From a virus: 64,000 nucleotides of DNA. The stretch lies in IMG/VR virus record IMGVR_UViG_3300044712_001570, positions 24,122 through 88,121 of that record, one strand, 5' to 3'. This document shows, in pieces, positions 1 through 64,000 of this stretch (its first letter is position 1; every line of letters starts with the position of its first letter). Both the position numbers and the translations under genes were made by a program. Below the pieces are notes generated by a model. It had not been told where the DNA came from. It did no database searches and was given only the letters and a program-made list of their open reading frames with translations.

Positions 1-54
1 TCCCACCATGCGCCCTGTCGCAGTTTTTAGCGACTATTAAAGGAGAATCATATC

Positions 55-801
55 ATGGCACGAAAGTCAAAAGCACCTACACAAGAACAAATTAATGCAG
101 TCCTTGCAGAAGAAGGTCTAATGCTTGCTCGTAAGGACGAGCAGGGGGCTTTCCAAACAGAAGTCCTAGGCACCGTGTATTGGGTCAAAAGTGATATATC
201 AAAGGAAGATGAGGATGGTATTGAGGATGAAGATGTAGATGGGGAAGAAGAAGATGAAGTGGAAGTGGAAGCTCCCCCACCAGTTGTCCCTATTGCAGCA
301 CCCGCTCCTACTTCTACTTCCAATAAGAATGCATACACTAAGGACTTTCTAAAGCGTAAAGCGAAAGTTCTTAAGGACCTAGGGTACTTCCATGGCTGGT
401 GTCCGGGAGTATATGTCTCATATGCTAAGCGTCTTAGAGACGATATGAATCTAGTATCAGGTTCCCACCAGACAGACGTAGGGAAAAAACTGGCTGGAGA
501 TCTGTTAGCAGCTGTAAAGGCTATTGATACCGCTATTGAAACAATGCGATCGTTACCAGCAGGTTGGAAGCCAGAAAAGACTGAGCAAGCTAAAAAGTCC
601 AGTGGCCCCTCTGCTTTACAAGTAGGGGATAGGGTAGCCCTCACAGATAAGGCTCGCAAGAGTGGGGGATATGATGGCTTGCTGACAGATTGTAATGAGA
701 CATTCAGAGTTCTCCTTGCAACGTCATCTATTACCCGCGTTCAAAGCGAGCACGATGGGGTGTTGACACTACCACGAAAGGACCTTGAACTAGCTAAGTA
801 G
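55..801 (+). CDS. Hypothetical acidic protein, 248 aa
   Basis: I do not recognise this protein. The start is set by AAAGGAG nine bases before the ATG. An N-terminal third with a short globular-looking segment leads into a very acidic stretch (residues about 45-75, mostly Asp/Glu) and a Pro/Ala linker. After that comes a basic segment (about 95-170) with a Trp/Tyr-rich region. The C-terminus (about 190-245, starting near a VGDRVALTDKAR motif) resembles a small SH3/KOW-like beta barrel, but that is a guess. The alternation of strongly acidic and basic segments suggests nucleic-acid or protein binding. It precedes the MoxR-type ATPase gene by 58 bases and may be in the same operon. Confidence 0.75.
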   Translation: MARKSKAPTQEQINAVLAEEGLMLARKDEQGAFQTEVLGTVYWVKSDISKEDEDGIEDEDVDGEEEDEVEVEAPPPVVPIAAPAPTSTSNKNAYTKDFLKRKAKVLKDLGYFHGWCPGVYVSYAKRLRDDMNLVSGSHQTDVGKKLAGDLLAAVKAIDTAIETMRSLPAGWKPEKTEQAKKSSGPSALQVGDRVALTDKARKSGGYDGLLTDCNETFRVLLATSSITRVQSEHDGVLTLPRKDLELAK

Positions 802-834
802 ACCTATTGTTCTTAGCTTATGGATTTGCTTAAT

Positions 835-854
835 ACTCCCACCCTATTAGGAGT
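835..854 (+). promoter_or_regulatory. Small hairpin covering the ribosome binding site of the AAA ATPase gene
   Basis: ACTCC at 835-839 can pair with GGAGT at 850-854, with a 10-base loop. The GGAG is the Shine-Dalgarno of the next gene (ATG at 860), so the stem would hide it. Five base pairs is weak and the role is inferred. Confidence 0.3.
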
Positions 855-859
855 TAGGT

Positions 860-2038
860 ATGAGACAAGATCGGTTAATGCACGCAGCATTCTTCACCCC
901 ACTTAGTGGGGGGAGATGGGGATTACCCATAGTGTTTGAGGGTATCCCGGGTATTGCAAAGTCTTCACTAGTTAGGGACTTCGCAGCTAAATGCGAGGTA
1001 CCACTGCACATATTAGATGCATCATCAGGTGAGGGTGCATACGGGGTTATCCCTATGCCTATGGACCATAAGGGGGTTCTATCCACCCGGTATCCTATCC
1101 CTGAGTGGGCAGTAGATATGCTAACGAATGACGTTGGTGTAGTTTTCGTGGATGAACTAACATCCACACCACCACTCATTCAAGCTGCTCAGATGGCGCT
1201 TATTCTTGATCGTCGAATAGGTGGTCACACGCTACCTCAACGCGTTAGAATATTAGGAGCTTGTAACCCCACTGACCAAGCGACTTATGGACACGAGATA
1301 GCTGCTCCTTTAGCTAATAGATGTGTATGGGTGCATGTTGACCCTCCTTCAGTGGAGGAGCATGCATCCTATATGATGGGGCTAACTTCTGACAAGTCCC
1401 AAGAAAAGGTTAGCGCTTCCCAAGAGGAAGCACGCGTACTAGCAGAATGGCCCAAAGCATGGGCTACTGCTGTAGGTTTAGAGATAGGGTTCCTTTCAAG
1501 GAACCAGGGCTATAAAAACGGTGTACCTACAGACACATCAGGACAGCAGAAGAAAGGGAGTGATATAGGTATAGGTATTAAGTCATTCCCCTCGGATAGA
1601 TCATGGGAGGCGGCCACAAGAGCCATTGCCACAGGTATAGTACATAACCTCTCAACAGAAGAAACCAACGACCTTATTGCTGGGTGTATAGGGTCCACTG
1701 CAATGAACTTAGTACGAACATATCAGGCAGAGTGCGATCTACCTGATACATCCAACCTATTAGATGGTAAGGTATCATTCACGCATTCACAGATAAGACC
1801 AGATAGAAGTGCAGCGGTCATATCATCATGTACTGCATTAGTTATCCCAAAGAGTTGCCCTAATCGAGAGAAGAGGGCAAGCGCTCTATGGAAGCTCCTG
1901 GAGTCACTTCAACTCATAATGAAAGACCTAGCTATACCAGCTACTAAGGCTTTGGTAGATAATGGTCTAGTAAGGCCTGAAGGAGTAAAGGTACTCGCCT
2001 CAGTAGAACCTATCCTGTCAGCAAGTAAGGTAAGATAG
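860..2038 (+). CDS. MoxR-type AAA+ ATPase
   Basis: This is an AAA+ ATPase of the MoxR/dynein-like group, 392 aa. Visible motifs are Walker A GIPGIAKS (residues 28-35), Walker B VVFVDEL near residue 95, and a sensor-1 like GACNP near 130. MoxR ATPases typically act with a VWA-domain partner as chaperone-like complexes that remodel or activate metal-dependent enzymes or larger assemblies. The partner here is the VWA/metallopeptidase protein two genes downstream. The C-terminal half (about 210-392) is not recognised. The start has GGAG ten bases upstream, partly inside a small hairpin. Function in the phage is unknown; the ATPase call itself is firm. Confidence 0.88.
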   Translation: MRQDRLMHAAFFTPLSGGRWGLPIVFEGIPGIAKSSLVRDFAAKCEVPLHILDASSGEGAYGVIPMPMDHKGVLSTRYPIPEWAVDMLTNDVGVVFVDELTSTPPLIQAAQMALILDRRIGGHTLPQRVRILGACNPTDQATYGHEIAAPLANRCVWVHVDPPSVEEHASYMMGLTSDKSQEKVSASQEEARVLAEWPKAWATAVGLEIGFLSRNQGYKNGVPTDTSGQQKKGSDIGIGIKSFPSDRSWEAATRAIATGIVHNLSTEETNDLIAGCIGSTAMNLVRTYQAECDLPDTSNLLDGKVSFTHSQIRPDRSAAVISSCTALVIPKSCPNREKRASALWKLLESLQLIMKDLAIPATKALVDNGLVRPEGVKVLASVEPILSASKVR

Positions 2039-2059
2039 TTTATCCTAAGGGGTATATCC

Positions 2060-2335
2060 ATGATCAAAACTGGAACAGGTTGGTTAGTGATAGAGGAACC
2101 AGCAACCGGCGTAGTTGACATATGTAAGGTCGACTACAACAATGGGTGGTCAAATAATAATCCTGGTGGGTGGACGTACCAGGATTATTGTCACTCACAT
2201 GGTCGTGTTTCACTTGAAACCATAGATCGCCTTGAGGCAGAAGAGTTCGCCAATAAAGCGGTGCAGTATTACAGATCCTGTGGGTTTGAGGATAGTCGAG
2301 TTTTCCATAACTATGACTGTAAGGAAAATATCTAA
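2060..2335 (+). CDS. Hypothetical protein between ATPase and VWA genes
   Basis: This 91-aa protein has no recognised family. It is rich in Asn, Trp and Tyr in its first half (repeated NNGW/NNPGGW-like pieces) and acidic in the second half. AAGGGG lies about eight bases before the ATG. Its stop codon overlaps the next start as TAATG, so it is probably co-translated with the VWA protein. A role as an accessory subunit of the ATPase/VWA pair is an inference from position only. Confidence 0.7.
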   Translation: MIKTGTGWLVIEEPATGVVDICKVDYNNGWSNNNPGGWTYQDYCHSHGRVSLETIDRLEAEEFANKAVQYYRSCGFEDSRVFHNYDCKENI

Positions 2336-3564
2336 TGGCAAGCAGCCCTGACATTAACTTCGCATCCGCAATGCGCATAGCTAAAACAGCTATGCCATAT
2401 ATGACTGGAATGCTTATTAGATTCCAACTAATAATGCGCCCAGGTATGGGGACTATGGGAGTCGATTCTAAGTTCCGACTCTACATGGACCCTGCGGTAT
2501 TAACTCAGTGGTCGGTACATGAGATAGCAGGTGTACTCATTCATGAGTGTATGCACCTGTTCCTAGACCATCCTGGGAGGTGCGGAAGTAGAGACACAGG
2601 GCTATTCAATATTGCAGGTGACTTAGCTATTAATCCAGGTCTCAAAGCTGCAAGGCTACAGTTACCAGAGAAAGGGGTAATGCCCTCGGATTATGGGTTA
2701 CCAGATAATCTAACAGCTGACGAATATTACGTTAAGTTATTAGAGATTGGAGGTGGGGGTATCACTAATCCCAACCCTAATGGTAAACCAGGTACTGGTA
2801 ACTGCGGAGGGTGCGCTCATTCTAAAGATGATAATGACCAGACACAACAAGCCCAAAGCCTTGGAGCGGAGGGGGTAGATTCCTCTACTAAGCATCGAGT
2901 AGCTAAGGCTATGGCGGAAGAGATGCTCGCACATGCTAATGGTAAAGGGCGGGGTAGTGTGCCCGCCGGATGGTTAAGAGAAGCAGAACTACTATGCAAA
3001 CCTGCTACCATTCCGTGGGAGCGGGAACTTCAACGAATACTATTGACAGCCTGTGATTATAAGGCAGGTGCAGTAGTTCATACATTCAATAATCCTAGCC
3101 GTAGACAAGCAGGGTTAGGATATGGGGTTGGTAGCCCACGACTACCATATACCAGATGCCCTATTCCCGAAGTATGTATCTTCTTCGATACATCCGGCTC
3201 TATGAGCAAAGAGAACGTAGAGACAGGGTTGATTGAAGTGCAGTCAATCCTGAAAAGAGTTGGTGCTAATATAACGTTCATGTGCTGCGACCATGCAGTG
3301 CATGCTATTGTGAAAACTAATGATATTAATGTTATACTAAAGAACCTAAAGGGTGGTGGAGGTTCAAGCTTCACACCTGCTTTTGATGCCATAAAAACCC
3401 TAAAGAATGCCCCGAATATTGTGGTAGCATTCACCGACGGTGACATAGGAGTTCCGGAAGAGTGTCCTCCTGGGCTCACAGTTATATGGTGCCTAGTTGA
3501 GAGACACCATACCCCACCTACCGAGGCATGGGGCAGAGCCGTATGGTGCGTTAATAAGGATTGA
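2335..3564 (+). CDS. Putative metallopeptidase with C-terminal VWA-like domain (DUF2201-like)
   Basis: This 409-aa protein joins an N-terminal zinc-peptidase-like region to a C-terminal von Willebrand A-like domain. The HExxH motif is HECMH at residues 70-74, followed by a second His at position 78. The region around 150-180 is Gly/Asn/Cys rich. The VWA-like part starts near residue 277 and shows a MIDAS-type DTSGS at 285-289 and a later FTDGD motif. This layout matches proteins described as DUF2201 (VWA-like with N-terminal metallopeptidase), which commonly pair with MoxR ATPases. Such an ATPase is encoded just upstream. Whether the HExxH is catalytic cannot be told from sequence. It starts inside the previous stop (TAATG). 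Confidence 0.85.
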   Translation: MASSPDINFASAMRIAKTAMPYMTGMLIRFQLIMRPGMGTMGVDSKFRLYMDPAVLTQWSVHEIAGVLIHECMHLFLDHPGRCGSRDTGLFNIAGDLAINPGLKAARLQLPEKGVMPSDYGLPDNLTADEYYVKLLEIGGGGITNPNPNGKPGTGNCGGCAHSKDDNDQTQQAQSLGAEGVDSSTKHRVAKAMAEEMLAHANGKGRGSVPAGWLREAELLCKPATIPWERELQRILLTACDYKAGAVVHTFNNPSRRQAGLGYGVGSPRLPYTRCPIPEVCIFFDTSGSMSKENVETGLIEVQSILKRVGANITFMCCDHAVHAIVKTNDINVILKNLKGGGGSSFTPAFDAIKTLKNAPNIVVAFTDGDIGVPEECPPGLTVIWCLVERHHTPPTEAWGRAVWCVNKD

Positions 3565-3569
3565 TAACC

Positions 3570-3614
3570 GTGCCGACCTATGGCACCCTAGCCAAGCTAT
3601 TACCCACAATAGCT
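3570..3614 (+). other. Two tandem hairpins in the gap before the 286-aa gene
   Basis: GTGCC (3570-3574) pairs with GGCAC (3582-3586), and AGCTATT (3595-3601) pairs with AATAGCT (3608-3614). Only ATTTACT follows, not a T-run, so a rho-independent terminator is doubtful. The hairpins may affect processing or translation of the gene at 3637. Confidence 0.3.
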
Positions 3615-3636
3615 ATTTACTAGCGGAGATTCGAAC

Positions 3637-4497
3637 ATGACTAACCCAGGTCTTGTAAGCGTCATGGACGCTCAAAATGCAGGTGCAATCGTTTGGTGGA
3701 CCCTTGAAGGGCAATGCTCCTTAGCAGAGCTAACGACCAAGTTCGATGAGCTTGGACTGCCAAGCGATTGGCTTCCTAGTGCCCCTTCACCAGCGCAATC
3801 ACTCAAGAGGGCGATCGATAGTGTAAGACAGCCTAAACAACTACTAGCTGCACATCCTAGTGGTGGTTACGCCGTCTATCAACAAGCGGAGATAGATATA
3901 GATGGAGACCCAGAACTTAGGGTTGTCCTTCATGCATACCTAAACGAGGAGGGTGCTTTCTGTATCCGAAAGACTACCAACGAGGAGCTAAAGGATAAGC
4001 TCCTTGATGCATACAATAGAGAGTGCACTATTCTAGCTGCTCAAGATATTAGCCATTGGCTAATCAATGTGTTAGCCAAGAAGCTGTTTGCCTTATCATT
4101 ACGAGATAGGGGTGGAGTGTACTTTATTACATCATCAGCTGTAGAACGATACAGCTCACTTGTTAGTGTATTATCAAGCCTTCAAGCAAGCTATAAGCTG
4201 TATCAGATACCAGCTATGAAGAGCAAAGATGCCATAGCTGCTATTATTGATGCTATAACATCCGAGACTAATAAGTATTCCGAAACTGTATTCTCCCATC
4301 TATGCGAAGAAAAGATGGGGAAACGAGCATTAGAAACACAACTAAAGGAGTCTACCAACTACCTCAATAAGATTAAGATCTATGAGGAAGTTGTAGGAGA
4401 GAACCTGGATAAGCTAAGGGCTCAACTAACAAACCTTCAAGCTTGTGTTAGTGCATCTATCCTTTCCCTTGAGCCATCGGAAGAAGAAGCACAATGA
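3637..4497 (+). CDS. Hypothetical protein, 286 aa
   Basis: I cannot place this protein with confidence. It starts after GCGGAG, eight bases before the ATG. The N-terminal half (to about 150) is mixed alpha/beta, with conserved-looking Trp residues and an LPSDWLPSAPS piece. The C-terminal third (about 190-280) is predicted helical and coiled-coil-like, with heptad spacing of Leu/Ile. It lies between the VWA protein and the sigma-like protein and overlaps the latter by ATGA, so it probably belongs to the MoxR/VWA operon. Confidence 0.75.
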   Translation: MTNPGLVSVMDAQNAGAIVWWTLEGQCSLAELTTKFDELGLPSDWLPSAPSPAQSLKRAIDSVRQPKQLLAAHPSGGYAVYQQAEIDIDGDPELRVVLHAYLNEEGAFCIRKTTNEELKDKLLDAYNRECTILAAQDISHWLINVLAKKLFALSLRDRGGVYFITSSAVERYSSLVSVLSSLQASYKLYQIPAMKSKDAIAAIIDAITSETNKYSETVFSHLCEEKMGKRALETQLKESTNYLNKIKIYEEVVGENLDKLRAQLTNLQACVSASILSLEPSEEEAQ

Positions 4498-5126
4498 CAC
4501 AGCTAAAGACTACAATCGCACTAAAGCATGCGGATAATGTAGCAACTGCGGTTGCTGCTAGATATTATAAATCAAACCCAAGTGTGGTCTCCTTTGAAGA
4601 CCTAAAACAAGAAGCTTGGTTGACTATAGTTGATATAGACCATAGAGGCGGTTTCAATGCTACCAAAGGCGTAGAGTTTAGATACTACGCCTTTCAAGGT
4701 TGCGTTCGAATGCTGCAACGCATGATGTGGTCCAATAGCTCCCCAGTATCAGGGGTACATGCATCTAAATCCGATGCTAGGGATTATGCATGTAAAGGTC
4801 TAGCGTTTGATGATATAGCGGACCCAAGTAAAGTAAGGATGGCTAGTACTAGCAAACGTTTTTATGTATCGTTTAGCGAAGAAACATCAACCCTACCAAG
4901 CCAAGAAGAGGACTATCACTCCAATCAAATAAGAGCTGCACTAATAGATGCAGCTATGAGAGCTAGCATACCAATAGTAGCTGTTAGTGTTTTATTAGGT
5001 GAGGCTTCTATTGAGGAAGCTTCTAATGCATTAGGATGTACACCTAAACAGATGGAGGGTCACGCTAAGTACCTACAATCGATTCTCAAGTTTGATCCAA
5101 CCCTTTGGAGACTATGGAAAGAATGA
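4494..5126 (+). CDS. Divergent RNA polymerase sigma-factor-like protein
   Basis: This 210-aa protein has a sigma-70 region-2-like core. Residues about 33-82 read FEDLKQEAWLTIVDID, then FNATKGVEFRYYAFQGCVR and MMW. That is the usual pattern of an acidic/aromatic helix, 'G..F....G..F..YA....R' and a following basic/aromatic helix. Near the C-terminus a helix-turn-helix-like segment (about 163-195, including EEASNALGCTPKQMEGHAK) could be a region 4. If real, it would redirect host RNA polymerase to phage promoters. No conserved promoter could be picked out by eye to support that. The gene overlaps its predecessor by ATGA. The assignment is from pattern only and could be another small HTH protein. 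Confidence 0.6.
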   Translation: MTQLKTTIALKHADNVATAVAARYYKSNPSVVSFEDLKQEAWLTIVDIDHRGGFNATKGVEFRYYAFQGCVRMLQRMMWSNSSPVSGVHASKSDARDYACKGLAFDDIADPSKVRMASTSKRFYVSFSEETSTLPSQEEDYHSNQIRAALIDAAMRASIPIVAVSVLLGEASIEEASNALGCTPKQMEGHAKYLQSILKFDPTLWRLWKE

Positions 5127-5980
5127 AAGCTAATAAAAAAACCGCATCTGTATCCGCATTAGCAACGCAGTCCATCGTTATGGATTCTATTGTTGAATCA
5201 GGCCTTAACCCTAACTCAATGGGTAAAGATGCCTATCGACAACTGGTTGCTAATATACGCTTGAAAGGATTCCTTCAAGCAATTCTTGTTAGACTTGTAA
5301 AGCCAGAAACAGGTGGTAGCTATTACCAACTCATAGATGGCGCACATCGTATCAAAGCGATGAAGGAGATAGGTGAAACCAACATTCCTGCAATGATATT
5401 GGAATGCTCCGAGCCGGAAGCTATTGCACTTCGCATAGCTATGAATAGGCTTCGTGGTCAGGTTGATTTGGGTATTGCTAAGCAGCAACTCGAAGACCTA
5501 TTGAAAACACATCTATGGACCGCAGACCAAGTAGAGATAACAGGCTTTAGTGCTCAAGAGATTGCAGACCTTATACAACCTGTATTACCAGACCCGGAGC
5601 CTAATAACTCCATCCTAACATCACCAGATGATACAGGGGATGCACCTGCTACAGAACTCTCTGATGTATCGTTTACATTAGAGGTTGGAGGATTCGAATC
5701 CAAGTCTGCACTCAATACCATTCGAAAGAAACTGGTATCACTATCTACGGTTTCCCCTAAGCCCACCCTTGCAAGTGCATTGCGTTATCTTATTGATAAT
5801 GCTAACCCATCAATCTTCCCCATCAAGAAGAAGTCATCGAAGCCGAAGTTCCTCTACCAGGTATGGGGGAGGGACAATGCAAACCAGCCAGAGCTAATCC
5901 AAACCTATAAGAATAAAAAGCAAGCAGACGAGGAAGCTGCACTGGTTGGTGGTACGGTTACCGAAGTGCTAGATGACTGA
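5123..5980 (+). CDS. ParB-like nuclease/partition domain protein
   Basis: I chose ATG 5123, which overlaps the preceding TGA (ATGA) and follows GGAAAGA. TTG 5105 and ATG 5114 in the same frame are less likely. The protein (285 aa) has a ParB/sulfiredoxin-like N-terminal domain: a 'GLNPNSMGKDAYRQLV..I' lead-in, then LIDGAHRIKAMKEIG (the GxxR-type box II) and INRLR-like MNRLRGQ. A central linker and a basic C-terminal tail with a degenerate lysine-rich segment follow. Phage ParB-like proteins can be DNA-binding CTPases, nucleases or partners of DNA-modifying enzymes; no methylase lies next to it here. It probably belongs to the same operon as the sigma-like protein. Confidence 0.8.
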   Translation: MKANKKTASVSALATQSIVMDSIVESGLNPNSMGKDAYRQLVANIRLKGFLQAILVRLVKPETGGSYYQLIDGAHRIKAMKEIGETNIPAMILECSEPEAIALRIAMNRLRGQVDLGIAKQQLEDLLKTHLWTADQVEITGFSAQEIADLIQPVLPDPEPNNSILTSPDDTGDAPATELSDVSFTLEVGGFESKSALNTIRKKLVSLSTVSPKPTLASALRYLIDNANPSIFPIKKKSSKPKFLYQVWGRDNANQPELIQTYKNKKQADEEAALVGGTVTEVLDD

Positions 5981-5988
5981 AAGGAATA

Positions 5989-6192
5989 ATGAACTACACG
6001 TTAGAGACTAAGAGGCTACATAGCTCCAACTACGCAATGAAGTTAGTTATTAGTATTAATGGTACCATAGTTAAAACATTAGATGCTGTGGTACCATCGT
6101 TTGATGCAGCACTTCGTACAACGGAGGCAATAGTACATGGCCAGCGTGAATACCCTATATGTATCGAGTCATGTAAACATTGCAATGCTTAG
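5989..6192 (+). CDS. Small hypothetical protein, 67 aa
   Basis: This small protein is not recognised. AAAGGAATA precedes the ATG at good spacing, eight bases after the previous stop. It is a compact beta-rich peptide ending in a CIESCKHC motif, so the C-terminal Cys/His residues could bind zinc. The last 56 bases are shared in another frame with the next ORF. Confidence 0.6.
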   Translation: MNYTLETKRLHSSNYAMKLVISINGTIVKTLDAVVPSFDAALRTTEAIVHGQREYPICIESCKHCNA

Positions 6193-6436
6193 ACGTGGCC
6201 TTATAACTACAACCATACTTGCACAAGCTATTGCCAGACCAACTCGCTATATCCGAAGATTAATAACAAGGCGCAATGTAATAGCCATAAGGGATGGGTA
6301 CTCTTACTATATAGACCTTCTATCAGTAGAGGTCTATTATAGGACCTGTCGCAATACCATTGTACTACAACAGCTATCGGAGCTACGTAGGCAAATTCAA
6401 CAGTACCTATTAAGCAGGGATACCAAATGCTATTGA
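6137..6436 (+). CDS. Small basic hypothetical protein, 99 aa
   Basis: The start at 6137 lies inside the preceding gene and is backed by a clear GGAGG nine bases upstream. An ATG at 6185 in the same frame overlaps the preceding stop but has no such site. The protein is Arg- and Tyr-rich (more than a dozen Arg) with no recognised family and could bind nucleic acid. It overlaps the helicase start by ten bases. Confidence 0.5.
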   Translation: MASVNTLYVSSHVNIAMLRRGLITTTILAQAIARPTRYIRRLITRRNVIAIRDGYSYYIDLLSVEVYYRTCRNTIVLQQLSELRRQIQQYLLSRDTKCY

Positions 6437-7848
6437 ACATGCATAATACGACATGCGCTATTGTTAGTGCAACAGAAGCCGAGATGAAGTGGATAAGTGG
6501 GTACTTATCCTTTAGCAACTCGAAGGCATACTTTAGTGGGGGACCATCTAAGATAGGTCTTGTTAATGAGTTCAATAGGTCATTCCCCACAGGGTTCCTC
6601 CCTATGATTCGAAAGGCTGCTGCTACCGAGAATATTGAGATTCTTGCCCACGATAAAAGGATTGCACCAGCGACCTTTGATGCTGACGCGGAGATCACTT
6701 ATTTAAGAGACTATCAGCTAGATGCATTAGATGCAGTAGACTATCATAAGCGGGGTATACTCAATCACGCCACTGGAGCTGGAAAAACTCTGCTCACTGT
6801 AGCACTAACACAAGCCTATCAATGTCCTTGGGTTCTACTAACTCATAGAGGAAACCTAGCAGAGCAGACAGAGGATGAATACAATAGTCGAACCGGACTA
6901 ACATGTTCCACCCTTCGTAAGGGGGATAACTGGGTTAATGGTACCGGTAACCTAACCATATTCACATTCCAGTCTATTGCTCATAGAGTGCATGAACCTG
7001 TTATTAAAAACATACTTCTACAAGCTGGTGGGCTTATGATTGAGGAAGCCCATGTTCTACCCGCTGCAACGTTCTATAAAACGGCCCAAGCGTGCCCGGC
7101 CTACTTCCGGGTAGGTCTTTCTGCAACCCCGCTTGTACGGGGCGATAGACGGTCCATAATGGCCATTGCATCCCTTGGGCCGGTGATTCATAAAGTCTCT
7201 GCAGAAGAACTCATAAATAGAAACATATTAGCTAGGGCTAATATAACTATGTATGAGTACATGCATACTAAGCAAAGGTCTACAGACTATGCAGAAGTAA
7301 GGGAGGAGGAGATTGTAGATAGCGATGAACGTAACGAGTTGCTAATAGATATAATCCGAAAGGCAGAGAAACCATGCCTAGCCTTTATAACTATCAAAGA
7401 CCACGGCTTTAAGCTTAATAGGTTATTAGAACGTGCTGGGTTCAAGTCCTTGTTTGTGTATGGTACCAGCTCCCTATCATATAGAAAGAGGGTATGTAAG
7501 GACCTTAATAATGGGAAGCTAGATGTATTAGTAGCATCTAAGATACTTGATACGGGGCAAAACATACCTGAACTTCGTAGTGTTGTTAACTGCTCTGGAG
7601 GTAAGAGTGTTATAGAAGTAGTGCAGAAGTTAGGTCGTGGTATGCGACGCACTACTACTAAGACTGAGTTCGATATGTATGATGTATATGATAAGGGCTG
7701 TGGATGTGACCTAGCAGCTAAAGAGATGTTAGGTGAAAGGAGGTATGCACATAAGGCATGCGAATGGTTGGAACGTCACACCAAGATGAGGTGGAAGGCG
7801 TATACAGTAGAGAAACATTCTGTCAAGGTTGAGCCATTTACCCGTTGA
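6427..7848 (+). CDS. Superfamily 2 DNA/RNA helicase (UvsW/RecQ-like ATPase)
   Basis: This is a 473-aa SF2 helicase. Motif I is TGAGKT (around residues 115-120), the DEAD-box position reads EEAH (about 205), and motif III is LSATP (about 233). Motif VI is QKLGRGMRR (about 398-406). A short N-terminal domain of about 100 aa precedes the motor, as in T4 UvsW-type repair helicases that act on branched DNA and R-loops. It is encoded at the head of the replication module and is followed by a terminator. The SF2 class is firm; equivalence to UvsW is an inference from size and context. Confidence 0.88.
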   Translation: MLLNMHNTTCAIVSATEAEMKWISGYLSFSNSKAYFSGGPSKIGLVNEFNRSFPTGFLPMIRKAAATENIEILAHDKRIAPATFDADAEITYLRDYQLDALDAVDYHKRGILNHATGAGKTLLTVALTQAYQCPWVLLTHRGNLAEQTEDEYNSRTGLTCSTLRKGDNWVNGTGNLTIFTFQSIAHRVHEPVIKNILLQAGGLMIEEAHVLPAATFYKTAQACPAYFRVGLSATPLVRGDRRSIMAIASLGPVIHKVSAEELINRNILARANITMYEYMHTKQRSTDYAEVREEEIVDSDERNELLIDIIRKAEKPCLAFITIKDHGFKLNRLLERAGFKSLFVYGTSSLSYRKRVCKDLNNGKLDVLVASKILDTGQNIPELRSVVNCSGGKSVIEVVQKLGRGMRRTTTKTEFDMYDVYDKGCGCDLAAKEMLGERRYAHKACEWLERHTKMRWKAYTVEKHSVKVEPFTR

Positions 7849-7849
7849 C

Positions 7850-7880
7850 TTGCGCCAAAGAGCGGCGCAATCTTTTCTTC
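7850..7880 (+). terminator. Rho-independent terminator after the helicase gene
   Basis: TTGCGCC (7850-7856) pairs with GGCGCAA (7864-7870) around a 7-base loop and is followed by TCTTTTCTTC. It starts one base after the helicase stop and would end the first plus-strand operon. Confidence 0.75.
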
Positions 7881-7900
7881 TCCCCTATGGAAGGTGACCC

Positions 7901-8038
7901 ATGACTATACTGGATGAGATGCATAGTAGAAGGCTGAATGGACCCATACAGCAACTAGTGAATGCGCTAGGCTGTGGGTGGTCTAGCGAACAACCATTTG
8001 CTAGCATCTCCGCTGTTGTGTGGGTCCCTTCAGCCTAG
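7901..8038 (+). CDS. Possible 45-aa leader ORF
   Basis: The ATG at 7901 follows GGAAGGTG at workable spacing and opens a 45-codon frame that stops at 8036-8038. That is nine bases before the initiator gene ATG at 8048, which has no Shine-Dalgarno of its own. Translation of the larger gene could therefore be coupled to this ORF. The peptide has no recognisable domain. Most of the ORF coincides with a near-perfect long hairpin, so the region may be an RNA element rather than a true gene. Confidence 0.35.
   Translation: MTILDEMHSRRLNGPIQQLVNALGCGWSSEQPFASISAVVWVPSA
7931..8036 (+). ncRNA. Long structured RNA/hairpin element upstream of the initiator gene
   Basis: Positions 7931-7953 pair with 8014-8036 over 23 positions (20 Watson-Crick, two G-U, one T/C mismatch). 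The 60-base apical part can form CTAGCGAA/TTTGCTAG, or alternatively CGCTAG/CTAGCG using the same central CTAGCG. An ACAGC/GCTGT pairing is another competitor. Mutually exclusive stems suggest a switch or a folded non-coding RNA. No T-run follows, so it is not a terminator. It ends 11 bases before the initiator start codon. An inverted-repeat mobile element is an alternative, but no target duplication is seen. Confidence 0.5.
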
Positions 8039-8047
8039 CTTAATAAC

Positions 8048-9286
8048 ATGTATACTACTCAACTATCACGTAGTAAGGCGAAGCCACATTCGCTTAGTGC
8101 TAAAGAGCTGGAGAGACGTATAGGCTCTACTACCTATATGGTATGGCAGGGTATATATGATGCTCGCAACGTATGGACTGGCACTACTCTTATATCTCGT
8201 GATGAACTAGCTACCGAGTTAGGTATATCCCCTCATACTGTTAAAGACTGTTTATCCCGTTTACATAAGCTGCAACTCGTTAGGACTGTAGGTCGCATGC
8301 AGGGCGGGAGAGTATGGCGACATATAGTTGGTTCCATATGGCATGGTCAGCTATGCCTACCTGTCAAGGTCTATGATGCACTCATGCTCAACAAGGGTCG
8401 TGGAGGGTTCCGTGCGAACGCCGGACGACCAAGAAAAGATGGAAATCCACCTATGCGAAGAAGCTCTTCCCTACCCCCTCAAGATAGCTCTGCATTGATA
8501 ATCAAAACACCCCCGTGTTTTAAGATCTTAAATATTAAAGATCTTAAGATCTCTGTTTCTCTTTCTGAAGAAAGAGAAAGGCAAGCTGGTGCTTGCGTCG
8601 ATTCTAAAACTTTAGTCGGGAGGGATATAGCTCAACGCTTACCGGGTGTACCGAAGTTCATAAGCGTTAGTACTCTCTCGAATGTATATACACCCGATCC
8701 GCCAAGGCTAGACCCTAAAGCACACCCGCATGTTCATACCCGACTGATAGTGAAGTGGATTGAGGGTTGCTATAAAGCATACCTAGGTAAGCGCTGTTGG
8801 ATGTTTATATCCGAGAAGAAACCACTCGAACAGTCTAAGCGGTTTCCGCTATTGTTAGATGCAGCTAAAGCTTTTATTGAGAATGATATATCACCCGCGC
8901 TTTGGTTTGCATGGTCATTCAACTTCTGGAATCAGAATAAGACTAAGAAGGCTATGCCACCACTTGCATGGTTATTATCTCCTAAGCGTATGGCAGAACG
9001 TAGTGGATGGTTTCATTCAGAAGCTGCATTCACTATGGGATGCCGTATGCAGTACAATGATACTGAGCGCAAGTTCATGCTATTGCAGCATCGTATGATT
9101 ACTGAACTTTCTTTATTAACCGTTGAGGAGTGTACTGATTACAAGGTGCAATCTATTGTTCATAAATACTTTCCGAAAGGGTTATATGACAACATTGTTC
9201 AAGAGATAAAGTCGGATGCTATTATGAGACAGATGGAACTCAGTGATGCAGTTGCAAGAGGAGAATGGTTATGGGGAGCCCTATAG
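8048..9286 (+). CDS. Winged-helix DNA-binding protein, candidate replication initiator
   Basis: This 412-aa protein has an N-terminal winged-helix domain (about 25-90). Its helix-turn-helix ISRDELATELGISPHTVKDC is followed by a wing with RxxGGRVWRH. A variable low-complexity linker (about 125-215) then leads to a conserved-looking Trp-rich C-terminal domain (about 230-412, e.g. ALWFAWSFNFWNQN). The gene sits directly upstream of the DnaB-like helicase and overlaps it. The order initiator-helicase-primase is typical of phage replication modules. The linker DNA carries a palindrome cluster resembling an internal origin. No Shine-Dalgarno precedes ATG 8048. The function is inferred; the HTH is clear. 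Confidence 0.65.
   Translation: MYTTQLSRSKAKPHSLSAKELERRIGSTTYMVWQGIYDARNVWTGTTLISRDELATELGISPHTVKDCLSRLHKLQLVRTVGRMQGGRVWRHIVGSIWHGQLCLPVKVYDALMLNKGRGGFRANAGRPRKDGNPPMRRSSSLPPQDSSALIIKTPPCFKILNIKDLKISVSLSEERERQAGACVDSKTLVGRDIAQRLPGVPKFISVSTLSNVYTPDPPRLDPKAHPHVHTRLIVKWIEGCYKAYLGKRCWMFISEKKPLEQSKRFPLLLDAAKAFIENDISPALWFAWSFNFWNQNKTKKAMPPLAWLLSPKRMAERSGWFHSEAAFTMGCRMQYNDTERKFMLLQHRMITELSLLTVEECTDYKVQSIVHKYFPKGLYDNIVQEIKSDAIMRQMELSDAVARGEWLWGAL
8504..8579 (+). other. Candidate replication origin inside the initiator gene
   Basis: Three symmetric elements lie back to back. AAAACAC-CCCC-GTGTTTT is at 8504-8521. An AT-rich block follows with direct repeats AAGATCTTAA at 8522 and 8538 and a third partial copy at 8546. 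It contains the perfect palindromes TTTAAGATCTTAAA (8519-8532) and AGATCTTAAGATCT (8539-8552). TTTCTCTTTC-TGAA-GAAAGAGAAA is at 8556-8579. They fall in the low-complexity linker of the putative initiator, the position of the origin in lambda O. Origin function is an inference. Confidence 0.45.
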
Positions 9287-10644
9287 TTCATGCAAACGTT
9301 CCCATGGGTGTTACACCCTACGGGTTTGATAGTAACTACGAAAGAGCAGTTGTTTATTATCTAGCATCTAATCCTAAGTTCTTCGGTCGTATAGGTAGTG
9401 CTATTGAACCTGATTGTTTAGCAGATGAAACAGCTCGCAGTATTACTAGGGCTGCACAATCGATAGCACATGACTGTGGTACCGGTCCTGATAGTACAAC
9501 CCTTATTCTTCAGCGTATGCGTGGATGGTTCAAAGAGGGTAAGATATTAGAAGAAACTGTTTATAACGCAGTTGAATACTTTGATGCTGTAGAAGCAGAT
9601 ATGTCAAAGCTTCCATCATGGGAGAAGTGCTTACCCGATCTTATAGCTATCATTAAACGCCGTATGGAGTGGACAGCACTTCAAACAGGTCTAAAAGAAT
9701 ACTCACATCGTGGTGATACTAGTCGTGTAGTTGATATATTCAATAAGGCTAAAAGACTAGGTACAACCGATGATGGAGTAGGCTCCCGCATAGGCAGAGC
9801 GTCCCTACAAGGTATTAAGGTCTTAGCAGAAGCTGATAAGGTGCAAACAGGTATCTTAGAGCTTGACGACTATCTTCGAGGTGGAAGAATGCGGGGTACC
9901 CTTTGGATGTGGATGGGTAGACCTGGAAGCGGTAAGTCTATGGGTTTAGTAGGGGATGCATGTGCAGCAGCCTATCAAGGCCACCTAGTATGCGCTGCGA
10001 CATGTGAGTTAGCTCAAAGTCTATGGGAAGCTCGAATCAATGCTCACCTAACGGGTATCTCGATCGATGAGATATTAGCTAACCCAATGTGCATTGAGGA
10101 GCAGATAGATACTATAACAACCGCACCAGGCTTTGGTGGTATCATAGTTAAAGCTTTTCAGTCTGGGGTATCAACAGTAGAAGATGTATTTGATTGGACT
10201 AAGCATTGTGAAGATATGTATGGGTGTAAATGCTCTACCCTTGTTGTTGATTATCTTGATAAGCTAAAATCAAGGGAGAGGATTAAAGATAGATACGAGG
10301 AGCTAGGGGTTATATCAGATAAGCTTTTCTATTATGCAAGGGATGGTGAACGTTGGTCCACTACAGCTACACAAGCTAGGAGAGGTGATAAGAATAAAAA
10401 AGGTAAGTCCTCCAGATTAGAGCAGGAGGATATGGGCGACAGCGATCTTAAGTCTCGTAATACCGATTACCTATGTACTATCAATCCAGAGGATGATGGG
10501 TATAATAGTCTATTCATTGCAAAGAACAGGGTTGGTCCTGCTGGTAAATCCGTAGGACCCTTCCCGACAGACTTCTCCATAGCCAGGCTTGCACCTACTG
10601 TATTCCTTCCCCCTTGGAGTGGTAACACACCATGCCCACAATAA
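9271..10644 (+). CDS. DnaB-like replicative helicase
   Basis: This is a RecA-fold hexameric helicase of the DnaB type, about 457 aa. An N-terminal helical region (to about 110) precedes the motor domain. Walker A is GRPGSGKS near residue 217, with a glutamate-containing ATCELAQ (H1a) after it. LVVDYLDKL is the Walker B region, and TATQARR resembles motif H3. I prefer ATG 9271 because AGGAG lies seven bases upstream; ATG 9265 in frame has only one base of spacing. It overlaps the initiator gene and precedes the primase by one small gene, so the three probably form the replisome core. Confidence 0.88.
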   Translation: MGSPIVHANVPMGVTPYGFDSNYERAVVYYLASNPKFFGRIGSAIEPDCLADETARSITRAAQSIAHDCGTGPDSTTLILQRMRGWFKEGKILEETVYNAVEYFDAVEADMSKLPSWEKCLPDLIAIIKRRMEWTALQTGLKEYSHRGDTSRVVDIFNKAKRLGTTDDGVGSRIGRASLQGIKVLAEADKVQTGILELDDYLRGGRMRGTLWMWMGRPGSGKSMGLVGDACAAAYQGHLVCAATCELAQSLWEARINAHLTGISIDEILANPMCIEEQIDTITTAPGFGGIIVKAFQSGVSTVEDVFDWTKHCEDMYGCKCSTLVVDYLDKLKSRERIKDRYEELGVISDKLFYYARDGERWSTTATQARRGDKNKKGKSSRLEQEDMGDSDLKSRNTDYLCTINPEDDGYNSLFIAKNRVGPAGKSVGPFPTDFSIARLAPTVFLPPWSGNTPCPQ

Positions 10645-10865
10645 TAATAAGATGGGCTATTAGATGCCATATATTAGGTTCGAAGGTTATACTATGGGTT
10701 AAGCGTACCAACCATGATTGGTGGCCTGGATGGACTCCTAATAAATCCGAACGGTGGTTACTACGAAGTAAAAAGGAAGCTAAGAAGATTGTAAAGTATC
10801 GTAGGTATTATTCCGCTCCTCAAAGGCTAAAGGTAACCTTAGTAAAGGTTCGGGTACATGCGTGA
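10632..10865 (+). CDS. Small basic Trp-rich protein
   Basis: This 77-aa peptide is not recognised. It carries about 20 Lys/Arg and six Trp in a central NHDWWPGWTPNKSERWL segment, suggesting nucleic-acid contact. It overlaps the helicase end by 13 bases and the primase start by eight, so it is packed between the two replication genes and is probably translated with them. Confidence 0.6.
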   Translation: MPTIIIRWAIRCHILGSKVILWVKRTNHDWWPGWTPNKSERWLLRSKKEAKKIVKYRRYYSAPQRLKVTLVKVRVHA

Positions 10866-11736
10866 TAGCCACGTTATTATACAGACCCAGCTATTATCTA
10901 AACGTCCTAACTCAAAAGGTTGGGTACGTGTTAATTGTCCACTATGTGTAGAGCGTGGTGAACCTACGCCAGATAAAAAGCTATCGCTAGGTGTACAGGT
11001 TAATAGTGGTTGGTTTCATTGCTGGAGATGCGATGCGAAAGGGTTCCTAGATGGTACCGATCGAACAGACTTTGAAAAGCGAGCACCTAAAGATGGATTC
11101 AAATCCATTGACCTACCAGAAGGTTTCTTCCTTCTTGATGAAAATAAATGCGAATCTTTGCAACCAGCATGGGACTATCTGACCAATCATCGCAATCTAT
11201 CAGAGGACGAGATAAGGCTGCATTGTATTGGTGCATGCCTAACAGGTAGGTTTGCAGGTAGAGTAGTTATACCAGTGTACTCTAACGATGACCGTATAGT
11301 CTATTGGGTCACCAGAAAGTGGGTAAGAAAATGTAGTAAACCCTATTTAAATCCTTCTCATGAAAGGGAAGGGCTATTCTTTGGTGAGGAGTTATTAGTA
11401 GAAGAGAGTAGTATTCCCCTCTTATGTGTTGAGGGGGTGTTTGATGCAATAGCACACTATCCCCATGCAGTTGCAACCTTAGGTAAGGTAACAGAACCCC
11501 ATCTCGAACGATTAATGAAGGTTAGGAGACCAGTGGTATTCGTTCGAGATGGGGATGCAAGAGATGAGGGAATATGCTGTGCACTACGTATGCAGATGAA
11601 TGGATTTGCATATGGAACAGGGTCAGTAGACCTAGGCGCAAAGGTAGACCCGGATGAAATAACACATGAAGTATTAATGTACGAAGCAGAGTTATCTCTA
11701 ACAACATGGAAAGCCATCATGGAGCAAAGACAATGA
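10858..11736 (+). CDS. DNA primase (zinc-finger plus Toprim)
   Basis: This is a 292-aa DnaG-like primase of compact phage type. The N-terminal zinc-binding domain shows CPLC (about 24-27) and CWRC (about 51-54). A short helical region follows, then a Toprim-like core with LLCVEGVFDAIAH (about 182-194, catalytic Glu in VEG) and VFVRDGDARDEG (about 223-234, the DxD motif). It would make RNA primers for the family A polymerase downstream. No helicase domain is fused; the helicase is the separate gene upstream. The end overlaps the next start as ATGA. Confidence 0.88.
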   Translation: MRDSHVIIQTQLLSKRPNSKGWVRVNCPLCVERGEPTPDKKLSLGVQVNSGWFHCWRCDAKGFLDGTDRTDFEKRAPKDGFKSIDLPEGFFLLDENKCESLQPAWDYLTNHRNLSEDEIRLHCIGACLTGRFAGRVVIPVYSNDDRIVYWVTRKWVRKCSKPYLNPSHEREGLFFGEELLVEESSIPLLCVEGVFDAIAHYPHAVATLGKVTEPHLERLMKVRRPVVFVRDGDARDEGICCALRMQMNGFAYGTGSVDLGAKVDPDEITHEVLMYEAELSLTTWKAIMEQRQ

Positions 11737-12488
11737 ACGAACGTATCAGTATCGTAGGTCATACAACAAATCTGGTTGATCTAATCAATGGTGAAAAAAC
11801 AGGGGAACCTTATTATGAGGTATCCATTCGTATGAGGGTAAAAGACCATGGGATAGTGCTAGGGGTTCTATCCTCCATAGCTGTTATGGTTAGTCATACC
11901 AATGCACTCAACCCATGCCCATCACCTGCAGTACCAGTAGAGGTTCCACCTCGTATAGGTAAAGAAGCCCTTGAGGACCTAAAGGCTGTAAATAGCCCCA
12001 CTACTTCCGAGCCTATTGCAGAACCAACCCCAGAAAGAAAAACCCGTACGAGGGCCGCTAAAGTAGTTTCCGAGGCATCCCCAGAGATGGAGGCACAAGC
12101 TAAAAAGAACTTTGAAGCTGCATCCGCTAAGGTTGAAACAGTAGCATCCAAAACAGTGACAGAGGATGATGCCTTATTGAAAGATGAGGAACCACCACAG
12201 GAACAACAACCATACCCTATGGAGAATGCAACAACTCCATTAGTTGAAGCCAAGGTGGAGCCTAAAGACTTAGGTCCTAAGTCCTCTTCTAATCTCAATA
12301 TGGATGTTATCCGTAAAGCCACCAAGCTCGTTGAGATATTCAAGCATGCTATCGAGTGTGGGAACAAGACTATTGACACATGCTTTGAAGCTGTCAATGC
12401 AGTCAAAGATGAGAACGCGATACTTACCAGAACACCTTCTCTCAAGCAGAGGGTAAAGCAGCACTTCGAAGTATTCGGGGTTGACTGA
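11733..12488 (+). CDS. Hypothetical protein with Ala/Glu/Pro-rich middle
   Basis: I start this at ATG 11733, which overlaps the primase stop (ATGA) and follows GGAG. An in-frame ATG at 11706 lies inside the primase gene and lacks a site. The protein (251 aa) has a small alpha/beta N-terminal domain (to about 70), then a disordered Pro/Ala/Glu/Lys-rich stretch (about 75-185). A helical C-terminal domain with two Cys (about 190-250) follows. No family is recognised. The position between primase and polymerase suggests a replication accessory factor. Confidence 0.75.
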   Translation: MNERISIVGHTTNLVDLINGEKTGEPYYEVSIRMRVKDHGIVLGVLSSIAVMVSHTNALNPCPSPAVPVEVPPRIGKEALEDLKAVNSPTTSEPIAEPTPERKTRTRAAKVVSEASPEMEAQAKKNFEAASAKVETVASKTVTEDDALLKDEEPPQEQQPYPMENATTPLVEAKVEPKDLGPKSSSNLNMDVIRKATKLVEIFKHAIECGNKTIDTCFEAVNAVKDENAILTRTPSLKQRVKQHFEVFGVD

Positions 12489-12490
12489 TT

Positions 12491-15058
12491 ATGCGAACTA
12501 TTCCTCTCTACCCTAGCAAACCCAAGCTTGCAGTCTGCGATAACTATCCAGCCTTTAGGTGCAACAAAGATTGTGCTAACTGCGATTTATCTACAGGTAC
12601 AACGAATGTATGTTCTCCTCCGGAAGGGGATGCAGGTGGTTTGCTAGTGGTGGGAGGATTCCCATCGATTGAGGATTCAAGAGCAGGTCGACCGTTTACG
12701 AATGCTAATGGTCGACTTGTTAGGACTGCAATAACCAAACACTGGAAAGGTAGGGTGGCATTAGATAATGCTATCAAGTGTCCTCCACCTAGGAAGGATG
12801 GAAAGGTAAAGATCAAGCCCACTTATATAACCTGTTGCAGGCCTTATCTATATTCTACCTTTCAAGATGTTAAACCTACGAGGGTTATCGTGTTAGGTAA
12901 TGATGCAGCAAAGAGTGTAGTTGGTAGGGGAGTACCATCCATAACAGTTCGAAAAGGTTATACATGGTCATTCGAATATGGATGCCCTGTATTCTTTGTT
13001 ATGGACCCAGCATTCGCTATGCATAATGACAGCTACAGGGAGTGGTTCGAGGAGGATATGCAACATGCCTTGACCTGGGCACCACCACCACCTGTATGGG
13101 ATGCACGTGCTGGCTTAGTGGAATCGGAGCAGGATGCCAAAGAAGCACTCGAGGTTCTAGCGACAGCAGATTGGGTATCGTTCGACGTAGAAGCTGCTGG
13201 ACTAATGTTCAACGCTAGCTATCGGCTATTGAGTGCAAGCTTTACTGCAAAGGTTGATAATAACCTTGAGACATTCGTCTGGACTAGCAGAGGACTTAAT
13301 ACCGCATTCAATGCGTATAAAAAGATTCTAGAAAGTAGTATACCTAAAGTAGGAGCTAACATTAGGTACGATGGGTTAGCAAACCAAGTACTATATGGTA
13401 TACATCTTAATAACATTATTAGTGATGTTAGGTTGGAAGCTAAGCTACTTGATGCAGAGTGTAGTGGTAAGCTCGAAGCTTTAGCAGAACGAGTAGGAAT
13501 GGGAGGCTGTAAAGAAGAACAAGAAGCTGCAATGCTAGCAGGTGTAAATAAAGTAAACGCTATACTTCGTTCTGTTAGAACTAAAGGCGCTAATGAGTTT
13601 AACTTAGGTTTACTTAGAGCCCAAGGTATAGATGATAAGCTTTATCCAGTAGTAAATGGACCTTATGATTATGAAGCCGAAAGATGGTCATATGCAGTAG
13701 TAGAAAAGAATCAACTGTATTCCTATAATGCGAGGGATACCTTAGCTACTGCTTTGGTAAAGGATTCAATCCAACCTCAGATGGAAGCTAATGAAGCTCT
13801 TAGTACTGTATGGAATGATATAGTACTACCAGCTAATGAAGCTTTCCAATGGGTTGAGTACTGGGGCTTTGGTGTATCTATACCTGATATCATGGCCTTT
13901 AGCGCTTCACTGGACAATGATATAGCACAGGCGGAAGAAAAGCTTAATGAGATTGCTAATCGTATAGGCTGCCGTAATGTGAACTGGAGGAGTGCAGCAC
14001 AGGTAGGGCCTATACTATTCGATAAGCTTAAGTTACCTGTTATTGAATATACCAATGATAATGAAGATACGTATGCTACAGGTGGTGATGTATTAGAAGC
14101 GTTAGTAGGTAAGCACGCTATTATAGAGCATCTATTAGCCTTTCGTAAGGCAGATAAGCTTCAATACTTTGGTTCTGGTATGCTACCTCATGTCAGAGAG
14201 GATAGTAGGATACATACAAGCATCTTATTGGATGGTGCCCGTAGTGGCCGTTCCTCTTCTATTAAGCCAAACCTTCAAAATATTCCTAAGATTGCAAGGA
14301 AGTACTTCGTAGCCTCCCCAGGTAATCTATTAGTACAGCTTGACTATAAGCAACTCGAACTAGTCATAGCCGCTATGGTTTCTGGTGACCCTGAGATGTG
14401 TCGAATCTTTAGGGAGGGGATAGACTTCCATAGGTTTACTGCAAACGTTGTTAGTCAGCTTATGTGGGGTATTCCACCAGAAGCCGTAACAGGAGACCAT
14501 CGAAGTAAGGTCAAGCCAGTAGTATTCGGTAAGTTATACGGCAAGACAGATGAAACCCTAGCTAAAGACCTTGGGTGTTCTGTTGCAACGGCTAGAAAGG
14601 TTATAGGTAGTATATTCGATAAGTTCAGTATCCTTAACCGATGGTGCAAGGACATTCAAAGGGAGGCTACACGAACAGGGGTTACTCATACCTATTGGAA
14701 TAAAAAGAAAGCTCGTATGAGGTGCTTGCCACATATAACAAGCAATATGAAGGGGTTAAGGATAACAGCGGAGAACGGTAGCTATAATACTCCTATTCAA
14801 GGTACTGCTAACGACTTCCTATTAGTAAGCCTTGTACAGATAATAAGACGCATATTGCAGGATAAACTACCTGCTAGGGTATGCATAACGGTGCATGACT
14901 CTATAGTGATGGAGGTGGAGCAGTCGCAAGCTTATGATGTAGCTCGCATGGCTAAGAAGATTATGGAATCACAACCAAGTGCAGGAGCAGATGTCCCTTT
15001 GACAGCAGAAGTTGAGATAGGTCAAAGCTGGGGTCAACTAGTAAAGGTAAACCTATAA
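12491..15058 (+). CDS. Family A DNA polymerase with N-terminal uracil-DNA-glycosylase-like domain
   Basis: This is an 855-aa fusion. Residues 1 to about 190 look like a family 4/5-type uracil-DNA glycosylase. They include Cys pairs CNKDCANC near 24-31 and KCPPP...CC near 98-116 (a likely 4Fe-4S site), and VVGGFPSIEDSRAGRPF as a diverged active-site motif. A 3'-5' exonuclease domain follows (SFDVEA near 231, DEDD type). The polymerase domain carries motif A LDYKQLELV, motif B KPVVFGKLYGK and motif C VHDSIVMEVE. UDG-like domains fused to phage family A polymerases have been noted in SPO1-type phages. The usual GEAPG glycosylase motif is altered (GGFPS), so it may recognise uracil or modified bases without excising them. 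Confidence 0.92.
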   Translation: MRTIPLYPSKPKLAVCDNYPAFRCNKDCANCDLSTGTTNVCSPPEGDAGGLLVVGGFPSIEDSRAGRPFTNANGRLVRTAITKHWKGRVALDNAIKCPPPRKDGKVKIKPTYITCCRPYLYSTFQDVKPTRVIVLGNDAAKSVVGRGVPSITVRKGYTWSFEYGCPVFFVMDPAFAMHNDSYREWFEEDMQHALTWAPPPPVWDARAGLVESEQDAKEALEVLATADWVSFDVEAAGLMFNASYRLLSASFTAKVDNNLETFVWTSRGLNTAFNAYKKILESSIPKVGANIRYDGLANQVLYGIHLNNIISDVRLEAKLLDAECSGKLEALAERVGMGGCKEEQEAAMLAGVNKVNAILRSVRTKGANEFNLGLLRAQGIDDKLYPVVNGPYDYEAERWSYAVVEKNQLYSYNARDTLATALVKDSIQPQMEANEALSTVWNDIVLPANEAFQWVEYWGFGVSIPDIMAFSASLDNDIAQAEEKLNEIANRIGCRNVNWRSAAQVGPILFDKLKLPVIEYTNDNEDTYATGGDVLEALVGKHAIIEHLLAFRKADKLQYFGSGMLPHVREDSRIHTSILLDGARSGRSSSIKPNLQNIPKIARKYFVASPGNLLVQLDYKQLELVIAAMVSGDPEMCRIFREGIDFHRFTANVVSQLMWGIPPEAVTGDHRSKVKPVVFGKLYGKTDETLAKDLGCSVATARKVIGSIFDKFSILNRWCKDIQREATRTGVTHTYWNKKKARMRCLPHITSNMKGLRITAENGSYNTPIQGTANDFLLVSLVQIIRRILQDKLPARVCITVHDSIVMEVEQSQAYDVARMAKKIMESQPSAGADVPLTAEVEIGQSWGQLVKVNL

Positions 15059-15327
15059 TGTATAAGATATGCATCCTATTATTAGTATTACAAGCATGTG
15101 GAGGTAATGTATCCCATGAATGCTTGCAGTTAGGTAACCCTCATGGCTTAGCAGAAGGTTGTCAAGCTAGGGCTTGGGTTATTGATGAAAACCTTCCTGC
15201 CCCATCATGTATCGAAGTAAAGGGGCAATCTCTACTTGTAGAGCGAATGGATAATGCTCCTTTATATACTGGTACTTGTTCCCTTTGGTCCTATCCACAA
15301 TCAATAGTAGTTGAGGTTAAACCATGA
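15058..15327 (+). CDS. Small Cys-rich lipoprotein
   Basis: The 89-aa product starts with a short signal peptide and lipobox (LLVLQAC, Cys at residue 14), so it should be lipid-anchored after export. Four further Cys residues suggest disulfides in the mature part. No family is recognised. It starts in the polymerase stop (TAATG). An exported lipoprotein in a replication cluster could act in superinfection exclusion, but that is only a guess. Confidence 0.7.
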   Translation: MYKICILLLVLQACGGNVSHECLQLGNPHGLAEGCQARAWVIDENLPAPSCIEVKGQSLLVERMDNAPLYTGTCSLWSYPQSIVVEVKP

Positions 15328-15770
15328 ATCATATCGAAGAAGTAGTCACAGTAAAGGAAGCAACCTCTATTGATAATAACCAACTAAACGAAGAGTTTAT
15401 ACGTTTACCATCCGATCTATCCTACTTCTCTAACCTATATGCAGAAGCATGTGATGCATCTGCAAGGGCTAAGCTTTTGAAGGAGATGGCAGAAGCAGCT
15501 GTAGTACAAGAGCTACGTAGTACTAATGATAAGATAAATGTGGATATGGTTAAAGCTCTTGTTACTTTAGATGAAACAGTAGAAGCAAGTCGGCGCAATC
15601 TTATAACAGCAGAAACAAATGAAGTTCGATTGAAAGGAGTATGTGACGCTATACGAGCTAAGAAGGATATGTTAGTCTCTATTGGTGCAAACATTAGAGC
15701 GGAGTCTGAAGGTAGTCCACTAATAAGACAACAATCCCGTGCAATGCGGGAGAGTGAATCGGATAGGTAG
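15324..15770 (+). CDS. Coiled-coil hypothetical protein
   Basis: This 148-aa protein is almost entirely helical with heptad-like Leu/Ala spacing from about residue 30 to 140. No family is recognised. The start overlaps the lipoprotein stop (ATGA) behind GAGGTT. The last ten bases, including the TAG stop, form the acceptor stem of the tRNA that follows, so gene and tRNA overlap on the same strand. Confidence 0.7.
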   Translation: MNHIEEVVTVKEATSIDNNQLNEEFIRLPSDLSYFSNLYAEACDASARAKLLKEMAEAAVVQELRSTNDKINVDMVKALVTLDETVEASRRNLITAETNEVRLKGVCDAIRAKKDMLVSIGANIRAESEGSPLIRQQSRAMRESESDR

Positions 15771-15837
15771 CCCAATAGGTTAGGGTCCTCGGCTCATAAC
15801 CGAGTTAGTGCGGGTTCGAGTCCCGCCCTATCCACCA
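15761..15837 (+). tRNA. tRNA with CAT anticodon (elongator Met or Ile2)
   Basis: A complete 77-base cloverleaf with encoded CCA can be drawn. The acceptor is GGATAGG/CCTATCC; the D arm is GCCC/GGGT with one G-U pair. The anticodon arm is CTCGG-CTCATAA-CCGAG and the T arm is GCGGG-TTCGAGT-CCCGC. The first pair is G-C and the anticodon stem lacks the GGG/CCC of initiators, so it is not initiator tRNA. CAT could mean methionine or, after lysidine modification, isoleucine AUA. AUA codons are common in these genes, which favours Ile2 as an inference. A CACCC/GGGTG hairpin follows immediately (15836-15851) and may aid 3' processing. Confidence 0.92.
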
Positions 15838-15877
15838 CCCATTGAAGGGTGCATGAAAGTAGAAAGTAGGTCGTATA

Positions 15878-16666
15878 ATGGCAAGTAATCTAGTTAAATG
15901 GGGTTCGTTTGATATTGGTGTTGCAGAGGAAGAACGCAAAGCTGTTGATGCAGAAACAGCCTCAACCAGTGTATACATTACCCTAAAGGAGGGGGATACT
16001 ACTGTTAGGTTTCTTCCACCTCCTGTTGGGGTACAGAATCCCTTTATGCGAACGCATAGACACTTTATCCGTCTAGCTAACCTTGAGCATCCAGTGGTCT
16101 TTAACTGCCCCCGTATGCTAGCCAAACAACCCTGCCCCGTATGTGAGCAGGTAGATAAGCTAAAAGCTTCTGGTAATCGTGCGGATTACAAGAAGGCAGG
16201 TAGTTTCCTCCCTCGGTTATATATCTTTGCCAATGTCATTGATAGAGCCCAGGAAGAACGGGGGCCTCTTATTCTTCGGTTTGGAAAGACTATATTCGAT
16301 CAACTCATGGAGATTCGTACTGACCTCAAGAAGGGTGGTGACTATACTAATCCAGAAGAGGAAGGGTTTGATATTATCATTACTCGCAAGGGTAGTGGGA
16401 TGCAGGATACCGAATACTCGGTATATCCATGCAAACGCAACTCCGAGCTAGGTGATCTATCTTGGATTGATAAGCAACACAATCTAGTCAAGGAACGTGA
16501 AGTCCTTACCTATGACGAGATTGTGGATATGCTTAAGGGTGAAAATAATGACAATGAACGTTCATCTAATAGGCGTGAAGCTGCGGGTGGACGAGGAAGA
16601 GGAGGTGGTAGAGGACGAAGTGTTCAGGATGATGCACAAGATGCTGAAGTTTGGGATGCAGATTAA
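15878..16666 (+). CDS. Single-stranded DNA-binding protein (T4 gp32-like)
   Basis: This 262-aa protein resembles gp32-type SSBs. It has an OB-fold core (about 35-190) with a zinc-site-like Cys cluster (NCPRMLAKQPCPVC, about 73-86) and a LPRLYIFANVID strand. A Gly/Arg-rich linker (about 230-245) precedes an acidic tail ending VWDAD, the usual hook for replisome partners. It would coat single strands for the polymerase and the Mre11/Rad50-type nuclease encoded next. AGGT lies about eight bases before the ATG. Confidence 0.85.
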   Translation: MASNLVKWGSFDIGVAEEERKAVDAETASTSVYITLKEGDTTVRFLPPPVGVQNPFMRTHRHFIRLANLEHPVVFNCPRMLAKQPCPVCEQVDKLKASGNRADYKKAGSFLPRLYIFANVIDRAQEERGPLILRFGKTIFDQLMEIRTDLKKGGDYTNPEEEGFDIIITRKGSGMQDTEYSVYPCKRNSELGDLSWIDKQHNLVKEREVLTYDEIVDMLKGENNDNERSSNRREAAGGRGRGGGRGRSVQDDAQDAEVWDAD

Positions 16667-16680
16667 CTAGTTTTTTAGCC

Positions 16681-16703
16681 GTCTCCTCTGCTCGAGAGGA
16701 GAC
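16681..16703 (+). other. Perfect 8-bp hairpin after the SSB gene
   Basis: GTCTCCTC (16681-16688) pairs with GAGGAGAC (16696-16703) around a 7-base loop. The T-run lies upstream (16672-16677), not downstream, so it does not look like a terminator on either strand. It may be a processing site or transcript-end stabiliser. Confidence 0.45.
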
Positions 16704-16720
16704 AATGGAAGGAATATAAC

Positions 16721-16834
16721 ATGTACAGAATGTTGAAAGCATTGCACGCTATAATGTATAAACCAACAATAAGTTGGTATACCGTTATAGTGGTATGCGT
16801 AGTTCATGAGTTCATATCATTATATAAAACATAG
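16721..16834 (+). CDS. Possible 37-aa membrane peptide
   Basis: ATG 16721 follows GGAAGGA with about eight bases of spacing. The 37-aa product has a short basic N-terminus and a hydrophobic stretch of about 20 residues (Thr/Val/Ile/Cys, residues 16-34), consistent with one membrane span. Nothing is recognised. It lies in the only long gap of the window, between a hairpin and a tRNA-like RNA. Small size limits confidence. Confidence 0.4.
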   Translation: MYRMLKALHAIMYKPTISWYTVIVVCVVHEFISLYKT

Positions 16835-16860
16835 GTAGTTGGCCGGTGAGAGCCGGCTTA

Positions 16861-16986
16861 GGAGTGGCTTGGTGCACAGATAGTTTGGCTAGCATGAACA
16901 TGACATGGATTCCCCACACGCCCTTCCCCACCCGTGTGGCCTAGCTAAACATCTGATAGAGGGTTCGATTCCTTCTCACTCCACGA
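16861..16986 (+). ncRNA. tRNA-like RNA with one long helix instead of D and anticodon arms
   Basis: GGAGTGG (16861-16867) pairs with TCACTCC (16976-16982) as a 7-bp acceptor stem with A 16983 as discriminator. GAGGG-TTCGATT-CCTTC (16959-16975) is a proper T arm with a consensus T loop. After a 9-base D-loop-like CTTGGTGCA, positions 16877-16892 pair with 16941-16955: 15 bp with a single bulged A. This helix encloses 48 bases with a second hairpin (CCACACG/CGTGTGG, 16914-16939). No cloverleaf D arm or anticodon arm can be drawn. The plan recalls the tRNA-like domain and P2 helix of tmRNA, in miniature. CCA is not encoded (ACGA follows). A GCCGG/CCGGC hairpin precedes it, and a perfect TATAAT at 16751 has no -35 at normal spacing. 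Confidence 0.6.
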
Positions 16987-16995
16987 GGTAAATAC

Positions 16996-17262
16996 ATGGG
17001 TAATCCACTCAAAAGATACGTAAAGGTTGAAGTCCTTGTTAGCGCATCTGGTAAGGGTAAGAAGTGCCACGAATCTTGCCCTTACCTAAACCGAATGATA
17101 GATGAGTTAGAAGGTACTCGTTCAAAGAGTTGTTTATTATTTGATTCACCTTTATCTATATCCGGTAATAATAGTGACATTATGCGTTGTCCAGAATGTG
17201 TACAAGAAGCAGTAATAATAGATGTTAATAGATTAAAAACAGAATCAAAGGAAAAGCCATGA
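16996..17262 (+). CDS. Small Cys-rich hypothetical protein
   Basis: This 88-aa protein is not recognised. Cys/His pairs (CHESC near 22-26, then RCPEC near 72-76) suggest a zinc-binding fold. GAGGT lies about seven bases before the ATG and touches the 3' end of the tRNA-like RNA. It overlaps the Mre11-like gene by ATGA. Confidence 0.65.
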   Translation: MGNPLKRYVKVEVLVSASGKGKKCHESCPYLNRMIDELEGTRSKSCLLFDSPLSISGNNSDIMRCPECVQEAVIIDVNRLKTESKEKP

Positions 17263-18392
17263 AGATTGCATTCTTTGGTGACGTTCACCTAGGCAACCAT
17301 AAAAGGGCAGGAGGAGAGATACTTGCGGGGCTCAATGCAAGGTGCCTGCAAAGCCTTCGAGCCTTTAGGAAAGCTATAACCCTATGTATTGACCAGGGTT
17401 GTAAGATAGCGGTTATTACAGGTGACCTATTCGATTATGATAGGCCAGAGGCTCAACTTATAACCAAGGTGCAAGAGATACTTGCTAGCATTCCACCTGA
17501 CTTCGTTATCTATTGTATGGTAGGTAACCACGACCAAAGAAGCGAGCTTATAGGGGACCATGCACTTGGTCCTATAAGTGGGTTAGTACAGGTTATAGAT
17601 CAACCCTATTCAACCTTGATCACAGTTGATACTGTTAATGGTAAACCATTTAATGCAGTATTAGATATTATACCTTTTACATCTAAGCCTGCTATAGATG
17701 CTTTGCAGGAGTACCAAGTAGCAAGGAGTAAGTCTCCTTACCCTGCTAACCTCCCTAGGGTACTTGCAATGCACTTTGGTTTACAAACGAAAGATATAAC
17801 ACCACCTTGGCTATTAGATGCAAAGGATGGTGTTAATGTAGAACGAGTACTTCTACCAATGTGTCAGAAGTATAACATAGCAGCAGTCTTTGCTGGTCAT
17901 TACCATTCAGGGGGTCAGCATACTATTCCTGATAGTTTACCTATAGCTACTCAATGTGGTGCTTTGGTACCAACCGGATGGGACAACCCAGGTGCAGGCT
18001 ATGGTAATGTATGGATACTGGATATACAAGGGGAAGGTATAGATGCAACTCTCCATAGAGTACCAGGTCCTAGGTTTCTATCTGATATGGATGATGTTAG
18101 GTTATGTAATGAGGATGATAATATCTATCTATCAGTTATAGGTGAGAACCAAGATAGTATTCGAGATATGGTTAGTACTGGTAAACTAGCTTATGGTGAA
18201 GTTCTACCAGCGGTATCTAAGACTAAGCTACAGGATGGTCTTAATAAGACTAAAGGTCTTGTTACTATTGATATAGCCATAAAAGACTTTATCGAACGAT
18301 GGTATGGCGATACCACCACTCTTCCACCAGGAATAACCAAGGAAGCTATAACCAGTAGGGTACGTAAATACCTAGCAGGAGCACAGTCATGA
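17259..18392 (+). CDS. Mre11/SbcD-type nuclease subunit (T4 gp47-like)
   Basis: This 377-aa calcineurin-like phosphoesterase has all metal-site motifs: GDVHLG (residues 7-12), ITGDLFDYD (about 55), VGNHDQ (about 88) and AGHYHSGG (about 213). Together with the Rad50-like subunit encoded next (ATGA overlap), it would form the nuclease that processes double-strand ends for recombination-dependent replication. The start overlaps the previous stop behind AAAGGA. Confidence 0.92.
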   Translation: MKIAFFGDVHLGNHKRAGGEILAGLNARCLQSLRAFRKAITLCIDQGCKIAVITGDLFDYDRPEAQLITKVQEILASIPPDFVIYCMVGNHDQRSELIGDHALGPISGLVQVIDQPYSTLITVDTVNGKPFNAVLDIIPFTSKPAIDALQEYQVARSKSPYPANLPRVLAMHFGLQTKDITPPWLLDAKDGVNVERVLLPMCQKYNIAAVFAGHYHSGGQHTIPDSLPIATQCGALVPTGWDNPGAGYGNVWILDIQGEGIDATLHRVPGPRFLSDMDDVRLCNEDDNIYLSVIGENQDSIRDMVSTGKLAYGEVLPAVSKTKLQDGLNKTKGLVTIDIAIKDFIERWYGDTTTLPPGITKEAITSRVRKYLAGAQS

Positions 18393-20050
18393 TAACTGTA
18401 TCGAAGGTGGTCATTGAGAAGTTTATGAATCATAAGAAGACCACTCTTACCTTTCCATCAACAGGTCTAATAGTAATAACAGGGCCTAATGGAGCAGGAA
18501 AGAGTTCCTGCCTGGAAGCTATATCCTTTTGCTTATGGGGAAAGACCCTACGGGGTACAGACCCATGGCCTAGTGATGATGGTGGAAGAATATTGGTACA
18601 GTTAGCTAATGGTATGTGGGTAGAGAGAAACCAGACTAAAAGCATTAAGGGTAGGGTGCTCTTTGCAGGAGGAAGAAACGAAGACCCTATATCCTTTGCT
18701 ACTATGACTAAGGCTCAAGAAACCCTTGATTCAAAGCTATGTAGTTTTGATTGCTGGAGTAAGTCCAGTATCTTTTCCTCTGCAGATGCAGCTACCTATT
18801 CCGATGCTACTGACATGGAGCGAAAGCTTCTCCTGGAGGGTATCATAGGTTTGGATGGTTGCTCCAATGCCCATGAGTTATGTAAGGCAGACCTTAAGAG
18901 TACCAGGCCTCAACTCATGTCTGCCGATAGTAGGGTTGCATTGGTGCAATCTAAGATTGACCTAGCTAATCAACAAGTTAGGGCAGCAAGTACTAGATTA
19001 GAGGAATGTTCGAGAAGTGCACCACAATCTGCAACATTGGAAGCTACTAAGGCCAAACTTGCAAAGCAACAGGAATCTATGCGCAAGTTAGAGCGACAGA
19101 TTGAACATGACACTAACGTTCATTCAGAGATGCAAGCTAGGGTATACAAGGCTCAGTTTCTAGTTAAGAACACTAAAGCTTCTTTAGATGCAGCAACCAA
19201 ACAACAGTGTGAAGCTTGTGGGCAAACCATAGTAACCGATAGTACTAAGATAAAGAACTTACAGGATGCACTTGCTGCTAGTACTTCAGAGCTTGAATCT
19301 CTTCTAGTATTAGAGCAGGAGATTAAAGGTGAGATACCCTATAACAAGGAGCTTCGTGCAGAACTAAAGGTATCGATCGATAAGCTATTGGTTGATTACT
19401 ATAAGCTTTCAGAGTTGGAAGCTGTTAGTTCAAGTGCGAAGGCAGAACACCAAGCTGCACTCGATAGGGCTAATATTCTTCTCTTAGAGAGTCAAGAGGC
19501 CTTAAAGATTGCTCAAGAGGATGTAGAGCGGGTAAAGGCAGAGATAGCCTTGATTGAGTGTGCGGAAAAGGTATTAGGGATAAAGGGGGTACGAGCTACA
19601 ATACTAAGCAATGCCCTGCCTGGTTTGGAGGAGGTAACCAATACATGGCTATCTCAGTTGAACCCAGGTGTAAGTGTTAGGCTAACTCCTACTGAGAAGA
19701 ATGGAGTTATAGAGGCGGTACCATTAGATATTAATGGTGTTAATGGTAAAGGCTATAAGAGCACATCCGGCGGTGAAAGGAGAAGGTTAGATGTAGCCTT
19801 AGTGCTAGGGCTAGCAGAGATGGCTAGTGGTGTAACTATTAGGGATACCAATAGCACTCTATTCTTCGATGAGGTTGCAGACTCCCTAGACAAGGACGGT
19901 CTCATAGCAACTGCTCGAATATTCCATGCATTAGCTACTACAAGGTGCGTTGTATTGATAACCCACAGGGAAGAGTTATTGGACCAGTTGCAACCTAAAG
20001 AGCACTGGAAAGTTATGAACGGCTCTGTAACAGTTGAAAGGAAGTGGTAA
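18389..20050 (+). CDS. Rad50/SbcC-type ATPase subunit (T4 gp46-like)
   Basis: This is a 553-aa SMC-like ATPase. It has Walker A GPNGAGKSS (about 32-40), a coiled coil with zinc-hook CEACG near 275, signature TSGGERRR near 455 and Walker B LFFDEVADSLD near 492. The coiled coil is short compared with bacterial SbcC, as usual in phages. It partners with the Mre11-like protein upstream. AGGAG lies six bases before the ATG. The last codons lie in a 17-bp sequence repeated 572 bases downstream. Confidence 0.92.
   Translation: MITVSKVVIEKFMNHKKTTLTFPSTGLIVITGPNGAGKSSCLEAISFCLWGKTLRGTDPWPSDDGGRILVQLANGMWVERNQTKSIKGRVLFAGGRNEDPISFATMTKAQETLDSKLCSFDCWSKSSIFSSADAATYSDATDMERKLLLEGIIGLDGCSNAHELCKADLKSTRPQLMSADSRVALVQSKIDLANQQVRAASTRLEECSRSAPQSATLEATKAKLAKQQESMRKLERQIEHDTNVHSEMQARVYKAQFLVKNTKASLDAATKQQCEACGQTIVTDSTKIKNLQDALAASTSELESLLVLEQEIKGEIPYNKELRAELKVSIDKLLVDYYKLSELEAVSSSAKAEHQAALDRANILLLESQEALKIAQEDVERVKAEIALIECAEKVLGIKGVRATILSNALPGLEEVTNTWLSQLNPGVSVRLTPTEKNGVIEAVPLDINGVNGKGYKSTSGGERRRLDVALVLGLAEMASGVTIRDTNSTLFFDEVADSLDKDGLIATARIFHALATTRCVVLITHREELLDQLQPKEHWKVMNGSVTVERKW
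20034..20050 (+). repeat. 17-bp direct repeat, copy 1
   Basis: TTGAAAGGAAGTGGTAA forms the end of the Rad50-like gene and also supplies the ribosome binding site of the next gene. An identical copy lies at 20606-20622. Confidence 0.9.
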
Positions 20051-20052
20051 CC

Positions 20053-20583
20053 ATGTTATCCGATATTTTATTGTATGTAGTTGTATTTGGATTAATTATT
20101 GTTGCGTATATATCAGGGAGGAGCTGTGTACGCCCTATAAAGGATGGTTTTGATAAAAGCCATCTATATCAACACGCCAAAGCTGAACTAAAAGACTATA
20201 GTATTGAGTCTAATAACGAGGTGCTTGAGCTTTTGAGGGTATTTTATAACCAAGGCCATTCTGGTTGTTCTGCGTCATTTGTAACGGAACAGTTTTATAA
20301 ACTCGCAAAATTCCAGCCGTTGCGCCCATTAACTGGTGAAGATAGTGAATGGATTGATGTAACTCCTGACCATTTTCAAAATAATCGATGCAGTGGTGTG
20401 TTTAAAAATAAAAAGACAGGCATTGCGTACTTTTTAGATGGTAGGGTGTTCAAAGATAAAACAGGAGCATCCTATACTTGCTCTGCATCGAAAACCCCAA
20501 TTACATTCCCATGTTATCCAAAAACTGAGTATATGGATCGCGAGGCAACAGAAGAGGAAAGAATCGAAGGTTGTAAGCTATAA
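20053..20583 (+). CDS. Membrane-anchored hypothetical protein, 176 aa
   Basis: I start at ATG 20053 (GTG 20044 in frame is less likely). One N-terminal membrane span (about 3-23) is followed by a soluble domain of about 150 aa with Cys residues and a GIAYFLDGRVFKDKTG strand-rich piece. No family is recognised. The gene is bracketed by the 17-bp repeats and looks like an insertion between the Rad50-like gene and the next one. Confidence 0.65.
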   Translation: MLSDILLYVVVFGLIIVAYISGRSCVRPIKDGFDKSHLYQHAKAELKDYSIESNNEVLELLRVFYNQGHSGCSASFVTEQFYKLAKFQPLRPLTGEDSEWIDVTPDHFQNNRCSGVFKNKKTGIAYFLDGRVFKDKTGASYTCSASKTPITFPCYPKTEYMDREATEEERIEGCKL

Positions 20584-20605
20584 ACACCCTAGTTAGTCAT
20601 AGCTA

Positions 20606-20622
20606 TTGAAAGGAAGTGGTAA
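20606..20622 (+). repeat. 17-bp direct repeat, copy 2
   Basis: Identical to 20034-20050. Here it is non-coding and provides AAAGGAAG for the ATG at 20624. Confidence 0.9.
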
Positions 20623-20623
20623 G

Positions 20624-21499
20624 ATGATACCCATTTATATACAAGTGATTGCTTTTATTATCTATGGTATTCTATGGTACTCAATAGGGTTTACTAATGG
20701 TAACCGGGTTCTTCGTATGCTTGAGAGAAAAGCTAATTCAAGCGGGTATACTTCGTTTACCGAATACATTACTGATAACCTAGTTAAAGCTAAGTATCCA
20801 GGCCTACATTATGTAGCTAAGACATTGCTAGGTATTGATGTAGATATGGAGGGCTTTAGGAAAGAAATAGCTAAAGAGAGGGAAAGAGTAAGAGAGTTTT
20901 CTAAACTAAATAAAGAGTACCTTGAAAAGATATCTAAGCTTGAAGAGGAGGTATGTAATCTTCAGCAGAAGCCACCACAACCAAAGAAGGACACATTAGA
21001 TATTCAGCACCTATACGGGTTCTACTTAATAGGTGTAAACCATTTAGAACTTAAAGGTGATAGCAATAGAGGGGATAGTTCTAGTACATGTGAAAGGCCT
21101 AGCATAACCCTCAATGAGTTGATTGCATATACATGGGGCAATAAGTTATCAAAACCTAATACAATGATGTCCTATACAGACTTTGAAGAGGAGATGAAAA
21201 AGGAGCTGCATAGTGTCTATTATAAAGACGAGGACACACCACCTGTAATATTACCAACATATATCATACGTATCCACGATAAAGATGGGTATACAAATGG
21301 TTATGTAGGTAGTAATACCAATATATGCTTTGATAGATTGAATGCAGCTACATTCCAAAGCATTCTATTAGCTGAGAATCATCTTAATAAATTTAAAACT
21401 ACCTACCCACAGTTCAATCCAGTTCTGTGTACAATAGATAAGGATGATAAGATTACTCCCATCGAGGCAAACGATAACGTATCGCAACCCGGTCTCTAA
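20624..21499 (+). CDS. Membrane-anchored coiled-coil hypothetical protein
   Basis: The start is ATG 20624 behind AAAGGAAG (an in-frame TTG 20606 lies inside the repeat). The 291-aa protein has one N-terminal membrane span (about 3-23), a charged coiled coil (about 80-120) and a C-terminal domain with VGSNTNICFDRL. No family is recognised. It is the last plus-strand gene, and its 3' 47 bases overlap the last minus-strand gene tail to tail. Confidence 0.7.
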   Translation: MIPIYIQVIAFIIYGILWYSIGFTNGNRVLRMLERKANSSGYTSFTEYITDNLVKAKYPGLHYVAKTLLGIDVDMEGFRKEIAKERERVREFSKLNKEYLEKISKLEEEVCNLQQKPPQPKKDTLDIQHLYGFYLIGVNHLELKGDSNRGDSSSTCERPSITLNELIAYTWGNKLSKPNTMMSYTDFEEEMKKELHSVYYKDEDTPPVILPTYIIRIHDKDGYTNGYVGSNTNICFDRLNAATFQSILLAENHLNKFKTTYPQFNPVLCTIDKDDKITPIEANDNVSQPGL

Positions 21500-21743
21500 C
21501 TCCCTTTGCAAATCCTAATAGCCCTAGCTTCCTAAGCTGACTAAAGAAGTTTCGCTTAGTACAAGCTAGGGCTTTTGCTACTCCCTCATGGGTCACATAC
21601 TTAGCATACCATTCCACTATATTAGCTTTAAGAACCTCTATCCCCCTAGCCTTAGCCACTTCGGCTAGCCACCCGGAGGCTTTCCTGCCCTTATAAACGC
21701 AGGGGCGAGGGGGGCTGGTGAATAGAGGGCGAAAGGTAATCAT
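21453..21743 (-). CDS. Small HTH-like hypothetical protein
   Basis: This 96-aa protein has a basic N-terminus and a helix-turn-helix-like C-terminal half (about 52-80, THEGVAKALACTKRNFFSQ), suggesting DNA binding. No family is assigned. It starts by ATGA overlap with the gene upstream and overlaps the last plus-strand gene by 47 bases at its 3' end. Confidence 0.6.
   Translation of the reverse strand: MITFRPLFTSPPRPCVYKGRKASGWLAEVAKARGIEVLKANIVEWYAKYVTHEGVAKALACTKRNFFSQLRKLGLLGFAKGVRDRVAIRYRLPRWE
21520..21576 (+). terminator. Terminator of the plus-strand operon, inside the opposing gene
   Basis: AGCCCTAGCTT (21520-21530) pairs perfectly with AAGCTAGGGCT (21563-21573). An inner CTAAGC/GCTTAG pair (21532-21537/21554-21559) extends the stem, and TTTT follows at 21573-21576. 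It lies 20 bases after the last plus-strand stop but within coding sequence of the opposing gene. Confidence 0.5.
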
Positions 21744-22060
21744 TGTGTTTTATTCGGGTCCTGGGGTTCCTCCTTGGGTAAATAAACCGCCAAGGCGGGA
21801 ACCTTCCGGAGGTGAATAAAGACCGCTCGCATAAGCCTTATAAATAGGGCAAGCCTTGGCTTTTCCTTCTGCAGCTTGGACCATTCTGCTGGAGTCCTTT
21901 GCCACATGACCCAGTTGAATAAAGCCCCTACTAATGGGATGACTATAAAGATAACCGTTAGGGGGTTATTAGCAGCCCATAGTTGCATAGCAATAATCCA
22001 TTTATCCATAGGTAGTATCTCCTGGTCTATCGTAAAGCTTAAAACAATCCAGTTATCCAT
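21740..22060 (-). CDS. Small single-span membrane protein, possibly holin-like
   Basis: This is a 106-aa protein with one clear membrane span (NPLTVIFIVIPLVGALFNWV, about 31-50) and a basic C-terminal half. ATG 22060 overlaps the previous stop by eight bases and follows AGGTG. A second in-frame ATG at 22009 follows AGGAG nine bases upstream and would give an 89-aa form. Both N-termini read MD(N/K)WI. Size, single span and two starts are reminiscent of holins, but the known lysis genes are 39 kb away, so this is tentative. Confidence 0.6.
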   Translation of the reverse strand: MDNWIVLSFTIDQEILPMDKWIIAMQLWAANNPLTVIFIVIPLVGALFNWVMWQRTPAEWSKLQKEKPRLALFIRLMRAVFIHLRKVPALAVYLPKEEPQDPNKTQ

Positions 22061-22247
22061 TTGCTACACACCTAGCATGAGACTTTGCATAGTTCTGCAC
22101 ATGCCTTCGCCATAAGCCAGACTCGCAGAACGCAAAGTGTGTTTGACCACAATGGGTGCACTTTAGAAGAATCTTTATGGGATGACTACCCTCTGGTGTA
22201 CCTACAACATGCTTAGCCCATGGAGGGCTATAGTCATTTGGTCCCAT
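22053..22247 (-). CDS. Small zinc-finger-like protein
   Basis: This 64-aa peptide has CTHCGQTH...C..... H..C spacing (about 30-60), as in a small zinc finger. It overlaps its downstream neighbour by eight bases and its upstream neighbour by 14 bases, so it is in the same operon. Function unknown. Confidence 0.6.
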   Translation of the reverse strand: MGPNDYSPPWAKHVVGTPEGSHPIKILLKCTHCGQTHFAFCESGLWRRHVQNYAKSHARCVANG

Positions 22248-22425
22248 TGGCTTTCATCTCCATAAGTTCCTTTTCAAGCCTTTGCACTTGTTGGGATAGT
22301 GCAGCCTTCTCTTGCACTAAGACTTCCATCTCAGATAGAAGAGATGCTACTTGGGAGGACATTAGTTCATGTACTGCACCAATAGCATTGGTTGCAGATG
22401 CAACTAGATTCTTTACGTTTTTCAT
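22234..22425 (-). CDS. Small coiled-coil protein
   Basis: This 63-aa protein is a single amphipathic helix with regular Leu/Met/Val heptads (about 20-57), probably an oligomerising coiled coil. Its start overlaps the upstream stop (ATGA). No function can be assigned. Confidence 0.6.
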   Translation of the reverse strand: MKNVKNLVASATNAIGAVHELMSSQVASLLSEMEVLVQEKAALSQQVQRLEKELMEMKANGTK

Positions 22426-22865
22426 CGGATAACCTGTGGGTGGTGCTTTCCGTTATGTAATGCAACCAAGAGATAATCCTTGGTTTCTCTTGTTGATCTA
22501 ATATCCCTAGGGTCTACACCTCGTATTCGAGTAGGTGGAGCAGGAGGCTCTGGAGTAATAACATTCACATCATCCATATGGGTATCCCTCCACCCATCCA
22601 TTACCCTATCGGCATAAACATCAGGTGCTATTGAAGGAGCTTCAAAACATCTTTCGGATGCTTCATAGCCTCTTGTATATCCACTTCGATAGCATTCGTT
22701 TGCAAATGAAATAGCCATAGCCTCCCATTCGTCTGCAGAGGCATTCGGATGGGAGGCTCTAAACAACTGGATTATCTTGGCTAATCTAGGGGGTGGTTGT
22801 GGTCCTTCATACCAAACACCAAACAACCACTCTATCCACTTCCGCAAGTGTTTTATGAGTGCCAT
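22422..22865 (-). CDS. Hypothetical protein, 147 aa
   Basis: This is not recognised. It is an alpha-helical N-terminal domain with many Trp/Glu (about 1-80) followed by a Pro-rich segment and a short C-terminal piece (RETKDYLLVALHNGKHHP). It starts eight bases after the end of the large tail protein gene with a weak GGTGA in front. It may be an accessory of the tail/baseplate operon. Confidence 0.65.
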   Translation of the reverse strand: MALIKHLRKWIEWLFGVWYEGPQPPPRLAKIIQLFRASHPNASADEWEAMAISFANECYRSGYTRGYEASERCFEAPSIAPDVYADRVMDGWRDTHMDDVNVITPEPPAPPTRIRGVDPRDIRSTRETKDYLLVALHNGKHHPQVIR

Positions 22866-22872
22866 TCACCAA

Positions 22873-24630
22873 CTATACACCATAGCCAACGATGTATCCA
22901 TAGTTTCGGTAGGCTACTCCTGTGTAGTTAGCAGTCGATACCATCTTGCTCATAAAGATCTTGATTCGAGTAGAGCTAGTTCCGTAACCAGCTGCATCAG
23001 GAGACGGTTGCAGATAAACTCTAATGCGCTTCTCATAAATAGATGCAGGTGGGTCACCTAGGTATGGTGTTTGGCTTACGATGTAGGCTCTATCAATAAT
23101 AGAGTTTTCTGCCTGCACATCAACTTCGTTAGCTCCACCTAGCGTATCACTAACAGCTGCTACGTTTACTAATATATCAACATATTTAGCATTAGCAGGT
23201 ATTGCTGATGCCCCCGCAGTTGTAATATTAGTTCCGGAAGGTGTTAGGGTTGTTTCCCACTGGTACCAGGACGACGAATCAGTTGTCTCGGTAAATACGA
23301 GGGAATGCGCTATAGTTCCTCGCCATGGGAAGGATAGACCAGGTGAAACCCAACCTGCAGAAGCAGGTTCGATATGAGTACCTAATATATTGATAGGGCA
23401 ATAAGCTGCAGTACCTGAACTCGAATAGGTAAACTCTGCAACTTGAACACCTAACCATGGGGCATTACCAAACCCCATAGAAGCTTTGAGACTTGTAGTA
23501 GGAGTAATATAACCACTTCTCACAACACCTATTGCGGATTTAGCAGCCGTTGCAAAGACTCCATTAGGACCCTTTGGAAACCTGCCCGTTATAGCTGCTG
23601 TTGCATAGGTATCCGCAGCAACTACAGATTCCAGTGCCCTTGCATATCGAACGAATCTAGTAGGGAACTGGTATGGTATAAAGCAGCAAAGTACATTTAG
23701 ATGTCCTGCTGTTAGGTCTAATGCCCTACAGTTATTATTAGCACTTGCTATATCAACGTAGTCAATATCGGTACCAAAGCTTCCCTCAGATAAAGTTGGG
23801 AACATTAGCCCACCAAGCTCTACCCCGGAAACCTTAGCTTTCCAAACTCCATACTCCCTAGTCTCTGCTGCTCCCGATCGAACACCCCATACGTTGTTTT
23901 CGTTAGAATATTCGATATGTACCGAGCTAGCCGCTCCACCTTCATACGTTGGATTAGGTGCATCCGCAAAGTATCTAACATCGTAGAAGTCGCAGCTAGC
24001 GAAGTTAGTACTTGATGGGTATACAAGAATAACCGCTAGGGGAATCCAGTCAGGGTCGATGGTAGGAGCTACACCAACGGTACCAACTCGAATGCGCCAA
24101 TCAAATATAGCTTCACTTACCTTGGTAACCGGGTTGGGTACGAACTTTCGTGTGGTCTGGTTATAGATATCCCTACTGACACCTGTCTCGGTTGCAGTGT
24201 CTACCGGACGGCATTCAACTATATCCACCCGGGTATTACCACCACTATTAGGTGTAAATACCAACGTAGTTATATCTGTTAGCCCTGGAGTACTTGCAGA
24301 TATAATATCAGAATCATCTGTACTGCCAGTGGGTCCAGTCCAATAAAGAACTGTACCAGGGTCTACTAATAAGTAGCTTGGTGCATCTGGACGAACCATA
24401 AGACCACCAATAATGCGATGGTGACTAGGTGCAGACGCATGAACAGGGTCTGCACTCCATTCTGCATCGACACCAGGATAGGCACCATTAGAACCAATCT
24501 TTCTTCTTTGCCCTTGATGCTTCTGCGCAGTAGTTCTTGCCTTCGCAATAAAGGCTTGCATCCGCATAAAGTCATCGGAGACTAGCCGTTCGCGTGTATT
24601 GAATACTTCTCTCTTTTCGCCGTTTGCCAT
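22873..24630 (-). CDS. Virion protein, tail fibre/baseplate-associated candidate
   Basis: This 585-aa protein is strand-rich. Its helical N-terminus (about 10-45, MQAFIAKARTTAQKHQGQRR) resembles the part of tail appendage proteins that docks on the baseplate. The rest is Ser/Thr/Gly-rich beta structure. GGAG lies nine bases before the ATG. It follows the baseplate J-like genes, where fibres and their adaptors usually sit. The exact role is inferred from position and composition. Confidence 0.6.
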   Translation of the reverse strand: MANGEKREVFNTRERLVSDDFMRMQAFIAKARTTAQKHQGQRRKIGSNGAYPGVDAEWSADPVHASAPSHHRIIGGLMVRPDAPSYLLVDPGTVLYWTGPTGSTDDSDIISASTPGLTDITTLVFTPNSGGNTRVDIVECRPVDTATETGVSRDIYNQTTRKFVPNPVTKVSEAIFDWRIRVGTVGVAPTIDPDWIPLAVILVYPSSTNFASCDFYDVRYFADAPNPTYEGGAASSVHIEYSNENNVWGVRSGAAETREYGVWKAKVSGVELGGLMFPTLSEGSFGTDIDYVDIASANNNCRALDLTAGHLNVLCCFIPYQFPTRFVRYARALESVVAADTYATAAITGRFPKGPNGVFATAAKSAIGVVRSGYITPTTSLKASMGFGNAPWLGVQVAEFTYSSSGTAAYCPINILGTHIEPASAGWVSPGLSFPWRGTIAHSLVFTETTDSSSWYQWETTLTPSGTNITTAGASAIPANAKYVDILVNVAAVSDTLGGANEVDVQAENSIIDRAYIVSQTPYLGDPPASIYEKRIRVYLQPSPDAAGYGTSSTRIKIFMSKMVSTANYTGVAYRNYGYIVGYGV

Positions 24631-24642
24631 GTTCGTAGTCTC

Positions 24643-26298
24643 CTATACGCAGCCATTAGATTCTATGTAAATATCGAACGATACACCACCTGCTTTGCAC
24701 CTGTCGAGTGCAGCCCAGATGCTTGCATAGACTTCACTTTGGTTATTATTCTCACCATCAAAGCATGCAAACTGTTCGTCTACTGCCGTTGTATCAAGCG
24801 CATTTTCTATTGGAAAGATATCGCCAATAGCTCCATCAAAGGCTGCACCAAATATGTTTTGAGACATATCCGGTACACCCATAAGAAAGAAGCCCCTCAT
24901 CTCCCTAACCGAAAAGAGTACCTTCCATTCATCAGTAGGGGTTAGGGTAGGGTCGATATCGAATGCAAAGTTGGTAGCAGGGTCTTGTACTGCATCTTGA
25001 CTAGAACCTGCATCGAAGTATAGACCAGCCAACTTATTCATGTCCCCTGCTTCTCTAAAGCAGGCTCTTGAACCTAATGGGGCTAATATTCGATTAACAG
25101 CTCTAATCAAAGCATTAGGGGCAACTACATCAGCTATCTCAGCTACCCTAGTTCGATAGCTTGCATCTAGTTCACCGCCTGCCCTATCTATTCCTCTTCC
25201 TCTGCCTATCTCGTCCAGCCATGCATTATCACCACCAGTAGGTGATAATGTATTGGTAACAACTAGCCCATAACCAGTTGTAAAGCTAACTACTTCCCAG
25301 TCTGGTACAGCTTGGGTTGTTATGGTGGATGCGTATGCAATACGACCTACTATTGCGCTAGCACCTGATGTTAAACCCATAACTGCATCTGTTAGTGCAG
25401 CAGGTGTACCAGATATTAGTTGGTACACCATAAGGCTTTCCCCATGAACACTAGTAGGACCTAATAGTAATATTCCTGTTCCTTGTATAGCTCCGCCAGT
25501 CCCACCTGTTCGAATCTCAATAGCTTCACCATCGGTAAAGGTTCCGGTAGGGGTTACAGCAGGTGAGAAAGGGGTATCGAGTAGAATCTCCCCACCATGA
25601 ACACCTACACTAGGTGGTGCATACCCTATAATCCTAGATGCTTTATTATCATTAGCACCATTAGTGAACTGAATATAATACCCAAGCTGAGACGGTAATA
25701 ATACGTCAGGCTCCATTCCAAGCGTTAGCAAGGATTGAATACCTGATGTAACGGATATAGCAGTATTATTAAAGTCTGCTCCGAACTCTACTACCCCTGT
25801 CAGACTATCCGGTAGGGGGTTATTATACCCATACCCATCCTTCTCTGCTATGGCCCATACAGTCTTTGGTCCCATCTCACCAGGTGCAAAGACTAGGGGT
25901 TGCTCAAGCAAGAATATTCTTCCTGTTTCCGCAACTACTCCACCATTCTCACCCCAGTCTATTTGCTCCTCTTGGACTTGGAATCCTGTCTCTAATACGA
26001 GTGGTTCTTGTAGCCGAAGGGTTCTTGAGAAGGTTAGTTCCACCCTAGCCCTAGCTCCACCACTTGCTGGCAGGTCACTTTGGCCACTCCAGGGGGATAT
26101 AAACATGGACTGAAAGGTTCGATTGATAGCACCACTTACACGAGCAGCTTGCTCACATGCTTGGGTAATAACCTCCAAGCCATTACCAGAGCCAGCCTTC
26201 TCAAGTGCTTGTGCATACCGTTCATCTACTGACGAACGCCATATGGCATACATATCCGCAAGAGTGTATGCCCCTATTTTGGATGAACCTTTTTTCAT
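24643..26298 (-). CDS. Baseplate/tail protein following the J-like gene
   Basis: This is a 551-aa protein. Its helical N-terminal part (about 10-60) resembles early segments of baseplate wedge proteins. A long beta-rich middle and a C-terminal region with paired acidic/aromatic strands follow. Residues about 370-400 (RGIDRAGGELDASYRTRVAEI) resemble the segment of J-like proteins that precedes their C-terminal domain, so it may be a distant paralogue. It overlaps the upstream J-like gene by TAATG, which points to a shared complex. Confidence 0.6.
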   Translation of the reverse strand: MKKGSSKIGAYTLADMYAIWRSSVDERYAQALEKAGSGNGLEVITQACEQAARVSGAINRTFQSMFISPWSGQSDLPASGGARARVELTFSRTLRLQEPLVLETGFQVQEEQIDWGENGGVVAETGRIFLLEQPLVFAPGEMGPKTVWAIAEKDGYGYNNPLPDSLTGVVEFGADFNNTAISVTSGIQSLLTLGMEPDVLLPSQLGYYIQFTNGANDNKASRIIGYAPPSVGVHGGEILLDTPFSPAVTPTGTFTDGEAIEIRTGGTGGAIQGTGILLLGPTSVHGESLMVYQLISGTPAALTDAVMGLTSGASAIVGRIAYASTITTQAVPDWEVVSFTTGYGLVVTNTLSPTGGDNAWLDEIGRGRGIDRAGGELDASYRTRVAEIADVVAPNALIRAVNRILAPLGSRACFREAGDMNKLAGLYFDAGSSQDAVQDPATNFAFDIDPTLTPTDEWKVLFSVREMRGFFLMGVPDMSQNIFGAAFDGAIGDIFPIENALDTTAVDEQFACFDGENNNQSEVYASIWAALDRCKAGGVSFDIYIESNGCV

Positions 26299-27428
26299 TA
26301 CTGGATAACCACTAGGTCAGTTGTTGTTCTAATGGTTTGCCCTGGTGTTGGTATAATATCCCCTACAGGTGCTACTACACTATTCTGGTCTATTATTAGA
26401 CCATCCTCTTTATATCTACTCAATACAACTAATATATCTGCAACTGTTAGTTTTGCATTAACAGGTAGACTATTAATGTATTCAACTACAGAGGATTGAA
26501 CATTACCCGCCAAGGCAACTGTATCTACATTAGCTCTAAAGGCTAACTTCAATAGTATACTCACTAGCTGTGGTTTACTTGTCATTACTATAACAGCTAT
26601 ACCACCTGCCCTATATTCTAGTAGTTGAGTCTCGACTTTCTTAGCCAATGCAGCAGACGCAACTCCTGAGGAGTCCGAGATGTATAGGATAACAACCCTC
26701 GCCGGTAGCGTAAGAATGACACCATTGAGGTTGAGAGTTTCAGTAACTTCGACGGCTTGTGCAGATACAACACCCGGCACCTCCCTAGCACCGAACTCGA
26801 TAGCACCCAAAGTTCCACGCCTAGCAGAAGGCCAAAAATCACGACCACGTTCTCTAAAGTCATCGTTACCCTCCGCATCCTCTCCACCAGCCGCAGCCTC
26901 GTCGTTATTGACTTGAATCGTAGGATCAAAGAGTGCCCCAGGAGTCACAATCGATCGGATAGTGTTTGCACCTGCTTGTGTAGCTTTGCCTGCTTCTGCA
27001 GCTCGTACATCTGCAATAGATGTTAGGTCTGTTGTTCCAAAGCTTGCAGCACTGGTTGTTATGTACACCGCACCAGACAAGGTTCTTATCTGGGTATCTT
27101 TAGGGATAACGCCAGACGTCCCACTTGTTGCTCGATAGAACCTAACCGTTCCAACTGCACTAGATGCCCCCTTTCGAAGCATCTTGTATTCATCATATAA
27201 CCATCGGTCTAGGTCTTGGTCTTCGCAACCATCAAGTGTTTTCTTGGCTACTTCATACCCTAGTTGGTCGACAACGCGCTTTAGCATTACCGATACAGAC
27301 CCAACAAAGATATTAGCATCGGAGCCAAGTACATCGACTTGCGTAGGGTCAATGCGCTTTGCACGTTGCACTAGATGGTCTCTACCAAGTGCATACAAAT
27401 CGAGTCTAGTGGGCATATCGAGAGGCAT
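26298..27428 (-). CDS. Baseplate J-like wedge protein
   Basis: This 376-aa protein matches the baseplate J family (P2 gpJ, T4 gp6-like). It has a VRFYRATSGTSG...IPKDTQIRT domain (about 90-115), then the hallmark NDDFRERGRDFWPSARRGT and GAIEFGAREVPGV (about 190-225), and a C-terminal alpha/beta domain. It would form the baseplate wedge ring. No Shine-Dalgarno precedes ATG 27428 or the in-frame ATG 27416. The sequence upstream belongs to the inverted plus-strand gene, so its original leader may have been displaced. Confidence 0.85.
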   Translation of the reverse strand: MPLDMPTRLDLYALGRDHLVQRAKRIDPTQVDVLGSDANIFVGSVSVMLKRVVDQLGYEVAKKTLDGCEDQDLDRWLYDEYKMLRKGASSAVGTVRFYRATSGTSGVIPKDTQIRTLSGAVYITTSAASFGTTDLTSIADVRAAEAGKATQAGANTIRSIVTPGALFDPTIQVNNDEAAAGGEDAEGNDDFRERGRDFWPSARRGTLGAIEFGAREVPGVVSAQAVEVTETLNLNGVILTLPARVVILYISDSSGVASAALAKKVETQLLEYRAGGIAVIVMTSKPQLVSILLKLAFRANVDTVALAGNVQSSVVEYINSLPVNAKLTVADILVVLSRYKEDGLIIDQNSVVAPVGDIIPTPGQTIRTTTDLVVIQ

Positions 27429-27487
27429 GCGGATAATAGTAACACTACAAGAGTCTCGGAGCCATTACGGCTTTTGGTGCAATCTCT

Positions 27488-28240
27488 ATGATAAGAATGG
27501 AATCACTAAAAACCACGCAGGATACGTTTATCGAGATAGTGAATACCTACACTGCTTGCCCTCATTGTGTAGCCACTACTACCAACCCTAATAAATTAAC
27601 TAGGGTGCTTGAGATTCGTAGTTGCCATGAAAGGTATGCAGTAGAGAACATCACTAGAAACCCTTTATTCGTAGGTAGTAGTGATGGGAGTCGTGACTAT
27701 AGTATTCATTCCTTATCCGAAGTTAATAGACGAAGAGCACGTTCTAAAAGTGCAATAGAACCACAATCCAACTGGGTTCTAGGTATGTGTGCTGTTTCAT
27801 CGTTTAAGATATGTGGTGTAGAATACATACCTAAATGGGTTCAAAACCTATTTGATCTACATCCAACTGCAGATGATACTCGACGTATTAAGTCCATGCT
27901 TGCAAAGCGAAACATAGAGCTATTCAAGAGCCTTCTTGATAAAGATGAAACGATTCTTAAGAAGGAAGTTACTAATCCCACAACCATAACAGCTCTTACA
28001 CATAGGCCGGTTTCGATTCTTGCGGATACCTTATGGTCTACAGCTAGTATCGAACAGCTTACTGCATTCAATAGTGTTTTCTCATTATCTATGGGGGATA
28101 CAACGAACGTATGGCCAAAGAGAAACATAAAACCAGTCCTAGACTTTATCAATAATGTACTTCTTGAAAACCCTACTGTTCCGGAAGTGCTAGCTCATAT
28201 TTTGACGGTGACCCTTCGAAAGGTTCAACCAGTACGATAA
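27488..28240 (+). CDS. Inverted hypothetical gene within the baseplate cluster
   Basis: This is a 250-aa ORF on the plus strand, flanked by minus-strand baseplate genes. The start is ATG 27488 or ATG 27497, both with weak ribosome sites. Residues about 22-55 contain CPHC...CHERY, a possible zinc site. The rest is helical with no recognised family. The 3' end overlaps the tail-to-tail neighbour by 68 bases. Coding is supported by its length and by the absence of a comparable minus-strand frame in 27,430-28,170. It may be a late-acquired accessory (moron) gene, or an endonuclease. Confidence 0.6.
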   Translation: MIRMESLKTTQDTFIEIVNTYTACPHCVATTTNPNKLTRVLEIRSCHERYAVENITRNPLFVGSSDGSRDYSIHSLSEVNRRRARSKSAIEPQSNWVLGMCAVSSFKICGVEYIPKWVQNLFDLHPTADDTRRIKSMLAKRNIELFKSLLDKDETILKKEVTNPTTITALTHRPVSILADTLWSTASIEQLTAFNSVFSLSMGDTTNVWPKRNIKPVLDFINNVLLENPTVPEVLAHILTVTLRKVQPVR

Positions 28241-29039
28241 TGGTTGCAAGACCATTCGTAGTAGTTCGCATCTGCACTTTACCCTTCTTAACACCCGGGT
28301 CTTGCGTTATCTGCTTTTCATAGTCTGCTATCTTGGTCTGTCGCTCCGAAGCAGTTAGCAACCTTTTACCAAGGTCATAGATACCAACACCCCATCCAGG
28401 TAGATGAGCAAAGCCATCTTTCTTGGTTATACCTATGCGAAGTACTCTCTTCTGCAATCCTATAGCACCGTCATCATATGCATAATCACCTGTATCATCT
28501 GCTCTGTAGGTACCTAGGTATTCATCGACATTAGGTAACCCAAGTAAAGACTTTGCTGTTTGCGGATTAGCAAAGTCTCTTCCACTAGCTTCTAATGCAC
28601 TGTTAGCAGGTTCTACCTTCTGGTGCATTGATGGGATGCTAGCAGTTGTTACAGTGAATACATATGCAAGGTTATTGGTCCATAGCCAATCTGCTTGAAG
28701 GGAATATTGGGCAGGCCATGGAGTCATAGGACGGTCTAGGTATAAGTCAATAATACTTTGACCTAAGGCATCGGTACCAACTTCAACAACGCTAACAACC
28801 GTCACAGGCCATACCGTGGACCCCTCTAGCCCTGTTGTATTAGCTACGGGTGAAACAACCCACTTAGCAGGGTAGGAAGCGTCCTCTGCATCTAAAAGGC
28901 CTGTAAAGTAGGCCGCAAAGGGCAATGTCACCCGGATCACATTCTCCCGTAATGCAATAGCATCTGCGGTACCTGTCATAGGGGTGATAGAACTTCCATC
29001 ACCCCATGGAGTGCTTCCCCATAGTGTTCCATAAGGCAT
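28173..29039 (-). CDS. Baseplate wedge protein with gp25-like C-terminal domain
   Basis: This is a 288-aa protein. The N-terminal half (about 1-145) is a beta domain opening with YGTLWGSTPWGDG. The C-terminal part (about 185-288) carries HLPGWGVGIYDLGKRLLT and a GKVQMRTTTNGLATIIV strand, as in the GPW/gp25 baseplate family. gp25-like proteins link the baseplate to the sheath. It starts in the upstream stop (TAATG) and lies next to the J-like gene, the usual arrangement. Confidence 0.7.
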   Translation of the reverse strand: MPYGTLWGSTPWGDGSSITPMTGTADAIALRENVIRVTLPFAAYFTGLLDAEDASYPAKWVVSPVANTTGLEGSTVWPVTVVSVVEVGTDALGQSIIDLYLDRPMTPWPAQYSLQADWLWTNNLAYVFTVTTASIPSMHQKVEPANSALEASGRDFANPQTAKSLLGLPNVDEYLGTYRADDTGDYAYDDGAIGLQKRVLRIGITKKDGFAHLPGWGVGIYDLGKRLLTASERQTKIADYEKQITQDPGVKKGKVQMRTTTNGLATIIVLVEPFEGSPSKYELALPEQ

Positions 29040-29563
29040 TAGGGGTTCCTCGCTGTATGGCTAGACTGTTGATGCTCCGTCTTTAAAGCGTTCACCATAT
29101 TGGTATACATGTTCCACTGAGCCCATGCGACACCAGCTATTCCAACTAGTATTCCAACTAGCATAGGAACAATCCACGCTTCCCTGCTTAGCTTGGTTTT
29201 TATTCGTACAGATGCATCCTTCTCTGCAACCTTTTCTCTTTCAGCTCGTTGTGTTTCAAACTGTATGAGCTGCTTGAGATCAGTCGATTGCTCTTTGAGC
29301 ATACCTTCATGACCTTGGAGCTTGGTATCGACTGCGGATGTATGGCGTTCCCATGCCCGGAAGGTTGTTTGCATCTCGTGTTCACTCCTATCACTGACTG
29401 TCTTGGCTTCTAGCGCTTGGTCCTGTGCCCGCTTTACCTCACTACGCACATGATTCACTTCATTCGTAAGAGTATTAATGGAACTATGAAGCAGACGCAC
29501 ATCCTCCGATAAGGATTGGATTGCGTGCTGCATCTGGCATGGTTGGTCGTGATTAGGCGGCAT
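29039..29563 (-). CDS. Coiled-coil protein with C-terminal membrane span
   Basis: This 174-aa protein has a long coiled coil (about 10-125), then one membrane span (IVPMLVGILVGIAGVAWA, about 131-148) and a short tail. It starts behind GAGGTG. It lies between the large tail spike gene and the gp25-like gene. A C-terminally anchored coiled coil suggests a spanin-like or membrane-contact role, but none of this is proven. Confidence 0.65.
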   Translation of the reverse strand: MPPNHDQPCQMQHAIQSLSEDVRLLHSSINTLTNEVNHVRSEVKRAQDQALEAKTVSDRSEHEMQTTFRAWERHTSAVDTKLQGHEGMLKEQSTDLKQLIQFETQRAEREKVAEKDASVRIKTKLSREAWIVPMLVGILVGIAGVAWAQWNMYTNMVNALKTEHQQSSHTARNP

Positions 29564-29574
29564 ATGTCACCTCA

Positions 29575-32500
29575 TTATCCAAGGTCTGTTGGAGTTCCAC
29601 CACGTTTTAACCGATAGTGAATACCGCAGTTACCTATAGCGAAGTTCGCTTGTGATGTATTTAACGTCTTGGATGTTTTGAAGGTATCGCTCAGGTTAGT
29701 ACCCAAGCGAGCTAACAAAACCTTCAACCATAAACCTGCACCTGGTGTAGCTGGTGGGGCTATTGTGGCTAATGCCTTGTACTTATACTTAAATAAGTCC
29801 GCACCTGAGAATGGAATAGTTACGGATATATTCGTACTAGTCCAACCAGTGTCAGCAGGTATCTCATCACCATTCTTTGTGTAGCAATACTTTAGTAAAA
29901 AGTAGGCTACTAAATCAGTACTAGGTGGGGGTGTAGCACAAGGTGCATAATGCATATGCAACATGAGGTTCGATAGCTGGTCCCATGCATGTGGAAGTTC
30001 AAAGTTATAGGATAGATAAACATCCCTATCATGCCTTAAGTATGCAGATATTGACCCTGCTACATCTCTCCATGGTTCATAAGTTATCACGCTACTTCCA
30101 GTAGCTGCGACGAATGGGCTGACGTTATAATCTTCCCATACAGATTGAGTATTGTTTAGTATTATCCACTTAGCTAATGTTACATCATAATACAACCTAG
30201 CGGATGCATATGGGCCTAATACAATATCAGAACCTGCTGGATTAACGATTCGATTTGCGGCAGCAGAACTGGAACTAGAATGGCTTAATGTGATTGAGTA
30301 CGTAGAGTCTACATTGATGATATCTTTATAATGAAGTTTGAATCCGGTCTTTGGGTTGTAATCTTGTGGGGTAACCGCTAATAGACCTGTAATTGTTCTA
30401 TCAGCACCGTTAGTAGATACCCTAACAAGAGCAGCTGTATTCCAATCGGTGGGAGCATAATCGTTCTGATTAGCAGCAAGTGCAGTTGGAGTAATAACAG
30501 GATGCTCAGATGCAGGGTCGACCCGAGCCCTAGGGCAGCTTGCACTCCAGTTAGATGCGTTTGGTTGGCTTGGTTCTATATAAGACGAATCATCACAATA
30601 AACGGATATAACACCAGCACCGGATAGACAATCCGCACCTATTCTTGACCCATCAAGAAGATAGATACGAAGGTCTGCTGTACCTGCAGACGAAAACATA
30701 TTGGGTCCATAAAACTCGCTGCGTCTACATATGATAACAGTTCGAGCACCTGATGTAGTACTACAGTCAAAGGTTATGCGCTTATTATCTAGCTGCAAGA
30801 AGTAGCAGTTTTCAATCTCACATTCTTGTGCCATTAGATTGAAGTTGAATAACCCGCGACCATCTGGTGTAACTAGGTTATCCCTGTTAATATATAGGTT
30901 TTTAATTCCTTTAGGATTTACAAATTGTGTTGAGGAAGTACTACTAGATACTTGCTGAAACCCTAAGGTTCTATTGTTTATAGAGTTCCCACCTACAGCA
31001 CCACTAGTGGCAGACCGAACATCACCAACTAAAACACCACGTGCTTGTAGGTCCCATGTTCCAAAAGGTATCTTATATTCATCTGGTGATGGGTACATAG
31101 CACCACCATCACTTATTAGTATTTGTTGAATACCTGTAGTGGAGTTACTAAATACTGACATCAGGTTAGACCAGCTCTTATAGCTAGCACCTAGGTCGGA
31201 GTTACCAAATGTTAAATGGCTTGTAGACCAATCGTAGATAGCACCGGGTTGAAAGTACTGTTCACTATCGAACTTACTATGGCACGTCTTTTCAAGGGTA
31301 TAATACCCCATCATATCTGAGTTGATAATAGCATTAGAGTTAATAGTAGAGAATGGTTCCATTCGTATGGTGGAGCCACTACCACTACCGAGAACATCTA
31401 TACTAGATGCACTAGCAGCAGAACTTGTAGTTGGGGAACCTTGAATGGTTGTTCCTTCACCTACTACTAATGTACCTGATGTTCTTAGTCTAACTACAGG
31501 AACAATCTTAGCATCTGCTGGATTAGTTAAAAGAACACATTGTTCGAGTTTAGTAACCCCATATACATCTATAATAGGTGTGGGGGATAAGTCATCCCTA
31601 TATAGGAATAGACGTTTTACTACTATAGGGTCTCTGAATGTAGTTCTACCTTGAAGAATAGAAAGGCTAGATTCTGCACCTACTAAGGAACCCCTACTTG
31701 CAAGATTTACCGTCTCTATGGGTAAAGGAACAGTATTGGTGGATGCAGCTCCCGCACTAAATGCAATAGTTACAGGTCCATTGCTATATGTGAAAGCTCT
31801 TTTAACCTGGTTCCAATCGGAGTACTCCCCTATAGCTTGTGTAGGACAAACATTCTCCCCTACAGTGCTACTAGGTTTATATGTAACTACGGATTCAGGT
31901 ATACCCCTCATAATAGTGAGGTATCCATCTATTACACTATTCTCTGTATATATCTCACACCCACCGGGAACTGGTGAATATATACCTGTTTGCTCTATAG
32001 TTGATTTGTCACAGTATACTACTAGGGAAGGACCTTGTGGTAACCATGAGTTATTGTAATCGACCTGAACTGAATGGTCTGTAATAAGAGACCCATCTAA
32101 TACATACATCTCCATATCGTTACGGGTACCAGGATAGCCCGGGTTTTCTACCCATATCATTGGAGTATTGCCATCACTATCGATGGTAGCATTTACCATA
32201 AAGAACTTAGAGAATGGGTCAAAGACCATACGTCTTTGAGGTGTGCTTCCCCAGTCATATGCACTAGTGTTCTTAAGTACCATATTCTCAAGAACAGCTA
32301 GATTCTTAATAACAGTTAGTACGCTTACATCTAGTGTTAGTGTTGGAGAGCCTAGCTTTACCTTATCAGATATGAGCCTTACCCTCGATTCAAAATCTAA
32401 TACAATAGGCCCTGCTGTTAGGTCACCTACTGGTAGTGCTTCTGTTGCAATGGAAAAGTCTACATAGATATCGACTTGGCCATTGGTTTGGGTAAATGCA

Positions 32501-33045
32501 TCCCATACCTTCGCAAAGGTGGAGAACTGATTAAAGGTTTCAGGTTTACCAGGTGCCCATATAATAACATGTGCTCCAAACCCAGCGTATAAGTCCCTTA
32601 GTATACTATCGATAGCGGGTTTCCATCCTTGGGTTTGCCCACCATAGTTGAAGGTACTAGTTGTGGATAGGTAGCTTGGAAGCTTCCATCCTGCCCCTGG
32701 ACCCTCAATAATAAAGTCCCTATCATCATAGATAGTTGTTAGAGGATTAAATATGGGACTATCAGTATTATTTAGTATTAGTCGTATCTGAGTAGTACCA
32801 TATACTGCTAAAGGCCAGGTGAATGATGCATACGGTGTAGACCCATTAGCATCAACCAATACCTGACCTGGTGTTAGCCCACTACCAACAGGAGCATCCA
32901 TTACGATTATCTTGTAATGGGTAATATCTGTCGAAGTATCATTCTCAATCTCGACAAGGCCTCCAGCGACAGTCCCAACTAAAGCCCGCCCAGCGACTCC
33001 AATGATTGCACCTTGTTTGAACTTGATCTTTGCTATGGCTGTCAT
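29575..33045 (-). CDS. Large tail fibre/spike protein with beta-helix-like body
   Basis: This is a 1156-aa protein, the second longest in the window. The N-terminal part (about 1-130) looks like an attachment domain with a central IKFKQGAIIGVAGRAL strand pair. The body (about 150-880) is a long run of short beta strands rich in Ser/Thr/Asp/Asn with scattered turns, as in right-handed beta-helix spikes and pectate-lyase folds. The C-terminal part (about 950-1156) is a compact beta domain. GGAG lies six bases before the ATG. It is a receptor-binding or depolymerase candidate; no catalytic residues can be named. Confidence 0.65.
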   Translation of the reverse strand: MTAIAKIKFKQGAIIGVAGRALVGTVAGGLVEIENDTSTDITHYKIIVMDAPVGSGLTPGQVLVDANGSTPYASFTWPLAVYGTTQIRLILNNTDSPIFNPLTTIYDDRDFIIEGPGAGWKLPSYLSTTSTFNYGGQTQGWKPAIDSILRDLYAGFGAHVIIWAPGKPETFNQFSTFAKVWDAFTQTNGQVDIYVDFSIATEALPVGDLTAGPIVLDFESRVRLISDKVKLGSPTLTLDVSVLTVIKNLAVLENMVLKNTSAYDWGSTPQRRMVFDPFSKFFMVNATIDSDGNTPMIWVENPGYPGTRNDMEMYVLDGSLITDHSVQVDYNNSWLPQGPSLVVYCDKSTIEQTGIYSPVPGGCEIYTENSVIDGYLTIMRGIPESVVTYKPSSTVGENVCPTQAIGEYSDWNQVKRAFTYSNGPVTIAFSAGAASTNTVPLPIETVNLASRGSLVGAESSLSILQGRTTFRDPIVVKRLFLYRDDLSPTPIIDVYGVTKLEQCVLLTNPADAKIVPVVRLRTSGTLVVGEGTTIQGSPTTSSAASASSIDVLGSGSGSTIRMEPFSTINSNAIINSDMMGYYTLEKTCHSKFDSEQYFQPGAIYDWSTSHLTFGNSDLGASYKSWSNLMSVFSNSTTGIQQILISDGGAMYPSPDEYKIPFGTWDLQARGVLVGDVRSATSGAVGGNSINNRTLGFQQVSSSTSSTQFVNPKGIKNLYINRDNLVTPDGRGLFNFNLMAQECEIENCYFLQLDNKRITFDCSTTSGARTVIICRRSEFYGPNMFSSAGTADLRIYLLDGSRIGADCLSGAGVISVYCDDSSYIEPSQPNASNWSASCPRARVDPASEHPVITPTALAANQNDYAPTDWNTAALVRVSTNGADRTITGLLAVTPQDYNPKTGFKLHYKDIINVDSTYSITLSHSSSSSAAANRIVNPAGSDIVLGPYASARLYYDVTLAKWIILNNTQSVWEDYNVSPFVAATGSSVITYEPWRDVAGSISAYLRHDRDVYLSYNFELPHAWDQLSNLMLHMHYAPCATPPPSTDLVAYFLLKYCYTKNGDEIPADTGWTSTNISVTIPFSGADLFKYKYKALATIAPPATPGAGLWLKVLLARLGTNLSDTFKTSKTLNTSQANFAIGNCGIHYRLKRGGTPTDLG

Positions 33046-33054
33046 CGCTACTCC

Positions 33055-33354
33055 TTAACCAAAGTTTTGGTAGTCATCATCAGGGTCCGGGTCTTGTTTA
33101 GATACTCTGCCACCACCGGGTGGAACATCTTTAGCTATATCTGTGGGGCTACTCTTTGAGCAATCCAAACCCAAGGGCATGGAAGGCATAGAAGGAAGCA
33201 CTGGTATTGGTGGAACGCTTGTAGGGGGTATTGGAAGACCAACAGGCAGCATTCCAAGACCTGGTGGAAAAGCAATACCGCAAAGCAATGACGTAGGTGT
33301 CAAGCTACTGGTTGCAGTAGAGGGGGCAGGAGCGTCCGCTATTGGTGCACTCAT
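33055..33354 (-). CDS. Proline-rich hypothetical protein
   Basis: This 99-aa protein is about one-quarter Pro with repeated PxP/PP pieces (about 35-70) and two Cys, ending in an acidic tail (DPDPDDDYQNFG). It sits between the gpV-like baseplate protein and the long tail protein. Extended Pro-rich peptides in this place may act as a linker or puncture-tip component. No Shine-Dalgarno is seen before the ATG, so it is a modest call. Confidence 0.5.
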   Translation of the reverse strand: MSAPIADAPAPSTATSSLTPTSLLCGIAFPPGLGMLPVGLPIPPTSVPPIPVLPSMPSMPLGLDCSKSSPTDIAKDVPPGGGRVSKQDPDPDDDYQNFG

Positions 33355-33371
33355 GCAAAAGAGTGTAACAG

Positions 33372-34361
33372 CTAGCCACCTAAGAGGCTAGGGCATCCAA
33401 CCCCATAGAGTCTGTTCTGTGCATTGATAGGTACTGTCAATGCAGTAGATAGGGCGGGTATTGCAAGTGTAGCTAAAGGTGATAGCCCCGTTGTGGATGC
33501 TGTCATAAACCCCGTAGCTACATCTTGGTCTATAAGGTTTGGGAGAAGAAGTGCAGCAAGCGAGGAACCAGTCAATGGTGCTGTAAGAGTGCTTATGCGG
33601 TATGCAAAAGCAAATAGTGCACCCTGCACAATATTATAGAGTTGTTCTGTCGTTAGAACATGTTGAACAGGCGCTGCGCCCTTAGCACTGAATTGAATCT
33701 CCCCATCTGTATAAAGGGTTGTTGCATTACCGTTCTTCCCTATTTGAAGCTGGCTTTTACCTGCTTGGAGAAGAACGTTTCCGCTATCGGTGGGTATCTG
33801 TATAACGGATTCACCATCTGCAGATTGAAGACCTATAACATCTGCATTCAATATAAGCAGAGCGTTATCACTATTAGATACAGTTACATTACCAGTACTA
33901 TCGAATGATATGTAAGACTTAACCTTAGAGTTTCTAATCATATAGGATTGATCGAACTCGACTACGAACGGGGCTATGTGCTTTCTAAATCCAATACGAT
34001 TCTCCTTAACCTGGATACCCGCTACCTCTTTAGGAAAAGCATCAATCTCGTTATTCAATCGACCTATAATGCAACAGTTCTTTTCATCCCCTTGTGGAAT
34101 GACGACAAGAACCTCATCACCAGAAACGAATGGGTACCATTCCCCTTCACCAAGACCAGCTAGGGAACTGCTAACCCTACATAACACTTCTAAACCAGAT
34201 GGTTGCAGTGTTACCGCAACCAGCGGTTGACCATATTGTTCATCAAAGTTTAGAGGCTCTTGACCTTCAGTAGTACGGGATACAGTCCCATAGCTAACCC
34301 ACTGCCTAGGGTCTACTCCTGGACCACCTGCCATATCGAAGATATCGTTTGCATCAATCAT
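33372..34361 (-). CDS. Baseplate spike protein, gpV/gp5-like
   Basis: This is a 329-aa protein of the phage baseplate assembly V type. An OB-fold N-terminal domain (about 20-110, with VCRVSSSLAGLGEGEWYPF and GDEVLVVIPQGD) precedes a beta-helical stalk (about 130-235) made of short repeats. A hydrophobic helical C-terminus follows (about 240-329). Such proteins form the central spike that pierces the outer membrane. The gene overlaps the hub gene by ATGA. Confidence 0.8.
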   Translation of the reverse strand: MIDANDIFDMAGGPGVDPRQWVSYGTVSRTTEGQEPLNFDEQYGQPLVAVTLQPSGLEVLCRVSSSLAGLGEGEWYPFVSGDEVLVVIPQGDEKNCCIIGRLNNEIDAFPKEVAGIQVKENRIGFRKHIAPFVVEFDQSYMIRNSKVKSYISFDSTGNVTVSNSDNALLILNADVIGLQSADGESVIQIPTDSGNVLLQAGKSQLQIGKNGNATTLYTDGEIQFSAKGAAPVQHVLTTEQLYNIVQGALFAFAYRISTLTAPLTGSSLAALLLPNLIDQDVATGFMTASTTGLSPLATLAIPALSTALTVPINAQNRLYGVGCPSLLGG

Positions 34362-36205
34362 TGGCGTTCGTCCTCTGCGAGTATTCCTGCTTTTATTGGG
34401 TCTGCTCTTACCTCGATATAGTTGATACCTTCTAGGTCAATAGAGACTTCCCCCTCTTCCCAACCAATAGAGATAGCCCTACTTTTATAGATATTTTGAA
34501 AGCCTAGGTCAGTAAATGTTTTCGTATAGGCTTGAGCTAAATCCCCATGAAACCCAAGGCTTTTCATGAAGGCTTCTCCTTGGGATTGAGATTGTAAGAA
34601 GGTATCAATCTTTGATGGTTCTGTTCCACCTTCCTTATCGTCATAGTAGGTAGAACGTACTTCGAATGTATCCCCTGCCTTCATATCAAGAATATCTGGG
34701 TCACCATTCCCACCACCTAATGAGCATAAGGAATGAGTCTTAATCTTGACGGATAGTTCTGCCCTACCAAGCATCTCATAAATAGTTTGGGCTATCACTC
34801 GTAGTGTTTTCTCGTTCTCTATTCCAGATACTCTCCATACAAGCCACTTCTCTTCCGCTCCACCATCACCGGGTACGGATGACTGGATACCTTTACCAGT
34901 GATGCGAGTGGGGAACCTTCCAACGATGGTATTCTTTCTTCGAGGTGAGTAGCACCTAACCTCAATATTAGTAGGTGCACTTCGAACGAAACTTCTTTCA
35001 ATCTTTAGGTCTTCTATGTTTCTTCCATAAAGGAAGCGCCTAAACTTCTGCCCATCGAATCTAGGCTCGAATGGGTCATCGGCACGCTTAACAGGTCTAC
35101 TTTCATCACTATAGATAGAGCGACCTCTTTGGATGATAACTGTAGTGTCGTCTACTCTACATAGTAGACCTAATGCACCACATACATCTGTCATATAATC
35201 CCAAACACTAAGCCCAGTATTAGCCCCTAATGCAAGGCTCGGAGGTGGTCCTAAGTTAGGTCTAAATGCTGTTTTAGATAGTGCATCTACAAGGCCAGGC
35301 GGTGTTTCACCATAGGGTCTATATTCAACTTTCAATCCTTGGAACTGCGGAAAGTGGCTTAGGTATTGTGCTATCGCGTAGTCGATAGGAACTCCATTCC
35401 CACCACCTATGCTTCCTGTTACTTGACCATTCTCACCATAGATTTGTATAGGTGTAGTGAGTCTTGAACCTGCTATGACCAGCTTTGCGGGAGCCTCCTG
35501 GTCAATAAGAAGCTGTGTATTATCCCTACAATCCAATCTAATAAGTGGTTCGTCTTCATTAGCCATATCGACAGCCCACTTATCCACCCAACCTATAAAC
35601 CTTCGATTCGATCGAACTACTCCGTTACCATCGGTATATGCATCAGGAACTACATTCAAAGGTTCGGATGCTCTTGTTTGACCATCCTTATTTAGCTGTC
35701 TCATCTCACCCCGAAGACCTTTTGCAAAGTCATCTGGTGAGACAGTCCCTAGGTAGTATTCAACCGCACAACTTCGAACTGTACGAGGGTCGATAGGGCA
35801 ATCAAGATAGCGAAGGGTGAGGGATAATGTATCTGCAGTCCTAATACCATTCTGTGACCAGGATGCAGAGCGAGGAATGATTCCTTCAATCTCATGGGTT
35901 AATCCGTCTTTACTTTTAACTTGTTTTTCTGGTCCTACACCTGGAAGGGGACGATTAGCATCTTGAAGAATATACCTACTCACACCTGTGGGAGCATTGG
36001 CATCTTGAACCACTTTAAGCGGTGCTCTTTTATCTTTTATACCACTTAGAACTTTAGTTGGTCGTGGTGGTACGGGGTTATCTGGGGTTGAAAAAACCCT
36101 ACGTGCTAGTTCGTCAAAACGAACAATAAGGCGCACCTTCGCACTTGGATAAAAAGATTCATCATACTCGGCGTCTGCGAGTAGTGGCGCCACCCTTTGA
36201 GACAT
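34358..36205 (-). CDS. Baseplate hub protein (gp27/gpD-like)
   Basis: This 615-aa protein precedes the spike gene and has the size and strand pattern of hub proteins (T4 gp27, P2 gpD). It includes an early ADTLSLTLRYLDCPIDP strand pair (about 123-140), a RFIGWVDKWAVDM strand and a later IQRGRSIYSDESR segment. Hub proteins form the trimeric base below the tube and carry the spike. It is identified by position, length and pattern, not by a diagnostic motif. AGGTCC precedes the ATG. Confidence 0.65.
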   Translation of the reverse strand: MSQRVAPLLADAEYDESFYPSAKVRLIVRFDELARRVFSTPDNPVPPRPTKVLSGIKDKRAPLKVVQDANAPTGVSRYILQDANRPLPGVGPEKQVKSKDGLTHEIEGIIPRSASWSQNGIRTADTLSLTLRYLDCPIDPRTVRSCAVEYYLGTVSPDDFAKGLRGEMRQLNKDGQTRASEPLNVVPDAYTDGNGVVRSNRRFIGWVDKWAVDMANEDEPLIRLDCRDNTQLLIDQEAPAKLVIAGSRLTTPIQIYGENGQVTGSIGGGNGVPIDYAIAQYLSHFPQFQGLKVEYRPYGETPPGLVDALSKTAFRPNLGPPPSLALGANTGLSVWDYMTDVCGALGLLCRVDDTTVIIQRGRSIYSDESRPVKRADDPFEPRFDGQKFRRFLYGRNIEDLKIERSFVRSAPTNIEVRCYSPRRKNTIVGRFPTRITGKGIQSSVPGDGGAEEKWLVWRVSGIENEKTLRVIAQTIYEMLGRAELSVKIKTHSLCSLGGGNGDPDILDMKAGDTFEVRSTYYDDKEGGTEPSKIDTFLQSQSQGEAFMKSLGFHGDLAQAYTKTFTDLGFQNIYKSRAISIGWEEGEVSIDLEGINYIEVRADPIKAGILAEDERQ

Positions 36206-36207
36206 GT

Positions 36208-37449
36208 TTAGGACCTCCCGCCAACCAATGCAGTATCGGCAAGCTTTGGAATAATAAGGTGCGTTCCCTCGGTCAAATCAGTCTGTGTCCATGGAAGTCG
36301 ATTGGTCTTTAGAATATCAACTACATGGTCTGGAGTCTTATAGTAGTAGACAGATAAAGAGATTGGAGTGTCCCCTTTGCGAACAGTATGGACCGCCAGG
36401 AAGGTCCCATCTGCACTATTAGAGTAGGAATCTGCATTCTCCTGTCGGAGCCCACCAACGCGGCCACGGGGGGCTTTAAAGCGGCTTTTCATCTCGGTTG
36501 CGCGCTTTGCTATCTCCACGTTTGCAGAATGTACATCAGCAAAATAGTTTGCAGCTCTAAGAAGAGAGCTAATGTTGGTCTTAGTAGAAAGCATCTCTGG
36601 AGGTACTTGGCTCACTTGGTCCCTCCAAGTGTTTGCACTATTCACAATATTAGTAGCTGTAGATATTAGCGTATTAGCAACACTTACAGGTGTTGTTGCA
36701 CCCTTGCGAGCTATATCCAGAAACCTAGTTATGCTTTGGGTTTGCCCTGTTATCTTTCGGCTAACAGCTTGTGCATACTTATCGGGTATGGAAACCATAG
36801 CCTCAAGTTGACCAAGACTCGAAAAGCTAGTTGATAGGGGAATACTAGGATTCTTAGTCTTAAGGGTTCGAAGAATACTGGTTGTATTGATTAGCTTTTG
36901 CTGCGCTACATCTAAGGCAGCAGCTGATGCATCTGCACTATCGCTACTACTAATAACAGGTGTCTTGCGAGGTTGACCCCTACTTACCCACTCAAATTCA
37001 ACATTCCAGCGTATATCGGTTATCTTTTCTGGAATGTATCCAAAGGACTTCATTCGTCCCTCACGAACAGTCCTAACAATCTCATCTGCGTTGTAGGGTA
37101 AGGCTGCACTCCATACTACTCGAAGTAATGAACCACTTATTCGTAGTGATTCCATAGCTTCAACTAGCAGGTGAGGTTCTACAATATCGGCTGTTCTTTT
37201 ACTTTCTTTCCACTTTGCAGGAGTGGATGGAAGCATGGTTCTTCGCCATACCCCTTCCCAAGTTTGGGTATGCTCCATAGGTCCCAACACTTGTTGAGTA
37301 CCTACTCCATAACCTGGGTACCATTTAGTAACTAAGCGTGTCTCACCCTTCCATTCTACTGTAGGAAAAGGCAACCCCGCACCAGTCAAAACCAGTGTGC
37401 GGGGGGAGGTAACTCCAATCTCCTCGATAGTGATAACGCTTAGGGACAT
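36208..37449 (-). CDS. Tail/baseplate protein with C-terminal LysM domain
   Basis: This is a 413-aa protein. The last 60 residues form a LysM-type module: HTVRKGDTPISLSVYYYKTPDHV, then DLTEGTHLIIPKL. LysM modules often bind peptidoglycan, but in tail proteins (T4 gp53-like, P2 gpX) they also hold baseplate subunits together. The N-terminal part is beta-rich and the middle (about 190-330) is helical. It lies immediately after the acidic protein gene (stop codon abuts the ATG) and before the hub. Confidence 0.75.
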   Translation of the reverse strand: MSLSVITIEEIGVTSPRTLVLTGAGLPFPTVEWKGETRLVTKWYPGYGVGTQQVLGPMEHTQTWEGVWRRTMLPSTPAKWKESKRTADIVEPHLLVEAMESLRISGSLLRVVWSAALPYNADEIVRTVREGRMKSFGYIPEKITDIRWNVEFEWVSRGQPRKTPVISSSDSADASAAALDVAQQKLINTTSILRTLKTKNPSIPLSTSFSSLGQLEAMVSIPDKYAQAVSRKITGQTQSITRFLDIARKGATTPVSVANTLISTATNIVNSANTWRDQVSQVPPEMLSTKTNISSLLRAANYFADVHSANVEIAKRATEMKSRFKAPRGRVGGLRQENADSYSNSADGTFLAVHTVRKGDTPISLSVYYYKTPDHVVDILKTNRLPWTQTDLTEGTHLIIPKLADTALVGGRS

Positions 37450-38157
37450 TTATTTATAACTAGCAACAAAATCCGCTAACGACTTGGAGATAGCTTCTTT
37501 TTCTTTAGTTTTCTTTTCAGCTTCTTCCTTAGCCTTTTTCTTTTCCTTAGCATCCATCTCTGCATCAATAACAGGCTCTTCTTCGGTATCTAATGTGGAT
37601 GCATCGGTATCTAAAGACTCAAGAAACTTATCAATACCATCCCCAACCTTTTCAAGTACTTCATCAACCACTTCACTACCTAAAGAATTAATATCTTGGA
37701 GTAGCGAGGATGCTTCTTGAATAGCGGATATGACTTCATCCGCTGCTGCTGGAGTCTCAAGTGTAGGTGGAGCTTCTTCATCATCGTGTAGCTCAGTACC
37801 TAGCTCCTCCTCTGCATCTTGTACTTCAGGGGATTCATTTTGCATATCTTCGGGGGACTCTATGAGTTCTTCCTCTTTAGCAGTATCTACGAGATCGGAT
37901 TCCTCCCTCGTAAGTTCACCACCACCCGCTAGTTTTTCTACAAGGTCAGGAAGTGCTTCATGTCCGGGTGAACCTTCATCTGTCAAAGGAAGTCCGTCCT
38001 CTTCCTCTGCATCCTCTTCATCCTTCTTTTTCTTTTTATCTTCTTCTTCGTCAGCCTCTTCCTCTTCGTCCTCTTCGAGGTCCTTCTTATCTTCTTCGTC
38101 TTCGTCGAGTTCACCTTTGGCTTTTTTGCTGACGTATTGTGCGAGTGCTTTGGGCAT
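37450..38157 (-). CDS. Highly charged acidic protein
   Basis: The start is ATG 38157 behind GGAGG; an in-frame TTG at 38169 is less likely. The 235-aa protein is mostly Asp/Glu with Lys runs (about 15-60 and 205-225) and a helical middle. No domain is recognised. It lies between the tape measure and the LysM-containing protein. The charge suggests an assembly chaperone or a scaffold for the tail tip, but that is inference. Confidence 0.7.
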   Translation of the reverse strand: MPKALAQYVSKKAKGELDEDEEDKKDLEEDEEEEADEEEDKKKKKDEEDAEEEDGLPLTDEGSPGHEALPDLVEKLAGGGELTREESDLVDTAKEEELIESPEDMQNESPEVQDAEEELGTELHDDEEAPPTLETPAAADEVISAIQEASSLLQDINSLGSEVVDEVLEKVGDGIDKFLESLDTDASTLDTEEEPVIDAEMDAKEKKKAKEEAEKKTKEKEAISKSLADFVASYK

Positions 38158-38213
38158 ATTAACCTCCAAGAGAGTTTGTCTATATTAGTAGCAAATCTTA
38201 GTCTGCGCCATAT

Positions 38214-40073
38214 CTACGATCTACCTACACTACCCATACCATAAGGGGATTGAACTCTATTAGTAGATGATCGTCTTATATCTCTCTCGAATACCATCAT
38301 AACCCTATCAGGGTCTTGGTCTCTAAAGTCCTGCTTAATGTTAAAGGTGTTTCCATTAAAGTTTATCTGTGGAGCTAACGCTTTATTAGCTCCGTCACCT
38401 CGAATGGACTTACGAACGTTATCAAGGAAGTTCGAGTCACCTACATCTTTAGCGAAGGTTTCAAGCGCTGTCTTAACCTCACCACCCTTATCAATAAAGG
38501 ATTGAGCTAATGTTGCATTACCCTTAACCAAGCTTTGCATATAGTTCATCATCCCCTCGTTATGAGCAGCCTTAGCCTCTTCATATAGGCTCATAAACTG
38601 GGATACGCTTTGAGCACCACCTTCACCACCAATAGAACCAGTGAGCTTATTTACCTGCTCACTCATCTCATGAAACTTCTTAACTGCTGTATCGAACTGG
38701 TCAACCATACCTTGACTAGCCCAGGTGTCGGCACCCGCTATGGTTTCCCTTGCACCAGTCTTTCCATGGATACCACCACGCTTAAATGCAGCTTCATAAG
38801 CACCGCCTTGTGCTTCTTTAATAATCCTTGCCATCTCTGCATCGGCATCTTCTTGTTTATTACCGCCGACACGTTTACCAGATGCAGCAGCAGCCTTTGC
38901 GAGTAGAGCCGCTGCACCCTCAATAGCGCTGATTATAACATCGAATACATCTTTGAATGTCTTTGCTAAGGGCTCTGCATTCTCAACAATCCAACTAAAT
39001 GCTTTTTCTGCATACGAGAATGCATCCTTTATCCACCCGGCAACTTTACCACCATCTTGTGCAAACACATTATAGAAGGTACCTACAATCTTAGACACAC
39101 CTTGTATAAAGCCACCTATGTATTTACCAACTCTATTAGCTGTAATCTCAATAGCTGTAGCATTATGACTAAACCAGTTTTTTACATCGGTAAGAACTGG
39201 AAGTAGTTCATTGACTATGGGTTGTCCTATGCTTGTAGATGCAAGGTCATAAACTTCTGCAAGCGAGTTCTTTAGGCCATCGAATCCCATAGGAATATCT
39301 TTGGCTTGCTTAGCCATTCGACGCATGCCTTCCTCGGCAACTGTCATACGTTGAACATCTGTCATACGAGCCATCTGTCTTGCTACTTCGGTAGATTCAC
39401 CCTTTAGAACCTTAGTAGCTGTAACCATTCCAACTATGGCCCCTGTGCTGGAGAAGGTACCAGTTTTCATACCTTCGTATTCAGCTGTTAGCTTTGACAG
39501 TCCTCCTGGAACTACCTTCGCAGCTTGAGCCATAGACTCGGTAATAGCTTCCGATTGTGCTCGTGTAAGCCTAGCCCTATATGTTCCTCTTATACCTTCA
39601 GCTACAGCATTAAATGCAGCTTGTACATCATCCCTTGTAGCTCCTGCACTTATAGCAATTCTTCTAAACTGCGCGTCATATGCATTAGCTAATGTGCGAG
39701 CATCACCTAAAGGCATATTGGCTTTTCCACTAAGCGCAATCATCTCGAAGGTTGTAGCCTTCATCTTTTCAAGTCGACTATTGGCTGCAAACATAGATGC
39801 AGTAATGGCCGCTATACCAGCACCAGCGGCTACTCCAGCAGCTACTCCGATAGCGCTCATAGCTGCACTACCCATAGCCCCGAAAGCCTTAAATTTAGCC
39901 CCCATAGCGCTTATATTGCTATTAAGGGAGAACATTCCTTCTCCCTTAGAGTTCATGTGCTTGGAAGCTTCAACACTACCCGCAGCCAAGGCATCAGACA
40001 TAGCCTTGGCCATCTCGTCAGGTTTATTCGACAGAACGAGTCTTACCTTTACATCTGCGCTCTCGTCTGCCAT
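38214..40073 (-). CDS. Tape measure protein
   Basis: This is a 619-aa, largely helical protein directly downstream of the frameshifted tail chaperone pair, the standard tape measure position. A hydrophobic Ala/Gly-rich segment (about 60-98) and further helical membrane-like stretches (about 305-330, 345-395) fit the usual role: it sets tail length and helps DNA entry. At about 1.5 angstrom per residue it would give a tube of roughly 90 nm. GAGGTT precedes the ATG, which follows the upstream stop directly. Confidence 0.82.
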   Translation of the reverse strand: MADESADVKVRLVLSNKPDEMAKAMSDALAAGSVEASKHMNSKGEGMFSLNSNISAMGAKFKAFGAMGSAAMSAIGVAAGVAAGAGIAAITASMFAANSRLEKMKATTFEMIALSGKANMPLGDARTLANAYDAQFRRIAISAGATRDDVQAAFNAVAEGIRGTYRARLTRAQSEAITESMAQAAKVVPGGLSKLTAEYEGMKTGTFSSTGAIVGMVTATKVLKGESTEVARQMARMTDVQRMTVAEEGMRRMAKQAKDIPMGFDGLKNSLAEVYDLASTSIGQPIVNELLPVLTDVKNWFSHNATAIEITANRVGKYIGGFIQGVSKIVGTFYNVFAQDGGKVAGWIKDAFSYAEKAFSWIVENAEPLAKTFKDVFDVIISAIEGAAALLAKAAAASGKRVGGNKQEDADAEMARIIKEAQGGAYEAAFKRGGIHGKTGARETIAGADTWASQGMVDQFDTAVKKFHEMSEQVNKLTGSIGGEGGAQSVSQFMSLYEEAKAAHNEGMMNYMQSLVKGNATLAQSFIDKGGEVKTALETFAKDVGDSNFLDNVRKSIRGDGANKALAPQINFNGNTFNIKQDFRDQDPDRVMMVFERDIRRSSTNRVQSPYGMGSVGRS

Positions 40074-40427
40074 CTAAACCTCGCTCATTGCTAACGTTGC
40101 GGACTCTTGCTCTATCCAATACCCAATCGCTCCCATAAGGGAGCGAAGCTCGAACCACTCAAGCTCCAATAGTTTAGCATAGTCCTGTCTACCATAACGG
40201 CAAAGCCATGCGACATCCCGGATACGGTTGGTTTCCCGCTCTGCGATATCAACATGGAGTGAATATACAACAGCCCACGCAGTATCCATGACAGAACCAG
40301 GTCGATATGGATGCGCCTGATTTTGTCTATAGGTTGTAATGAATAACGAATCCTCTACATGCAGAGGGTCAAGCGCCTGACCACGCGCTAGGCGGGCTGT
40401 GCGTCTAGCGAGACCATGCAAGTGGCG
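40074..40427 (-). CDS. Tail assembly chaperone C-terminal extension made by -1 frameshift (T part)
   Basis: This frame lies -1 to the 200-aa chaperone gene and is open from the slippery site at 40427-40433 to a stop at 40074. The only start codon near its beginning is TTG 40421 with no ribosome site. Ribosomes that slip after decoding TTC would add 117 residues to the first 188 of the upstream frame, giving a protein of about 305 aa. The segment is helical and Trp/Arg-rich. This matches the G/GT arrangement just upstream of tape measure genes. Confidence 0.75.
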   Translation of the reverse strand, partial: RHLHGLARRTARLARGQALDPLHVEDSLFITTYRQNQAHPYRPGSVMDTAWAVVYSLHVDIAERETNRIRDVAWLCRYGRQDYAKLLELEWFELRSLMGAIGYWIEQESATLAMSEV

Positions 40428-40990
40428 AAAAAATCCACGCGCTCCTCGGGTGTCAACGAATGGAGCTTGTTATATACAGTCATAAGTATCTCACGGCCCT
40501 TATACCCTATTTGATCCATAAAGATATCCGGGTTGAATAGCCTTCCGTCCTTATTTGGGTCAGCTACCCAGTTAGGAAGTTTCCCATCGACACATCGAAT
40601 CATTTGTTTGGTGTGTTCGAGAATAAATCTAGATGCATCACCACGCATACGAGAGGCAGCAAGTCTTTCTTCCTGCAATGATAGGGACCATACAACACAC
40701 CACCTATCACCCAAGTCTGTTCGTTCTGTTATATGAGGGGGAAAGCGAAGGAATATAACTTTTCTTCCAGGAGGAGGAAGCTTGAACCCTTCTGGTAAGA
40801 TAGCCCAGGGTGGAACACCAGGCGCTTGTTCTGGTTCCATAGTAGGTGATTCTTCTTGCTCTTCTTCGGATTGTGCGAGCAGTTGACGCTCTTCCTCTGT
40901 CATTGGAACTTCTTTAATTGCACTAGCAGTTTCTACAGCGGAAACAGCCTTTGAAAGGTTGGTTTCCACTTTCTGTTTGATCTTAGCCAT
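40388..40990 (-). CDS. Tail assembly chaperone (G-like)
   Basis: This is a 200-aa protein with an acidic disordered N-terminal region (about 25-65) and an alpha/beta core (about 75-185). A clear GGAG lies nine bases before the ATG. It is encoded between the tail tube (with terminator) and the tape measure. It ends 12 codons after a T TTT TTC slippery site whose -1 frame continues into the longer product. Tail chaperones coat the tape measure before tube assembly. Confidence 0.78.
   Translation of the reverse strand: MAKIKQKVETNLSKAVSAVETASAIKEVPMTEEERQLLAQSEEEQEESPTMEPEQAPGVPPWAILPEGFKLPPPGRKVIFLRFPPHITERTDLGDRWCVVWSLSLQEERLAASRMRGDASRFILEHTKQMIRCVDGKLPNWVADPNKDGRLFNPDIFMDQIGYKGREILMTVYNKLHSLTPEERVDFFATCMVSLDAQPA
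40427..40433 (-). promoter_or_regulatory. Programmed -1 ribosomal frameshift site
   Basis: On the minus strand the heptamer T TTT TTC fits the X XXY YYZ rule in the chaperone frame (codons GAT TTT TTC). Slipping one base back gives TTT TTT then CGC CAC in the downstream frame. Frame arithmetic (offset of the two genes is -1) agrees. Confidence 0.75.
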
Positions 40991-41004
40991 GGTGGGTGTC
41001 TCCT

Positions 41005-41043
41005 AATAAAAAACCCTATGGAGTTTTGTAGCACTCCATAGGG
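41005..41043 (-). terminator. Rho-independent terminator after the tail tube gene
   Basis: An 11-bp perfect stem (CCCTATGGAGT 41014-41024 with ACTCCATAGGG 41033-41043) is followed on the minus strand by six T (41008-41013). It lies between tube and chaperone genes without room for a new promoter, so it probably lowers downstream expression. Confidence 0.85.
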
Positions 41044-41080
41044 GAATAACCATACAGCGATATGAGGTCGATTACATCTT

Positions 41081-41524
41081 CTACATCTTCTGTGGATCGA
41101 TATTCGAGCAGATACCTTGCAGCTTGGTCTTTACATATTCTGTTCGTCCACCAACATTTAGTGGAATAGGACCAAAGGCAACGTCTGCAAATATGAGGTT
41201 AGTTACCTCACCCGTTCCAGGAAACGTAATCAATCCGGATAGATTGAACACTACATCAGGTGTTCGTCTTTGAGCCTTGTTCTTAATAGACATGGCAAAG
41301 TCGAAGTAGAGTGCAGTGTGTATTTGAAGCTCAAAATCAAACTTCGCAGCTTCATATACAAAGTCCGTTCGGTCTGCGAACTCTCCAAGGAACCCTTGTT
41401 GAAGGGTTTTGAAGGTCATCTCCCCATTGAAGTTTGTAATGTCGGTAAGAGGGTCAATGACTAACTCAGTGCCTCTACTTACCAACAGGGTCAAATCCTG
41501 ACCTAGAATACGTTGTGAAGGCAT
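41081..41524 (-). CDS. Tail tube protein
   Basis: This 147-aa protein lies between sheath and chaperone genes, the invariable place of the tube gene in contractile-tailed phages. The beta-rich sequence, with ITNFNGEMTFKTLQQGFLGEF near the N-terminus and an exposed loop near the middle, fits the tube fold. GAGGTG precedes the ATG. A strong terminator follows, in line with high expression of an abundant subunit. Confidence 0.8.
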   Translation of the reverse strand: MPSQRILGQDLTLLVSRGTELVIDPLTDITNFNGEMTFKTLQQGFLGEFADRTDFVYEAAKFDFELQIHTALYFDFAMSIKNKAQRRTPDVVFNLSGLITFPGTGEVTNLIFADVAFGPIPLNVGGRTEYVKTKLQGICSNIDPQKM

Positions 41525-41536
41525 ATCAGCACCTCA

Positions 41537-43732
41537 TTATTCCATTGACTCGGTTACTGTTACATTGGTTCCAACGTATGTAGTTAGAACAATAGACTTC
41601 AGGGATGATAGCTGTTTGCAGCTAACAATAACGGCATATAACCCTCGTGCGAGTAGATCAGCAGTGTTACCTGTGACTGCATCAACATCGTACCCGGCTA
41701 TACGCTGATTAGCAGGTTGGTCCTTCGATAGAAGGTCTGCCATAAACTTTCGAATCTCTGTAACCATTGCAGCTCGACGAGCTTGGGTTGACAGCTTCTT
41801 TCCAAAGGCTTTCCCTCTTCTGGAGAGTGAATCCTGGATATAGTCTGCCAAGCGTCGACGATTGATATCAGTCCGGTTTGGTAGAACCAATGGGTCTACA
41901 GAAGTGATACCGCTTTGATATATAGCAACACCTTCATCTATGCGAGGTGCGCATATACCAGCTGCTTTGAAGGCTATATAGTCCTCCATTACAAAGTTTT
42001 GAACGTTTGCACCACTCTCAAGACCAACTACTGCATCTAGCAATCCAGTATCTTGACCAGGGTCTTCTTCTACTGCGAGTTGTGAAAGAATTGATGCTAG
42101 GAATCCATCTGCTCCCACATCGACAATACCATCTGCAGTAAATCCGACACCACCCGCTGTTCCTCTACTAGCAATAAGAGGAACATTGGTTCTCCAGTTC
42201 GGGTAACACATAACCAACCGTTCTGCTCGGTTGAGAGTAACCATAGTTAGTGCAGTAGCTTTCAAGGTATTCATAGGAGCGCGTGTTATAAACATGCGAC
42301 CATAAAACCCTTGGTTACTAGCGGTCTTAGCGTTTATTCGACCCATCTGCCGAATAGCATTCGACTGTCTTGCGGAAACAATAATGTTCGCAGTACGAGC
42401 GATAGAGCTTTGACTCAATGTTGAATCAAAGGCTAGTTGGTATGCTGCATCTATCTGTGCCTCGGTAAGAGCAGCATTTAGAGGAAGTGGGTTGTATACA
42501 GCCCATGCAGAATCCTCAGCGGGGGTTGTTATCTTCGTGATTGCACCACCTAGTGCAGATACCCCAGTACCATCATCAACTGCATGTCGAACCTTGCTTG
42601 TATAAGGTCCCGCAGTAGATGCAGTTACAGTAATAGACTTCATAGTAACTACTGCATTAGTACCACCACTATTATTGAGGACCGTACCAGCAGGGATAGT
42701 AGTAGCTACACCAGCAGCAGCGGTTCCTGTCGCACCAACTGTGAACCCTAGGTTGACAGCAGTAGTAGCAGCCCCAACAGCTATTGTTCCAGTCGTAGGA
42801 GTTGCGAGGTTGGATGCTCGAAGTCTCCCTGAAGGAGTTGTTTCAACTAATGCGCCAGTTACCGCAAGTTCCACAATGGTTTTAACTTCTGCAGGTGTAA
42901 CGTTATCAATATCAACAACGTTTCCAGTTCCAGAAGTAGTAGCAGCAGTGAAACCAAGCTTAGTCAAAACACCAGTTGAACCAGAAACAATACGAATCTT
43001 GCTCCCAGTTCCACCCTGTCTAGCTGTTAGCTTGATTTGGCCGGTACTATTACTGGCCATTGTGTATCCAGCAAAACTATTGATTCGAGCTATACAATCC
43101 GCGATAGCTTGGTCAGCTGTTAGGAATACAACAGTGAAGTCAGGTTGTCCGTCGTATCCAATGACCAGGGTTTCACCGCCGACAAATGAAGTTGGGTAAC
43201 TCCCACCTGCTGCAGTGACATTAGCAACTGTTCCTGTAAATGTTGCACTTACGGAGCCGCCACCGATATCAAGCGCAAGAATTTGACCAGTTGTTAGCTT
43301 AAATCTGGTGTTACTTGAACCATATACAGAGGCCAGTCGAGAGAAGGTGACGCTACCCACACTAGTATCTACTCGTACTAGCTGCAGAGCGCGAAAGCGC
43401 TTCCCGCTAAGCTGTACGAACATGTTACCGTTCCAATATTCGGGGGAGATGGCACTATCTGCATATCGAACTTTGGCGCATGGGTAGTTACCTACTAAAC
43501 CATTATAGGTATAACCAAGACCACCAAATGTACCTAGTAGATCACTAGATGACGAGATAGCAGTAGGAGTGTTGAAAGGCCCATCTTCGGACTCTCCAAC
43601 CATAATCACTGTACCAGTTCCTATAGCCGTTATCTGAGCGGCTGGATCAAGGTCCAGGATATTATATGACTCGATGTTTAGTAGAACATCGCTTCCGGGA
43701 TTCGCATCCCAACGTCTAATAAAAATGGGCAT
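41537..43732 (-). CDS. Contractile tail sheath protein
   Basis: This is a 731-aa protein starting at ATG 43732 behind GAGGAGGTG (GTG 43738 in frame is unlikely). The N-terminal strand block, a large Ala/Gly/Thr-rich insertion (about 120-400) and a conserved C-terminal domain fit sheath subunits. In the C-terminal domain, NRTDINRRRLADYIQDSL and a following FMADLLSKDQ helix are visible. It polymerises around the tube and contracts to drive it through the envelope. The insertion is long and would protrude from the sheath surface. Confidence 0.85.
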   Translation of the reverse strand: MPIFIRRWDANPGSDVLLNIESYNILDLDPAAQITAIGTGTVIMVGESEDGPFNTPTAISSSSDLLGTFGGLGYTYNGLVGNYPCAKVRYADSAISPEYWNGNMFVQLSGKRFRALQLVRVDTSVGSVTFSRLASVYGSSNTRFKLTTGQILALDIGGGSVSATFTGTVANVTAAGGSYPTSFVGGETLVIGYDGQPDFTVVFLTADQAIADCIARINSFAGYTMASNSTGQIKLTARQGGTGSKIRIVSGSTGVLTKLGFTAATTSGTGNVVDIDNVTPAEVKTIVELAVTGALVETTPSGRLRASNLATPTTGTIAVGAATTAVNLGFTVGATGTAAAGVATTIPAGTVLNNSGGTNAVVTMKSITVTASTAGPYTSKVRHAVDDGTGVSALGGAITKITTPAEDSAWAVYNPLPLNAALTEAQIDAAYQLAFDSTLSQSSIARTANIIVSARQSNAIRQMGRINAKTASNQGFYGRMFITRAPMNTLKATALTMVTLNRAERLVMCYPNWRTNVPLIASRGTAGGVGFTADGIVDVGADGFLASILSQLAVEEDPGQDTGLLDAVVGLESGANVQNFVMEDYIAFKAAGICAPRIDEGVAIYQSGITSVDPLVLPNRTDINRRRLADYIQDSLSRRGKAFGKKLSTQARRAAMVTEIRKFMADLLSKDQPANQRIAGYDVDAVTGNTADLLARGLYAVIVSCKQLSSLKSIVLTTYVGTNVTVTESME

Positions 43733-43775
43733 GTTCACCTCCTCGCGGCAAAGGCAGCTAGGTAGTAATAGAGTA

Positions 43776-44492
43776 TCACGAGATGCTACCTTCCGGTAGC
43801 TCTTCGTCTGGCGTTAATACACTCACACTTGCAGTTGGCATAAGTCGGTTGTACCTACCTAGCCTCAAAATCTCATAGCGCATACGAACACGCATTAATG
43901 CCCTTCTGCGCTCTTTCGCTGCATCCCCGTCCTCTACTCGAATAGCTCCAAGTAAAGTAAAGCATGCACTTGTGCCAAAGTAGTTATCCATTCGAAGTCG
44001 TAGGTTACTAACGTTCTCGGATGGGCTTAATGCTAGTTCGATACCTTGAACCATAGCTGCACGCTCAGCGGGACTTGATGCCCATAGTTCAAGTTGGAGG
44101 TCTTCTTGATATTCCCAAAGTCTCCAAAGAACAGTACCCATTCCATAAGTGTCGATTGTTGTTTCATCAATAGCTGGTGAAAGACCTATAGGAATATGTT
44201 GACCTTCCCCTGGTAAGATACCAATCGCAGGAAATGTTAATACTTCATCTGCATTTTGCGGCCATTGTATATGCATATCCGAATATGGAATCCTCATAGC
44301 AATAGGCGCACGACCAGTCCCATTGCTTCGATATATTGTAATCTCGGATAGGTATTCAAAGAGTGTTCGAAGTGCTTCTGTTCGACCATCCACCCATGGT
44401 GGTACTTGGTTTCGTGCAGGTAGCGGCGAATCCCCTATGGACCCAAACACAAGACTTTGTATTGTGCTCTTAACATTATCGAGAAACGCCAT
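43776..44492 (-). CDS. Neck/tail completion protein candidate
   Basis: This is a 238-aa protein upstream of the sheath gene, where tail terminator or tail completion proteins (T4 gp15/gp3-like) are found. It is alpha/beta with a VLWRLWEYQEDLQLELWASSP core (about 118-140) that resembles the strand pair of tail terminators. No diagnostic motif is visible. Assignment to the neck/tail-end group is by position and size. Confidence 0.55.
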   Translation of the reverse strand: MAFLDNVKSTIQSLVFGSIGDSPLPARNQVPPWVDGRTEALRTLFEYLSEITIYRSNGTGRAPIAMRIPYSDMHIQWPQNADEVLTFPAIGILPGEGQHIPIGLSPAIDETTIDTYGMGTVLWRLWEYQEDLQLELWASSPAERAAMVQGIELALSPSENVSNLRLRMDNYFGTSACFTLLGAIRVEDGDAAKERRRALMRVRMRYEILRLGRYNRLMPTASVSVLTPDEELPEGSIS

Positions 44493-44502
44493 TGACTATA
44501 CC

Positions 44503-45297
44503 TTAGCCGCCCCTCACAGCCTTAGCAACTTCACGCTGCATCTCTTGCTGTAAGTATTCTTTGACTAATACCTTTTTAGCCTTCTCAAGAACCCTAAGAC
44601 CCTTACCACCATTAAAGATTCCTACCTTCTGCATATGCATAGCGATAGCCCATGCAATAGCCATAGCTTCATCATCTGTTGCTGTAGTCTTAGTAATACT
44701 TTCAGATTCTACATAGCCAGCTTCATGTCGAATGCGAGCTATCAACATACCCCCACCAATGCGCATACGCTTCATGAAAGCTTTGATGTCTTTTATAAGC
44801 TTTGCAATCTTTCGAGCTGTTTTCTTATCCAAAATAGAAGGTGATTTATGGCCCTTTTTAGCAGCCTTTGCGGGCTTTGCCTTATCCCCTAAGCTTCCCT
44901 TTTCCTTTGCGGGAAGGGAAGCTTTCTTGGCCGCTTTGCGGCCTCCGGTAAGCCCTTTTCTTTGAGCCCACTCGGCCAGGGCTGTAAGCATTGCTCTACC
45001 TATTTTGATATTGGATGCACGTGCTCCATATTCGATGATAGGTGCATAAGGCACCTTATTAGATATTATCAAAGGTGTTGTTACCAGGTCACCATGCACT
45101 TGCCATCCTGCTCTATACAATCCTCTATCGACAGGTGGATGTGGTTGGCATTCTTGTATGAGCTTGCCTTGTATAAGCTGAAGTGTTCTTTGACCTGCAC
45201 TGAGAGCACCCTTCCTAACACCCATTCTTATACGAGCGGTTATGTTAGACCTAAACTTAGCTAGGTCTGCTACATCTATCTTTATGTTTAGAGCCAT
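44503..45297 (-). CDS. Head-tail connector, HK97 gp10-like
   Basis: This is a 264-aa protein whose first 115 residues match HK97 gp10-type connectors: PPVDRGLYRAGWQVHG (about 52-69) and NKVPYAPIIEYGARASN (about 80-97). The C-terminal half is an unusual Lys/Ala-rich extension with a coiled-coil-like helix. These proteins join the neck to the tail. It starts in the upstream stop (TAATG). Confidence 0.72.
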   Translation of the reverse strand: MALNIKIDVADLAKFRSNITARIRMGVRKGALSAGQRTLQLIQGKLIQECQPHPPVDRGLYRAGWQVHGDLVTTPLIISNKVPYAPIIEYGARASNIKIGRAMLTALAEWAQRKGLTGGRKAAKKASLPAKEKGSLGDKAKPAKAAKKGHKSPSILDKKTARKIAKLIKDIKAFMKRMRIGGGMLIARIRHEAGYVESESITKTTATDDEAMAIAWAIAMHMQKVGIFNGGKGLRVLEKAKKVLVKEYLQQEMQREVAKAVRGG

Positions 45298-45965
45298 TAT
45301 CTCTTCTTTCGAAGAGGGGGTATCACTGGTGTGGGTTGAATATCATCTGTAGATATCTGGCTCTCACCAAAGCGATCCATATCTTCACTCATGCGTTCAA
45401 GTCCTAATATCCACCCAAAGGACTTTCTTTCGGGTTGCATACTAAGCCTGTACTTCTGTCGTATAGATATAAAGGGAACAGTAACAACAGCAGGTACTTT
45501 GCATATACCTAGTTGAGGTGGGGATGTTCTTCCATCCTCGTGCACTTCATAAAAAAAGTCTACTTGTGGTGGTCTAATAGGTTCTTTGAATGTTTGTATA
45601 AAAGGTTGAGGAAGTACTCGACCTGTTAAGAAGTCATGATCATATCTAGCGCTTATCTTTGATACTCGAATGCTACCAACAGGTAGAGCACCAGCAGAAT
45701 AAGGATTGATAGCTACACCACCTAATCCCTCTATGCGTGGAGTGGGTAGCAGTTCCTCCCGGTAGTAAATCTCTTCCAGTCCTTGACCACGTTCATCACC
45801 AGTTGAATAGGTCCAGGTGAGTAATATTCGATACGGTCTTAACCCTATATCCACCTTTGCTTGTCGAGCCCTATCCAATGAAGTTGAAATCCTATTAGCC
45901 AAGCTGTTGCTAGCTTGGTCTGGTGTTATTGGGTGCAACTCATTAGTTGTAGGGCATTTAGCCAT
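45297..45965 (-). CDS. Neck-region hypothetical protein
   Basis: This 222-aa protein of mixed strands and loops has no recognised family. It overlaps both neighbours by one base (TAATG junctions), placing it in the neck/connector cluster between capsid and tail genes. A role as adaptor or completion protein is inferred from order alone. Confidence 0.6.
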   Translation of the reverse strand: MAKCPTTNELHPITPDQASNSLANRISTSLDRARQAKVDIGLRPYRILLTWTYSTGDERGQGLEEIYYREELLPTPRIEGLGGVAINPYSAGALPVGSIRVSKISARYDHDFLTGRVLPQPFIQTFKEPIRPPQVDFFYEVHEDGRTSPPQLGICKVPAVVTVPFISIRQKYRLSMQPERKSFGWILGLERMSEDMDRFGESQISTDDIQPTPVIPPLRKKR

Positions 45966-46375
45966 TAGTGGACCACAGAGATGTTAATACCTGGATTAGC
46001 AGCGTTAGCTCCAACAAATCTTTGATCATAGGGGTTTGGGTATACTCCCAAAGCATTTGCAAGTTCTGTTCTAAAGAACTGGTATCGCTTTAGTACTTGA
46101 GCGAACGCATCCCCTCTAAATGTTACATCTTCAACTTGTACAAATTCGGCATTGCCAGTGTTCTTAAATAGTTGGTCATGGATAGTATCGAGTATGCATA
46201 TAGTCTCTCGAATAGATGCTTCCCCTTCGGGTCGAATCTTATCCATAGCACCTTCAATAACGAACTGTGTCTGAACACCAGCAGGCAAACCGAGAATGAA
46301 TGTTTGCGATAAGGCAACATTCAAATACCCAAGGTGCCTTCGCACTCGCATCTTTTCGTCCTCGGTTAATGCCAT
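45965..46375 (-). CDS. Head-tail adaptor candidate
   Basis: This 136-aa, mostly helical protein lies two genes downstream of the major capsid gene. It has the size and helix content of head completion/adaptor proteins (HK97 gp6-like), which form a ring below the portal. GGAG lies about ten bases before the ATG. There is no decisive motif. Confidence 0.55.
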   Translation of the reverse strand: MALTEDEKMRVRRHLGYLNVALSQTFILGLPAGVQTQFVIEGAMDKIRPEGEASIRETICILDTIHDQLFKNTGNAEFVQVEDVTFRGDAFAQVLKRYQFFRTELANALGVYPNPYDQRFVGANAANPGINISVVH

Positions 46376-46385
46376 AGTGAATCTC

Positions 46386-46760
46386 CTAAGCTGTTACTTC
46401 TTCAGCAACGGCGGGTGGTGCAGCTTCAATAGGAACTATCTCGTCAAGCAGTACTCCTTGCTGAAGTAAGGCTTGAATATTGTATTGTGCATCGGAAACC
46501 GTTCGACCCTTGCGAAGCATAGCTCGCATGCCATCGGTTGTTATATAAGCCCCCTCTACTACTCGATACTCTTTAGCTTTGACCTCTACACGAGGAGGTC
46601 TCACAGCAGTTTGAGGAATAAAATTTGGGTCAACGTTTCGTTCGTTACCACTAGGTTGGAGGATTACTCCAAGGGGTACATCACTATTTTGGGAAGGCGA
46701 AGTGGTAGCCTGTTGTGGCTGACCAACTCTTGTTGTGGGTGCGGGATTGTTTCGAGCCAC
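46386..46760 (-). CDS. Small hypothetical protein with GTG start
   Basis: This is a 124-aa protein. The start codon is GTG at 46760, supported by AAGGAGAT eight bases upstream; no in-frame ATG fits. The N-terminal third is disordered (Pro/Gln/Asn). The central VEVKAKEYRVVEGAYITTDGM leads to a helical stretch. It follows the capsid gene and its terminator and may be a capsid-associated or connector protein. Confidence 0.6.
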   Translation of the reverse strand: MARNNPAPTTRVGQPQQATTSPSQNSDVPLGVILQPSGNERNVDPNFIPQTAVRPPRVEVKAKEYRVVEGAYITTDGMRAMLRKGRTVSDAQYNIQALLQQGVLLDEIVPIEAAPPAVAEEVTA

Positions 46761-46793
46761 TTATTTATCTCCTTGTAGGAACTAGATACATCA

Positions 46794-46832
46794 TAAAACA
46801 AGAATGCACGCGGAGCAAAGCCACGTGCATTC
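46794..46832 (-). terminator. Terminator after the major capsid gene
   Basis: GAATGCACG (46802-46810) pairs with CGTGCATTC (46824-46832), continued by GG/CC across a C/A mismatch. The minus strand then reads TTGTTTTATG. It lies just after the capsid stop. Confidence 0.75.
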
Positions 46833-46855
46833 AATACTATATACTGCCTATATTA

Positions 46856-48241
46856 TTATATTGCGTGCTCAAGGATGACAGCGCGACGATAGCGAGCAGT
46901 GCCACCGGGTGCTGTAATATCAGAGGGAGCTCCGAATCCTGTTGAGATGGACCATGCAGCGGAAACCATCTGTTGCAAGCGATCCATTGGTGCGCGGAGT
47001 ATTAGACGAATACGTTCGGTAAGAACTGCGACATTGTTATTAACAATATCGAACTCTCCAATCTTACCCATTGTTCCGGCTTCCGTCACATAACCACCTT
47101 CATTTAGGTAGCGTTCATAGAGGCAACCTTTACCAGTCACAATGACACGACCGATATTGACACCAAGTTCATTGGTCGTCTCTGCTCCAATTTCAGGTGA
47201 GTATGCAGCATTAACACCTGTTGCGGTACGAGTACCAGAGTTGGAGAAGATGGGAACCTCATTATTCATGAAGAACATAAGACCACTTATGGTTCCAATG
47301 AATCCCTCTTTATAGATGACATGCTCGGGTAGGGACTGGTTCAATCTTTGGAACACGGGGTCAGCAAAGACTTGAGCGTTTGCCATTGGAGAGATGTGCA
47401 CATGGTAGAACCCATCCTCATGGGGTTGCACATTACTCTGTCGAAGAACTGCAGTAGCATTGATGCATTGCTGAAGAGTGAGAATATCACCAGCAGTAAT
47501 AGCATCGACACTAAGACCAGCAGCCGAACGAACGACTGTAGGTGCATAAACACTTCGAACAGGTGAACGGTTTGCAAGGTTACCTGCAAGTGCTGCTGAC
47601 AACAGCAAGGTTCCTGGTCCAGTAGGGTCTGTAATCTGGTCGGGTGTAAACCCAATAACAGTAGCGGTAACAGCACCAGTTCCAAGTCGAACTGTTAGTG
47701 GAGATGTCTGCGAGACAGGGAGAGGTCTTGCATTGGTACCTGGAATAACAACATCGGTAAACCCATTGAGAGATGCAACTCGAATGGTAAAGTCACCAGC
47801 GGTTGCAGCAGCAATGAGAACAGTATTGCCAGATGCATAAGGGGTATAAAGGTTATTACGAGCAATACGGTTGATAGACTGACCAGCCTGCAAACCTAAC
47901 TGGTGAATGTTTCGAAGAAACAAATCAGCAGCAGCAGTAACACTGGTAGGCATATGAGTATCGATTGCTCCAGTATATTGACCAATGGAGAGACCCCATT
48001 GCTCATAAGGCACTGCTTGAGGTTGTGGGTCTTGACCGGGGGCAATAGCTGTTACAACTGGTGCAAGCAAACCAGGTCGGGTTTGAAATACCTCAGTACC
48101 ACTATTAGCTGGCCACTCTTCAGCGAGGGCTTCAGCTCGAAACGCTAGGTTAGGGAACAACCCATCATGGAATGCACGTTCCAGAAGGTTTTCTTGTTTT
48201 AGTTGTAGAAGAATGGGGGGTACACCGAGTGCGATAGGCAT
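46856..48241 (-). CDS. Major capsid protein (HK97 fold)
   Basis: This is a 461-aa protein downstream of the scaffold gene and flanked by terminators. It fits an HK97-fold coat protein. The N-terminal helical arm is followed by a first beta block with a TGAIDTHMPTSVTA piece. A central beta insertion (about 140-230) and a C-terminal half with NVQPHEDGFYHVHISPMANAQV and a DIVNNNVAVLTERIRLILRAPMD strand pair follow. It resembles the P22/N4 coat-protein group more than classic HK97 gp5. AGGAG precedes the ATG. Confidence 0.82.
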   Translation of the reverse strand: MPIALGVPPILLQLKQENLLERAFHDGLFPNLAFRAEALAEEWPANSGTEVFQTRPGLLAPVVTAIAPGQDPQPQAVPYEQWGLSIGQYTGAIDTHMPTSVTAAADLFLRNIHQLGLQAGQSINRIARNNLYTPYASGNTVLIAAATAGDFTIRVASLNGFTDVVIPGTNARPLPVSQTSPLTVRLGTGAVTATVIGFTPDQITDPTGPGTLLLSAALAGNLANRSPVRSVYAPTVVRSAAGLSVDAITAGDILTLQQCINATAVLRQSNVQPHEDGFYHVHISPMANAQVFADPVFQRLNQSLPEHVIYKEGFIGTISGLMFFMNNEVPIFSNSGTRTATGVNAAYSPEIGAETTNELGVNIGRVIVTGKGCLYERYLNEGGYVTEAGTMGKIGEFDIVNNNVAVLTERIRLILRAPMDRLQQMVSAAWSISTGFGAPSDITAPGGTARYRRAVILEHAI

Positions 48242-48243
48242 AG

Positions 48244-48354
48244 TTAGCTCCTAATGGTTACATCCATCAACGATTCGAATGTACGCATTGGGGGTGCCTT
48301 ACCTATTCCACCTGTTAACCGTCGGTGTGCCACGTATAGGTTTATGCACTTCAT
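48244..48354 (-). other. Leader region of the capsid gene with a 36-codon open frame
   Basis: An ATG at 48354 opens 36 codons ending in TAA that overlaps the capsid gene's ribosome binding site region. It has no clear Shine-Dalgarno and no recognised sequence. It is noted as what the 217-base gap holds; no clear promoter could be picked out. Confidence 0.2.
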
Positions 48355-48399
48355 TGCGTCACACTTATTACCCTATCAGCCAGATGTATTTGCACAAGT

Positions 48400-48437
48400 A
48401 CAAAAATAAAAACATCCCACCATTAGATGAGATGTTT
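48400..48437 (-). terminator. Terminator after the scaffold gene
   Basis: AAACATC (48410-48416) pairs with GATGTTT (48431-48437), with an inner CA/TG pair. The minus strand then reads TTTATTTTTG. It separates scaffold from capsid transcription. Confidence 0.65.
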
Positions 48438-48458
48438 GAAGGCTTATAAACCTCAACT

Positions 48459-49241
48459 TTACCAGCTATAACCGTACTTCTGACGAACTTGAGCCTTTGA
48501 CATTGTATTCTTTTGGCCTGGCTTTGCAGTCATAGGTTCTGCACTTCCTGGAGGCATAGGAGGGGGAGCAACTCCACCAGGTGTACCATTCGTAACTGGT
48601 TGAGTGGTTGTAGGAGGGGTTTCAACTGGTGCTGCCTTCCCACCTTTTCTAAATGCAGTATTAGTTTTTGCAAACTTTATAAACCATGCCTCTTGTTGTT
48701 GTGGAGTCATGGCCGCTATCTGCTTCGGAGTGAGGTTTGCTCGTAATGATTTAGCAAACTTAGTTATTGCGAAGTCTACATATTCAGCAGCTATATGCTT
48801 TGCAGCTAGGTTACTAAGCCTGCGCTCTTCCCTATCCATAACCCTAGCTTTGCGTAGGGTTTCAACTTCTTTTTCTTTTTGTGTACGAGCTGCACGTTCC
48901 TTATCTAAGTCTTCTTTAAGTCGAGTGGTTTCATCTAGCTTCTCTCGACGCTGCTTTTCCGCTTCAGCATCCGCTTCTTGAGCCTTCTTCAATAAAGCTT
49001 TGATTGCTTCAGGGTCATCAATACCAAACTGCTTTTTTAGTTGAGCGGCTGTATGTCTTTGCAAGCGCTCATTAAGTTGTTCGGGTGTTAGTTTAATTGC
49101 ACCATCAGATTCTTCAGCTTTAGCTGGAGGTACAACAGGCGTTGTGGGGGCAGTAGCAGCAGCTGGTGTAGTACTAACATTAGTATCTGCACTATGAGGA
49201 GTGGCAGGTACGACGGTCGTGGGTGTGGTCTCGTCAGCCAT
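48459..49241 (-). CDS. Scaffold protein
   Basis: The start is set at ATG 49241 (an in-frame ATG 49280 adds 13 residues inside the preceding terminator). The 260-aa protein has a disordered Thr/Ala/Pro N-terminus, then a long charged coiled coil (about 70-140). A basic C-terminal half ends in a conserved-looking AQVRQKYGYSW. This is the layout of scaffolding proteins that guide capsid assembly and are encoded just upstream of the coat gene. Confidence 0.8.
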   Translation of the reverse strand: MADETTPTTVVPATPHSADTNVSTTPAAATAPTTPVVPPAKAEESDGAIKLTPEQLNERLQRHTAAQLKKQFGIDDPEAIKALLKKAQEADAEAEKQRREKLDETTRLKEDLDKERAARTQKEKEVETLRKARVMDREERRLSNLAAKHIAAEYVDFAITKFAKSLRANLTPKQIAAMTPQQQEAWFIKFAKTNTAFRKGGKAAPVETPPTTTQPVTNGTPGGVAPPPMPPGSAEPMTAKPGQKNTMSKAQVRQKYGYSW

Positions 49242-49262
49242 GATAATCAGAGTCCTTTCAAT

Positions 49263-49295
49263 AAAAAGGGCACTATGCACAAATGCATAATGCCC
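49263..49295 (-). terminator. Terminator before the scaffold gene
   Basis: GGGCA-C-TATGCA (49268-49279) pairs with TGCATA-A-TGCCC (49284-49295) across one C/A mismatch. TTTTT follows on the minus strand (49263-49267). Confidence 0.75.
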
Positions 49296-49311
49296 GATAT
49301 ACTACAATAAA

Positions 49312-49980
49312 CTAAACAGTTGCAGTTGCTTCGAGCACTGCATCAATATCTACAGCGGGTGATACTGCTAGTGTAACAGTACCCTCTGTAACTGCATCCG
49401 TTGCAAAGTTGAATAGCACCTGGGTCTTAGCTGCATTCAAGTTTGCCTTAGTGGTTGCAGGAGTTGTACTAGGTACAAGAATAATCTTCTTTCCTAGATT
49501 GGTTCCCTTAGTTGCAGTTGCAGCTAAGAGTTGAAGAACACCACGATTGGCAATCGCTGTTGGTATAGTCAGCACACCAGCAGGTGCGGGTAGCGTTAGG
49601 GTAATGAGGTCATACTTGAGCGGTTGATAGATAATATCAACTGTCAAGGGAACGTCTGCAGCAGCAAACGCGATATCACCATTAGGGGTAACAGCGCATT
49701 CTGTAGTCGATGGAGTTGCACCATATGCAATCGGTGTAACTTCACCAACACCACCTGTGCCTGTAATAATCTGGGCACGAAGAATTCGTGCAGCTTTTGC
49801 ATCCATAGGAAGCTGCACGACATAAAGCGCTGCAACGTTGTAATCAACACCAGCAGCAGGAGCTTTGCGGGGGAGTTGGGTAGGTAGCGCGCGGAGCACA
49901 TCACCAAACTTCAGCGCATTCATGTATGTGCTGAATGTGTTTGGTGTTGCGATATTAATCATCTCTTTGATTGTAGGCAT
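49312..49980 (-). CDS. Capsid decoration/structural protein candidate
   Basis: This is a 222-aa Ala/Thr/Val-rich beta protein with a very strong ribosome site (AGGAGG five bases from the ATG) and its own terminator. Both point to high expression. It lies upstream of the scaffold gene. An abundant head-surface (decoration) protein is likely. No fold is identified. Confidence 0.6.
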   Translation of the reverse strand: MPTIKEMINIATPNTFSTYMNALKFGDVLRALPTQLPRKAPAAGVDYNVAALYVVQLPMDAKAARILRAQIITGTGGVGEVTPIAYGATPSTTECAVTPNGDIAFAAADVPLTVDIIYQPLKYDLITLTLPAPAGVLTIPTAIANRGVLQLLAATATKGTNLGKKIILVPSTTPATTKANLNAAKTQVLFNFATDAVTEGTVTLAVSPAVDIDAVLEATATV

Positions 49981-50013
49981 GTGGGCCTCCTTTTCGCATA
50001 ACAGGGTGTATGG

Positions 50014-50421
50014 TTATACTAACCCTGCTATTAGATACTCTATCGTTGCTACCCCTTTAGCTTCGACCGATACCAAGGGTTTGGAAGGGTCAATATCAAG
50101 TAGCAGCAGACCGTTCACTGGAATCTCTGAAACTATATCTGCAGGGGTAGTATCAAATGTAAGTCGAACTAATATGGGATCGCTTGAACGAAGATATAAC
50201 TGCAAACCATTTGTAACATCATCACTAGTACCAACACCGGATAAAGTTACATACACACTTGCGCTATTGAGTGCGCGTTGCTTTAGTCCTGAATGAACAG
50301 TTGCAACTTTATCAAGTGCAAATGGTGCAGTGGTCGTACCGCTCGGAACACTCGTATCAACTACAGCTTGAGGTCCAACGACAAGTGTTCCCGTTATTGA
50401 GAGTTCCGGGCAGGTAGACAT
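50014..50421 (-). CDS. Structural hypothetical protein, 135 aa
   Basis: This is a small beta-rich protein (for example ALNSASVYVTLSGVG) in the head gene cluster. No family is recognised. It resembles short decoration or fibre-base proteins in composition. It starts two bases after the stop of its upstream neighbour. Confidence 0.55.
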   Translation of the reverse strand: MSTCPELSITGTLVVGPQAVVDTSVPSGTTTAPFALDKVATVHSGLKQRALNSASVYVTLSGVGTSDDVTNGLQLYLRSSDPILVRLTFDTTPADIVSEIPVNGLLLLDIDPSKPLVSVEAKGVATIEYLIAGLV

Positions 50422-50423
50422 CT

Positions 50424-50732
50424 TTATTCAACGTCCTCTTCTGGTTCACCACCACTCGCACCACCAGAAAGCTTGAACGGCTTTCGAACGGCAGCAACAG
50501 GAGTCAATGGAGATAATCCACCAGCAGGAATAGAGGATTTGTTTACCTCTGATTTACCCATCTTCTGTGGTCGGTTTTGAAAGAGTTTATTGTGGTCCAT
50601 GGCCACCTTTCTTCCGTTTCCAGTGGGGTTCTCGGTAAAATCGTTTGCACCACTAGATGCACCGGATTCATTTGTAGCACCTTGGCCGTTGCCGAAGGGC
50701 GAAGTCATTCCATCACCAGGGGGTGTAGGCAT
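50424..50732 (-). CDS. Small disordered protein with C-terminal KPFKL-GG motif
   Basis: This is a 102-aa Gly/Ser/Asn/Pro-rich protein without an evident fold. Near its end it has RKPFKLSGG followed by an acidic tail. The same motif occurs twice in the neighbouring protein, so it is likely a functional docking sequence, possibly to the capsid. AAAGGAAT precedes the ATG. Confidence 0.6.
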   Translation of the reverse strand: MPTPPGDGMTSPFGNGQGATNESGASSGANDFTENPTGNGRKVAMDHNKLFQNRPQKMGKSEVNKSSIPAGGLSPLTPVAAVRKPFKLSGGASGGEPEEDVE

Positions 50733-50736
50733 TGGC

Positions 50737-51015
50737 TTATTCCTTTCCGCCTAATAGCTTAAATGGTTTTTTTCTCGTTGCCGAAGCAGGAGTATAGCCT
50801 ATAGCCGGACCGCGCATTTGCGCAATGCCACCCTGTGGAGTGGGTCCTGGTACTAAAGGTGGAGGAAGTGGTGACATAATAGCAGGGGGAGGGTTCTCAA
50901 TAGCACCGTTGGGAACTGGTAAGCTCCCTTGCTCGATGGGAGAACCACCTGTTATTCGAAAAGGTTTACCGTTGGACATGCTCTTGAGTCTGCGCTTAGT
51001 CTGCATAAGCGTCAA
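50737..51015 (-). CDS. Small disordered protein with two KPF-GG motifs, TTG start
   Basis: This is a 92-aa Pro/Gly-rich protein. The start at TTG 51015 overlaps the upstream stop (TTGA) and has GGAG at five bases; ATG 51006 is possible but badly spaced. GKPFRITGG lies near the N-terminus and KKPFKLLGG at the C-terminus, the same motif as in the neighbour. It could bridge two copies of a binding partner. Confidence 0.55.
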   Translation of the reverse strand: MTLMQTKRRLKSMSNGKPFRITGGSPIEQGSLPVPNGAIENPPPAIMSPLPPPLVPGPTPQGGIAQMRGPAIGYTPASATRKKPFKLLGGKE

Positions 51016-51419
51016 GTGATCTCCAACGTTTCATCTATGCTAAGTGTTATCGTTCCTATCTGCACTGTAGATACTATATTAGATGTATCCTTAATCTGAA
51101 TATCATATCGAAGAGTAGTTACCGATGAGGGAAGCTTGTTAGTAGCACTAGCAGGCATAGTTACTTTTATCTTACCTGTTAAAGCATCAATAACAGTTAT
51201 CAAAGATGTAGGGGTATCATCGCTTCTTGCTTCAACTAAGTAGTGTTGCGGACAATCACCAATATAAGCCCGAACGGTAAACCATATAAGGTAGCCAGTA
51301 ATATTAAGAGGTAAACAGTTGGATAGTACTTGTACAGTAGATACGAATGTATCACCACGCACCATGCTATAGTTTGTAGCTTCAAGAGTACTTGTATTAT
51401 CCAACTGTCTTGTATTCAT
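51012..51419 (-). CDS. Beta-sandwich structural protein (BppU-like N-domain)
   Basis: This 135-aa protein has the layout of small phage beta-sandwich proteins: a YSMVRGDTFVSTVQV first strand, NITGYLIWFTVRAYIGD and a closing RYDIQIKDTSNIVSTVQIG. It resembles BppU-type N-terminal domains, which anchor fibres. In the head cluster it may be the base of a head fibre. Tentative. Confidence 0.55.
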   Translation of the reverse strand: MNTRQLDNTSTLEATNYSMVRGDTFVSTVQVLSNCLPLNITGYLIWFTVRAYIGDCPQHYLVEARSDDTPTSLITVIDALTGKIKVTMPASATNKLPSSVTTLRYDIQIKDTSNIVSTVQIGTITLSIDETLEIT

Positions 51420-52141
51420 TATGCAGTCCTCATAACACGAATGAATAGCTCACCTGCACAAGCTCTATCGCTGCGACGAGCATATACAGAACCATTAGCT
51501 GCAACAGTAGGTGAACCCGTTGCAACTCCTGCATCCCTTACCTTACCAGTTGCATTGACGCTTAGATCACTTGTCAATGCAGTACCACTACCGCCCGCTG
51601 TATCGCGAAGTGTTAGGGTTGCAGAACCTTTTGCTGTAGTAACGCACATAATCACATCAACAATACGAACCTTATATGGGCAGTTTGCATTAAATATCTC
51701 AACATCATCTGCTGCACCGGTAACACCAGCAGTAAATACCTTTCGGAATATGTGCATTGACCCTATCTCAACTGCTGCCGTCGGGTCACCTGTAGAGATA
51801 CCTTGCTTTACTGGTGTTAGAGTAGCGTCAGCTATTTGTGCACCTGTAATGGATAAGGCAGCAATACCCGTTCCAGCAAGAGCGCTATCTGCTTTAGTTT
51901 GGTTAGCTAGCTCCCATGCAGCTTGCATAATGGATGTTCGTAATGATTCATCCATACCAGCTTTTAGGGATGCCGCTGCTGCTGCAACTTGTGCCACCGT
52001 TGATACTGCCATAGGTACACCAGCAGCGGATAGTAATGAATAGGTGGCACTAGTTGAATCTAATGCTGTACCGGCAGGAATAAAGTCAGGTCCAGTATCC
52101 GTAGCTACTGTATAACCCATGATTGTATAGTATGTTGCCAT
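51419..52141 (-). CDS. Structural protein, helical neck plus beta head
   Basis: This is a 240-aa protein. The N-terminal part is a short beta piece and an Ala-rich helix (about 45-85). The C-terminal half is a beta domain (about 140-235). The layout suits a fibre or decoration trimer. It lies in the head cluster and starts behind GAGGTA. No family is identified. Confidence 0.55.
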   Translation of the reverse strand: MATYYTIMGYTVATDTGPDFIPAGTALDSTSATYSLLSAAGVPMAVSTVAQVAAAAASLKAGMDESLRTSIMQAAWELANQTKADSALAGTGIAALSITGAQIADATLTPVKQGISTGDPTAAVEIGSMHIFRKVFTAGVTGAADDVEIFNANCPYKVRIVDVIMCVTTAKGSATLTLRDTAGGSGTALTSDLSVNATGKVRDAGVATGSPTVAANGSVYARRSDRACAGELFIRVMRTA

Positions 52142-52164
52142 TCGTACCTCTTTTCTTTAGCTAA

Positions 52165-52653
52165 CTATAGCTCTAACACTAATCTTTGGTTTGGGTTTCG
52201 CACAATAGGCGCCGTTGGATTTGCTTCCGTTGGTCCAGATATGATCTTGGTCCATTGTTCTGGCCAAGCGGCTTTTGCTAATACAGATTCCGCAGATGTA
52301 TCGTTTTTCAGTGCTGTAGGACCAGCCCACCGTGTCCAGATAACGCCGTCTCTATTTAGAGCAGCCCAGAATTGTTTCAACACTGCGTTCCCCGCAGTAT
52401 CAGGGTCAGCGTCATCTTGAGGGGCATAAATCCAGTAAAGCACATATTCCGATGCTGGAATACGAGCCACTCGAATAACTAAGACGTAAACCCCTTGAGG
52501 GGTATGCGCAGGTCGATATGACCAGCCTTTGAGACCATCTTGGTCAAACTCTAATGCATGCCTTCGCCACCCTGGTAGCTTACCGATAGGCGGTCCTTCA
52601 TCGTTCTCATCTGGCCTACACAGAAGGATTCTAGATTGATTGACGATGGCCAT
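52165..52653 (-). CDS. Hypothetical protein, 162 aa
   Basis: The start is ATG 52653 behind GGAG (GTG 52662 in frame overlaps the upstream gene). It is a compact alpha/beta protein with many Trp (for example WIYAPQDDADP, FWAALNRDGVIWTRWAG). No family is recognised. It lies directly after the long repeat protein and could be its chaperone or partner. Confidence 0.6.
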   Translation of the reverse strand: MAIVNQSRILLCRPDENDEGPPIGKLPGWRRHALEFDQDGLKGWSYRPAHTPQGVYVLVIRVARIPASEYVLYWIYAPQDDADPDTAGNAVLKQFWAALNRDGVIWTRWAGPTALKNDTSAESVLAKAAWPEQWTKIISGPTEANPTAPIVRNPNQRLVLEL

Positions 52654-52654
52654 C

Positions 52655-55600
52655 TTAGGCACTCCTTACCCAATCCGGCATCTGACCTGCCGAATAGGTT
52701 GTCACTTGCTCATACACCGCTTCAAGTTGGCTTGTAGTTACCGTTGGAGGTACGCACCCAATACCTACTGAAAGATTAGGCACTGATGCAATGTGGGTGA
52801 GAGTTGAACCTTGATTTGTTAGGGCAGTGCAAACCGGGTTATAAACCAACACAGAACGCGATGTACCTGTATAGCTAGCAGTCGATCCTGCCGCATCCAT
52901 CATATAGATGTAGAACCCACTTGCTATAGGTCCTGTGAGAGTGATCGTGCACCAACCATCTCCAGACCGTTCAACTGTTGCATAAACGCTACCCGTTGTA
53001 GCCGTTATAACGCCGGTTTGTACGTTGACGGATACTGAGTTAGTCGTTCCACTATCAGCTATTCGGATATAAGGACAATCGACATACTTAGCTTTGATTA
53101 CTGCCCTAGTTGTACCAACCGTCGAAACGGATGTATAAGCACGATGCAACCCCATTGAGGTATCTTCCGTGATCTTATACGCACCTAGAGTACCATCAGG
53201 TGCTACTTGACTACCCACTACAGCTACACCACCAAGTGTCCACGCGCTAATATCCTTGCTAGTAATATAATCAGTAGACGCACTATTCCTTCGAGCAAAT
53301 ATCCTGGTACCAGTTACACCACCGACTGCGATCCACAGTTCGATTAGATCACCACGATTCCACGTGAGACCCGCTGTTGTCGAATAACTAACGCTGTTGA
53401 TAACGATGGCAATCACGCCAGTCGTGGCATTGATAAATCCATAGTTATTTGCATCGAAATAGAACAATCTCGGGTTGTAGGTCCAGTCGTTGGTCCCGCC
53501 GATGCTGCCTTTGGGCCTAAACCGCATATAGAGACCAAGACGACCGCCTGACAATGCAGCGGAACTTAGGGCGTAAGAAGAACCTAGTCGAGGAGTTCCA
53601 CCATGATATTCGTGCGCAATGTTGCCAGATTCAACTTGCACGAAGTCAAACCAACCACTCGCAGCTTCTGCCCCCGCATACCCAACCGCCCGACCTTCAA
53701 CCAACATAGCCTGTGCGGTATTACCTGAAACAACTGATTTTGAAATTGAGTTGAAGGCCCAATCAACTGACATAGTACCAGTTTCAATCGTATAGGTTGG
53801 TGCAGTTGTGTCTACCGCTTTCGCTCGTTTATTATCGTGAGACTTCTTTTTACGCCAGAAGCCTAAAGTTAGATTCAACCCTGTGAAACCAGCCTGTTGA
53901 TAGAAGTTTGAATACTGCGTGTTTGTAGCTTCAAACCCAGCAGCATTGTAATCACCAGCCGGCGAGTTATTGCCAGTACTTTGCGCTGTAAACGTTGAAG
54001 TTCCGGTTGTCCAAGAACCACCTGTCAGTAATCGACCTTCACCTGCGAGGTTATTTACCGGCCCTTCGAGAACCATACCTAGACTATGTGCACTTGCCAT
54101 CCTACCGATCTTCACAGTATCGGCAGCTATATTGATAACCACTTGAGTATCAGATATTTTGACCGACTGACTATTAGAAGCACTCAGATAGGTCGAACCA
54201 GCAGGTGCAGTTCCCGCACCACCTGCTTGGACGGTAAAGTCCGCATTGAACGTAGGAACAGGGGTAACGATAGGAGCAAACCCAGTCAGGTAGGTTCCGG
54301 GCTCGTAGAAGGTTATGTTCTCAACCCAAGATTCGAGCTGCCCCGTAGTTACATCCGCTGCATTACACAAGGTACTTATGGTACCTGTATTAGCTAATGC
54401 TGCATAGGCTCCCATCGACTGACCAAGGTCGATAATGGTTCCACCATTGATCCTAATCACCGCACGATTGTAGCCGTTACCGCATTCAACCCACAGTTCT
54501 AATACATCGAGTCTTGATGCAATAATACCTAGCGGTGTAGTCCACGAGATACCATTGACGGTAAATGTGATAACACCCGTTGCAGCAGTGATTTTGCAGT
54601 TGTTATTGGCATCTTGGTAGAATACCCATGGGTCCCAACGATACAAATTAGTTGTAGTTGTTATTGAACCCTTAAGTCGAATCTTGCTGTACATCTGGAT
54701 TCGACCGTTATAGACATTGGTGCTTGCCTGAACTGCTCCAGACGAACCGAGCTTAGTACCAATAACGAAATCGTGAGGGATTAGACCTAACTCAAATTGA
54801 GGCATGTCCACAATGGCATCTGTTTCGGTAGTCTCAGCTGTTGTATACCCAGAATACGCGTAGTTACCCTGCGGCATGAACGCAGTCGTCCCCACCGTTG
54901 CTGCCGTTTGACCTGTTTGTACAGACATGGACCAAGCCGCTGTCATAGCGATGTGACCGGCTTCGCCGGGGTCATAACAAATGGCGGGTCCCGTAGCCTT
55001 ATACGATAAACCACGGAAGTATGCTGTCGCAGCAGTGCGACCCCAGTTTGACATACAGTAATTAGTCGAACCCGTTACCGTTAGTACGGTGTACTTAGAC
55101 CTACCGGCGGGAGGTGTGTCAAACTCCCGCCAAGCCGTATTTGCAGCCCCATCTGGCCCAGTCTGATCTTGTGTCTCAACAAGATTCGCTTCTGCGGTCC
55201 ACCCAGTTCTTGTACGTGGGTTAGGAACGATATTAGCTACAGGCCCTTCGAAGCTCCAACCGTAGTTGTGAGCGTCTATCCACTTACCGATTGTCAGTAT
55301 ATCAGCAGCAACGTTTGGTTTGACTGTGCTTGTACCTGTCTTCACAAATCTACCGACAGTAGCGCAAACCGAAGTAAAGCCCGCAGGTGTGGCGGGATTT
55401 ACCGGGTCTATAATTGTGAAGTCGATACCGTACAATATGACAGCACCATCAGGCCTGAAATCAGGTGGGTATGCCCCTGTTTTATAGGTTTGAATCAACT
55501 CTACCCATGATTCTAGTTGACCTGTAGTTGCAACATCATGTCGACATAACAACCCAAGAGTTCCCGAAGAACTTATTGCAGCTCTAGTTGTCAGGTCTTG

Positions 55601-56668
55601 ACCTAGCTCAATAATACTTCCAGAGTTCTTCCGAACAGAAACCCGAGTTGTACCGTTTCCACACTCTGTCCAAATCTCCAATAAATCCGCACGAGCAACC
55701 GCAATACCCATAGGGGTAGTCCATGTTGCACCTGCCAAACAAACAGTTACTTGCCCGGTAGTCGTTGAGATCAAACAATAGTTATTGGCATCTATGTACC
55801 AAACGTACGGGTTATAGGTCCAATTGTTGGTACCGTTGAATGAACCTTTAGGGCGAAGTTTGGTATAGAAGTTGAGTCTTCCGACTGACAATGCAGCCGA
55901 AACTGGTACTGACATCACAGTACCAAGACGATTTCCATCGTAGAACTCGTGGGATATTGATGTCCCAGTTTCTACCATATGGAAGTCGAACTTACCGCTA
56001 CATGCCTCATTTGCGTATGGTGCACCACGTGGATACGCGTTACCACCGTACAGGGGTATAAAGTACATACCACCAGCAGGTGCTGAAAACGTATTAGCTA
56101 AAACTACTTTTTCCCACGTTACTGGCACAACTCCAGTTTCTTTTAGTCCGTTTCCCGCCGCATCTGTACATGTAACAGCCGCCCGTCTATTCGAAGCGCT
56201 AAGCTGTTTTCTCCAAAATGAGTACGATGCGCGAGCATACACAGTACCAGCGACGAGATGATAACGTCCGAAACCAGCACTCAACGCACTAATTTCACAA
56301 GCATTGACATCTCCAGCCGGAGAATCAGTTCCTGGGGATTGTGCTACAAATGTCTCATTTGTACCAGCGCCCCAACCGCTAGCCATAGTCCGGGGATTAC
56401 TTCGTGCATTGACCGCTGGCCCCTCGAATACAACCGCATTATTCCAGGAGTTGACAGCCTTACCGACAAGCAAAGTGTCAGTACCAATTCCGCTTCGAAT
56501 AGTGGTTTCACTTGTCTGAACACTCCTACCCGTAGAAGCGCAAGTCGATGTCAACCCTAAAGGGGTTACAGGGGAAACTATAGGTAGAACAGTGAAGTTT
56601 AAGTTGAGTAAGGTGGGAGCACCGCCATACCAACACTTTGGGCCTAATCCAAATAGAGTGCGTGCCAT
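52655..56668 (-). CDS. Large triple-repeat structural protein, head fibre candidate
   Basis: This 1337-aa protein is the longest in the window and is built of three related units starting near residues 20, 415 and 808. Each opens with an NFTV/DFTI strand and a 'T.CA..GR.V...T' piece. Each includes FEGP(A/V).N, a TG..SWT-like beta domain, then RPKGS...YNP and SQLE(S/A)W or LEAVYE. The third copy is longer because about 120 extra residues sit near its end (an ADSGTTNSVSVNVQTG-type carbohydrate-binding-like domain). Placement between head and morphogenesis genes suggests a head fibre or surface adhesin. Binding of sugars is inferred. Confidence 0.65.
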   Translation of the reverse strand: MARTLFGLGPKCWYGGAPTLLNLNFTVLPIVSPVTPLGLTSTCASTGRSVQTSETTIRSGIGTDTLLVGKAVNSWNNAVVFEGPAVNARSNPRTMASGWGAGTNETFVAQSPGTDSPAGDVNACEISALSAGFGRYHLVAGTVYARASYSFWRKQLSASNRRAAVTCTDAAGNGLKETGVVPVTWEKVVLANTFSAPAGGMYFIPLYGGNAYPRGAPYANEACSGKFDFHMVETGTSISHEFYDGNRLGTVMSVPVSAALSVGRLNFYTKLRPKGSFNGTNNWTYNPYVWYIDANNYCLISTTTGQVTVCLAGATWTTPMGIAVARADLLEIWTECGNGTTRVSVRKNSGSIIELGQDLTTRAAISSSGTLGLLCRHDVATTGQLESWVELIQTYKTGAYPPDFRPDGAVILYGIDFTIIDPVNPATPAGFTSVCATVGRFVKTGTSTVKPNVAADILTIGKWIDAHNYGWSFEGPVANIVPNPRTRTGWTAEANLVETQDQTGPDGAANTAWREFDTPPAGRSKYTVLTVTGSTNYCMSNWGRTAATAYFRGLSYKATGPAICYDPGEAGHIAMTAAWSMSVQTGQTAATVGTTAFMPQGNYAYSGYTTAETTETDAIVDMPQFELGLIPHDFVIGTKLGSSGAVQASTNVYNGRIQMYSKIRLKGSITTTTNLYRWDPWVFYQDANNNCKITAATGVITFTVNGISWTTPLGIIASRLDVLELWVECGNGYNRAVIRINGGTIIDLGQSMGAYAALANTGTISTLCNAADVTTGQLESWVENITFYEPGTYLTGFAPIVTPVPTFNADFTVQAGGAGTAPAGSTYLSASNSQSVKISDTQVVINIAADTVKIGRMASAHSLGMVLEGPVNNLAGEGRLLTGGSWTTGTSTFTAQSTGNNSPAGDYNAAGFEATNTQYSNFYQQAGFTGLNLTLGFWRKKKSHDNKRAKAVDTTAPTYTIETGTMSVDWAFNSISKSVVSGNTAQAMLVEGRAVGYAGAEAASGWFDFVQVESGNIAHEYHGGTPRLGSSYALSSAALSGGRLGLYMRFRPKGSIGGTNDWTYNPRLFYFDANNYGFINATTGVIAIVINSVSYSTTAGLTWNRGDLIELWIAVGGVTGTRIFARRNSASTDYITSKDISAWTLGGVAVVGSQVAPDGTLGAYKITEDTSMGLHRAYTSVSTVGTTRAVIKAKYVDCPYIRIADSGTTNSVSVNVQTGVITATTGSVYATVERSGDGWCTITLTGPIASGFYIYMMDAAGSTASYTGTSRSVLVYNPVCTALTNQGSTLTHIASVPNLSVGIGCVPPTVTTSQLEAVYEQVTTYSAGQMPDWVRSA

Positions 56669-56669
56669 T

Positions 56670-57395
56670 TTACACCAATCTCAACTGAAGTTGACCGCTT
56701 ACATGCCATTTAATCGTGGTAGCAGCTACACCGGAGACTGTTAGTTTTACAGTAGAACCGGAAGTTTCAATAGTTGATGTACAAGTGGATAAGGTAGGGT
56801 CACAGTCTATATTTTGTGGAGTAGGTGTTGAACCAGTCATACTAACAGCGGTTGATATGGTCTTAGATGTACCGGCCATATCTGCAGCCCATACAATACC
56901 GGGCGCTGTTATTCCCTCTAATGTAGCATTCCATCTGCATATTGATATCTCGGTTGCAGGTGGTGCCCATATTAGTACATCTGTTTTAGTTGCATCTGTA
57001 GTTTCAAACTCTCTCTTAAAAGAGATTACTTGTGTCTTTTCCCCTCTACCATAAACAACATCTGCATCACCAATAGTTATCTTAGTAGTCCATTCTGCTC
57101 CACCACCAGTTGGGCCAAGTGCCCTATTAATAGCACCTGCTAGTTTAGTCGCATCTGGTTGGTAGCTTCCGTTTCCTGCTCCATTACTTGTAAAGGTTGA
57201 CCCTATAGGCGCAAGACCAGTAGCGGATGAGAATGCTGCTAGGAATGAAAAAGGTAAGAACAGAGCCTCACCACTCGCAACTAGCGCATTGTATGTATAT
57301 GCCTGATCTACAGTATCGATAAAGGTACCAGCTGCATAAGTCTTGGCACCAGTGGAGTCTGCTAGTTGAACGGTGTTGAGCAACAGATATTGCAT
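56670..57395 (-). CDS. Structural hypothetical protein, 241 aa
   Basis: I start at ATG 57395; TTG 57416 in frame overlaps the upstream stop, and both have weak ribosome sites. The N-terminal part contains an ADSTGAKTYAAGTFIDT loop and the C-terminal half is a beta sandwich (about 130-241). It lies between the MuF-like and the triple-repeat genes. It may be a fibre attachment or head-surface protein. No family is recognised. Confidence 0.55.
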   Translation of the reverse strand: MQYLLLNTVQLADSTGAKTYAAGTFIDTVDQAYTYNALVASGEALFLPFSFLAAFSSATGLAPIGSTFTSNGAGNGSYQPDATKLAGAINRALGPTGGGAEWTTKITIGDADVVYGRGEKTQVISFKREFETTDATKTDVLIWAPPATEISICRWNATLEGITAPGIVWAADMAGTSKTISTAVSMTGSTPTPQNIDCDPTLSTCTSTIETSGSTVKLTVSGVAATTIKWHVSGQLQLRLV

Positions 57396-57408
57396 AACAA
57401 GAATGGTA

Positions 57409-58440
57409 TCACCCAAACTGGTTACGGTCCACTGTCGACATTAAAGGTCTTGGTGGTGGGCTTCCTTTGCGCTTTTCTTTGCGCCATCTAGCTATTACCT
57501 CACCATCCGACCTAGGGGATAAAAAGTCTGGAATAGGCCATACCATTCGATGAGGTACTACAACTTCTCGATCGTTAGGTCTGTTAGGTGGGTGCATGTA
57601 TAAACCTTCCCACCATGCGAATGGTTCATCTGGTCTTCTAATCTGTCCGTGAACTGCAATGGAATCACTACCTGTTCTATCGTCGAAGGTTGCAGATAGT
57701 ATCTTAACCATATCACCAAGTTGACTATTGGCTTCCTGCATAGAGAGCATAGAACCCTTGTTATATGCAGCCATGGTTTCGGTTCTTACAATGCGTTCTG
57801 CCCAATATGCAGGTGCACCTTGTAAAAACGGACTTTGACCTATCAAGTCTGCACGAACTTCGTTCCAGGGCTTTCGAGAAAGCAACCCTACCTGCAATGT
57901 TTCTTCGAAGTGAGATACAACCCTAGCACCATAGCGAGCAAGTATACCTTCACTAGCAAAGGAGGCTTTAGCAGGGTCGGCTATATACATACTAGCTGGA
58001 TTACCAGTTAACCTATGCAGTATAGATGATTCGGTATTAACTACAGCACGATCAAGCATTGCAGCTTCACGCAATGCAAGTGGTTGTGTACCTACTCCTC
58101 GATATGCAGAATCAAGTCTTCCTAGGTACTCTGCTACATCACCAGTTGCACTAGTTGCAGCACTCTTTGCATTGCTTAAAGTGGCCTTTAAAAGCCCTTT
58201 CCCAAGTTCCCTAGATACTGCATCAACTTGAAGCAAAGTGGCCCTTATTTGGGCTGCAGAAAAGCTTTCTGGGCCTACTCCCGCTTCTATTCTGGAGAGC
58301 CTTTTGGTAAGGCTAATGGTTGCTTTTGCGAGAAGTTGTTGTGTTGCACTAAGACCTTTAGATGATGCAAAAGCATAAGCATCCTTCTTAGCCTCACTAA
58401 GTAGAATACCTGCTTGTTTGACGGCTTTCATAGAAGCCAT
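57409..58440 (-). CDS. Head morphogenesis protein, MuF/SPP1 gp7-like
   Basis: This is a 343-aa protein directly downstream of the portal gene. The C-terminal half has the MuF pattern: AERIVRTETMAAYNKGSM (about 217-234), then ATFDDRTGSDS..VHG and a VVPHRMVWPIPDF piece. The N-terminal 180 residues are helical. MuF-type proteins sit in the head near the portal and may be ejected with DNA. The start overlaps the portal stop (TAATG). Confidence 0.8.
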   Translation of the reverse strand: MASMKAVKQAGILLSEAKKDAYAFASSKGLSATQQLLAKATISLTKRLSRIEAGVGPESFSAAQIRATLLQVDAVSRELGKGLLKATLSNAKSAATSATGDVAEYLGRLDSAYRGVGTQPLALREAAMLDRAVVNTESSILHRLTGNPASMYIADPAKASFASEGILARYGARVVSHFEETLQVGLLSRKPWNEVRADLIGQSPFLQGAPAYWAERIVRTETMAAYNKGSMLSMQEANSQLGDMVKILSATFDDRTGSDSIAVHGQIRRPDEPFAWWEGLYMHPPNRPNDREVVVPHRMVWPIPDFLSPRSDGEVIARWRKEKRKGSPPPRPLMSTVDRNQFG

Positions 58441-60248
58441 TAGTCACCATCGATAGGGTTCACATCTTCGTCTTCAATGTTCATATCACCAGCTAATACT
58501 GGTTGAGACATGTCATCCGAATCTATCTCGGTAGATTCATCGTCATCCTCTGGTTTGACTCTACCGCCCATAGAACCATCGACATCTGCAAACATATCCT
58601 TATCTAGTTCATTCTCTTTTGCTGCAGCTTCTTGTGCTGCTAGCTGCATTCGTTTCCATTCTTCTTCTGGGTCGTTACCCATTGTTTTCGCAAACAACTC
58701 TGTTGCGCTACGAGGTGACAAGAAAGGTTTACCTCCAGATGCAACTTGAAGAGTTCCTGCCAGTTCATGCTTATCCAAAGATGTAGCTACGAAGTATTCA
58801 CCCCATGCTAAATCAACTTCAGAAGAGTTACCGGGAGTACGAGCTACAAGTTTTGTATTAGTTACTATTGACCCATCCTCTTGCTCTTCAACTACGTGTT
58901 CAACTCTTGGTTGCACGCTAATAGTTTCTTGGAGAACAGTTCCATTTGGTAGCATAATGCGCTTATTCATTCGAGCGCGAGCTACCTCCAACATGCACTG
59001 CATTAGGTATTGAATAGGTGGGCCATACTGGTCTCTATAAATATTACACTTTGATAGCATAGGTGTGTAGACGACCTTCAATGCAATGCTACTTGTTCCA
59101 CTTGCTGCAATAGTGTTTGGGTCTGGAATGACACACTCTGCTTCTTCTAATAGTGAACGCCTAAGTTCTGCTAGTACGCTCATACCGCTAGCAACACCAC
59201 TCCCAGCCATCTCCATGTAGCTAGCACCACCATCGGTTCCTACATAAAGAGCATTTTCACTTCCCTTGCGAACACCTGCTCGTGGAGCAATATCAGGGTC
59301 CATCTTAAGAACAAGTGTTGGGTCAAGATTGAGAATAGTTCCCTTACCTGCAGTAGACCCAAGAAGGTCAATCATATCCATCTTATCGTAGAGACCGTGG
59401 TAGTCCTCTTCCCCATCAATATCTTCTTCAGATGGGGTATTTTGAATCCATAATAGATGGCATATACCATCGTTATGTATGACAGTCCTTGACTCGTCTG
59501 GATACCATACAGGGTCTACTTTGCTATCGTATGGAACTTCGTGAAAGATAATGTCTGCGTTAGGGGTCCAGTCTCTTCTAAACCAATAGTAGTTTTTAAC
59601 TATGCGCTGTTCCTTCTGATCGTATTCATCTTTATCGAATAGAAGTACTTGGGATGCATGTCGAATAAGCAAGTCATCCCTATCTACCCAAGCATGTACA
59701 TGAATGTTCTTAGCGTTATGAACTCGAATCTTTGGCTTACCATTATAAAAGCACCACGATAGACATACACTTCCTGTAGACCCACCAAGGTTTCTAGCAT
59801 GCACCATTCGAGTAGGTAGCTTCGACTCTTTAACTAATGCGGATGCAAAGTCCGATGCTTCAAAGTCCCCTAGTACATCAAGTTCAGGGAATCGCTTATC
59901 ACCAAATAGCATTCCAGTGAATGCTCGAACTATAACCCTACCTATACGATAAGGGAGGGAAGGTCTTCTGTCTTTGAGTGGTGTGTACCAAGGAAGTTGC
60001 TCACCAGTTATCAATGGCTGTGAAGCCATTCGAACACCAGCCGTCGAGATATATCGTCCTTCAAAGTCGACCTTTTTATAGTCATGCTGTCTACATCTAA
60101 AGAAGGATTCCCTACGATCAAGCTCTACGTATCTATCGGAGCTAAGAAGAGATGTAACACCAAATGTAGCACCAAACCCATATGACCCTGGTACGCACCC
60201 AAGGGAGTCAACAACATTGGGCGAAGTGAAACTAGTGCCATTATTCAT
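58440..60248 (-). CDS. Portal protein
   Basis: This is a portal protein of about 602 aa (SPP1 gp6/HK97-like). I use ATG 60248, five bases after the upstream stop; ATG 60287 in frame would overlap that gene by 34 bases. The wing and stem regions include RYISTAGVRMASQPLITG, LVKESKLPTRMVHAR and a YGPPIQYLMQCMLEVARAR helix. A charged C-terminal region follows (about 545-602, very acidic). It forms the dodecameric DNA gate. The MuF gene follows immediately, which supports the call. Confidence 0.82.
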   Translation of the reverse strand: MNNGTSFTSPNVVDSLGCVPGSYGFGATFGVTSLLSSDRYVELDRRESFFRCRQHDYKKVDFEGRYISTAGVRMASQPLITGEQLPWYTPLKDRRPSLPYRIGRVIVRAFTGMLFGDKRFPELDVLGDFEASDFASALVKESKLPTRMVHARNLGGSTGSVCLSWCFYNGKPKIRVHNAKNIHVHAWVDRDDLLIRHASQVLLFDKDEYDQKEQRIVKNYYWFRRDWTPNADIIFHEVPYDSKVDPVWYPDESRTVIHNDGICHLLWIQNTPSEEDIDGEEDYHGLYDKMDMIDLLGSTAGKGTILNLDPTLVLKMDPDIAPRAGVRKGSENALYVGTDGGASYMEMAGSGVASGMSVLAELRRSLLEEAECVIPDPNTIAASGTSSIALKVVYTPMLSKCNIYRDQYGPPIQYLMQCMLEVARARMNKRIMLPNGTVLQETISVQPRVEHVVEEQEDGSIVTNTKLVARTPGNSSEVDLAWGEYFVATSLDKHELAGTLQVASGGKPFLSPRSATELFAKTMGNDPEEEWKRMQLAAQEAAAKENELDKDMFADVDGSMGGRVKPEDDDESTEIDSDDMSQPVLAGDMNIEDEDVNPIDGD

Positions 60249-60253
60249 TGGTG

Positions 60254-60448
60254 CTATCCGTTCTTTTGCGCTTGTTGCAAGCGCCATTGAAGGCTACCCA
60301 CAAGGGGTTCTTCTTTTTCGTCTTTTTCTTCTACCAATGGTTTTGCTGTTTGCATCTCATATGCTTTAGCACTTGGTTCTATCCAAACAGTAGCAGGAAT
60401 ATCTTCCTCTACCTTTGGCTTAAACCAGTTAAACAGCTTCGATAGCAT
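60254..60448 (-). CDS. Small protein upstream of portal
   Basis: This is 64 aa starting at ATG 60448, which shares bases with the preceding stop (TAATG). A basic aromatic N-terminus (MLSKLFNWFKPK) is followed by an acidic stretch and a Gln-rich tail. No family is recognised. It ends five bases before the portal start. Confidence 0.55.
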   Translation of the reverse strand: MLSKLFNWFKPKVEEDIPATVWIEPSAKAYEMQTAKPLVEEKDEKEEPLVGSLQWRLQQAQKNG

Positions 60449-60939
60449 TACAGAATACCGGTTGTAAGGTCTGCACAAAACGCAAACACATACTCACCAT
60501 CTGGTGTCGTGGGAGTATTGTGGTCTGCTTGAATGTATATAGTTTCAGACCCTGCAACATGACCAAGCGCGGAGGCTCCACCACTGGAACTACTGAGATC
60601 AACAGGCCCGATAGTGTCATAAAAGTTAACGCTACCTACTGCAATGGTACCTGAAAAAAGCTTATGCCATGCACCAGTAGAACTTTCCCAAAGCCATAGG
60701 ATTATGGGGAGTGTACTGGGTGCAGTACCGGAGCCTATGTACCTAACGACACCTGCAATACGATGACATGGCCATCCCGTGGTATCTCTTATTCGATGTG
60801 AAAATAGATTAGTAAGAGGACCAGAGGATGATAATCCGGCGGGGTCAGTGGTACCAGGGTCGGTATCACTCCCTAGCTCTATTTGCTCTGGTGCTAAAGA
60901 GGTACCGACCCATCTGGAGAACTTAAACGGAAATTGCAT
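60448..60939 (-). CDS. Beta-rich hypothetical protein, 163 aa
   Basis: The Gly/Ser/Thr-rich sequence looks like a beta-sandwich structural protein (IILWLWESSTGAWHKLF, VFAFCADL). No family is recognised. It lies between the endolysin and portal genes and could be a virion surface protein. Confidence 0.55.
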   Translation of the reverse strand: MQFPFKFSRWVGTSLAPEQIELGSDTDPGTTDPAGLSSSGPLTNLFSHRIRDTTGWPCHRIAGVVRYIGSGTAPSTLPIILWLWESSTGAWHKLFSGTIAVGSVNFYDTIGPVDLSSSSGGASALGHVAGSETIYIQADHNTPTTPDGEYVFAFCADLTTGIL

Positions 60940-60948
60940 ACACCTATC

Positions 60949-61476
60949 TTACACTATCGATGCCGCAAGCCAAGCAACTGCAATATTTTGCCCTGACCCA
61001 TAGATACCAAACCCTAGATATCCAGGTACAGCGGCTATATTCAACCGAGCCTCACCCCTCATTAACCAACTACCATCCTCCTCTTGCAGGCTTTCAAGAC
61101 TTGTAGCAGGTGAACCATTATATGTAATAGCTGCACTGCTATTACATAGCTGCTTAGTATCCGCAGTGAACTGTAGTCTTCCTGTTGCAGGTTCATTTTT
61201 AGTCAGTTTTCTAAGCTTAATAGCCCAATGTATAGATGATGCATTACTATCAACGAAGATAGTTATAGGGGATATATGGGTTGGAATACCTATTGGTAAT
61301 GGGTAACCACCACCAAAGCTTCGCTTGGTGTATCCACCTATACCACTACGAACAATCATATCAGGATTAACAGGTAGGATTATGGTTCCATCTAGTTGAG
61401 AGTTTGGAGCCCTATCCATATCGATGAGGGCTCCTTCTGGTAGAGTAGGTGACTCGATAACAACTCCGTGTTTCAT
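60949..61476 (-). CDS. Beta-rich hypothetical protein, 175 aa
   Basis: This is a beta-rich protein of unknown family whose start overlaps the endolysin stop (ATGA). The repeated short strands (GRLQFTADTKQLC, LGFGIYGSGQNIAVAW) resemble its downstream neighbour, and the two may act together. It contains no catalytic motif. Confidence 0.55.
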   Translation of the reverse strand: MKHGVVIESPTLPEGALIDMDRAPNSQLDGTIILPVNPDMIVRSGIGGYTKRSFGGGYPLPIGIPTHISPITIFVDSNASSIHWAIKLRKLTKNEPATGRLQFTADTKQLCNSSAAITYNGSPATSLESLQEEDGSWLMRGEARLNIAAVPGYLGFGIYGSGQNIAVAWLAASIV

Positions 61477-62240
61477 GTTTTTGCCTTTTTCAATGCTGCG
61501 TCTTGTATCAACTTCTTTAGTTCTATGGAGGATTTACCATCCATAGGAACAGATTGATCTCTTTGGAAGAGCTTAATAGCAGCTCTTGTTTTAGGTCCAA
61601 CGATACCGTCGATAGGACCTGGGTCATACCCTAGCAAGCGCAATAAACGCTGCATCTCCTTATCAGGTATGTTGCCGTCTTGAACTGGCCACTTTCTCAT
61701 AAACTCTTTATATATCTGAACTAGTTGCGTTAGATATCCTCTTGATACCTTTCCATCTGCATCTTGTTCATCGTAAAGATTAGCTGTGAAATAACCACAT
61801 GACTTAGCGGCTATTGCATAAGCTTCTGGAGTTGGTTTCTCACTAGAAAGAACAGCCCATGCTTTCGAGTAGTCCTTGCTAGATAGCAAGCTAACTAGGT
61901 CCCTTACACCATCAATAGGGTCTAGGTATGCTCTAAACCTTTGGTCTGCTGGTGAATACCTCTCACCATTCTTTTTTCGCTCCCAAGCTTTGACTAGTAT
62001 CGTATAGAGACCATCTTTGGAAACGCCTCGAATATTACCAACGTTTCCACACCAGCAAGATATACCCTCGACATCCCCAGAACGACCGCATTCGAGAACA
62101 GTCTTAGCATGCAGTATAGTAATGACTTCATGGCAAGGTTCTCTACCTAGCTTTTCTTTGAGTGCAACTCGAAGCCATTCCCTAATCTGTTCGTGTCTCC
62201 AAGGGGTTGCCTTAGGTGGTGTGTAAGCTTCTTCAGTCAC
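61473..62240 (-). CDS. Endolysin: peptidoglycan hydrolase with C-terminal PG-binding domain
   Basis: I use GTG 62240, eight bases behind GGGAG, overlapping the upstream stop; GTG 62255 is a longer alternative. The 255-aa protein has an N-terminal lysozyme/glucosaminidase-like domain (about 15-165). It includes LECGRSGD (a likely catalytic Glu), WCGNVGNIRG and FRAYLDPIDGVRDLV. A helical peptidoglycan-binding domain (about 195-250, LRLLGYDPGPIDGIVGPKTRAAIK) follows. It would cut the host wall at lysis. The exact bond cleaved is not evident. Confidence 0.8.
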   Translation of the reverse strand: MTEEAYTPPKATPWRHEQIREWLRVALKEKLGREPCHEVITILHAKTVLECGRSGDVEGISCWCGNVGNIRGVSKDGLYTILVKAWERKKNGERYSPADQRFRAYLDPIDGVRDLVSLLSSKDYSKAWAVLSSEKPTPEAYAIAAKSCGYFTANLYDEQDADGKVSRGYLTQLVQIYKEFMRKWPVQDGNIPDKEMQRLLRLLGYDPGPIDGIVGPKTRAAIKLFQRDQSVPMDGKSSIELKKLIQDAALKKAKT

Positions 62241-62520
62241 AACGCACGCTCCCACACTTGCGTGCTTCTTCTTGAGTCCTAGCGCTTGCTAGACATGCAG
62301 GGTTTAGATTTGTTATGCGTTCCTCTTGTACCCGCTTACAAGTCTCAACGCATTTTGGGTCGCTCCCTACACTACACTCTAACCACTCCAACGTTTTGCA
62401 TGCATCAAAGCATAAGTCACCAGATGCATTAGGAGGATTAGGTTTAGGAGGACACCCAAGCAAGATGGCACATGCAAGGGTAACTACAAATATCGATTGT
62501 GTGGGTGTAGATGCTTTCAT
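62233..62520 (-). CDS. Cys-rich lipoprotein next to endolysin
   Basis: This 95-aa protein has a signal peptide and lipobox (ILLGC, Cys 23) and seven further Cys after it. It would be anchored to a membrane by lipid. Its position between endolysin and papain-like protease suggests a lysis role (outer-membrane spanin type), but spanin features such as a coiled coil are not evident. ATGA overlap with the upstream gene. Confidence 0.65.
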   Translation of the reverse strand: MKASTPTQSIFVVTLACAILLGCPPKPNPPNASGDLCFDACKTLEWLECSVGSDPKCVETCKRVQEERITNLNPACLASARTQEEARKCGSVRCD

Positions 62521-63329
62521 GGTTTTAACGATAGCACTCTAATATTCAAAATAGAGGCAATGAAGGATTCGTTGCCAATACCGTTTCCATCTTGGCCCCA
62601 GTCTTGTCCCCAAGAGTTTCTAAACTTCAATAACATCTCTCCTGTATCAGGGTCAGTGGTATAGCCATATGCACATAACCAATGACCACCGGCAAGACGA
62701 TAGGGGTCAGGCTTACCAGATGGACCCATAGAGGGTTTCCAATCAAGGAACTGTTCATCACACATAATCCCAAAGCAAGGGATGTGCTTATTCATGAGAG
62801 CAATACCAATAGCTGCTACTCGTTCCTCTAATGATATACCCACCTCTATTTGCTCTACATTCACTTTATTGAGAGCAACTAGGTCTTCCAATATTGGTTC
62901 GTTATTAATGGTTTCAACTTCACAGTCGGAGTTATGGCCATGGCGATTAGGTCCTCGCATAGGTCTAACACCCCATCGTGTGATCACATCCATTACAGCC
63001 CAGGGATAGGTGCCATTATCTTGTAATGGTGGAAGAAGTTCACGCTGTGTCATATCTGCTCGAACAATAGAACGAGCTAACGAATAGATTCCATTAGGCG
63101 ATGGTACATAGGGTAGAGGGTTTCCTGCAGCCTTATGCAAAGCATAAATAGCAGAACTTGTTCCATGGCCAGTACATGAACCAGTTTGGTTTTGATCCAT
63201 TACAGATGGAAGGTATTGCTCCAAGTCAATCGACTTAAGCAAGTATGGTGCATCCCCCTTATAATGAGGAACTGCACTCTCCATCGCTATAGGGTCTTGA
63301 ATCCACCCAAACCTTCTTTGTGTAGACAT
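62517..63329 (-). CDS. Papain-like cysteine protease (C1 family)
   Basis: This is about 270 aa. The full C1 set is visible: Gln before the Cys in DQNQTGSCTGHGTSSA (about 46-61), His in GGHWLCAYGY (about 216) and Asn in FRNSWGQDWG (about 237). The family cleaves peptide bonds in a papain fold, and phage cases are uncommon. No signal peptide or pro-peptide is visible. The neighbours are lipoproteins and endolysin, so a role in lysis or in degrading a host protein is possible. I use ATG 63329, which overlaps the previous stop (TGATG). Confidence 0.8.
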   Translation of the reverse strand: MSTQRRFGWIQDPIAMESAVPHYKGDAPYLLKSIDLEQYLPSVMDQNQTGSCTGHGTSSAIYALHKAAGNPLPYVPSPNGIYSLARSIVRADMTQRELLPPLQDNGTYPWAVMDVITRWGVRPMRGPNRHGHNSDCEVETINNEPILEDLVALNKVNVEQIEVGISLEERVAAIGIALMNKHIPCFGIMCDEQFLDWKPSMGPSGKPDPYRLAGGHWLCAYGYTTDPDTGEMLLKFRNSWGQDWGQDGNGIGNESFIASILNIRVLSLKP

Positions 63330-63808
63330 CACTTCTTACCATATGTGAGTATATAGTTTTGAATGAAGGGGTCATCTATTCGAGTAGCAGATAGTGAAGG
63401 GGAATGAGATTGAACTGCAGGATGTACCTTAAATATATTAACTATATTTATAATATTCTGAACTGCGGTAACTACGTCAGTAATAAGTCTACCGAAGTTC
63501 GGGGTACTCTCCTGAGCTGCTACAGCAGCATCAACACCACTATGCAAGGCTTTCTCTGCCTCGGATAAAGCTTGAATACCCTTCTGCCATTCGATACGGG
63601 CCTTTGCCGCTTCCTCTGGTGGAAGGAAAGCTAGTACTCCGTCAAAGGTAACTGATAGACCTTGAACAATGACATTAGTTTTCGACATGAAGTCGTCAAC
63701 ATATGCAACAGGGTTTTTCTTGAACTGGTCATACCAACCAGCGCACCCTGAGGTTAAAACAACGAGTGACATCATGACACATACAAATAACAATCGAATG
63801 TGTTTCAT
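63329..63808 (-). CDS. Lipoprotein, 159 aa
   Basis: It has a signal peptide and lipobox (VVLTSGC, Cys 22), then a helical domain (about 60-130) with no recognised family. AAGGGA precedes the ATG, which overlaps the stop of the preceding frame. It probably belongs to the lysis/envelope cluster with the protease and second lipoprotein. Confidence 0.7.
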   Translation of the reverse strand: MKHIRLLFVCVMMSLVVLTSGCAGWYDQFKKNPVAYVDDFMSKTNVIVQGLSVTFDGVLAFLPPEEAAKARIEWQKGIQALSEAEKALHSGVDAAVAAQESTPNFGRLITDVVTAVQNIINIVNIFKVHPAVQSHSPSLSATRIDDPFIQNYILTYGKK

Positions 63809-63954
63809 TTGCGTTTTCCCTTTTCAGTTAATAAACGTAATACTGTTAGCCCTGTAGGCTCTTTAGGCTTTCTATTCTTATTTATTATCTCTGCAAGCTC
63901 TTGTTGCTTTTCCTCTGTATCAAAGCCTAACTGTAATGTTGGAAGAGCAAAGCT
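63805..63954 (-). pseudogene. Start-less 49-codon frame, possibly the 3' half of a frameshifted gene
   Basis: This minus-strand frame is open from just after a TAG (63957-63955) to the TGA at 63805, reading LPTLQLGFDTEEKQQELAEI and a basic end. It has no ATG/GTG/TTG. The partial frame from the window edge leads into it by a +1 shift near 63953. It may be one gene with a frameshift (programmed, natural or a sequence error). Confidence 0.4.
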
Positions 63955-64000
63955 CTATAGACACCTCCTGCTGTGTAGGCGCCTCAATAGCTGTAAACTT
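63920..64000 (-). CDS. Partial CDS at the right window edge
   Basis: An open frame enters from the right edge on the minus strand and ends at TGA 63922-63920. Only 26 codons are visible, ending in SNITVRL. It overlaps the start-less frame 63805-63954. Too short to identify. Confidence 0.4.
   Translation of the reverse strand, partial: KFTAIEAPTQQEVSIELCSSNITVRL

What the first reader, a model, noticed from the sequence alone, without database searches (positions are those of the whole stretch)
16861..16986. tRNA-like RNA with acceptor stem and T arm but a single 15-bp helix, a possible mini-tmRNA-like or decoy RNA
A 7-bp acceptor stem and a consensus T arm are present. The D and anticodon arms are replaced by one 15-bp helix with a bulged A, enclosing 48 bases with an inner 7-bp hairpin. 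A 9-base D-loop-like segment contains GG, as needed to touch the T loop. The plan matches the tRNA-like end of tmRNA, but there is no tag reading frame, and CCA is not encoded. I know of no described phage RNA with this exact plan. Possible roles are a decoy for tRNA-binding enzymes, a primer or an SmpB-like ligand.
Basis: partly seen in the sequence, partly recalled or inferred. Interest (0 to 1): 0.75.

Follow-up and report, generated by a model that had tools for sequence, protein, structure and literature searches.

The report
Phage tRNA-like RNA without anticodon
This phage encodes a small RNA that has the top half of a transfer RNA but a long helix where the decoding half should be; it is very probably real, it is not a tmRNA or a hidden tRNA, and its closest known counterpart is the old, still unexplained RNA C of phage T4.

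Summary
At 16861-16983 a 7-bp acceptor stem, a 9-nt D-like segment (CTTGGTGCA), a 15-bp helix with a bulged A and a consensus T arm fill the 161-nt gap between two ORFs. ARAGORN and Rfam call neither tRNA nor tmRNA there. The acceptor/T-arm plan arises in about 0.09 of random genomes of this size and composition, and a 15-bp closing helix in 3 of 20,000 shuffles. The only copy found is an identical IMG/VR contig. Relatives by capsid (50-66%) lack both the RNA and its replication module, so covariation could not be tested. Defining tmRNA features fail, and the intron reading is no better than chance. The 'no described phage RNA' claim is wrong in kind: T4 RNA C (species 1 RNA, function unknown) has the same plan. 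I aligned 11 RNA C relatives: 47 pairs, 26 with compensatory changes. It is not detectably homologous to the window RNA. In 1.06 Mb of tRNA-rich phage DNA, 39 acceptor+T-arm structures missed by ARAGORN occur against 1-2 in shuffles, so such RNAs are common. Best explanation: a processed, non-decoding tRNA-like RNA acting through its top half, perhaps as a decoy. The structure is well supported; the function is inferred.

The parts
16861..16867 (+). acceptor stem, 5' strand GGAGTGG
   Evidence: 7/7 pairs with 16976-16982
16868..16876 (+). D-loop-like connector CTTGGTGCA with GG; no real D stem (at most 2 bp, GC-TTGGT-GC)
16877..16892 (+). long helix, 5' strand CAGAT-(bulged A16882)-GTTTGGCTAG
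   Evidence: 15-bp closing helix in 3 of 20,000 shuffles
16893..16907 (+). weak 4-bp hairpin CATG-AACATGA-CATG at the tip of the long helix
   Evidence: minimum-energy fold only
16894..16944 (+). chance-level 16-codon open frame MNMTWIPHTPFPTRVA* inside the RNA; no Shine-Dalgarno seen; not claimed as a tag
16914..16939 (+). inner hairpin CCACACG-(12 nt)-CGTGTGG
16941..16955 (+). long helix, 3' strand CTAGCTAAACATCTG
16956..16958 (+). 3-nt variable-region equivalent ATA
16959..16975 (+). T arm GAGGG-TTCGATT-CCTTC
16976..16983 (+). acceptor stem 3' strand TCACTCC plus discriminator A; followed by CGA, no encoded CCA
   Evidence: the real tRNA at 15761 does encode CCA
16841..16858 (+). 7-bp hairpin directly upstream of the RNA (leader)
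   Evidence: fold
16985..16988 (+). Shine-Dalgarno GAGG of the downstream ORF, two bases after the discriminator
16996..17262 (+). downstream 88-aa Cys-containing ORF, no PHROG or Pfam match
16721..16834 (+). upstream 37-aa ORF, looks membrane-spanning by eye
15761..15837 (+). ordinary tRNA with CAT anticodon and encoded CCA, about 1 kb upstream

Best explanation
A phage-encoded, non-decoding tRNA-like RNA of about 123 nt. It is transcribed as part of the replication-gene array. Its acceptor/T-arm half is cut out by the host tRNA-processing enzymes: RNase P at 16861, and RNase Z or a 3' exonuclease at 16983 followed by CCA addition. The long helix replaces the D and anticodon arms, so the product cannot decode. 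It would therefore act in trans through its top half, by occupying a protein that reads acceptor plus T arm (a tRNA-tail-targeting defence nuclease, a tRNA-maturation enzyme, EF-Tu or SmpB). Shown: the anatomy, its non-chance nature, its place in a non-coding gap, the absence of an anticodon arm. Inferred: transcription, processing, stability and the decoy role. The kind is that of T4 RNA C, though not its sequence family.
For: Full acceptor and T arm with consensus T loop in a non-coding gap between close-packed ORFs. Fold z -3.4; closing helix 3 of 20,000 shuffles. No ARAGORN or Rfam tRNA/tmRNA call. The same plan occurs in T4 RNA C with 26 compensated pairs of 47, an RNA shown by Northern blot in infected cells and listed as of unknown function (PMC9697503; PMC3014915). 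39 such top-half structures missed by ARAGORN in 1.06 Mb of tRNA-rich phage loci, 1-2 in shuffles, 31 of them within 600 nt of a tRNA; most of those in the 14 loci checked are missed by the Rfam tRNA model too. A Tad3 Thoeris inhibitor (PF25185, E 3.7e-30) lies 3 kb downstream; this is only weakly suggestive of counter-defence.
Against: No homologue with sequence variation, so no covariation for this RNA itself. No recognisable promoter. No expression data. The RNA C covariance model does not detect it. The decoy target is unknown. The RNA abuts the next gene's ribosome-binding site, which fits a cis role equally well.
Confidence: 0.5

Rival explanations
1. A decayed tRNA: a former tRNA gene whose bottom half was replaced or rearranged, still processed perhaps, but without function.
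For: Phage tRNA loci hold many odd tRNA-like structures. ACGA is one base from ACCA. There is a normal tRNA 1 kb away. One example, L177:6922-7062, looks like tRNA debris inside a tRNA.
Against: The acceptor is 7/7 paired and a new 15-bp helix closes the body; neutral decay would break the top half and would not build a helix. A phage genome of tightly packed ORFs rarely keeps 123 dead bases (inference).
Confidence: 0.23
2. A cis element: a tRNA-shaped 5' leader or processing site that controls the 88-aa ORF at 16996, either by RNase P/RNase Z cutting next to the ribosome-binding site or by binding a regulatory protein.
For: Shine-Dalgarno GAGG begins two bases after the discriminator and ATG is 13 nt from the RNA's end; no separate promoter or terminator was found next to the RNA.
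Against: The ribosome-binding site is unpaired in the centroid fold, so there is no clear sequestration. The 15-bp closed helix is not needed for a processing site. Tight spacing is the rule in this genome.
Confidence: 0.17
3. A minimal tmRNA with the tag frame MNMTWIPHTPFPTRVA in the loop.
For: Same top-half plan as tmRNA; weak 10.2-bit partial hit to beta_tmRNA over the T arm; an open frame in the loop.
Against: Pair 3-70 is A-U, not G-U; no tmRNA-type D loop; ARAGORN -m finds nothing even with relaxed scoring; Rfam tmRNA gathering scores not reached; a 16-codon frame is expected by chance.
Confidence: 0.04
4. A normal tRNA interrupted by an intron, for example tRNA-His(GTG) with a 41-nt insert.
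For: 2 of 1,617 single-segment deletions give an ARAGORN tRNA-His, and ARAGORN with introns and relaxed score gives the same.
Against: 11 of 60 shuffles of the inner part also give hits, 9 of 60 at least two (the printed counts there include one header line each). No G-1, which tRNA-His needs. Far too short for a group I intron. Splicing would have to break the 15-bp helix.
Confidence: 0.03
5. Chance fold.
For: Acceptor plus T arm alone is seen in 0.09 of random genomes.
Against: Combined with the closing helix about 1e-5, and it sits exactly in a non-coding gap.
Confidence: 0.03

Closest known systems
T4 RNA C (species 1 RNA, rnaC; AF158101 70908-71046)
   Same: Phage-encoded, 139 nt, in or near phage tRNA genes; acceptor-like stem plus T arm (CCGGG-TTCGAAT-CCCGG); long composite helix instead of D and anticodon arms; no encoded CCA; no anticodon
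   Different: No sequence similarity, and the RNA C model does not hit the window RNA. RNA C has an extra 10-bp variable-region hairpin and two U-U mismatches in the acceptor of most members (both positions pair in Yersinia phage fHe-Yen9-01). RNA C sits inside a tRNA cluster; this one is alone.
tmRNA tRNA-like domain (RF00023, RF01850 and relatives)
   Same: Acceptor and T arm joined by a shrunken D region to a long helix
   Different: No G3-U70, no tmRNA D loop, no pseudoknots or convincing tag frame, a third of the length, no significant model match
Canonical tRNA (RF00005)
   Same: Acceptor, T arm, discriminator A, GG in the D segment
   Different: No D stem, no anticodon arm, 123 nt, no ARAGORN or Rfam call
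Non-canonical tRNA-like structures in phage tRNA clusters
   Same: Perfect acceptor and T arm, odd bottom half, missed by ARAGORN
   Different: Most keep a D arm and several small hairpins; none has the short D segment plus one 15-bp helix; several may be true tRNAs with unusual arms

Membership tests
tmRNA | G3-U70 wobble for alanylation | tested here: not met
   pair 3-70 is A-U
tmRNA | match to tmRNA covariance models or ARAGORN | tested here: not met
   (10.2 bits against gathering 84)
tmRNA | tag reading frame after a resume codon | tested here: inconclusive
   16-codon ATG frame in the loop, chance-level, no relatives to test
tmRNA | alanylation and SmpB binding | not testable with these tools
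   needs biochemistry
canonical tRNA (with or without intron) | D arm and anticodon arm | tested here: not met
   deletion test at chance level
T4 RNA C sequence family | match to a covariance model of 11 RNA C sequences | tested here: not met
   R1: nothing at E<=10 in the genome; unfiltered, only the T arm at 3.7 bits
phage non-decoding tRNA-like RNA (kind of T4 RNA C) | acceptor stem plus T arm with T loop TTCRANN | tested here: met
phage non-decoding tRNA-like RNA (kind of T4 RNA C) | helical body in place of D and anticodon arms | tested here: met
   for RNA C
phage non-decoding tRNA-like RNA (kind of T4 RNA C) | stable, processed transcript in infected cells | not testable with these tools
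   shown for T4 RNA C by others (PMC9697503); no culture or RNA-seq for this phage
phage non-decoding tRNA-like RNA (kind of T4 RNA C) | conserved by compensatory change among relatives | tested here: inconclusive
   only an identical copy found

The most novel reading that the evidence does not exclude
Phages broadly carry non-decoding tRNA-like RNAs (T4 RNA C, this RNA and dozens of ARAGORN-negative elements near phage tRNA genes) that keep a tRNA top half and vary the bottom half, and use them as decoys or inhibitors of enzymes that recognise acceptor and T arm, for example tRNA-tail-cleaving defence nucleases.
Probability: 0.2. Interest if true: 0.75.

Novelty: new variant of a known kind. 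Interest (0 to 1): 0.45.

Why it matters
T4 RNA C was sequenced decades ago (own knowledge) and still has no function. Its relatives show a conserved tRNA-like top half on a helical body, and an unrelated phage has the same plan without detectable homology. That makes the shared part, acceptor plus T arm, the likely working part and gives a concrete test: find which tRNA-binding proteins these RNAs hold. It also shows that standard tRNA finders overlook a sizeable set of tRNA-like RNAs in phage genomes.

Tried and rejected
Close DNA or protein relatives: no INPHARED DNA match. SSB and SbcD in IMG/VR gave only the identical contig and one 26% SSB. DNA polymerase and DnaB scans were empty, partly because of the peptide patterns chosen. 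Capsid relatives (23 IMG/VR loci and one Methylocystis MAG contig) lack the RNA and the replication module. T-arm string in 85k bacterial genomes: no match, so no host tRNA donor found. The covariance model of the window RNA mostly hits tops of ordinary tRNAs. The tRNA-with-intron reading and the tmRNA reading were tested and dropped. T4 RNA D shows no T arm. A second T-arm hairpin in the same genome (L006:3462-3499) scores only E 2.3 with the model. Searches of open-access papers found no description of this phage RNA.

Full report
1. Observation. The RNA sits in the gap between a 37-aa ORF ending at 16834 and an 88-aa ORF starting at 16996. The last three bases of the reported interval (CGA) belong to the leader and ribosome-binding site of that ORF. 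In simulated genomes the acceptor plus T-arm plan alone occurs in 0.09 of genomes, and a 15-bp closing helix occurs in 3 of 20,000 shuffles of the inner part, so the whole is not chance.

2. What programs call it. ARAGORN and Rfam at gathering scores find only an ordinary tRNA (CAT) at 15761. At E up to 10 the only related hit is a 10.2-bit fragment of beta_tmRNA over the T arm. ARAGORN's tmRNA mode and its intron modes find nothing at normal scores. Cutting out every possible single segment gives tRNA-His in 2 of 1,617 cases; shuffled bodies do this in 11 of 60 trials (the counts printed there include one header line each), so an interrupted tRNA is not supported. tRNA-His would also need an extra G-1 (established knowledge), which is absent. 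Pair 3-70 is A-U, not the G-U of tmRNA.

3. Relatives. The record is an 88-kb IMG/VR virus contig with a contractile-tail gene set, DNA polymerase A, an SSB, SbcC/SbcD-like genes and a Tad3-like Thoeris inhibitor. The RNA is 100% identical in the one other contig that has it. No named phage has it. Phages with 50-66% identical capsid protein have neither the SSB nor the RNA, and only one has a weak SbcD-like hit. The string GGTTCGATTCCTTCTCACTCC is absent from 85k bacterial genomes. Conservation could therefore not be tested for this RNA.

4. The closest known RNA. T4 RNA C, also called species 1 RNA, is 139 nt and annotated next to the T4 tRNA genes. Folding showed a T arm and an acceptor-like stem. 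I collected relatives from Enterobacter, Salmonella, Yersinia and Escherichia phages and from IMG/VR and aligned 11. RNAalifold gives 47 pairs, 26 with at least one compensatory double change. The structure is an acceptor-like stem with two U-U positions that both become standard pairs in Yersinia phage fHe-Yen9-01, a T arm, a long composite helix in place of the D and anticodon arms, and a variable-region hairpin. For acceptor plus T arm alone, 84.8% of cells pair and the covariation score 0.183 exceeds all 500 shuffles; slid versions reach at most 53% and 0.085. RNA C and RNA D are late T4 RNAs of unknown function, confirmed by Northern blot (PMC9697503; also PMC3014915). The window RNA is built on the same plan, but a model of RNA C does not recognise it. 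It works like RNA C at most; it is not shown to be a member of that sequence family.

5. How common the kind is. In 1.06 Mb of tRNA-rich IMG/VR loci, fetched with a D-region plus T-arm pattern and therefore a biased sample, 39 distinct structures have a 7/7 acceptor and a 5-bp T arm yet no ARAGORN call, against 1-2 in shuffles; 31 lie within 600 nt of a tRNA. In the 14 loci checked against Rfam, the tRNA model accepts six of them (for example L126:2591-2664, L135:6838-6954), which are odd but probably real tRNAs, and misses most of the others (for example L107:4013-4107, L107:4213-4309, L178 three times, L114, L116). A few, such as the A+T-rich L126:4570-4671, may be chance.

6. Mechanism. Shown: a tRNA top half on a closed helix, no decoding arm, placed between early genes. 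Inferred: co-transcription, excision by RNase P and RNase Z or an exonuclease, CCA addition, stability. The part shared with RNA C is acceptor plus T arm, so the likeliest mode of action is binding of a protein that reads this half. I put a processed, trans-acting tRNA-like RNA at about 0.5, a decayed tRNA at 0.23, a cis element of the 88-aa ORF at 0.17, and tmRNA, intron or chance at 0.1 together. Recent work on nucleases that cut tRNA tails (PMC12851939, title and abstract seen) makes a top-half decoy reasonable, but nothing here tests it.

7. Verdict. The mini-tmRNA idea fails, and the claim that no phage RNA has this plan is corrected by T4 RNA C. Moderately interesting as a second, unrelated example that points to a neglected kind of phage RNA.

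Noticed in passing
L190:1409-1547(-) (T4 rnaC) and relatives in L191-L201: T4 RNA C (species 1 RNA) has a conserved tRNA-like top half and helical body, with 26 of 47 pairs compensated in 11 relatives; one record (SonariX, L193:154-248) annotates its 3' part as tRNA-Met.
   Followed up: yes
L070-L189 (e.g. L107:4013-4107, L107:4213-4309, L178:1264-1376, L178:2118-2249, L178:3144-3234, L116:635-763, L154:11-136): 39 acceptor plus T-arm structures missed by ARAGORN in tRNA-rich phage loci, 1-2 expected from shuffles; many are missed by the Rfam tRNA model too.
   Followed up: partly
L103:4039-4116, L136:1033-1109(-), L107:6478-6565: A small family of tRNA-like RNAs with an anticodon-like loop CTACGAA, a shrunken D arm and a shared segment GA(G)TAAGGTAACTGGA in the variable region.
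   Followed up: no
L177:6922-7062: A tRNA-Pro(TGG)-like gene whose anticodon loop carries an insert that looks like the 3' part of another tRNA (GGGTTCAAATCCC..CACCA).
   Followed up: no
L006:3462-3499(-), record position about 22461-22498, outside the window: A second T-arm-like hairpin in the same genome, CTAGGGGG-TTCGAAT-CCCCCTAG, in a short gap between genes; possible acceptor partners pair only 6 of 7; could be a tRNA remnant or attachment-site core.
   Followed up: partly
L069:10893-10958 (capsid relative G004): A 66-nt tRNA-Arg(ACG)-like structure with a nearly absent D arm; ARAGORN calls it a tRNA, but it overlaps an open frame.
   Followed up: no
window 20044-20583 (+): Tad3-family Thoeris inhibitor (PF25185, E 3.7e-30), an anti-defence gene 3 kb downstream of the RNA.
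   Followed up: no
window 16680-16702, 16841-16858 and L006 near 3600: Strong G+C-rich hairpins follow several stop codons without a T run; possibly mRNA 3'-end or processing signals.
   Followed up: no
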